From positions 1 through 21,610 of the IMG/VR virus record IMGVR_UViG_3300045996_001312: a DNA stretch of 21,610 nucleotides. One strand, 5' to 3'. The notes below the pieces were generated by a model. That model was not told the origin of the DNA, searched no databases, and saw only the letters and a list, made by a program, of their open reading frames with translations. Positions 1 to 21,610 of the stretch are shown here, piece after piece (within the stretch, counting starts at the first letter, position 1; each line of letters begins with the position of its first letter). The translations under genes and the position numbers were made by a program. Source of the stretch: a virus.

Positions 1-437
1 TACAAGATCGTTTCAAAAAATCGGCCAAGAAGATATTCCCCGTTGAGGAATGTGCCTTTTTAATCGGGCGCAAAGACGAAAACGGGGATTATCGCGTGGA
101 AGACCTGTATTTTCCTGAAGATAGGCTCGAACACTCCTCCGACGTCCACATAGACATCTCTTCTAAGTGGTTCCGTACCGCCCAAGAAACCTACTTCGAA
201 CGCGGGCAAGTCGTCCTAGGCTTCCTCCACTCCCACTGCTACGACGCCAAAAAAGAGGGAATCGCCGATTTAATGCCCTCCCTCGCCGACGTGAACGCCG
301 TTAACTTCTTCAAAGCCGAAGTCGAGCCTTACTACTCAATCACAGGCATCTTACGCCTGGTCAAAAACGGCGCACGCATCCGGAGCGACCTTGCACTTTA
401 CCCACTAATCGTCCCCTTCAACGTGCAAGCCGCATGA
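1..437 (+). CDS. JAMM/MPN+ (JAB-domain) metalloprotease-like protein, 5' end missing
   Basis: The frame is open from base 3 with no stop, so the gene enters from the left; 144 residues are visible. An in-frame GTG at 96 would cut off a needed catalytic Glu, so it is not taken as the start. Counting from base 3, the JAMM zinc-protease signature can be read: a Glu in VEECAFLIG (15-16), His-Ser-His at 76-78 in GFLHSH, then PSLAD giving Ser93 and Asp96. This matches E...HSH...SxxD, although the gap from HSH to Ser is longer than the usual seven residues. Proteins with this fold cleave isopeptide or peptide bonds using one zinc ion. In phages, JAB domains are best known in lambda-type tail proteins, so a place beside the terminase is less usual. 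The gene overlaps the terminase start by ATGA. Family assignment is good; the substrate is unknown. Confidence 0.75.
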   Translation, partial: QDRFKKSAKKIFPVEECAFLIGRKDENGDYRVEDLYFPEDRLEHSSDVHIDISSKWFRTAQETYFERGQVVLGFLHSHCYDAKKEGIADLMPSLADVNAVNFFKAEVEPYYSITGILRLVKNGARIRSDLALYPLIVPFNVQAA

Positions 438-2284
438 GTGAAAAAATCAACATAAATGCGCTTTCCACGGACCAAATCTACAACTGGAAAGTAAATCGCT
501 GGCTTGCCCGCACCAATCTCGGCTACCTGTGCCGAAACGTCCTTAACTACCACCTCATCGACGACGTTTTCCACGCGCCGGTCCTCAATATCCTCCAGAA
601 ATTCCCCAAACCGACGCGCGACGAGCTAAACCGCAACACTCTCCCCCAAGAAAACAACCCCGTAGGCTACGACATCCTCGGAAAAGACGGGCAGTGGAAG
701 TACAAACCACTCGTCCAGATGGACAAACTCCAAGGAAAGCGCCGCCGGCTCATTCTCGACCCTCGTGGACATGCCAAAACGACAATAAACGCACAGGCGC
801 ACACCATCCAATGGATTCTCAACTACCCAAACATCGCAATGATGGTCGTCCAGTCCACCGGAGACAAGGCCGAAGCCATCGTCGGTAGCGAACTCCGCGT
901 CCAATTCTGCCAAAACAAGAACCTCCGCAGCCTTTTCCCTGAACTCTGCCCTAAAAGCGAGAACATCAAGGATTTCGGGACAAAAGGGGCCTTCCTCATC
1001 CCAGGGCGTTCTAACGATGCCATCCGCCGAGAGCCAACCGTTATGGCCGGCTCCATCGACAAAGGCTCCGCCGGGTATCACTTCGACGTGATGAAGTTCT
1101 CCGACATCGTGTCCCCAGAAAACGTCGGCACAGTAGACCAACTACAGTCCGTGAAGGACTCCTACTTTATGATGGAGAACCTTCTCAACGCTCCGGATTA
1201 CTGGATCGACGTAGAAGGCACCCGTTATCACTTCCAGGACCTCTACGGACGCCTCATCGAACTCTGGGAAGAGGATATGAAGACGGAAGGGCGTTCCGGC
1301 TGGGATATCACCGTCCGCAGCGTCTACCAAAAAGACACCGGCGGCGAACCCAGAAAGTACACCCCCGACGAGTGCAAACTCCCCAACCTCCTCGACGCCG
1401 ACGGAAACCCAATCCCTGTCTGGCCGGGGCGCTTCACTTACGAAGGTCTGAAACGCGAAGAACGCCAGGACCCGTACATCTTTAGCTGCCAGAAACTCCT
1501 AATGCCCAACGCCAGCGCGGGAAGGGACGCACCGTTCCCCGTTGACGATAACTACCCGAAATTCATCCCGCGAAAAGACTTTAACCAAAACGTCCCCATC
1601 GCATACCGGGAACTCTGCATCGACACCGCCGAAACCGCGAACGCTCGTTCAAATTATTCGAGCATCTGTGTAGCCGCCTGGTCCGGGAACGGCAAGTGCT
1701 ACATCGACGAAATCGTCCACGGTAAATATCTCCCCGACAAACTAGTAAAACTCATCATCTCCACCTTCCTGAAATACAACAAACCGCACTGCCCAGTCTC
1801 GGCCATCAAGATCGAAGAAACGGGCTTCGTCCGGGGCCTATCCGCCACCTTTGGTCGCTACCAGGACCTAAACGGGATAAACCTCCCCATCGCCTACATC
1901 AAACGCGACACCACCATCTCCAAGAACGAGCGCATTCTAAATACCCTCCAGCCTTGGTACAAATCCGGGGATCTTGTCTTCCTAGAAGATATCGAGTGCA
2001 AAACCCACATGCTCTCGGAGTTAGAACAATTCCCGCTCTCCGCCACTGACGACATTCTCGACTCCGTAGCGGACGTATTTCAAGGAAAAACCTGGTTCGG
2101 GCGAGAAACTACCCGTGATAACGAATCGCGCAAGGGAATCGACCGCCGCGCCCACGAAATCCAGCAAACCTTCGCCCGCCTGCAAGACTATCATTTCAAA
2201 CAGTTTACCAACCAAGGCGGCATGGAGTGGACCACCCCGGGCGACCCAATAGACTCCGTAAACCCGGATAACTACCGATACTAG
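434..2284 (+). CDS. Terminase large subunit (packaging ATPase and nuclease)
   Basis: 616 residues, a normal length for a large terminase. It is the motor that translocates DNA into the procapsid and cuts the concatemer. The N-terminal ATPase domain shows a Walker A-like loop DPRGHAKTT at 109-117 after a beta strand (RLILDP). The next strand is MMVVQ at 136-140, and a probable Walker B region lies around 217-226 (HFDVMKFSDI). The C-terminal RNase H-like nuclease domain shows ELCIDTAET with Asp397, KIEETGF with Glu461/462, and DDILDSVAD at about 539-547, which together supply the acidic metal-binding residues. The start ATG overlaps the stop of the preceding gene (ATGA), which points to translational coupling. 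No small terminase gene is visible upstream within the window. The identity is firm; the packaging type (cos or headful) cannot be read from the sequence. Confidence 0.95.
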   Translation: MSEKININALSTDQIYNWKVNRWLARTNLGYLCRNVLNYHLIDDVFHAPVLNILQKFPKPTRDELNRNTLPQENNPVGYDILGKDGQWKYKPLVQMDKLQGKRRRLILDPRGHAKTTINAQAHTIQWILNYPNIAMMVVQSTGDKAEAIVGSELRVQFCQNKNLRSLFPELCPKSENIKDFGTKGAFLIPGRSNDAIRREPTVMAGSIDKGSAGYHFDVMKFSDIVSPENVGTVDQLQSVKDSYFMMENLLNAPDYWIDVEGTRYHFQDLYGRLIELWEEDMKTEGRSGWDITVRSVYQKDTGGEPRKYTPDECKLPNLLDADGNPIPVWPGRFTYEGLKREERQDPYIFSCQKLLMPNASAGRDAPFPVDDNYPKFIPRKDFNQNVPIAYRELCIDTAETANARSNYSSICVAAWSGNGKCYIDEIVHGKYLPDKLVKLIISTFLKYNKPHCPVSAIKIEETGFVRGLSATFGRYQDLNGINLPIAYIKRDTTISKNERILNTLQPWYKSGDLVFLEDIECKTHMLSELEQFPLSATDDILDSVADVFQGKTWFGRETTRDNESRKGIDRRAHEIQQTFARLQDYHFKQFTNQGGMEWTTPGDPIDSVNPDNYRY

Positions 2285-2307
2285 CTTCTGTAAAATAGTA
2301 ATAGAGG
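2285..2307 (+). promoter_or_regulatory. Promoter-like AT core inside a short inverted repeat (boundary element 1)
   Basis: CTTCT (2285-2289) and AGAGG (2303-2307) can pair, with one G-U. They enclose GTAAAATAG, whose TAAAAT (2291-2296) resembles a minus-10 box directly after a TG. No minus-35 box is evident. It sits just after the terminase stop and before the membrane protein/portal block. Four similar elements occur at other block boundaries, which is the main reason to call it. Confidence 0.4.
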
Positions 2308-2310
2308 GGC

Positions 2311-2323
2311 ACTTATTAAGATT
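2311..2323 (+). promoter_or_regulatory. Divergent copy of the TAGGACTAAGANT start leader
   Basis: The bases ACTTATTAAGATT abut the ATG at 2324. They keep the ...TAAGATT-ATG end of the leader seen at 5085, 11600 and 14481 but lack the AGGA part, so there is no real Shine-Dalgarno here. AGAGGGG at 2303-2309 lies too far upstream to be ideal. Confidence 0.3.
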
Positions 2324-2500
2324 ATGGCTTTACCTAAGAACTGGAAAACCTCCCTTGCGGGCGTCCTTCTTTTGGGCTTCCTAGCCTACAAATTCTACCT
2401 AGACCCCAACGCGCTGTCCACGGACAAAATCATGCTCCTCCTCACGGCGGGCGGCTTCTTCGCCTCCGGGGATCATGACTCCGCCGGTAAGCAGGAATAA
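2324..2500 (+). CDS. Small two-helix membrane protein, holin-like
   Basis: 58 residues, ATG at 2324, TAA at 2498-2500. Two hydrophobic stretches are visible: about 11-26 (LAGVLLLGFLAYKFYL) and about 36-49 (IMLLLTAGGFFASG), joined by a polar turn with Asp and Lys. It ends in a charged tail, GDHDSAGKQE. Small phage membrane proteins with this arrangement and a D-H-D/N-type tail are common and are often listed as holin-like or simply as phage membrane protein. The gene is tucked between terminase and portal with two bases before the portal start. A holin role would fit the size and topology, but no lysin is nearby to support it. Existence as a gene is likely from position, frame and the tight junction; function is uncertain. 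Confidence 0.65.
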   Translation: MALPKNWKTSLAGVLLLGFLAYKFYLDPNALSTDKIMLLLTAGGFFASGDHDSAGKQE

Positions 2501-2502
2501 CT

Positions 2503-4722
2503 GTGCCGGAAAACGTCCAGCCGCCGCAGATACAAGAAGTAGATCTCGACCAGGGGAAACTTGTCCTTTCGAATCATAAGATAAGCGAGGGGTATGCCCT
2601 TACTTACGCTCTCCGTACTTTCAACCAGATGGAGAACTACCGCTCGCTTAACCATGATCAAAGGTGGCGGGCGTTAAATGCGTTGTATTTGGGAGTGGTT
2701 CCGGCGAAGGTTTGGGATGGTACGAATATCCCGCGCGCCAACCTCTCGCGCAAAATCATCTTCGAGCAGGTCGAAAGCACCCTCCCAGCCGTCTGCCAGG
2801 CTATCTTCGGACAGCCCGAGTGGTTCCAGGTAGAACCCGAATCCAACGTCCCGATTGAGCAAGCGCGCTACGTCCGGGACGCGATGTCTTACTACCTCGA
2901 CCATTCGCGGAATAACCTCTCCTCCACCGCCCAAAACGAAATCTCCCTCGCCATTAAGTCGATGCTCCTCTTCGGCAACGGCGGCATCGGCATAGAGTGG
3001 GACTCTCTACAAAAGCGCCCCAACATCTTCTGGGTAGACATCAATGACATTTACATCGATCCAGGACTAACCACCTCGAACGTAGACGAAGGACGCGGCC
3101 TTGTCTGGCGGCGCTTCATGACCGTGGACGAACTCGCCGCGCTACGTGAAGACCCCCGGATGAACATTCCCTCGAATGACATCCTTTACTACCTCGCGAA
3201 CACCACCGTCAACACCGTCGGCGACCAGACCAAATCCGTGCAGGAAGCCGAACGCGGGGTCAACTACCAGCCGAACACCAGCGATTGGATGCCCGGACCT
3301 CAGGACCGCAAGGTAGAAGTCCTGTGCTACTACGACCGGAACCGCATCATCTGGATTCTGGGCCGGCAATGGGTGGCTTACAACCAGAAGAACGCCTACG
3401 AATTTATCCCGTTCTGTTTCGCGCCGTTTACCCCGATGCTGGGGCGGTTCTACGCGACCTCCTTAGCTGAAGTGAACGAGGACAACCAGCGCTACATCCA
3501 AGCTCTCCTAAACCTCCACCTCGACGAACTTACCCTCTCCCTGCAACCCCCGCGCACCATGCCCCGGAACGCGCGCATGACGCCGAACCAGATGCGGTGG
3601 AAGCCGGGGGCAATGTTCCCCGTGGACTCCAAGGATGATGTAAATATCCTCACCCCCGCCGGCGCTACCCAGAACGTCTTTACCGAAATCGCCTACATGG
3701 AGCAAGCCGCCGAAAAGACCACCGGCGTAAACTCCATGATGGCCGGAGCCGCACCCCGCCCGTCCAACGCAAACCGCACCGCAACCGGCGTCGGGTCTCA
3801 AATGCAGGGCGCGTCCGTCCGCCTTTCCCAAATCGTCTCCAACATCGAAACCTACATGCTAGTACCGCTCCTCTACAAGCTCTACCGCATGTTGCAAATG
3901 CACGTCCTCCCCTGGGAAAGTGTACCCGCCGTTTCCTCGGAGAACGACCAGAAATACCAAGTCTCCGGCCTGGTCTTCCGCAGCCCCATGCAGTTCAAGA
4001 TGAAGTCCGCGACCAAGCTCGTCACGCGGGAGCAACTCTCTCAAACCGTCCCGTTCTACCTCCAGACCCTCGTCAACGGCCCCGTAATGCAGGGCCTAGC
4101 CCAAGTTGGCAAGACCATCGATTGGGATGAACTCTCCCAGATGATTCAGGACGCTACCGGCACCGCCAAACTCTACAAAGTCGTCCGGAACCTCACCCCC
4201 GAAGAACAGCAGCAGATGCAGGCTGAGCAACAACAGCAAATGGAGGCCGAACAGCAGAAGGCCATGCAGGCGGATCAAACCCGGCTCCAAATCTCCTCGG
4301 AGAAGAACCAAACGGCAATCCAAACCGCGCTCATCGCGAAACAACCCGACCCGCCAAACCCCGCAGAGGAAGAGGCCCAGCGCGCCAAGGTCCAGAGCGA
4401 GATGATGCTCCAGCAAATCAAAGTCAGCGGTCAACGCGACCAGATGGAGATGAAGAAGCGCGAGGCCCAACAGAAACTCCAACTGAAACAAATGGAGATG
4501 CAGCAGAAGGCGCAGGAAGTCCAATTCAAGGGCGCTATCGACATGCAGCAGGCCCAGCAACAGGCGCAGTTCGACCAAGAGGCCATGCAGAACCAGTCCG
4601 CCATGCAGCGTGAACAAATGAACATGCAGATGGAAATGAGCCGGCATAAACAGAAACTCGCCATGCAGCAGCCGGCCCCCTCCGCCAAGCTCGACAAGTC
4701 CAAGCCAAAACCTAAGAAGTAA
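2503..4722 (+). CDS. Portal protein
   Basis: 739 residues, close to the P22 portal length (725), starting at GTG 2503. The portal is the ring at one capsid vertex through which DNA enters and leaves and onto which the tail is built. The call rests on the clip/stem-type sequence IKSMLLFGNGGIGIEWD at 151-167, the stretch DINDIYIDPG at 179-188, VDEGRGLVWRRFMTVDEL at about 194-211, and the position straight after the terminase. From about 560 to the end the protein becomes almost pure Gln, Met, Lys, Glu and Ala, and should form one long helix. In P22 the portal C-terminus forms a helical barrel, so this may be an equivalent. The stop overlaps the next start by one base (TAATG). Confidence 0.92.
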   Translation: MPENVQPPQIQEVDLDQGKLVLSNHKISEGYALTYALRTFNQMENYRSLNHDQRWRALNALYLGVVPAKVWDGTNIPRANLSRKIIFEQVESTLPAVCQAIFGQPEWFQVEPESNVPIEQARYVRDAMSYYLDHSRNNLSSTAQNEISLAIKSMLLFGNGGIGIEWDSLQKRPNIFWVDINDIYIDPGLTTSNVDEGRGLVWRRFMTVDELAALREDPRMNIPSNDILYYLANTTVNTVGDQTKSVQEAERGVNYQPNTSDWMPGPQDRKVEVLCYYDRNRIIWILGRQWVAYNQKNAYEFIPFCFAPFTPMLGRFYATSLAEVNEDNQRYIQALLNLHLDELTLSLQPPRTMPRNARMTPNQMRWKPGAMFPVDSKDDVNILTPAGATQNVFTEIAYMEQAAEKTTGVNSMMAGAAPRPSNANRTATGVGSQMQGASVRLSQIVSNIETYMLVPLLYKLYRMLQMHVLPWESVPAVSSENDQKYQVSGLVFRSPMQFKMKSATKLVTREQLSQTVPFYLQTLVNGPVMQGLAQVGKTIDWDELSQMIQDATGTAKLYKVVRNLTPEEQQQMQAEQQQQMEAEQQKAMQADQTRLQISSEKNQTAIQTALIAKQPDPPNPAEEEAQRAKVQSEMMLQQIKVSGQRDQMEMKKREAQQKLQLKQMEMQQKAQEVQFKGAIDMQQAQQQAQFDQEAMQNQSAMQREQMNMQMEMSRHKQKLAMQQPAPSAKLDKSKPKPKK

Positions 4723-5087
4723 TGACGACTTCCCCAACTTCCCGAGAAATGGAGGCCATCGCGGACCTCCTTAACCACCCCGGCTATCCGCTCCTCCTAG
4801 AGCACGTCCAGCGCGACATAGACGACATCTCCGACCAAATCGAATCCTCCGGCTCCCACGAAACCGACCGCGACTTACTCGGCCAATGGAAGGCCATGCG
4901 TAAGGTCCTTCGCACGCTCAAAGAAACGCCCATAATCATGATCTCCGCAGCGGAGGACCAGCGCAAAATCGAAGAGGGCACCTTCGAAAGCCTCGGTATG
5001 TCGGACTACTCCACAATGAACTACCGCCAAGGGCTGATAAGCGAGTTTCCAACGTCTGGTAACATAGAACTAGAAGAGGACATTTAG
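4722..5087 (+). CDS. Small head-region protein of unknown function
   Basis: 121 residues, with the ATG overlapping the portal stop (TAATG). I do not recognise a named family. The sequence is acidic and mostly helical by eye, with HPGYPLLLEHVQRDIDDI near 18-35 and a basic patch WKAMRKVLRTLKE at about 51-63. The C-terminus (STMNYRQGLISEF onward) is less structured and ends acidic. Small helical proteins of this size often sit between portal and scaffold in podovirus-like head modules. Its tight coupling to the portal suggests a role in procapsid assembly, which is inference only. The stop codon TAG at 5085-5087 forms the first three bases of the leader motif of the next gene. Confidence 0.7.
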   Translation: MTTSPTSREMEAIADLLNHPGYPLLLEHVQRDIDDISDQIESSGSHETDRDLLGQWKAMRKVLRTLKETPIIMISAAEDQRKIEEGTFESLGMSDYSTMNYRQGLISEFPTSGNIELEEDI

Positions 5088-5097
5088 GACTAAGATT
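5085..5097 (+). promoter_or_regulatory. TAGGACTAAGANT start leader, copy before the scaffold gene
   Basis: TAGGACTAAGATT runs directly into the ATG at 5098. AGGA (5086-5089) is a weak Shine-Dalgarno at workable spacing, but the following CTAAGATT is also conserved at other starts. The same 13 bases occur exactly at 7620-7632, with one-base differences at 11600-11612 and 14481-14493. Here the TAG is also the stop of the upstream gene. Confidence 0.6.
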
Positions 5098-5958
5098 ATG
5101 TCTCAGAACCCGCAGAATAACGAAGTCGATTCCGATGACCTGCTCCGTGGCTGGATTAAAGAGGAAGTGGAAAAGCAGACAGCCCCGGACCCGGCAGTTA
5201 CCGCGCCCGTCACGCAGCCTACCCCGCAGCCCCTTGAACTGAACGTCATGGGGAGTAAGTACACCTTCAATTCCCAGGCGGAAATGGAAGCGGCTTTGAA
5301 TAACACCTTCACCGCCCTCCAGCAGCAGCAGACCGCCCCGCCCCCGGAACCCGCAGGCCGCTACGTCACCGATGACCAAGGCCCTAAGTGGGACCAGGAT
5401 AAGTACATCGAGTTGATGAAGACGGACCCCCGCGAGGCCGCCGAACTCGTAGACAACTTCCGTTACTTCGGCGGAAAGCACACGGGCAAAGTCTCCCAGA
5501 CCATCAAACAGCGCTTGGAAGAGGCGGAAGTCCTGAAACAACACTTCAGCGAAATGCAATTCCTGGCCGCCCATACAGAATTCCCGCGCGGCCCCCAGAG
5601 CGCCCAAATCGTCCACGGTATTCGCCAAGCACTAAACCTCCCCTACACCCCGGACGGCCTTGACGCGGCTTACTTAGTCGCCCAGCAGCGCGGTTATCTC
5701 CCGGCAGTCCAGGCTTCTCCCAGCACCCCCCAGAACGCCTACGCCCCTTCTGGCTACCCCCAGAACGCGCCACCGCAACCCCAGCCCTTCAATAACCCCA
5801 ATAGCCTCTATCAGATGCCGCAGACCAACTACGGTCCCCCGGCCATCGGACGTGGAGCCTCCACCCCACCCGAACAGAGTTTCGACATGGACGCCCTGGA
5901 ATCCCTCCCCCTCGCCAGCATCAAGAGCCTAATCGAGAAAAGCCATAACTCCAGGTAA
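5098..5958 (+). CDS. Capsid scaffolding protein
   Basis: 286 residues, ATG at 5098 behind the TAGGACTAAGATT leader. It lies between the portal and major capsid genes, the standard place for the scaffold that directs procapsid assembly and then leaves. Composition fits: acidic, rich in Gln and Pro, few aromatics, no obvious enzymatic motif. The N-terminus (about 9-30) is charged and helical. A segment near 45-75 (LELNVMGSKYTFNSQAEME) resembles the start of other phage scaffold-like proteins that carry a short folded unit. About 95-160 is helical and charged, about 200-260 is Pro/Asn/Tyr-rich and probably disordered, and the last 25 residues (ALESLPLASIKSLIEK) could form the capsid-binding helix. 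No protease domain is seen in it. Confidence 0.8.
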   Translation: MSQNPQNNEVDSDDLLRGWIKEEVEKQTAPDPAVTAPVTQPTPQPLELNVMGSKYTFNSQAEMEAALNNTFTALQQQQTAPPPEPAGRYVTDDQGPKWDQDKYIELMKTDPREAAELVDNFRYFGGKHTGKVSQTIKQRLEEAEVLKQHFSEMQFLAAHTEFPRGPQSAQIVHGIRQALNLPYTPDGLDAAYLVAQQRGYLPAVQASPSTPQNAYAPSGYPQNAPPQPQPFNNPNSLYQMPQTNYGPPAIGRGASTPPEQSFDMDALESLPLASIKSLIEKSHNSR

Positions 5959-5969
5959 GTCACTTACCT
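5953..5969 (+). terminator. Short hairpin at the scaffold stop codon, weak terminator or RNA end
   Basis: AGGTAAG (5953-5959), TCA, CTTACCT (5963-5969) form a perfect 7-bp stem with a 3-base loop spanning the scaffold TAA. It is followed by TCTGTTATTAT, which is only moderately U-rich, so termination would be weak. It abuts boundary element 2 just before the capsid gene, and could separate scaffold and capsid transcription. Confidence 0.4.
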
Positions 5970-5994
5970 TCTGTTATTATAGAGACAGGGAAGG
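5967..5994 (+). promoter_or_regulatory. Promoter-like AT core inside an inverted repeat (boundary element 2, before capsid gene)
   Basis: CCTTCTGT (5967-5974) can pair with ACAGGGAAGG (5985-5994) if two G residues bulge. Between them lies TATTATAGAG, with TATTAT at 5975-5980 as a minus-10-like box. No minus-35 box is clear. The 91-base gap from 5958 to the capsid ATG at 6049 is the largest around the head genes, which suits a dedicated capsid promoter with a short leader RNA. Confidence 0.45.
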
Positions 5995-6033
5995 CAGTTA
6001 GAACGGCCCTCCGACTTATCTAAGATTAGGATC

Positions 6034-6048
6034 TAGGTAACTAAGAAT
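6034..6048 (+). promoter_or_regulatory. TAGGACTAAGANT start leader, variant with a two-base insertion, before capsid gene
   Basis: TAGGTAACTAAGAAT directly precedes the ATG at 6049. It equals TAGGACTAAGAAT with TA inserted after TAGG. An extra, related CTAAGATTAGGA lies just upstream at 6020-6031, so the capsid leader seems to hold a partly duplicated copy. Confidence 0.45.
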
Positions 6049-7038
6049 ATGGCATACTCACCGGCAGGAAATTCTACTTCTTCCCCCGGCTTAGCGCACC
6101 TCCAAGCTATCTTTTACAACAAGACCGGCTTGGACGTTTTGCAGAAGAACTTCGTTTTCCGGAGCGCGACAGAAAAGGACAAACTGCCGTTGCGGTCTGG
6201 CCGAACTGCTCAATGGTTCCGGTATAACAATCTCTCTGCTGGCACGACCCCCGCAACCGAAGGCTCAGTTGGCACCTCCCTCCAGACGACCTCCAATGTC
6301 GTCGGAGCCACGGTTTCCCAGTACGCAAACTTCATCTCCGTTTCCGACTTCCTCATGGATACGGCGATTGACCCGATTGTTGAAAGCAACTCGGAGCGCC
6401 TGGGATATCGCGCCGGCCTTTCCGTGGATACGATTACCCGAAATGTAATCGACGCGGAATCCGGAGCGGCCCAGACCGCCCTCGCCACCTACCTCGGTGT
6501 TGACGACCTCCGCGCCGCCCGGACCAACCTGGCAGCCAACGATGTCATGCCGTTCGACGATGGGGAGTACTTCGCCGTCGCCCATCCTTTCGCCACGTTC
6601 GACCTCGTGAACGACCCTGCGGCTGGTGGACTGGCGGACATCTTCAAGTACACGACTCCGAAAGCGACCGCTCTTGTGTCTTACCCCACGCGGGGAACCA
6701 CGATGGCGTCCGTTGCCGGCTGCCGTGTGGTTGAGTCCACGAACACCTATCAAGGAACCGGCCCGAACACCTACCGTGTATATGTTTTCGGTAAGGGCGG
6801 AGTTGGTTCGTTGGATCTGGAAGGACGCGGCCCCTCGAACGTCACCGACCCGAACAAGCAGAAGTTCAAGATTTCTGTGATTCGGAATCAGGGCGGGAAT
6901 ATCGCCGATCCGGAAGGCATGATTGGCGCGGCTGTTGCGTATAACTTCAGCTTCGCTTCTGTGGTTCTCCAGGGTCCGGCAAGCATTCCTGGGCCGTATC
7001 GGTATCGTTACATCGACGTGCAGTCCACGCTTGGTTAA
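6049..7038 (+). CDS. Major capsid protein, N4-gp56 family
   Basis: 329 residues. It forms the HK97-fold icosahedral shell. Recognition comes from the family-typical N-terminal half: LQAIFYNKTGLDVLQKN at 18-34, LPLRSGRTAQWFRYNNL at 46-62, TPATEG at 67-72, and QYANFISVSD at 91-100 followed by a helix with ERLGYRAGLSVD. These correspond to the N-arm, E-loop/P-domain entry and spine-helix pattern of N4-gp56-like capsid proteins. The later part holds HPFATFDLVND, GCRVVEST and a C-terminal VAYNFSFASVVLQG strand. There is no N-terminal delta domain, which agrees with a separate scaffold gene. It follows a promoter-like element and its own leader, as expected for the most abundant virion protein. Confidence 0.92.
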   Translation: MAYSPAGNSTSSPGLAHLQAIFYNKTGLDVLQKNFVFRSATEKDKLPLRSGRTAQWFRYNNLSAGTTPATEGSVGTSLQTTSNVVGATVSQYANFISVSDFLMDTAIDPIVESNSERLGYRAGLSVDTITRNVIDAESGAAQTALATYLGVDDLRAARTNLAANDVMPFDDGEYFAVAHPFATFDLVNDPAAGGLADIFKYTTPKATALVSYPTRGTTMASVAGCRVVESTNTYQGTGPNTYRVYVFGKGGVGSLDLEGRGPSNVTDPNKQKFKISVIRNQGGNIADPEGMIGAAVAYNFSFASVVLQGPASIPGPYRYRYIDVQSTLG

Positions 7039-7055
7039 TCAGGAGGATACAAAAC

Positions 7056-7544
7056 ATGGCTGATAGAATCTCTCTCACTAATGACGCGGTAGATCCTTCT
7101 GGCTTTTCCTACGTTGAAGAAGTCTTCACGTGGAACGTCGCCTCCGAAACCTCCGTCATGGCGGCTTCGGCAACGCTCCTCCCCATCGCGGCTATGAAGG
7201 CCAATGGGCGGATCGTGAATGCGTTCATCGGACTCGTTACCCCGCCCGTCTCGGCCTCGGGTTTCGTTTCTGGCACAGTGGACGCTACCTTCCGTATTAA
7301 CTCGGCGGAGGTGCTCTCCACTCTCCCGTCGATCCCGATGGCTGGCTCGGCTGGCGCGGCGACTCGTAAATCCACGAACGCTGGCGGCGGGGTTAGCGCG
7401 GTAGTGAACACGGCTTCGGCCAGTTTCTCTGCCGGCGACCAGATCTCCTTCGATTACAACGCGCGCTCGGTTGGATCGGCGGCTGCTGGTGCGACGTCCA
7501 AGGGTCTGTACGCGACGGTTGTTGTTCGTTACGCGGCTCGGTAG
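7056..7544 (+). CDS. Probable head decoration or capsid-associated protein
   Basis: 162 residues, ATG at 7056 with a strong AGGAGG eleven bases upstream (within AATCAGGAGGATAC). It follows the capsid gene by 17 bases. The sequence is small-residue rich (Ala, Ser, Thr, Gly, Val), lacks Cys and looks all-beta: SVMAASATLLPIAAM, VSASGFVSGTVDATFRI, GDQISFDYNARS and a final LYATVVVRYAAR strand. Many phages encode a small beta-rich decoration protein immediately after the capsid gene, and this is the basis of the call. The strong ribosome site suggests high expression matched to the capsid protein. It could instead be a head fibre base or another minor structural protein. The family itself was not recognised. 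Confidence 0.6.
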   Translation: MADRISLTNDAVDPSGFSYVEEVFTWNVASETSVMAASATLLPIAAMKANGRIVNAFIGLVTPPVSASGFVSGTVDATFRINSAEVLSTLPSIPMAGSAGAATRKSTNAGGGVSAVVNTASASFSAGDQISFDYNARSVGSAAAGATSKGLYATVVVRYAAR

Positions 7545-7573
7545 TTTTTCTTAGTCCGGGTAGTTGCGGTTTA

Positions 7574-7620
7574 GAAAATGGGTGGTATCCTTTAATCGGG
7601 ATATCGCCCATTTTCGTTTT
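7574..7620 (+). terminator. Rho-independent terminator after the head genes
   Basis: Arms 7574-7590 and 7599-7615 form a 17-bp stem (two G-U pairs, otherwise complementary) around the 8-base loop TTTAATCG. ATTTTC closes the stem and GTTTT follows at 7616-7620. The stem core GGGTGG/CGCCC is GC-richer than its ends. This is the clearest terminator in the window and separates capsid/decoration transcripts from the glycosyltransferase genes. Confidence 0.75.
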
Positions 7621-7632
7621 AGGACTAAGATT
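7620..7632 (+). promoter_or_regulatory. TAGGACTAAGANT start leader, copy before the glycosyltransferase
   Basis: The 13 bases TAGGACTAAGATT are identical to those at 5085-5097, but the codon that should be ATG (7633-7635) is AAG. The next in-frame codon, at 7636, is TTG, a possible start. The leader begins at the last T of the terminator tail. Confidence 0.5.
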
Positions 7633-7635
7633 AAG

Positions 7636-8760
7636 TTGCCTTTAAAGCCCGTCGCAATCCATTCATCCGCAACCCTTGAGCCGTGGGATTTTACAACACC
7701 TTGGACGCAGGGAATAGGTGGCAGTGAAAATTCGGCCGTAGAGATGGCCGAACGTCTCCGTATCTCCGGAGTAAAACTCGAATCCTACGCTCCAATAGAT
7801 TTGACAAAGCATGATCCCGATGCGCCGCTGTATTCCTCAAATTTAACTCCTTGGTTTCACCACACCGCGTATCGCCCTATTCCGGATGAGATTCTTATCA
7901 ATTATCGCAACCCCACTACGTTTGACACAGATAAACCAAACGGTGCGAAGTGGTGGTTTGTCGCGCAAGATGTCGATTACCCATGGGCTCCGGAGCAGTT
8001 AGAAAAAGTAGACCGTTACCTTTGTCTCTGCAAAGCCCACGCCGCGTACACCCTCCAGCGCTACCCCCAACTAAAAGGCCGCGTATTCATTAGCTCCAAC
8101 GGCGTGCGGTCAGAGGTGATTGCGGAGGTGGAGAAGGAAGGGCTAGTTCGCCAACCTTTCCGTATGTTCTACCCCTCTTCCCCCGACCGTGGACTAATGC
8201 TGGTTCTACAGAATTGGTTTCGGATTAAAGAGGCCGTCCCCCAAGCAGAACTGTACATCGGCTACGGGCTTAACAACGTAGACAAGATTATTCAGTTGAA
8301 TGGAAAAGGCGACTGGCGGTACACATTCAAGCAGGAGTTCGAGGATTTAGTACACCAAGACGGTATCTATTGGCTGGGCCGCCTCAATCAAATGGAGGTT
8401 TACAGGCAGTGGTTCCAAGCCTCCATCCATCCGTACCCAAATAGCTTTAAGGAAACGAACTGCATAACCGTCATGGAATCGCAGAGTTGCGGGGCGTTTC
8501 CTGTAACTAACAGCTTGTGGGCGGTGGGAGAATACGTCCAGTTTGGAACTAAGTTGACGGGAGTACCGCAGGAAACTACGTTGGGCTCGGCGCTTTGGGT
8601 GGGTGAGTGTATTCGTAGTCTACAGGAGGAAGTATTGGAGCCGACTAAGAGAAGTGGGGAGAGGGCTCATATGATGTCATGGGCTCGGAGTTCGTTTGAT
8701 TGGCAGAATGTGGTTTCCCAGTGGACTAACTGGATCAAGGAGGACTCATGCGAGAAATAA
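7636..8760 (+). CDS. Glycosyltransferase, GT4-like (GT-B fold)
   Basis: 374 residues from TTG 7636; ATT at 7630 is an alternative start. The frame is open further upstream (to TTG 7564), but that would run through the terminator hairpin. An N-terminal Rossmann half carries the GGSE loop at 28-31 (QGIGGSENSAVEMAERL), typical of retaining GT4-type enzymes. The C-terminal half has YPSSPDRGL at 179-187, AELYIGYG at 204-211 and the E-x7-E donor-site motif (Glu273 and Glu281 in FKETNCITVMES). The enzyme should move a sugar from a nucleotide-activated donor; the acceptor is unknown. Hand counts of three 60-base lines here give 45-50% GC, against 62-67% in lines from the portal and adaptor genes, which suggests later acquisition. 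The next gene overlaps its end. Confidence 0.85.
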   Translation: MPLKPVAIHSSATLEPWDFTTPWTQGIGGSENSAVEMAERLRISGVKLESYAPIDLTKHDPDAPLYSSNLTPWFHHTAYRPIPDEILINYRNPTTFDTDKPNGAKWWFVAQDVDYPWAPEQLEKVDRYLCLCKAHAAYTLQRYPQLKGRVFISSNGVRSEVIAEVEKEGLVRQPFRMFYPSSPDRGLMLVLQNWFRIKEAVPQAELYIGYGLNNVDKIIQLNGKGDWRYTFKQEFEDLVHQDGIYWLGRLNQMEVYRQWFQASIHPYPNSFKETNCITVMESQSCGAFPVTNSLWAVGEYVQFGTKLTGVPQETTLGSALWVGECIRSLQEEVLEPTKRSGERAHMMSWARSSFDWQNVVSQWTNWIKEDSCEK

Positions 8761-9440
8761 AACCAGCCGGAACGCTTTCCCGAATGTGGCAGGATGTGAT
8801 GTACTCCTCCTTCGCCGATTCCCTCGTTGAAACAGCGCTCTACACTACCTACTACCTACAGAACGTCGAGGATTTGTCTGGAGGAAAGAGCTACATCCAC
8901 TACGACAAGGCCACCGTCAGCTTCCACGAAATGGCGAGGAATTCCCTAGCCGAACGGATGCAGGGCGACTGGATATTCATGATGGACTGCGACCACCAGA
9001 CCGCACCAGATATCCTTGTCCGCCTCCTCCGATTACGGAAGAAGTACGGTTGTCGTGTCATCAGCGGTATCTACTTGTACAAACACCCACCACATTCCCC
9101 GGTGGCGAACTTCTTTAACGAGGAAGGCCGCGTTGTACCACTCGTAGATTGGGACCGGAGCGCCGAAATCATGGAGATTGGCTGCACCGGGGCAGGCTGT
9201 CTACTAATCGATAAAAGCGTTATTCGCGAGATATCCGAGAAATACGGCTGCGGTCCGTTTACACAGTTCCCCGGACTAAGCGAGGATTACAGCTTCTTCA
9301 AGCGGTGTAAGGAATTGGGTATTACCTGCCATCTCGCGCCGCAAGTCGAAGCGCACCACGTAATACGAACTCCTTTGTATGTAGACGGGTACCGCCCAGT
9401 CCGCGACGGACTAATCCAAACAACCGTAAAGGGCGGCTAA
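8748..9440 (+). CDS. Glycosyltransferase, GT2-like (GT-A fold)
   Basis: 230 residues, ATG at 8748 overlapping the previous gene by 13 bases. A canonical AAGGAGG at 8737-8743, inside that gene, serves as ribosome site. The DxD metal/nucleotide-sugar motif is Asp80-Cys-Asp82 in DWIFMMDCDH. Next come LVRLLRLRKKYGCRVISGIY (about 90-109), a CTGAGCLLID strand (146-155), and GLSEDYSFFKRCKELG at 176-191, where Glu179-Asp180 are the usual acceptor-site acids of GT2 enzymes. APQVEAHHV follows at 197-205, matching the C-terminal His region of many GT-A proteins. It lacks membrane segments, so it is likely a soluble enzyme. Translational coupling to the GT4-like gene suggests two sequential sugar additions. 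Possible targets are virion proteins or a host surface glycan. Confidence 0.82.
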   Translation: MREIKPAGTLSRMWQDVMYSSFADSLVETALYTTYYLQNVEDLSGGKSYIHYDKATVSFHEMARNSLAERMQGDWIFMMDCDHQTAPDILVRLLRLRKKYGCRVISGIYLYKHPPHSPVANFFNEEGRVVPLVDWDRSAEIMEIGCTGAGCLLIDKSVIREISEKYGCGPFTQFPGLSEDYSFFKRCKELGITCHLAPQVEAHHVIRTPLYVDGYRPVRDGLIQTTVKGG

Positions 9441-9455
9441 AACCTAAGTTTCCAA

Positions 9456-9482
9456 CCTCTAACTGTATAATATAGTTAGAGG
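9456..9482 (+). promoter_or_regulatory. Perfect 9-bp inverted repeat around TATAAT (boundary element 3)
   Basis: CCTCTAACT (9456-9464), GTATAATAT, AGTTAGAGG (9474-9482). The 9-base centre contains TATAAT at 9466-9471, directly after TG. The right arm overlaps AGAGGG (9478-9483), the ribosome site for the TTG at 9490. It could be a promoter with an operator-like palindrome, or an RNA hairpin that hides the ribosome site. There is no T-run, so it is not a classic terminator. Confidence 0.6.
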
Positions 9483-9489
9483 GAACAGT

Positions 9490-10671
9490 TTGTCGTCGCT
9501 GCATATTGGGAAACCATCGAACGCTAGTCAGATAACCTGGAGCGACGGCACGCCTTTTTCCGGGTATCTGGTCGTAGGTCTAGTAAACAGTTCCTACGAT
9601 GGAACTTGCTCCACCTCCTGGGGAAAAGCCACAGTCGGGCCGAATCGTAACTACACGCTCCCGCCGGGATTCGCGATGATCCCTATCGACCAAGGGAGAT
9701 TCAACGACTCCATCGGCGTCTACTACAACACCGACATAACCCCTCCTAATACCACCTACATCGCCTACTACTACGACGCGAACCGCAACCCCATTGCCGG
9801 CCCATCCTCCCCCTTCTCCGTAACCTCCGATACGTTTACACCGCCGGCGCTTACTCTCCTAACCCCAGCGGACAGTGCGGCGGCCCCAGTACCGGACAAC
9901 GAAGCCGGCACAGACCAATTCTTCGGTGTAGTCACCCCGTGGGCATGGAATGAAGTACCCGCCGGAACAAAAGACGGTGTAAACACAGCGTTCACCTTGG
10001 CGGAAACTCCCGCCCCAGCCGCGTCCCTGCACGTCCTCTTCAACGGCTCCGACCTTACACAAGGCGTGGACTACACTCTCTCCGGCACCGCTCTAACAAT
10101 GGTGTCGCCGTACATCCCGACCTCCACCGACACATTCTGGACGTTCTATGCGTATGGAACCTCCGTCCCCGCTTTCTCCGAAACCTTAATGAAGTGGAAC
10201 GAAACTCCAGCCGGCCTGATGAACGGCTCCAACCAAGTATTCGTTCTCTCCGAAAATCCTTACCCCACCTCATCCCTAATCCTCATCTTCAACGGCTCCA
10301 CGTTGCGGCAGGGCGTTGACTACGTTCTGCTCGACAACATCATCAATCTCCTCACCTTCATTCCTGCCTCGGGCGATACCTTAGTCGCCTCCTTCCTCTA
10401 CAGCCGTTGCTTTACCCGCCGTGGTGGAGTCGCTACTTGGGCGTTTGACGAAATCCCGAGCGGCACCAAAAACTCCTCCAACACGGTATTTACGTTAGCC
10501 AACACGCCGGACCCGCCGGCTTCCCTCATGCTGCGGTTTAACGGGTCCACGCTAACCCAAGGGGTACACTACAACCTCTACGGCGCAATCATCGTCTTTA
10601 ACGCGCCCTTTATCCCCGCGCCGTCGGACAACATCACGGCGGATTACCAGTACTTCGTTTACACGCCATGA
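9490..10671 (+). CDS. Repeat-containing virion protein, probable fibre or baseplate-like component
   Basis: 393 residues from TTG 9490, six bases after AGAGGG. Residues 1-135 form a beta-rich domain (ITWSDGTPFSGYLVVGLV; PNTTYIAYYYDANRNPI), like the fibronectin-like or substituent-binding modules at the start of phage tail or head fibre proteins. From about 151 to 391 there are three copies of an 83-residue repeat. Each reads roughly E-x-P-x-G, then N-x-x-F-x-L, P-x-x-S-L, FNGS, QGVDY, and a closing strand pair. Such E-P-G/NG-N/DY repeats are common in phage structural proteins that display surface-exposed beta modules. The stop overlaps the next start (ATGA). A tail fibre, head fibre or adhesin are all possible; the exact position in the virion is not shown by the sequence. 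Confidence 0.65.
   Translation: MSSLHIGKPSNASQITWSDGTPFSGYLVVGLVNSSYDGTCSTSWGKATVGPNRNYTLPPGFAMIPIDQGRFNDSIGVYYNTDITPPNTTYIAYYYDANRNPIAGPSSPFSVTSDTFTPPALTLLTPADSAAAPVPDNEAGTDQFFGVVTPWAWNEVPAGTKDGVNTAFTLAETPAPAASLHVLFNGSDLTQGVDYTLSGTALTMVSPYIPTSTDTFWTFYAYGTSVPAFSETLMKWNETPAGLMNGSNQVFVLSENPYPTSSLILIFNGSTLRQGVDYVLLDNIINLLTFIPASGDTLVASFLYSRCFTRRGGVATWAFDEIPSGTKNSSNTVFTLANTPDPPASLMLRFNGSTLTQGVHYNLYGAIIVFNAPFIPAPSDNITADYQYFVYTP
9940..10662 (+). repeat. Three tandem 83-codon repeats within the fibre-like gene
   Basis: Landmark residues recur at exact 83-residue steps: Glu155/238/321, Pro157/240/323, Gly159/242/325, Asn165/248/331, Asn185/268/351 (FNG) and Tyr195/278/361 (GVDY or GVHY). The DNA period is 249 bases with no length change between units, although the sequences have diverged. 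Confidence 0.9.
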
Positions 10672-10904
10672 TTACGCTCTCCTCGAAACAAATCGTAGTA
10701 ATCGGCGGCCTGCTGGTGGGGAACCTTGTAACCTCCGCTATGACTCTCGGCGGTTATAAATCGGAATTCGAGCAGTTGAAAACTCAGGTGACTGAGGACC
10801 GGGGTGCGAGAACCGCGCTTCGGGAGGAGGTGATTAACCTGCGGGTTGAAATCGCCAACCTGCGAGCGGATGTAAAGATCTTGTCGGAGAAGACTAAGAA
10901 GTGA
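10668..10904 (+). CDS. Single-pass membrane protein with coiled coil, spanin-like topology
   Basis: 78 residues, ATG overlapping the previous stop (ATGA). One hydrophobic helix at about 9-27 (IVVIGGLLVGNLVTSAMTL) is followed from about 33 to 75 by heptad-like charged sequence (FEQLKTQV, LREEVINLRVEIANLRADV), a convincing coiled coil. This N-terminal anchor plus coiled-coil layout is that of inner-membrane spanins and of several small lysis or membrane-linked virion accessory proteins. No partner lipoprotein overlaps it and no lysin is adjacent, so the spanin reading is tentative. An alternative is a membrane-anchored assembly factor. The last codons hold AGACTAAGAA, a near copy of the start leader, in front of the next gene's GTG. 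Confidence 0.7.
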   Translation: MITLSSKQIVVIGGLLVGNLVTSAMTLGGYKSEFEQLKTQVTEDRGARTALREEVINLRVEIANLRADVKILSEKTKK

Positions 10905-11581
10905 ATAAGAATCTAGGAATTATCGACAGCGAGAAAGCGCCCCTTCTGGCGGCGGGAGACAGCACGCGCAAGGGCAATGCGGATCTTGATACCTTGCAGA
11001 AGCAGAATGTGGAATCCCTCGCGCCGTGGCTTTTGGACGAGCGGAATGTCACCAATGCCGAGTACCAACTTGGCAAAGGGATGCAGTCGGATTTGTTCGT
11101 TAAGCGGCTGAAGAAACTTAACCCCTCTCTGGAGTTCTTCGTCTACCCGCTGAACCGCACCAAACAAGCCTGCGCGATTAAGGAACAAGACGGACACTAC
11201 CGTTTCATCATCACCATGGAGAACGGCTTCACTCCTGAAAGAAGCATCATGGAGCGGCGCGTGGAGTTGATCGACGATTTCTCGGGCACTCCGGGCAATC
11301 CTGTTGTAGAACGCTCCGACGTAATGAAACAAGCCCACTGGGTTCCTTCTAATAACGCATTCGGCGGCAGTTGGGCGTTTGAGGATAAGACCAAGGGCCT
11401 GGGATGGAAGGCTGTTGAAATCCCCGGTAAGGAAATCACTCGCGGATGGCGCACCGTCCTCCTCCGCCTAATCGAAAGCGGCTACCTCACCGTGACCGCT
11501 GTGGAAAAGGAATTCGGAGCAGACGACACCGCCGCGTGGCAAGGACATACAGGAAAGGCGCTAGTAACGACGCCTTGGTAA
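10901..11581 (+). CDS. Phage protein of unknown function with RGWR-type C-terminus
   Basis: 226 residues from GTG 10901, overlapping the previous stop (GTGA). I do not recognise a named family. What can be seen: an N-terminal DSEKAPLLAAGD, then WLLDERNVTNAEYQLGKGM (about 48-66), a basic helix SDLFVKRLKKLNP, and a beta-rich middle (LEFFVYPL, HYRFIITMENGF, ERSIMERRVELID). A C-terminal unit, RGWRTVLLRLIESGYLTV, follows with a possible helix-turn-helix feel, ending AAWQGHTGKALVTTPW. There is no signal peptide, catalytic triad or lysin motif. The gene belongs to the structural block between fibre-like and adaptor-like proteins, so a virion or assembly role is likely by position only. The coding call is strong because of length, coupling and neighbours. 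Confidence 0.75.
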   Translation: MNKNLGIIDSEKAPLLAAGDSTRKGNADLDTLQKQNVESLAPWLLDERNVTNAEYQLGKGMQSDLFVKRLKKLNPSLEFFVYPLNRTKQACAIKEQDGHYRFIITMENGFTPERSIMERRVELIDDFSGTPGNPVVERSDVMKQAHWVPSNNAFGGSWAFEDKTKGLGWKAVEIPGKEITRGWRTVLLRLIESGYLTVTAVEKEFGADDTAAWQGHTGKALVTTPW

Positions 11582-11591
11582 GTTAGTAATC

Positions 11592-11612
11592 ACTAAGACT
11601 AGGACTAAGAAT
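11592..11612 (+). promoter_or_regulatory. TAGGACTAAGANT start leader with a partial upstream duplicate
   Basis: TAGGACTAAGAAT (11600-11612) abuts the ATG at 11613. A second ACTAAGA lies 12 bases earlier (11592-11598 against 11604-11610). The 31 bases between the genes consist almost entirely of this repeat. Confidence 0.55.
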
Positions 11613-12008
11613 ATGGCTAAGGATACGAAAGATTTGAACGTTTTACAGTCTCCGATGGCGGATACCTCCACCGAAGACCTCGACCGGGAACTAAAACTCC
11701 TCGAACTTGAGGAGAAGCGGGAAGCGCGCGGAAAGAAGCTCGCGAAAGAAGCCCAGCGTAAAGCCGCCGGCGTCTCGATTCGGGCGAATTACGTTAGGGA
11801 ACAGGACAGAACGAAAGCGGAACAGGCTGTCTGTATCCACCAGAAACCCAACGGCGCGTCTGCCTTTTGCGGCCAGCGCGACCACTCGGGAAGAATCCAC
11901 CTCATCTGCCAGACATGCTCGATGGAATGGCACGAGGGCATCTCCCCCAACTTCGCTTTCCGCCGCCCCGATCCCAATATCATCGGCGGCCCGCTGCAAT
12001 CCGTCTAA
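11613..12008 (+). CDS. Small protein with coiled coil and Cys/His-rich (zinc-ribbon-like) domain
   Basis: 131 residues, ATG at 11613 behind TAGGACTAAGAAT. Residues about 20-50 (EDLDRELKLLELEEKREARG onward) are highly charged and helical. Residues 74-107 hold Cys74, His76, Cys86, His91, His96, Cys99, Cys102 and His107; the pair C-Q-T-C at 99-102 plus Cys74 or Cys86 and a nearby His could bind one zinc ion. The surrounding CGQRDHSGRIHLICQTC and MEWHEG resemble a small treble-clef or ribbon fold, but no named family was recognised. It precedes the adaptor-like pair. A structural or assembly role in the virion is inferred from context; DNA binding is another possibility. Confidence 0.7.
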   Translation: MAKDTKDLNVLQSPMADTSTEDLDRELKLLELEEKREARGKKLAKEAQRKAAGVSIRANYVREQDRTKAEQAVCIHQKPNGASAFCGQRDHSGRIHLICQTCSMEWHEGISPNFAFRRPDPNIIGGPLQSV

Positions 12009-12017
12009 GGTACTTCC

Positions 12018-12722
12018 GTGGCTACATCCACATACACTCCGAATGATGCTGCTGTCTGGGCGAAGTCTTTTATCAAGGCTATGCCCTTGGAGAACATCAA
12101 TCCGTTACTCCTGGACACCGTGTACCAGCGTATGTGGATGGCTGCGGACTGGAGTTGGACGTTGGGGAATATCCCGGCGTTTACTGTAGTTCAGAATAAA
12201 ACGGATTATGAAATCGCGCGGCCAGGGGATTTCCTTTACATCGTCCAGGCGAAGATTGTTACCAGTAATAACTCGGATAGAGATCTTATCGTAGACCCGC
12301 GCACCGAAGACTCCGTTATCCAAGCGGGGCAGGCTAGCAGAATCTCGGCAATGACGGAAGGCGACACGCAGTTCTACCGCCTCTCTCCCGTTCCCACACA
12401 GCAAGTCGCGGCCCCGCAAGCCCCAAAAGTAATCGGGCTGTACAAAAAGCAGGGCGTAAAGATCACCGCCGATAACTACGAAACCGCCATCCTGGTCTTC
12501 CCGGACGCCTGGTTCTACGTCTACTGCCTCGGGGTCCTCGCCTACGCCTACACATGGGCCGATGACGAGCGCGGCGGGTCTGCTTCCATCGGCTCCGACG
12601 GGCGCTACCAATTCTCGGGCAAGATGGCGGAGTTCGAAATGGGGCTGGAACTAATGAAGAAATCCGAACCGCTCCCGACCACGCCCAGCAAAACAGTCCA
12701 AGACACGAAGAAGGAGCGGTAA
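12018..12722 (+). CDS. Head-tail adaptor/tail-tube-like protein, first paralogue
   Basis: 234 residues from GTG 12018, with TAAGG at 12006-12010 as ribosome site. It is clearly related to the next gene: both start with an MA..TYT..DA pattern, share RMWMAADW (38-45) against RKMWMAFDW, then NIPAF (51-55) against NLPPF, then a P-x-DF strand, a central FRLSP/FRLFP-type strand, and a C-terminal TA......IL.F.D..F...YC stretch ending in FSGKMAE or FTGQLAK. Short-tailed phages place adaptor or gatekeeper proteins of 200-250 residues (T7 gp11-like, P22 gp4-like) before the nozzle gene, and these fit by size and order. The ADW.W segment after an N-terminal helix resembles those proteins, but the match is by eye. 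The stop overlaps the next ATG (TAATG). Confidence 0.65.
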   Translation: MATSTYTPNDAAVWAKSFIKAMPLENINPLLLDTVYQRMWMAADWSWTLGNIPAFTVVQNKTDYEIARPGDFLYIVQAKIVTSNNSDRDLIVDPRTEDSVIQAGQASRISAMTEGDTQFYRLSPVPTQQVAAPQAPKVIGLYKKQGVKITADNYETAILVFPDAWFYVYCLGVLAYAYTWADDERGGSASIGSDGRYQFSGKMAEFEMGLELMKKSEPLPTTPSKTVQDTKKER

Positions 12723-13486
12723 TGGCGCGCACATACACTCACGGCGACGCGATGGATATGATTCGGCGGCACGTTACCACGTCCAATGAAGACAGCTACG
12801 CGGCGGAGATCTGCAACGCGGCGGATAGGAAAATGTGGATGGCGTTCGACTGGCGCGAGAGTATCGCCAATCTGCCGCCGTTTTACCTAGTCCCGCTGGA
12901 GCAAGACCACGGTTTCCCCGCCGTTGCCGTACCCAAAGACTTCTGGGGCCTGCGCACCGCCTACCTTCTCCAATTCACAGCCAACCCCACGCCCCAAGTG
13001 TGGCCGCTTTCCTGCATCCGCGACCTCCAGGAAACCGACGTTATCTCGATGCCTACGTCCATCGGGTATAACGAGTCTAACAACAGCTTCCGCCTTTTCC
13101 CCCGCGTGCCAAAGAACATCGGCGCTCCCGAGTGGCTGGTAAACGGCACCTACAAAATCCGCTTACCCAAACTCACCGCCGGCACCTTCGCAGGCACCAT
13201 CCTCCCCTTCGCCGACGACTACTTCATGAACTACTGCGAAGTTCTGAAATGGGCGGCTTTCGAGTACTCTGGCGACTCTCGAGCCGGCGGAGTTCAGGCC
13301 CAAAAGAATGGCGGCGTAGTCTTCACCGGCCAGCTTGCCAAAGCCTACGAAGCGACCGTGGAAATGGCTATGAACGAGGGTCTGGAACTCGGCGACCCGG
13401 TAATCGCCCCTGAAGAGCCCCTTGCCTCTCCTAGCTCTCTAACCGGCAACTGGTGGGGAGGCTACTTTGGACAATCAGGCTCCTAA
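12722..13486 (+). CDS. Head-tail adaptor/tail-tube-like protein, second paralogue
   Basis: 254 residues, ATG at 12722 with AAGGAG at 12711-12716. It pairs with the preceding gene by shared motifs (RKMWMAFDW at 36-44, NLPPF at 50-54, VPKDFWGL, CIRDLQETDVISM, SFRLFPRVP, then a TAGTFAGTILPFADDYF segment). It is longer at the C-terminus, where LASPSSLTGNWWGGYFGQSGS forms a Gly/Trp tail of unknown role. Tandem paralogues at this place could make two stacked rings between portal and nozzle, or a heteromeric ring. The final 20 bases overlap the start of the next small gene. Confidence is high that it is a real gene and a paralogue of its neighbour; the adaptor role is an inference from size and order. 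Confidence 0.65.
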   Translation: MARTYTHGDAMDMIRRHVTTSNEDSYAAEICNAADRKMWMAFDWRESIANLPPFYLVPLEQDHGFPAVAVPKDFWGLRTAYLLQFTANPTPQVWPLSCIRDLQETDVISMPTSIGYNESNNSFRLFPRVPKNIGAPEWLVNGTYKIRLPKLTAGTFAGTILPFADDYFMNYCEVLKWAAFEYSGDSRAGGVQAQKNGGVVFTGQLAKAYEATVEMAMNEGLELGDPVIAPEEPLASPSSLTGNWWGGYFGQSGS

Positions 13487-13631
13487 GCGCGTCCCCCGCC
13501 CCATGTTCGACTTAGGCGGCGGTAAGAAGAAATACCCTACTGTTTCTAAGTCCCCGAAAGACGAAGTTAAAGAAAAGAAACCACTTAGGCAACGGATGCC
13601 CCCCGATGTAATAAAATGGGAAGAGAGTTAG
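13467..13631 (+). CDS. Tiny basic protein, first of two
   Basis: 54 residues from TTG 13467, five bases after GGGGAGG (13455-13461), ending at TAG 13629-13631. It overlaps the previous gene by 20 bases in another frame. An ATG at 13503 is an alternative shorter start but lacks a ribosome site of its own. The sequence is strongly basic and probably disordered: PRPMFDLGGGKKKYP, then a Lys/Glu-rich stretch and PLRQRMPPDVIKWEES. RP....LGG.KK recurs in the next tiny protein. Function unknown; small basic proteins in this position could be minor virion or ejected DNA-binding proteins. The good ribosome site and exact fit between neighbours support it as a gene. Confidence 0.5.
   Translation: MDNQAPKRVPRPMFDLGGGKKKYPTVSKSPKDEVKEKKPLRQRMPPDVIKWEES
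13602..13620 (+). promoter_or_regulatory. Promoter-like AT core (boundary element 4), inside the end of a small gene
   Basis: CCCGAT and ATGGG can pair with one bulged G around GTAATAAA; TAAAAT lies at 13612-13617. A purine stretch GGGAAGAGAG follows, as in the other boundary elements. It lies 16 bases before the ATG at 13636, within the coding sequence of the 54-residue protein. This is the weakest of the five copies. Confidence 0.3.
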
Positions 13632-13635
13632 TAAT

Positions 13636-13815
13636 ATGCAGCTAAAAGAGTTAGGGAGTAAGTTAGGAAAAACGGCGGCGGCGATTGGGGAAGCAGTGTC
13701 CCCGATGGCCAGCACGCGCCCGAATCCTTTAGGCGGCATGAAGAAAGACAAGAAGCCGGGGAAGTTAGCAGATATCTGGAAGAAAAAGCCCGCTTCTATG
13801 TTGGAGGACTGCTAA
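13636..13815 (+). CDS. Tiny basic protein, second of two
   Basis: 59 residues, ATG at 13636, TAA at 13813-13815 immediately followed by the next ATG. AAGAGAG (13621-13627) may serve as ribosome site. The N-terminus (MQLKELGSKLGKTAAAIGEA) could form an amphipathic helix. Then comes STRPNPLGGMKKDKKPGK, which shares RP....LGG.KK with the preceding tiny protein, and a basic IWKKKP stretch near the end. Charge is strongly positive. Function unknown; an internal virion or nucleic-acid contacting peptide is plausible. Position exactly between two genes with no spare bases supports it as real. Confidence 0.6.
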   Translation: MQLKELGSKLGKTAAAIGEAVSPMASTRPNPLGGMKKDKKPGKLADIWKKKPASMLEDC

Positions 13816-14469
13816 ATGGCGTCTCTCGCGGATCAACTTTATTTCCAACGTTACGGTACTGCGCCGCTGCAAGGCTTGTCGGGACTCCCCGGCGCAAACG
13901 ACCCTTTTATCGCCTCTGCCCTAATTACCCCCTACGCCCAGCGGTCTAAAGAGCAGCACAACGCGATTAACTCAGCGAACGTGACGGCCAGCGGGGTGAA
14001 GGCTCCACAGTACCAATCCGCGCAGACCCAACAGCAATGGGGTCAGCCTCAACAGCCCCAAGGCCCGATGGTCAACATCAGTAAGAACACTGGTGGAACG
14101 CAGGACGCTTGGTACGCCCGCGCAGGATCGCCGGGTATCGCGCAGCCCCAGAATCAAACTCCCCCTCGCGGCACCCCCAACTACGGCTACCAACCGCCGC
14201 GCTCAGCCGGACAGTCTCCTTGGGGCGGGCAGTATGGCATGTCGGGAATGTCTGGCGGAATGGGCAACTTCTTCGGTGGGATGGGGAACTTCTCCTCCCC
14301 GATGTCTGGCATGGGTGGCTTCCCCCAACAGCGCCAGCAAAGCGCGCCGGGTGGAACTCCTGGCAGCATGAACACCACCCCGACGCCACAGAGAACCCGC
14401 CCCCCGGCCCTCTCGCAGAACTTCAACAACATGTTGTATTTCCCGATGGCGAAGCAGCAGTACTACTAA
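13816..14469 (+). CDS. Gln/Pro/Gly-rich low-complexity virion-block protein
   Basis: 217 residues, ATG directly after the previous stop, with GGAGG at 13803-13807. The first 50 residues look ordered (LADQLYFQRYGTAPL, ANDPFIASALITPYAQRS). From about 65 on it is Gln-, Pro- and Asn-rich, then Gly/Met/Phe-rich (GMSGMSGGMGNFFGGMGNF near 141-159), ending with an ordered-looking NNMLYFPMAKQQYY. No enzymatic motif is visible. Such composition suggests a flexible virion protein; the aromatic/Gly part might self-associate. The family was not recognised. Other-frame open stretches across this gene are shadows, because this frame alone joins both neighbours cleanly and carries the ribosome site. Confidence 0.7.
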   Translation: MASLADQLYFQRYGTAPLQGLSGLPGANDPFIASALITPYAQRSKEQHNAINSANVTASGVKAPQYQSAQTQQQWGQPQQPQGPMVNISKNTGGTQDAWYARAGSPGIAQPQNQTPPRGTPNYGYQPPRSAGQSPWGGQYGMSGMSGGMGNFFGGMGNFSSPMSGMGGFPQQRQQSAPGGTPGSMNTTPTPQRTRPPALSQNFNNMLYFPMAKQQYY

Positions 14470-14473
14470 AAAT

Positions 14474-14493
14474 TAGGACTTAGGACTAAGACT
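14474..14493 (+). promoter_or_regulatory. TAGGACTAAGANT start leader with a duplicated TAGGACT heptamer
   Basis: TAGGACT at 14474-14480 is followed at once by TAGGACTAAGACT (14481-14493), which abuts the ATG at 14494. The 24-base gap between the two low-complexity genes is almost wholly made of this element. Confidence 0.55.
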
Positions 14494-15198
14494 ATGGCTC
14501 CAGCACGTACTTTCGGCGCTCCCTCAGGCAACGCGACATATGGACGCGGAGGCGGGGCTTTCCAGAACCCCGGCGACCCGTCACAAGGCGGTCCTAACTA
14601 CGTAGACGCACGCACTCCCGGTATGGGTGGCATGGGTGGGTATGGTCAAGCGGGCATGTCTTTTGCGGGCGGCGGAGGAGGTCTTATGCCTCCTTCTGGC
14701 GGCGGGGGAATGATCCAGGGCGGCGCGCCTTCCTTCCAGAACTTGGGAGCCGGCGGAATGGGCGGCACGGAACAGGGCGGTATGTCCAACGTCCAGTCCC
14801 TTCTCTCACGTACACCTTGGGGGATCTCCCCGTGGACCGGGAACACCCAAATGACCGGGCGCGATAACTCCTCCTTCCGTGAAGGCGGCAGTTCGGACGG
14901 CAGCGGGCAAGGAATGTGGGGCGCGGGGTTTAACTTCCTCAAGAACCACCCCCTGGCGGCAATGCTGTTCGGCGGCGGCCCTATGGGTATGGGGCAGTTA
15001 CAGGCAATGGGCGTTCCGATGGCCGGTCCCCGTCAACCTTCGCCGCAAATGGGCGCGGGTGGAGTTGGCCGTCAAAGCATTCCCATGCAGTCTTTGGAAG
15101 GCGGGCAGGGCGGCGGTGGCGGAGATGCCCTAAGTATGCTCCTCCAAGGCATGGGCCAAATGCCGGGTAACTTCTACGGGCGGACACGTGGAAGGTAA
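14494..15198 (+). CDS. Gly/Met-rich low-complexity virion-block protein
   Basis: 234 residues, ATG at 14494 behind the duplicated leader. About a third is Gly, with many Met, Gln and Ser: GMGGMGGYGQAGMSFAGGGG near 43-62 and GGGGMIQGGAP soon after. A middle section, SNVQSLLSRTPWGISPW (about 98-114), and NFLKNHPLAAMLFGGGPMGM (about 147-166) look more ordered; the latter could be a short membrane-active or amphipathic helix. The end is MLLQGMGQMPGNFYGRTRGR. I do not recognise a family. It resembles its neighbour in composition and may be a diverged relative or a partner. It is placed just before the nozzle-like gene, so it is probably a tail or ejected virion protein. Confidence 0.68.
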   Translation: MAPARTFGAPSGNATYGRGGGAFQNPGDPSQGGPNYVDARTPGMGGMGGYGQAGMSFAGGGGGLMPPSGGGGMIQGGAPSFQNLGAGGMGGTEQGGMSNVQSLLSRTPWGISPWTGNTQMTGRDNSSFREGGSSDGSGQGMWGAGFNFLKNHPLAAMLFGGGPMGMGQLQAMGVPMAGPRQPSPQMGAGGVGRQSIPMQSLEGGQGGGGGDALSMLLQGMGQMPGNFYGRTRGR

Positions 15199-15200
15199 CC

Positions 15201-17516
15201 GTGGCGATTGCCTCGAAATTTGACTCCCTACAGTTTGAAAAATTAGAGCTACCGTTCGACAAGATCGAATCGGAACTCTCCCCAACTCCGCGCATCGTCG
15301 AGGGGTTGAATACTTACGTTACGACAGGCGGTTCTCTGGCGCGGCGGCCCGGTACCTCTGGGATGACGAATGGGCTTTTCGCGGCGGGGTATCGGTGTGA
15401 CCGTTTATGGCTTTACCAAACCCTAGACAATCCACCGAAACTCTACCTCATCGCGTCGATGCACAACTTCAACACCGGCTTCTGGGAGTTGTGGTATCAG
15501 CGTTTGTCGTCCTCCCCCGGTACGTGGACGATCTTCCCTTCCCTCCGCTCGATTAACTCCTCCGAACGGGCGCATGAAGGCGTTCCGGCGCGGGGGAAAT
15601 TCTACGCCAAGGGGTACCCGAATATCTCCACTACGGAGACTTTAGGGACGGTGCAGTTTGATGGATCACCGGGTACGCCAGCGGTTCGTGTTTGGGGAGC
15701 ACTAGGTCCGACGACCCCGGCGCGAATTCGTGGGGCGATTACCTACTCCACGGCATCGATTAACGACTCGACTACCGCGCTGACTGTCTCCCCGGCGGCG
15801 GCTCCTGCGGGCTTTCCTGCGGCTCCATTTACCGCGCAGTTGGATTTCGAGCAGGTTACGGTAACGTCAATCGGCGGCGGCACTAACTGGACGATTGTGC
15901 GCGCGCAGAACGGGACTACCGCAGCCGCCCACGCAAACGGGACGCTTGTACTCTGGCGGAATTGGACTGCATCAGCGCATCAAGTTACCGTTAACCTCTT
16001 CTGGCGCTACTCCTACTGTTACAAAACTGTTACAGGACAGTACACCAATCGTGCGCCAGAAGAAACAAACCCCGATCTTCTACCCAATTCCACGGGCGCA
16101 TTTAAAGACCTCTGCCCGGAAATCACCGTCCAGGGTCACGCGGATACTACTAACTTCCCGACTATCTCGATTCTGCGTACCTGCGACGGCGGGGGTACGT
16201 ACTTCCTTCTCGAAGAAATCACCAACACTGGCGCGGGCAATATCACCTACCGCGACGACAGCCTTGGTTCCGGCGCGTCGGGGCTTACGCAAAACGACCC
16301 CATCCCGGATGTCGTTCTCAACACCTTCTCGCTAACCCCGAACCTCACCTCCAATTCCCCGCCCCCGTCCGTCATCGCGCCGGAAGTAGTCGGCGTTAAC
16401 CAAATCGCGCCCAGCACCCCGTGCGTCTACTACGCCTCCCGAATCTGGTACGGCATCGGTAACATCGTCTTCTACTCCTCCAATGAGGAATTACCCATTG
16501 GCGTCCCGGAAGAGTCCTTCCCCTCGGGGCTAACCGGGAATTTCTACCGCTTCCAGGACCCGGTTACGAACCTCGTAGACACGGGCGATGCGCTTTTCAT
16601 CATGACTCTGAAAGGCGCGTATATCATCACCGGCACTACGAAGGACACCTTCAACCTGCGCCCGATCTACGACCAGATGGGGCATCCGTACAATAACTCC
16701 CGCGCGGTTGTCCGCTACAAGAACTCCATCGCCTTCCTAACCAACGACTACAAAGTAGCAACCATCATCGAGTCCAACGAACCGGAGTTCATTTCGGACC
16801 CCCTGGAAAGCGACCTAGTAGACGACATCGTTGACGGCGCGGAAGTAGACATGAAGTACTGGGCCGATCTCGACAAGGAATGGCTGGTCATGTTCTCCCA
16901 CCGGAAGGACGACACCTCCCTTTCCCGCCAGCGCATGTACAACACCAAGCTGGCGAAGAATCACAACAAACCGTTCTGGGCCACGCCTTGGGATATCCCA
17001 ACAACTGCTGCCGTTGCGGGGCGCGCTTCAGAAGACACTTCGCAGACGAAGCTAATCATGGCGCTATTCGACAATGACACGAACACAACGCGCTTTGTGG
17101 AACTCGACCTCGCCACCTTCACGGACGACGCGCCGGCTGGGGAACGCGGGTACGGATACCACTTCACCACACACCTACAACAAAACCCGGCGGGCAATCA
17201 CCTGAATAACCTCGCCGTGGACAGCCAAGTTAGCGATCTAAATAACATGATCCTGGAGCGGAAGGTGTTCGACGATGAGGAAGACCCCGAGTTAGTCTAC
17301 TACCTAGACGACACGTGGACGGACCCTATTACTCCGCCCGCCGCCAACGGTCCACCCCGCCGCGAGCAATCCAAGGGCTACAAAACCCTCTACTTCCAGG
17401 TAAACACCGTCTGTAACCGGGCCGCAGTAACCGTCTCCTCCCCCGACGACCAGGATAACGTCCCGGCGCAGATTGAGACTCTTACTTGGGTGTTCCAGCC
17501 AGGCGGAGGGGCCTAG
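15201..17516 (+). CDS. Tail nozzle/hub-like protein
   Basis: 771 residues from GTG 15201, with GGAAGG at 15190-15195 as ribosome site. The N-terminus has IVEGLNTYVTTGGSLARRPGTS (around 32-53), the pattern of T7 gp12-type nozzle and P22 gp10-type hub proteins, where a conserved N-G and RPG(T) mark follows an early strand. The rest is beta-rich with propeller-like strands: LWLYQT near 70, YYASRIWYGIGNIVFYSSNEE around 408-430, GDALFIMTLKGAYIITGTT at about 462-480, and NSIAFLTNDYKVATI. These proteins close the short tail and open for DNA exit. Position after two adaptor-like proteins and before fibre genes agrees. Length is close to T7 gp12 (794). The assignment is by pattern and order, with moderate to good confidence. 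Confidence 0.75.
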   Translation: MAIASKFDSLQFEKLELPFDKIESELSPTPRIVEGLNTYVTTGGSLARRPGTSGMTNGLFAAGYRCDRLWLYQTLDNPPKLYLIASMHNFNTGFWELWYQRLSSSPGTWTIFPSLRSINSSERAHEGVPARGKFYAKGYPNISTTETLGTVQFDGSPGTPAVRVWGALGPTTPARIRGAITYSTASINDSTTALTVSPAAAPAGFPAAPFTAQLDFEQVTVTSIGGGTNWTIVRAQNGTTAAAHANGTLVLWRNWTASAHQVTVNLFWRYSYCYKTVTGQYTNRAPEETNPDLLPNSTGAFKDLCPEITVQGHADTTNFPTISILRTCDGGGTYFLLEEITNTGAGNITYRDDSLGSGASGLTQNDPIPDVVLNTFSLTPNLTSNSPPPSVIAPEVVGVNQIAPSTPCVYYASRIWYGIGNIVFYSSNEELPIGVPEESFPSGLTGNFYRFQDPVTNLVDTGDALFIMTLKGAYIITGTTKDTFNLRPIYDQMGHPYNNSRAVVRYKNSIAFLTNDYKVATIIESNEPEFISDPLESDLVDDIVDGAEVDMKYWADLDKEWLVMFSHRKDDTSLSRQRMYNTKLAKNHNKPFWATPWDIPTTAAVAGRASEDTSQTKLIMALFDNDTNTTRFVELDLATFTDDAPAGERGYGYHFTTHLQQNPAGNHLNNLAVDSQVSDLNNMILERKVFDDEEDPELVYYLDDTWTDPITPPAANGPPRREQSKGYKTLYFQVNTVCNRAAVTVSSPDDQDNVPAQIETLTWVFQPGGGA

Positions 17517-17536
17517 TTGAGAAACGATTATCACTT

Positions 17537-17782
17537 ATGCGTAGAATATTCATCCTATTCTCCGCAAGCTGTCTATCTGCCCAGTCGCTTACAGACGATT
17601 TGCGGGAACGGTTAGTAACGTTTGAGGAGCACTGGCATATCTTCGTCATGAAATACGCCGGATGCAAAGACCTACACTCTCCAATAAGTGAAGGTAATTG
17701 TATCCACGCGAACTCCAAGATTGATTATGTGGAGTGGAATAAGGCCCGAGACGCGGCTAAGAAACTCTTCGACCTGAAATGA
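17537..17782 (+). CDS. Small exported protein
   Basis: 81 residues from ATG 17537; the frame is open further upstream to TTG 17486, inside the nozzle-like gene. The ATG is preferred because the protein then starts with a clean signal peptide: MRR, the hydrophobic IFILFSASCLSA, then QS. Cys11 sits in SASC, a poor lipobox, so lipoprotein processing is possible but not convincing. The mature part is polar and helical (LTDDLRERLVTFEEHWHIF) with Cys43 and Cys54 that could form a disulfide after export. The stop overlaps the next ATG (ATGA). Possible roles include an envelope-active infection or exclusion factor, or an outer spanin partner; none is shown. Confidence 0.6.
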   Translation: MRRIFILFSASCLSAQSLTDDLRERLVTFEEHWHIFVMKYAGCKDLHSPISEGNCIHANSKIDYVEWNKARDAAKKLFDLK

Positions 17783-18792
17783 AACAATCCGTACATTCCG
17801 ACGAAACACGTAACTTCCTAATCGACCGGATGCTGAACACCTCGCAGACGGCGGAGGGGTCAGTTGTGCCTCCCCAGCAGCGGGCGTCGATGCGCGTTCC
17901 GGTGGTCAAACGTCTGGCGATTGCGAAACAAACGTCTTTCTTCGGCGGTACGGAGTTTGTGCTGGTGTGGTTGGAGCCCGACGAGCCCAATATCAACATT
18001 GCGCAGTACAATATCCTTGTCTACGGCCTGGTGGATACGGACACCCCCAGCCTCTCCGTAAGCGCGCCCCAGTCCCCGGCCACCGTCCGCCTAACCGCCG
18101 AACTCGCCACGCGCGTCACCTTCGTCGTCCAAACCCAACTTACCTCAGGTCTAGTCTGCCCCCTAGACATCGCGCCATCATGCACCGGGATCGTCTCCAG
18201 CGCGGGCCTAATAGCCGCCGACATCCCGAATAACTCCATCGCGATTAACAAAATCCAGACTTCCACGCCCTTCAATGTCTTCACCTGGGACGCGGGCGGG
18301 AATCCTGCCAGCACCCCGGCAAGCGCCCTCGGAGACTATGTAGAAGGAAACTCCAACCTTACAACTGCCGGCGCGGTCCCGTTCGTCATCTCCTCGGGTG
18401 AACTTACCCAAGACGCGGCGAACCTCTTCTGGGATAACTCCACAAACCGCTTGGGCGTCGGCACAAACACCCCCTTAAGCACCCTCCAGACGGGCGGCAG
18501 CTTCGGGGCGTTCTACCAAGCCATATCCACCTCCACCGCCGCCGGGAACGCCGTCACCTACTACGCAGACGCCACCGGGGGTAACGTAGACTTATCCCTC
18601 CCTGTCGCCGCCACCGTAGACTCCCGCGTTTACACGCTGAAAAAGACAGACGCCTCGGGTAACACCGTCGGATTCCTCCCGAACGGCGCAGAAACCATCG
18701 ACGGCGCGCCAAGTCTATCTACCACAACACAATACGAAGGATGGACTATCCAAGCCTCCGCAGGTAACTGGTACATAATAGGCCGCTTCTAA
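17779..18792 (+). CDS. Tail fibre-like protein
   Basis: 337 residues, ATG overlapping the previous stop (ATGA). Residues about 57-122 (SFFGGTEFVLVWLEPD; TRVTFVVQTQL) form a beta-rich N-terminal domain that may attach to the tail. The C-terminal half has features widely seen in phage fibres: LFWDNSTNRLGVGTNTPL at 216-233, then the terminal module YTLKKTDASGNTVGF (285-299), ETIDG (305-309), YEGWTI and NWYIIGRF at the very end. These form the receptor-proximal end of many fibres. No endosialidase-type or S74 chaperone domain follows, since the protein ends just after this module. It likely helps bind the host surface, alone or with the repeat protein at 9490. Confidence 0.78.
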   Translation: MKQSVHSDETRNFLIDRMLNTSQTAEGSVVPPQQRASMRVPVVKRLAIAKQTSFFGGTEFVLVWLEPDEPNINIAQYNILVYGLVDTDTPSLSVSAPQSPATVRLTAELATRVTFVVQTQLTSGLVCPLDIAPSCTGIVSSAGLIAADIPNNSIAINKIQTSTPFNVFTWDAGGNPASTPASALGDYVEGNSNLTTAGAVPFVISSGELTQDAANLFWDNSTNRLGVGTNTPLSTLQTGGSFGAFYQAISTSTAAGNAVTYYADATGGNVDLSLPVAATVDSRVYTLKKTDASGNTVGFLPNGAETIDGAPSLSTTTQYEGWTIQASAGNWYIIGRF

Positions 18793-18799
18793 GTTGTTG

Positions 18800-18822
18800 A
18801 CTCATAAATAGTAAAATAGAGT
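18800..18822 (+). promoter_or_regulatory. Promoter-like AT core (boundary element 5) before the ejection-protein block
   Basis: ACTC (18800-18803) and GAGT (18819-18822) enclose ATAAATAGTAAAATA; TAAAAT is at 18812-18817. GTAAAATAG is identical to the core of element 1. A TTGACT at 18797 is only nine bases upstream of TAAAAT, so it is not a proper minus-35 for it. GGAAGG at 18824-18829 is the ribosome site for the ATG at 18836. Confidence 0.45.
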
Positions 18823-18835
18823 AGGAAGGCTATAA

Positions 18836-20338
18836 ATGGGGTTCTTCGACGACAACGGTTGGGTTAGAAACGGACTGGCGACGCAGGTTGCCCACGCGGA
18901 TAATGACTACTTCAATAATCAGGCGCGGTATGACCAGTTAGTAAACGACATACGCGGGATGTCCGTTGACCCGGCTCAATGGATGCAGCAGAACGTCGGC
19001 TACCCGCAGATGTCGCAGTTGGGGGAACGTTTATCCCAGTTTGACCCTACGTCGATCATGGCGCAGTCCGGGCAGTTCATGACCCCCGGAATGCAGCAGT
19101 CGTTAGAGCAGATGTTGTCGGGCGGGATGGCGGGGTATAACCAGGGCCAGGGGATGAACCAGAACCTGGGGAACCTCGGGCAGCAGACCCAGGCCCCGCT
19201 CTGGCAGACGGCGAACCAGGGCTTCCAGGGCGGCGGGTGGACTCCTCAGTACCAGCAGGCTTTCGACTCTCTGGGCGGAATGATGAACCCTGCGACGAAC
19301 CCCACGTTGGCAACTCAAATGGGCGCGGGGCAAGGACTCCTCCAGTCCGGAGGCCAGGACCCGTTTACACAGGCGATGCAGCAGTTCGCTCAACAGGGCG
19401 TGGCAGGTGGCGGGCAGACTCCGCAAAGCCAGACTCTAGGGAACGTCGGCGCGCAGATTCTCGGGAATAACCCTCTAATGTCCGGCGGGCAGGCTGCGTC
19501 GATGGCCGCGAACCAAGCCGGCACAGACACCCGTAACGCCGCCGAAGCGATGATGCAGAAGGCCGTCTCCCGTGGCGCGGCTCCCGGTTCCGTAGTCGCA
19601 TCCGGCATGGGGAACGAAGTAATGGCCGACTTCGCGGACCAGATGTCGCAGAACCAGTCGAAGGCGATCATGGATGCGCTGTTCGGCCAGCAGCAGCTTG
19701 GTTTGCAGCAGTGGAATCAGGCGGCGGGGATGCTCGGGGAGTCTGGGCAGTTACAGAACCAGAATTTGAACACCTACGGACAGATGGGCCTCGGTGCCGG
19801 CGCACAGGCTAACGAACGCATGGGCCTCGGGGCGCAGTTGCTGGGTAACACCAACCAACTCCAACTCGGCGGCGTAAACGCAATGGGCAACATCATGGGT
19901 AACCAGAACCAATACGCACTGGGGCTGGGGAACTTGGCGTCTCAGACGGGCATGAATCAGGTCGGCGCGCAGAATCAGCAGTTCGATAACAACCTGAATA
20001 ACTCGGCGTTCTTGCAAGGGCTGTACAACCAGGGATTCCAGAATGACTTAGCGTCGGGGCAACTCGGCGTGCAGCGTGGGAATTCTCTGATTCAGGGAAT
20101 GTTGGGGGGCCAGCAGAACCAGCAGGGCTTCATCAACGGTATGAACAACATGTACAACAACCAGGTGACTAACCCCATGCAGCAGTTCTTGCAATTCCCG
20201 CAGAACGCAGCGTTGACGGCTTTGGGCGCGCGGGTTGGGGGAGTTCCGGTTGGGCAGGGTGGAGCGAATCAGGGACTACTCGGGAAGATTGGTCAAGTCG
20301 GCGGAATGGTCGGAGGATTAGCGGGGATGTTCATCTAA
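18836..20338 (+). CDS. Gln/Asn/Gly-rich protein, candidate DNA-ejection (internal virion) protein
   Basis: 500 residues, ATG at 18836 six bases after GGAAGG. The first 60 residues look ordered (GFFDDNGWVRNGLATQVAHADNDYF; ARYDQLVNDIRGM). The remainder is dominated by Gln, Asn, Gly, Met and Ala, with irregular repeats of the form LG-N, QNQ and GQ. A more regular helical part occurs near 230-290 (NAAEAMMQKAVSRGAAPG; MADFADQMSQNQSKAIMDAL). The C-terminus is Gly-rich and hydrophobic (GLLGKIGQVGGMVGGLAGMFI), which could insert in membranes. Podovirus ejection proteins are often Gln/Ala-rich, poorly conserved and located after the tail genes, so the role is inferred from place and composition. The stop overlaps the next ATG by one base. 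Confidence 0.7.
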   Translation: MGFFDDNGWVRNGLATQVAHADNDYFNNQARYDQLVNDIRGMSVDPAQWMQQNVGYPQMSQLGERLSQFDPTSIMAQSGQFMTPGMQQSLEQMLSGGMAGYNQGQGMNQNLGNLGQQTQAPLWQTANQGFQGGGWTPQYQQAFDSLGGMMNPATNPTLATQMGAGQGLLQSGGQDPFTQAMQQFAQQGVAGGGQTPQSQTLGNVGAQILGNNPLMSGGQAASMAANQAGTDTRNAAEAMMQKAVSRGAAPGSVVASGMGNEVMADFADQMSQNQSKAIMDALFGQQQLGLQQWNQAAGMLGESGQLQNQNLNTYGQMGLGAGAQANERMGLGAQLLGNTNQLQLGGVNAMGNIMGNQNQYALGLGNLASQTGMNQVGAQNQQFDNNLNNSAFLQGLYNQGFQNDLASGQLGVQRGNSLIQGMLGGQQNQQGFINGMNNMYNNQVTNPMQQFLQFPQNAALTALGARVGGVPVGQGGANQGLLGKIGQVGGMVGGLAGMFI

Positions 20339-21610
20339 TGGGCGGAAATATCTTCGAAGCACTCGCGCAGTTGCAGCAGCTTTCCCAGCAGCCGCAGCAG
20401 GAGCAGGCCCCAGACTACGACACTATCGAATCGATGCTCCGGCAGCGGCAGGCGGATCTTTCCGAGGCTACCAATCGCCGGAAGACTGCCGTGGACATGC
20501 TCTACACCTCGCCGCAGGAAATTGCGCAGCAGAAGTATAAGGACATGCTTGACTTCGGTAGCACCAAGGACGAGGCTACCGGCGGGCGGCGGAAAAAGAC
20601 AAAAGGCGAGAAAGCGAAAACCGTCGTTAATTGGCTCGGTACTCTAGGAGCCGCCGTTTCCCCAGACCGCAGAGACGACGTGTACGACAAGATTCTAGGC
20701 CGCGAGATGGTGAACTATAACTCCGTGGTGCCGAATGTGCGCGCGGATGTTACGGATTTGCGGCTCCGCGAAGACGCACTCCAGCGGGGCATTCTCGGGC
20801 TGGAGGGGCAGAAAGCGCGCGCCGGCCAAATCAAAAACAGTTCCTTCCACAAGATGATTGATGAGTTGTTGAAGGCCGGGAAGCTGGACGCCCAAACCGC
20901 CCGTGACGCAAAGCAGCTTGAAATCGCGGGCCGCCGTGCAGATGCGGAAGTGCTGCTGAAAGGCTCCCAGAGCAACCTCGCCGAAGCACGCACTGGAATG
21001 GTCGGCCAGCAGACTAAGAATCTAGAAGCCACCGGCGGGGCGACTGGAGACATGGGTTCCGCTTCCGCCCTAACCGCAATGGACCCGCAGAAGCGCCAAG
21101 ACGCGATGGATCTCTACAAAGGGATGCAGACGGCGAAAGGGGCGGGGCGTGCGTCGGGGAGAGGGCCTGCTGGAAACCAACGCCCGCGCGCTGTCACCAT
21201 GAGCGGCGATTTTGTGGACCCAGAAACGGGCAAGATTACGCAGGGGACATACATCGATTGGTTGCAGCCGGGACAGGGCGGATTCGTCACTGGTCCCCAA
21301 GGTATGGCTAAGCTCGGGGAAAAAGAATCCACCCAACAGAAAGCCTTCAAATCCGCGCAAGGGTCCGTCCGAGAGGCGGCGCAGTCTCTTTCCCAGGCGG
21401 TGCGCGGTAAGAAAGTCGGCTCCATGCTCGGGCCGACTGGCGCTCTGAAATATGAAGTCTTCAAGCACTTCCCAGGAATGGGCGATCTCAACCCACAAGA
21501 CTTCACGAACGCGCAGTCCACAGTAACGGCCATCAGCAACGGCCTATTCAAACACGCCACCGCCCAAGGTATCCGCCAAGCCGGGTTAATCAACGGCATG
21601 AAGGCGTACT
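20338..21610 (+). CDS. Large helical protein, candidate ejection protein, 3' end missing
   Basis: The ATG at 20338 overlaps the previous stop (TAATG). The frame stays open to the window edge, giving at least 424 residues. The N-terminus is Gln-rich (EALAQLQQLSQQPQQEQAP). Residues about 28-240 are rich in charged and Gln residues with helical periodicity (YDTIESMLRQRQADLSEA; RADVTDLRLREDALQRGIL; IDELLKAGKLDAQTARDAKQ). A basic stretch RRKKTKGEKAK lies near 84-94, and the sequence WLGTLGAAVSPD follows. A more compact part begins about 287 (VTMSGDFVDPETGKITQGTY), then helices again. No lytic transglycosylase motif is visible in the part present. Coupling to the Gln-rich gene and the helical character suggest a partner internal virion protein; function is inferred. 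Confidence 0.75.
   Translation, partial: MGGNIFEALAQLQQLSQQPQQEQAPDYDTIESMLRQRQADLSEATNRRKTAVDMLYTSPQEIAQQKYKDMLDFGSTKDEATGGRRKKTKGEKAKTVVNWLGTLGAAVSPDRRDDVYDKILGREMVNYNSVVPNVRADVTDLRLREDALQRGILGLEGQKARAGQIKNSSFHKMIDELLKAGKLDAQTARDAKQLEIAGRRADAEVLLKGSQSNLAEARTGMVGQQTKNLEATGGATGDMGSASALTAMDPQKRQDAMDLYKGMQTAKGAGRASGRGPAGNQRPRAVTMSGDFVDPETGKITQGTYIDWLQPGQGGFVTGPQGMAKLGEKESTQQKAFKSAQGSVREAAQSLSQAVRGKKVGSMLGPTGALKYEVFKHFPGMGDLNPQDFTNAQSTVTAISNGLFKHATAQGIRQAGLINGMKAY

Follow-up and report, generated by a model that had tools for sequence, protein, structure and literature searches.

Promoters within ribosome-site hairpins: a probable case in an uncultured phage

In bacteriophage T4, the late promoters of the genes e (lysozyme), soc, and 49 each sit inside an RNA structure by which the ribosome site is masked on read-through messages; messages from the internal late promoter lack the 5′ arm of the structure, with an effect of about 100-fold in the case of lysozyme (PMC3014915). 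For the hairpins of T4 I-TevI, I-TevII, and I-TevIII and of Aeh1 mobE, the read-through message is folded and silent, and the internal promoter gives an unfolded message (PMC2988022). In Deinococcus-Thermus, a −10 box adjoining open reading frames leads to leaderless messages (PMC12340547).

A probable promoter combined with a predicted ribosome-site hairpin was found upstream of a fibre-like gene in an uncultured phage, IMG/VR virus record IMGVR_UViG_3300045996_001312, of which positions 1–21,610 (21,610 bases; hereafter the window) were analyzed. In the mechanism proposed here, transcription of a unit headed by the fibre-like tail gene would begin at a phage promoter whose upstream half is complementary to the first part of its own message. 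We infer that messages from this promoter begin near position 9478 with AGAGGG, lack the left arm of the hairpin, leave the ribosome site free, and are translated from the TTG at 9490, and that read-through messages from the capsid and glycosyltransferase genes are made, retain the two arms, which pair in a 12-bp hairpin, and yield only low amounts of fibre protein. Taken as a whole, this switch of promoter and hairpin is plausible, and we lean slightly toward it.

The locus

The plus strand of the window encodes a large terminase, a portal (SU10-type), a protein in the scaffold position, the capsid protein, two glycosyltransferase-like proteins, and then the fibre-like protein (9490–10671; 393 amino acids). 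The glycosyltransferase-like gene just upstream (8748–9440, plus strand) has its stop codon 16 nt before the hairpin; read-through messages would therefore carry the whole hairpin, and for the same reason a terminating ribosome should not melt the stem. The TTG start is supported by alignment with an ATG-started homologue in a related locus, L021, in which G7, K8, and W17 fall in register. The protein comprises a conserved N-terminal domain of about 135 amino acids and C-terminal repeats, and its AlphaFold model has a mean pLDDT of 87.8, with the N-terminal domain modeled well (pLDDT 88). Phage tail proteins recur among the top PDB matches (including the P22 tailspike head-binding domain and the P22 and Sf6 tail proteins); since all structure matches are weak, with E above 0.3, the name “fibre-like” is reasonable but unproven. 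The C-terminal part (window positions 9900–10671) contains three similar repeats, around N-E-x-P-x-G and F-N-G-S-x-L-x-Q-G-V-x-Y, which are wholly absent from the relatives L015, L021, and L023.

Elsewhere in the window, three gene starts share a 16-nt context, TAGGACTAAGANTATG, at 5085–5100, 11600–11615, and 14481–14496, and positions 7620–7635 match it with one mismatch. With up to three mismatches allowed, five copies were found in the window versus 0.19 expected, pointing to a translation-start or leader motif that this phage uses repeatedly.

The element itself is a perfect 9-bp inverted repeat on the plus strand. Its left (5′) arm, CCTCTAACT (9456–9464), is complementary to the ribosome site and lies upstream of the expected transcription start; its loop, GTATAATAT (9465–9473), contains the −10 box TATAAT (9466–9471), which has no conserved −35 element; and its right (3′) arm, AGTTAGAGG (9474–9482), is overlapped by AGAGGG (9478–9483), the Shine-Dalgarno site of the TTG start (9490–9492), which follows 6 nt later. 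The seventh base after the −10 box is position 9478, within AGAGGG, so that AGAGGG, by its spacing, probably also forms the first bases of the short transcript. This anatomy had been described in an earlier, sequence-only reading of the window and was confirmed in every part. The palindrome is the only one of its length in the window. Perfect arms of at least 9 bp with a loop of 3–12 nt are, however, expected about 0.8 times per dinucleotide-shuffled window, and the palindrome by itself is thus not significant; what counts is the coincidence and placement of its parts. A search of Rfam gave no match near the element. The hairpin was also considered as an intrinsic terminator, a reading that was rejected, given that a T-run is absent after the stem on either strand.

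Relatives of the window

Searches of IMG/VR with the fibre, glycosyltransferase, and terminase proteins and with the exact palindrome found no close relatives. With the capsid protein as query, about 50 contigs were recovered whose capsids are 28–66% identical. A profile of the fibre N-terminal domain detected homologous genes at 25 distinct loci, the window among them, to which L068 was added. A search of prokaryote genomes with the capsid profile found none, and so provided neither prophage relatives nor a clue to the host.

The gap between the capsid and fibre genes varies in content. In L019 (6953–12412) it holds 32 tRNA genes; a tRNA-Met gene is found there in L012, L015, L017, and L045, together with a tRNA-Asn gene in L017; and glycosyltransferase genes occupy it in the window and L021. 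To judge by these gene contents, the gap looks like a cargo hot spot.

A conserved −10 box and probable promoter

A generic scan of the window for the sigma-70 consensus was uninformative (9 sites found versus 9.4 expected), and a positional comparison with the relatives was consequently needed. Among the 18 fibre genes tested first, 10 have TAYAAT within 30 nt upstream of the start, as compared with a chance of 0.4–3.5% per site; when only independent genes are counted, the box is present in 8 of 21, for a binomial probability of about 4 × 10−9 at p = 0.02. The −10 hexamer is thus conserved in position before the fibre gene across relatives. In several relatives the same box precedes the capsid gene by 28–58 nt, in most cases by 41–50 nt. 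In an alignment of 20 fibre and capsid promoters, the one strongly conserved position beyond the box is a G located two bases upstream (17 of 20), which corresponds to the G of the extended −10 element; no −35-like sequence was seen. At the fibre promoter of the window the G directly adjoins the hexamer, one base closer than in the TGn of an extended −10 element; owing to this difference in register, the promoter is classed as an ordinary −10 promoter in a family with extended −10 members. By sequence, the promoter appears to be of the host sigma-70 type, with a −10 box, often the extended −10 G, and no −35.

The spacers between box and start fall into two classes: 16–22 nt with a purine-rich ribosome site (the window, L033, L019, and L012), and 6–9 nt, too short to accommodate a Shine-Dalgarno site (L023, L036, L030, L041, L034, and L027). 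In the latter six loci TACAAT precedes the ATG of the fibre gene, and the short spacing implies that this virion gene would be expressed from leaderless messages.

The promoter layout also recurs within the window. At 2291–2309 (plus strand), TAAAAT-N6-AGAGGGG, without a palindrome, precedes a small open reading frame starting at 2324 and repeats exactly the TATAAT-N6-AGAGGG of 9466–9483, giving the common form TAWAAT-N6-AGAGGG. Because the AGAGGG of the copy at 2291 lies too far from the ATG at 2324 to provide a good ribosome site, transcripts from this type of promoter probably begin with AGAGGG, which at 9478 would double as the ribosome site. The recurring layout, together with the conserved position of the −10 box in relatives, bears out the suggestion of the sequence-only reading that TATAAT might be a promoter; on this comparative evidence, the box at 9466–9471 is very probably a real one.

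Other promoter-like sites were noted. A second conserved TAYAAT box, 41–50 nt upstream of the capsid gene and usually with the extended −10 G, occurs in L023, L036, L030, L034, L027, L015, and L004. By analogy with it, TATTAT preceded by TGT (5975–5980, plus strand) is a candidate promoter for the major capsid gene of the window; in the stretch 5953–5980 it directly follows a terminator-like hairpin, AGGTAAGTCACTTACCT. A non-coding gap ahead of the gene at 18836 contains a −10-like TAAAAT (18812–18817), 18 nt from the ATG. With respect to phage-encoded sigma factors, nine relatives were searched for a sigma region 2 domain, and none had a match. The L034 genome has a 185-amino-acid open frame with a match to sigma-70 region 4 (G005:C1:25696-25842; E = 5 × 10−15), and no region 4 match above the cut-off was found in eleven other relatives.

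Predicted folding and access to the ribosome site

In the predicted RNA, a G-U pair and two A-U pairs extend the repeat to a stem of 12 bp with a 3-nt UAA loop and a stability of −15.8 kcal/mol (z = −3.8; none of 200 shuffles was as stable). With both arms present, folding predictions give the Shine-Dalgarno bases an unpaired probability of 0.001–0.003, and opening the ribosome site in the long RNA would cost 14–18 kcal/mol (17.6 in one estimate). For an RNA starting after the box, the predicted cost falls to 2–4 kcal/mol (3.6 in one estimate), and with transcript starts at 9460 or later the predicted unpaired probability is 0.84–0.97. The predicted switch point accordingly lies at 9456–9460: transcripts that begin at 9456 or earlier would have a hidden site, and those that begin at about 9460 or later a free one. 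The predicted start at 9478 is well downstream of this point, and the short message would thus be safely on the open side. These folding energies agree with the sequence-only proposal that the site is hidden when both arms are transcribed and free when the left arm is absent.

The occlusion is unusual for the window: the site is the least accessible ribosome site among its 20 gene starts and falls within the top 0.9% of all positions. With shuffling confined to the bases that precede the expected transcription start, equally strong occlusion arose in 0.2–0.7% of trials. No terminator-like site was found on the plus strand from 5969 to 9456, and, with the genes on the same strand, long read-through messages are therefore expected.

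Possible recurrence of the hairpin and alternative explanations

The hairpin was then compared in 11 relatives with a TANAAT box, one per close clade. Occlusion by upstream sequence comparable to that in the window was predicted in L019, with CCAACCUC/GAGGUAGG around TATAAT (P = 0.02), and in L017, where the start codon is paired to bases between the box and the start (P = 0.015). In L021 an 8-bp repeat surrounds TAGAAT (P = 0.04 with the nearer box), an ambiguous case since a start from the second box would include the whole hairpin. In L033, CUCUACC pairs on inspection with the GGUGGAG ribosome site, in a fold that is not exceptional (P = 0.17). A comparable hairpin is absent in L034, L027, L026, L068, and L012, all of which have the promoter, and the start sites in L034 and L027 are fully open. 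The combined Fisher P in the relatives without the window is about 0.03, a weak signal; twelve fibre genes lacking the box showed no occlusion (combined P = 0.95). The arms have no sequence in common among the window and its relatives. Conservation of the pairing, proposed earlier as a check, was thus found in part: about three hairpins are comparable (L019, L017, and perhaps L021), with different sequences, but several relatives have the promoter and no hairpin. It follows from the latter that the family does not need the hairpin, which is not a family trait; the data are only suggestive of independent recurrence. In L036, L030, and L041, the hairpin is short or broken, and an intrinsic-terminator-like hairpin with a T-rich tail lies directly upstream instead, apparently as another way of keeping read-through out of the fibre gene.

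A broader generalization is that, in this group of uncultured podophage-like viruses, promoters at the start of the tail block repeatedly acquire an upstream arm, unrelated in sequence from case to case, that folds back onto the beginning of the message from the same promoter. Translation of the fibre-like gene would then depend on its own promoter alone and be shielded from read-through coming from the variable cargo region (glycosyltransferases and tRNAs) in front of it. We regard this as speculative and rather doubtful.

The same comparison bears on whether the promoter alone matters, the palindrome having arisen by chance from an AT-rich −10 region next to the AGAGGG start, with fibre protein made from all messages or nearly all messages starting here. 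The promoter is conserved in position and the hairpin is not, 9-bp repeats are expected at nearly one per window, and the open start sites in L034 and L027 fit this account, as do L036, L030, and L041, in which the upstream terminator-like hairpin should block read-through and no switch would be needed. However, for its position the ribosome site in the window is occluded to an extreme degree, and the cause is the left arm, which lies outside the conserved promoter; moreover, no terminator precedes the window promoter, so that long messages probably arise, and any that do would fold. An effect of the promoter alone is accordingly a real possibility, albeit one that we do not expect to hold.

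The perfect dyad symmetry centered on the −10 box would also suit a DNA operator, at which a repressor or activator covering the box times the fibre promoter. Such a role, raised in the sequence-only reading, found no support: the half-sites and the whole dyad recur no more often than by chance, whether at the other promoter-like sites or elsewhere, relatives do not conserve the arms, and the inner stem pairs include G-U, as do the helices of L033 and L017, which suits RNA rather than DNA symmetry. An operator is thus improbable. As for an RNA processing or stability element (such as an RNase III site) that frees or protects the fibre message within read-through messages, a strong 12-bp stem between two same-strand genes would be in keeping with it, but 12 bp is on the short side for RNase III, the promoter is conserved in relatives and the hairpin is not, and nothing specific points to processing; we consider this highly improbable.

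Comparison with known systems

The six short-spacer relatives, with TACAAT 6–9 nt before the ATG and no room for a Shine-Dalgarno site, resemble the leaderless arrangement of Deinococcus-Thermus. The window differs from it in having an 18-nt spacer with a Shine-Dalgarno site. The promoter and hairpin switch favored here has counterparts in T4-type phages. With the hairpins of T4 I-TevI, I-TevII, and I-TevIII and of Aeh1 mobE, the window shares, by prediction, a folded, silent read-through message and an unfolded message from the internal promoter; the genes silenced there are homing endonucleases, unlike the tail-fibre-like gene of the window. With T4 e, soc, and 49, it has in common a −10 box within the hairpin sequence and, again by prediction, a short message without the 5′ arm, a long message that hides the Shine-Dalgarno site, and a late virion or lysis gene within a longer transcription unit. 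The differences are that the T4 late promoters (TATAAATA) need the phage sigma factor gp55, whereas the box in the window is of the host sigma-70 type; that the phage group and the gene are unrelated; and that the T4 messages differ in timing, the long being early and the short late, whereas the two genes of the window are probably both late. In addition, the effect for T4 e was measured, whereas the case for the window rests on sequence and predicted folding.

By this analogy, the element is probably a member of the T4 e/soc/49/I-TevI kind of switch, and not of a new kind. If so, the merging of a promoter with a ribosome-site hairpin would be a general, convergent solution, and a rule for annotation is suggested, by which a hairpin that encloses a −10 box at a start codon would identify the gene as one whose translation depends on its own promoter alone. 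A device known mainly from T4-type phages and a phage sigma factor would then extend to an unrelated phage group with a host-type promoter.

Follow-up and report, generated by a model that had tools for sequence, protein, structure and literature searches.

In phage SU10, one adaptor protein forms one 12-mer, in which the C-terminal embracing loop passes between the portal clips and the helix bundle contacts the platform of the nozzle (PMC9509320). The nozzle of SU10 is hexameric, the long fibres are also borne by the adaptor helix bundle, and adjacent subunits of the one ring differ in the conformation of the embracing loop and dock loop (PMC9509320). The T7 adaptor gp11 comprises a helix bundle, a dock domain and a C-terminal segment directed towards the portal, with the C-terminal embracing helix surrounding the portal stem; here, too, one adaptor protein builds one 12-fold ring (PMC6702177). 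Phage PhicrAss001 (crAss001) possesses four paralogous ring proteins, R1–R4 (gp43, gp40, gp35 and gp34), which form five stacked dodecamers spanning about 23 nm, and, according to its authors, other podoviruses had been observed with a single such ring of one protein only (PMC10172136). The statement in a preliminary description of the present locus that short-tailed phages generally use one adaptor is, hence, to be read with crassviruses as the published exception. No other podophage with two adaptors or stacked rings was found among the top-ranked papers in literature searches of an open-access collection with few subscription papers.

The window analysed here, 21,610 bases in length, is a whole virus record and probably a fragment. 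Its gene content is that of a tailed-phage structural module, with terminase (phrog_38), portal and capsid protein genes followed by the neck and tail region; from the families of these three proteins, the phage can be inferred to be short-tailed. The genes for the portal protein (2503-4722; SU10_portal family, PF23899, E 1.3e-27) and the major capsid protein (6049-7038; N4-gp56 family) are oriented in the forward direction, as are the conserved neighbours, adaptor genes and candidate nozzle gene described below. Two glycosyltransferase-like genes (7564-8757 and 8748-9437, under the Pfam cut-offs) are located between the capsid and neck genes. The 393-aa protein encoded at 9490-10668 contains three repeats of about 83 aa each, spaced 249 nt apart in the gene; its match to CBM_X2 is weak and under the cut-off, and the matching ORFs of relatives encode 127-308 aa. 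A conserved gene for a 226-aa protein (10901-11581) lies upstream of the adaptors in many loci with one or two adaptor genes, and is followed by a conserved gene for a 131-aa protein (11613-12008) in which a zinc-ribbon-like CxxH/CxxC motif was noticed by eye.

The next two genes encode the adaptor paralogues Ad1 (12018-12722, GTG start, 234 aa) and Ad2 (12722-13486, ATG start, 254 aa). The stop codon of the former and the start codon of the latter have one base in common within the sequence TAATG (12720-12724, forward strand), where translational coupling from Ad1 to Ad2 is possible. The gene at 15201-17516 encodes a 771-aa candidate nozzle protein, so named for its position, size and conservation in the clade. 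None of the 14 members of its family has a Pfam match, and a 14-row profile found one PDB match at E ≤ 1, a weak one to a phage GP4 protein (8jov_A, E 0.022); the assignment as nozzle and proposed docking partner of Ad1 is, accordingly, a weak one.

The preliminary description held that the two genes are homologous from end to end and arose by duplication, and this was borne out. BLASTP aligned Ad1 and Ad2 collinearly with 65.5 bits (E = 2e-17 in a single comparison) and 63 of 246 positions identical (26%), and the motif pairs that had been listed are present in the translations (RMWMAADW/RKMWMAFDW, NIPAF/NLPPF, FYRLSP/FRLFP, ILVFPDAWF/ILPFADDYF and FSGKMAE/FTGQLAK). A search of the window record with protein P0001 returned two matches, itself and P0002. 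The family profiles of Ad1 and Ad2 align over 219 columns with E = 6e-38, ruling out that they share no homology beyond chance.

The adaptor-like nature of the pair stood on different grounds for each protein. Ad1 scores 31.1 bits against the Pfam family SU10_adaptor (PF24175), which includes SU10 gp11 and has a curated cut-off of 27 bits, and so belongs to it by sequence. Ad2 has no match to any Pfam family at E ≤ 1 and was therefore not filed in PF24175; it is called an adaptor by its homology to Ad1, its predicted fold and the SU10_adaptor matches of members of its alignment. At E ≤ 0.01, this family was matched by 18 of the 24 members of the Ad1 alignment (A7, 19 Ad1 and 5 adaptors from relatives with a single adaptor gene) and by 10 of the 24 members of the Ad2 alignment (A8, 19 Ad2 and 5 single adaptors). 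No PHROGs or NCBIfam family was found for Ad1 or Ad2, and one of the 24 A8 members matched phrog_7578 (E 0.0097). When A7 and A8 were searched against PDB sequences, no adaptor was found. There was no T7 chain among PDB sequence matches at E ≤ 10. Towards the profile comparison with known adaptors that had been suggested, the family profiles were aligned by hhalign to single SU10-like, Pf-WMP4, HTVC033P and phiM6 adaptors, with non-significant results.

AlphaFold2 models built from the 24-row alignments were confident for both proteins (pLDDT 89.2 for Ad1 and 86.8 for Ad2) apart from the C-terminal tails, which are disordered in the monomer models (pLDDT under 50 for Ad2 residues 224-250). In each model, a beta domain is flanked by two helices on its N-terminal side and two on its C-terminal side, so that both proteins are predicted to carry the helix bundle and beta dock domain of solved adaptors. 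Structure comparison, as well as Foldseek, aligned most of the length of each model with chains from solved portal-tail complexes of podophages; these chains were taken to be adaptors from their length and fold, because most entry titles name no chain. The best match for both was Cyanophage A4 9k09_d (Ad1, Z 13.0, 5.4 Å over 190; Ad2, Z 12.9, 4.6 Å over 198), and the Z values for Ad1 and Ad2 were, respectively, 11.8 and 11.2 with VP1, 11.7 and 11.1 with Pa223, 11.4 and 11.8 with GP4 and 9.3 and 9.5 with N4. The SU10 tail chains gave Z 11.0 for both (4.8 Å over 181 for Ad1 and 4.0 Å over 194 for Ad2). As for the likeness to T7 gp11 and P22 gp4, predicted structure upheld the T7 part for Ad1 (Z 8.6 with the T7 tail entry and 8.2 with 7box, titled T7 adaptor gp11) and less clearly for Ad2 (7.5 and 7.0), given that a Z under 8, marked with caution by the tool, may reflect merely a common arrangement. 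P22 gp4 was absent among the structure matches listed, which excludes nothing.

The matches to crAss001 were lower than those to the single-adaptor podophages: chain 7qog_B gave Z 8.2 with Ad1 (4.9 Å over 179) and 8.0 with Ad2 (6.0 Å over 187), and chain 7qoj_D 7.7 and 7.4, the entry titles naming the protein of neither chain. Like crAss001, the window phage has paralogous ring-type proteins with a predicted adaptor fold in one podovirus genome, but two such genes in place of the three or four of crassviruses. Unlike crAss001, it combines an SU10-type portal with a capsid protein of the N4-gp56 type, and it enters the comparison through predicted models. It differs from SU10 and T7 in having two adaptor genes.

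A search with a three-sequence profile revealed 11 viral loci, eight of which (L019-L026) contain orthologues of Ad1 and Ad2 with conserved gene order; two more end within the Ad1 frame (L028 and L029) and one has one adaptor (L027). Relatives were then sampled via the capsid protein, because picking by adaptor was to be avoided. Among the 58 loci so obtained (57 and the window), 20 contain Ad1 and Ad2, 18 have one adaptor, two end inside Ad1 and 18 have no adaptor ORF; these are counts of loci, not of independent phages, and include near-copies (e.g., L031/L035 and L033/L034). Whole-record searches were repeated for five of these 18 loci lacking an adaptor ORF: L056 contains a 55-residue Ad1 piece at the record end, and no adaptor was found in L030, L041, L042 and L045. 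In L045, the expected adaptor position downstream of the zinc-ribbon gene is occupied by two large genes (11268-16534) for unrelated-looking, apparently secreted proteins of 950 and 805 aa, and no adaptor is reached before the end of the contig.

Two adaptor matches (E ≤ 1) were found in all 14 pair records searched, which represent part of the 19 pair loci besides the window and may be fragments, and one adaptor gene in all 16 single records searched of the 18 single loci; in five of these 16, the gene gives two pieces inside one insert-bearing frame. With start codons of the relatives' genes chosen by script, the distance from the Ad1 stop to the Ad2 start is between -8 and +14 nt in 17 of the 20 pair loci. 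In the other three (L031, L036 and L053), 0.7-1.0 kb of other sequence separates the genes; in L020, which is on the same contig as L031, phosphoglycerate-mutase-like and HNH-like ORFs were seen there by eye. The single adaptors are 241-249 aa long in 11 of 16 cases and 365-420 aa in five (L065, L066, L070, L074 and L086). The extra residues of the L074 adaptor (P0003) sit in the beta domain, and the insert of the long single adaptors is possibly a fibre-docking module.

Searches of 50,697 phage records by tblastn with Ad1, Ad2 and P0003 gave no match at E ≤ 0.01 and, thus, no isolate. Viral contigs scanned with the single sequences of Ad1, Ad2 and the portal gave no hits. The scans of genome contigs with the profile A1 and the capsid profile A4 were also empty, and therefore no host is proposed.

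A tree of 54 adaptors places Ad1 (19/19 rows), Ad2 (19/19) and the single adaptors (16/16) each on its own side of a supported branch, with support values of 100/99, 100/98 and 100/96, respectively. L050, a near-copy of L048, and L080 and L084, copies of L081, were left out of the trees, and the L065 adaptor with its aberrant long tail was retained. The divergence of the two copies therefore predates that of the sampled pair phages, and, judging by these sequences, the duplication is old and has been kept across the phage lineage. Four phage pairs provided eight dN/dS comparisons, three of them saturated and one (Ad1 of L048/L050) without an amino-acid change; the remaining four gave 0.14 and 0.07 for Ad1 and 0.09 and 0.05 for Ad2, indicating purifying selection and that both copies are being kept. 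A recent redundant duplicate or an annotation artefact is hardly compatible with this selection, with the two old groups and with the presence of the pair in 20 of 58 loci; no observation in favour of either was found, and we regard both as extremely improbable.

The single adaptors are nearly equidistant from Ad1 (hhalign E 3e-47) and Ad2 (6e-47) and nearer to each than the paralogues are to one another (6e-38), which suits a duplication after the split of pair and single phages. It suits, without proving, a gain of the pair after this split rather than a loss in the single clade. In the capsid-protein tree, the single loci form one side of a branch (98/88), while the pair state needs two changes because Tunturiibacter phage Tunturi_3 falls between the pair and single loci; the outgroup rows, two in number and both very long, do not group.

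Tunturi_3 (PP885686), a cultured podovirus according to electron microscopy (PMC11924767), also carries a tandem paralogous adaptor-like pair, gp12 and gp13, annotated as 'structural protein' and 'tail protein'. The two are homologous (E 7e-8; profiles, E 6.5e-18) and larger than Ad1 and Ad2. Against SU10_adaptor, gp13 is borderline (27 bits in the genome search, 26.7 against the cut-off of 27 in hmmscan), and gp12 has no match in hmmscan. A search of the 50,697 phage records with gp13 found itself only, but among 44 loci (43 relatives and Tunturi_3), gp13 occurs in 36 at over 200 bits, the other eight ending 0-673 nt after the gp12 frame. A five-group tree, in which gp12 and gp13 were thinned to nine rows each from 28 and 25 distinct rows, unites the two on one side of a branch (100/99), and the Tunturi pair therefore looks like an independent duplication, which is likely, although not proven. 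A duplication shared with the window lineage, with gp12 corresponding to Ad2 and gp13 to Ad1, is what the hhalign values point to (gp13-Ad1, E 3e-13; gp12-Ad2, 3.5e-6, vs. gp12-Ad1, 3e-4). It was disfavoured by AU tests, with marginal p-values for groups named after the hhalign result (gp12+Ad2, p 0.034; gp13+Ad1, p 0.037).

The two copies differ in which part of the single adaptor they resemble. Column similarity to the single adaptors favours Ad1 in the helix bundle (+0.55 BLOSUM units, 101 columns) and Ad2 in the tail (-1.56, 18 columns), with little difference between them in the beta domain (-0.13, 110 columns). Mann-Whitney p-values, which are exploratory, uncorrected and derived from non-independent alignment columns, were 0.0014 for bundle vs. 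tail, 0.023 for bundle vs. beta and 0.020 for beta vs. tail. The median tail length is 28 residues in single adaptors, 31 in Ad2 and 17 in Ad1. By a composition rule fixed after the tails had been seen, and with truncated proteins (four gp12 and one gp13) omitted, the last 12 residues are aromatic and Gly/Pro-rich in 13 of 16 single adaptors, 16 of 19 Ad2 and 24 of 24 Tunturi gp12, and in 4 of 19 Ad1 and 7 of 24 gp13. Hence, in both lineages one copy (Ad2, gp12) has a tail like that of the single adaptors and the other (Ad1, gp13) a polar one.

Assuming that the single adaptors resemble the ancestor, these features may be explained by the tandem duplication of one adaptor gene in this lineage, after which the products, each keeping the predicted helix bundle and beta 'dock' domain, would have divided its jobs. 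The retained Ad2 tail (residues 220-254; 13379-13483, forward strand), a counterpart of the single-adaptor tail, is the proposed portal-embracing segment. It would grip the portal, the proposed docking partner, and Ad2 should therefore sit directly under it as the first ring. Ad1, which has a short polar tail and keeps the most single-adaptor-like helix bundle, the part that bears the nozzle in SU10, is expected to build a second ring that separates Ad2 from the nozzle. Conservation of the bundle is not nozzle-specific, because the SU10 bundle carries long fibres too. A two-ring neck in the order portal, Ad2, Ad1 and nozzle, with both proteins present in virions, is the reading that we consider the probable one, with reservations.

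The preliminary description had considered two stacked rings or a mixed ring with broken symmetry. In a mixed ring as envisaged here, Ad1 and Ad2 would alternate 6+6 in one dodecamer and adapt the 12-fold portal to the 6-fold nozzle via dedicated subunits. Such a ring is conceivable since neighbouring SU10 adaptors already differ in the conformation of the dock and embracing loops (PMC9509320), and the adjacent or overlapping position of the genes in most pair loci (17/20) would suit equal dosage. However, it leaves just six portal-gripping tails and gives no reason for Ad1 to lose its tail while retaining the bundle, and the paralogous ring proteins of crAss001 stack (PMC10172136). Stacking is favoured because of the tail and bundle pattern and this precedent, and a mixed ring appears unlikely. 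A change of role, by which one paralogue would form the neck ring and the other would have become a fibre dock, an assembly factor or a head-completion plug, could account for an Ad1/Ad2 identity down to about 26%, and the beta domain of relatives does take inserts, as seen in five of the 16 single adaptors (365-420 aa). The pair proteins of the 19 aligned phages, on the other hand, show no domain-sized gain or loss (221-240 aa and 217-254 aa), and each predicted fold matches adaptor chains along most of the protein, which makes such a change rather improbable.

Under the two-ring reading, the simplest arrangement by analogy would be the same in both lineages: the copy with the tail, Ad2 or gp12, would contact the portal, and Ad1 or gp13 would be intercalated between that copy and the nozzle. 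Going by the ring spacing of crAss001, such an additional ring would lengthen the neck by roughly 4-5 nm. The wider proposition that a two-ring neck evolved through adaptor duplication at least twice outside crassviruses, each time with the same split between portal tail and nozzle bundle, is tentative, and we put it slightly short of an even chance. If true, multi-ring barrels would be a repeated route to longer short tails and not a crassvirus peculiarity, and the pairs would offer a clean case of a symmetric ring protein splitting its two interfaces after duplication. In any case, two further phage lineages with doubled adaptor genes are added to crassviruses, and the window lineage offers a built-in comparison with single-adaptor relatives of similar gene order.

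The same prediction applies to Tunturi_3, an isolate whose host, Tunturiibacter psychrotolerans X5P2, is in culture: it would have two rings, with gp12-type subunits at the portal and gp13-type subunits at the nozzle. Its gp13 also weakly matches gp19, annotated as 'head decoration protein' (38 bits). A 'DG..W' type module was noticed by eye (L003) in the beta region of gp12 and gp13, and may be the part shared with gp19.
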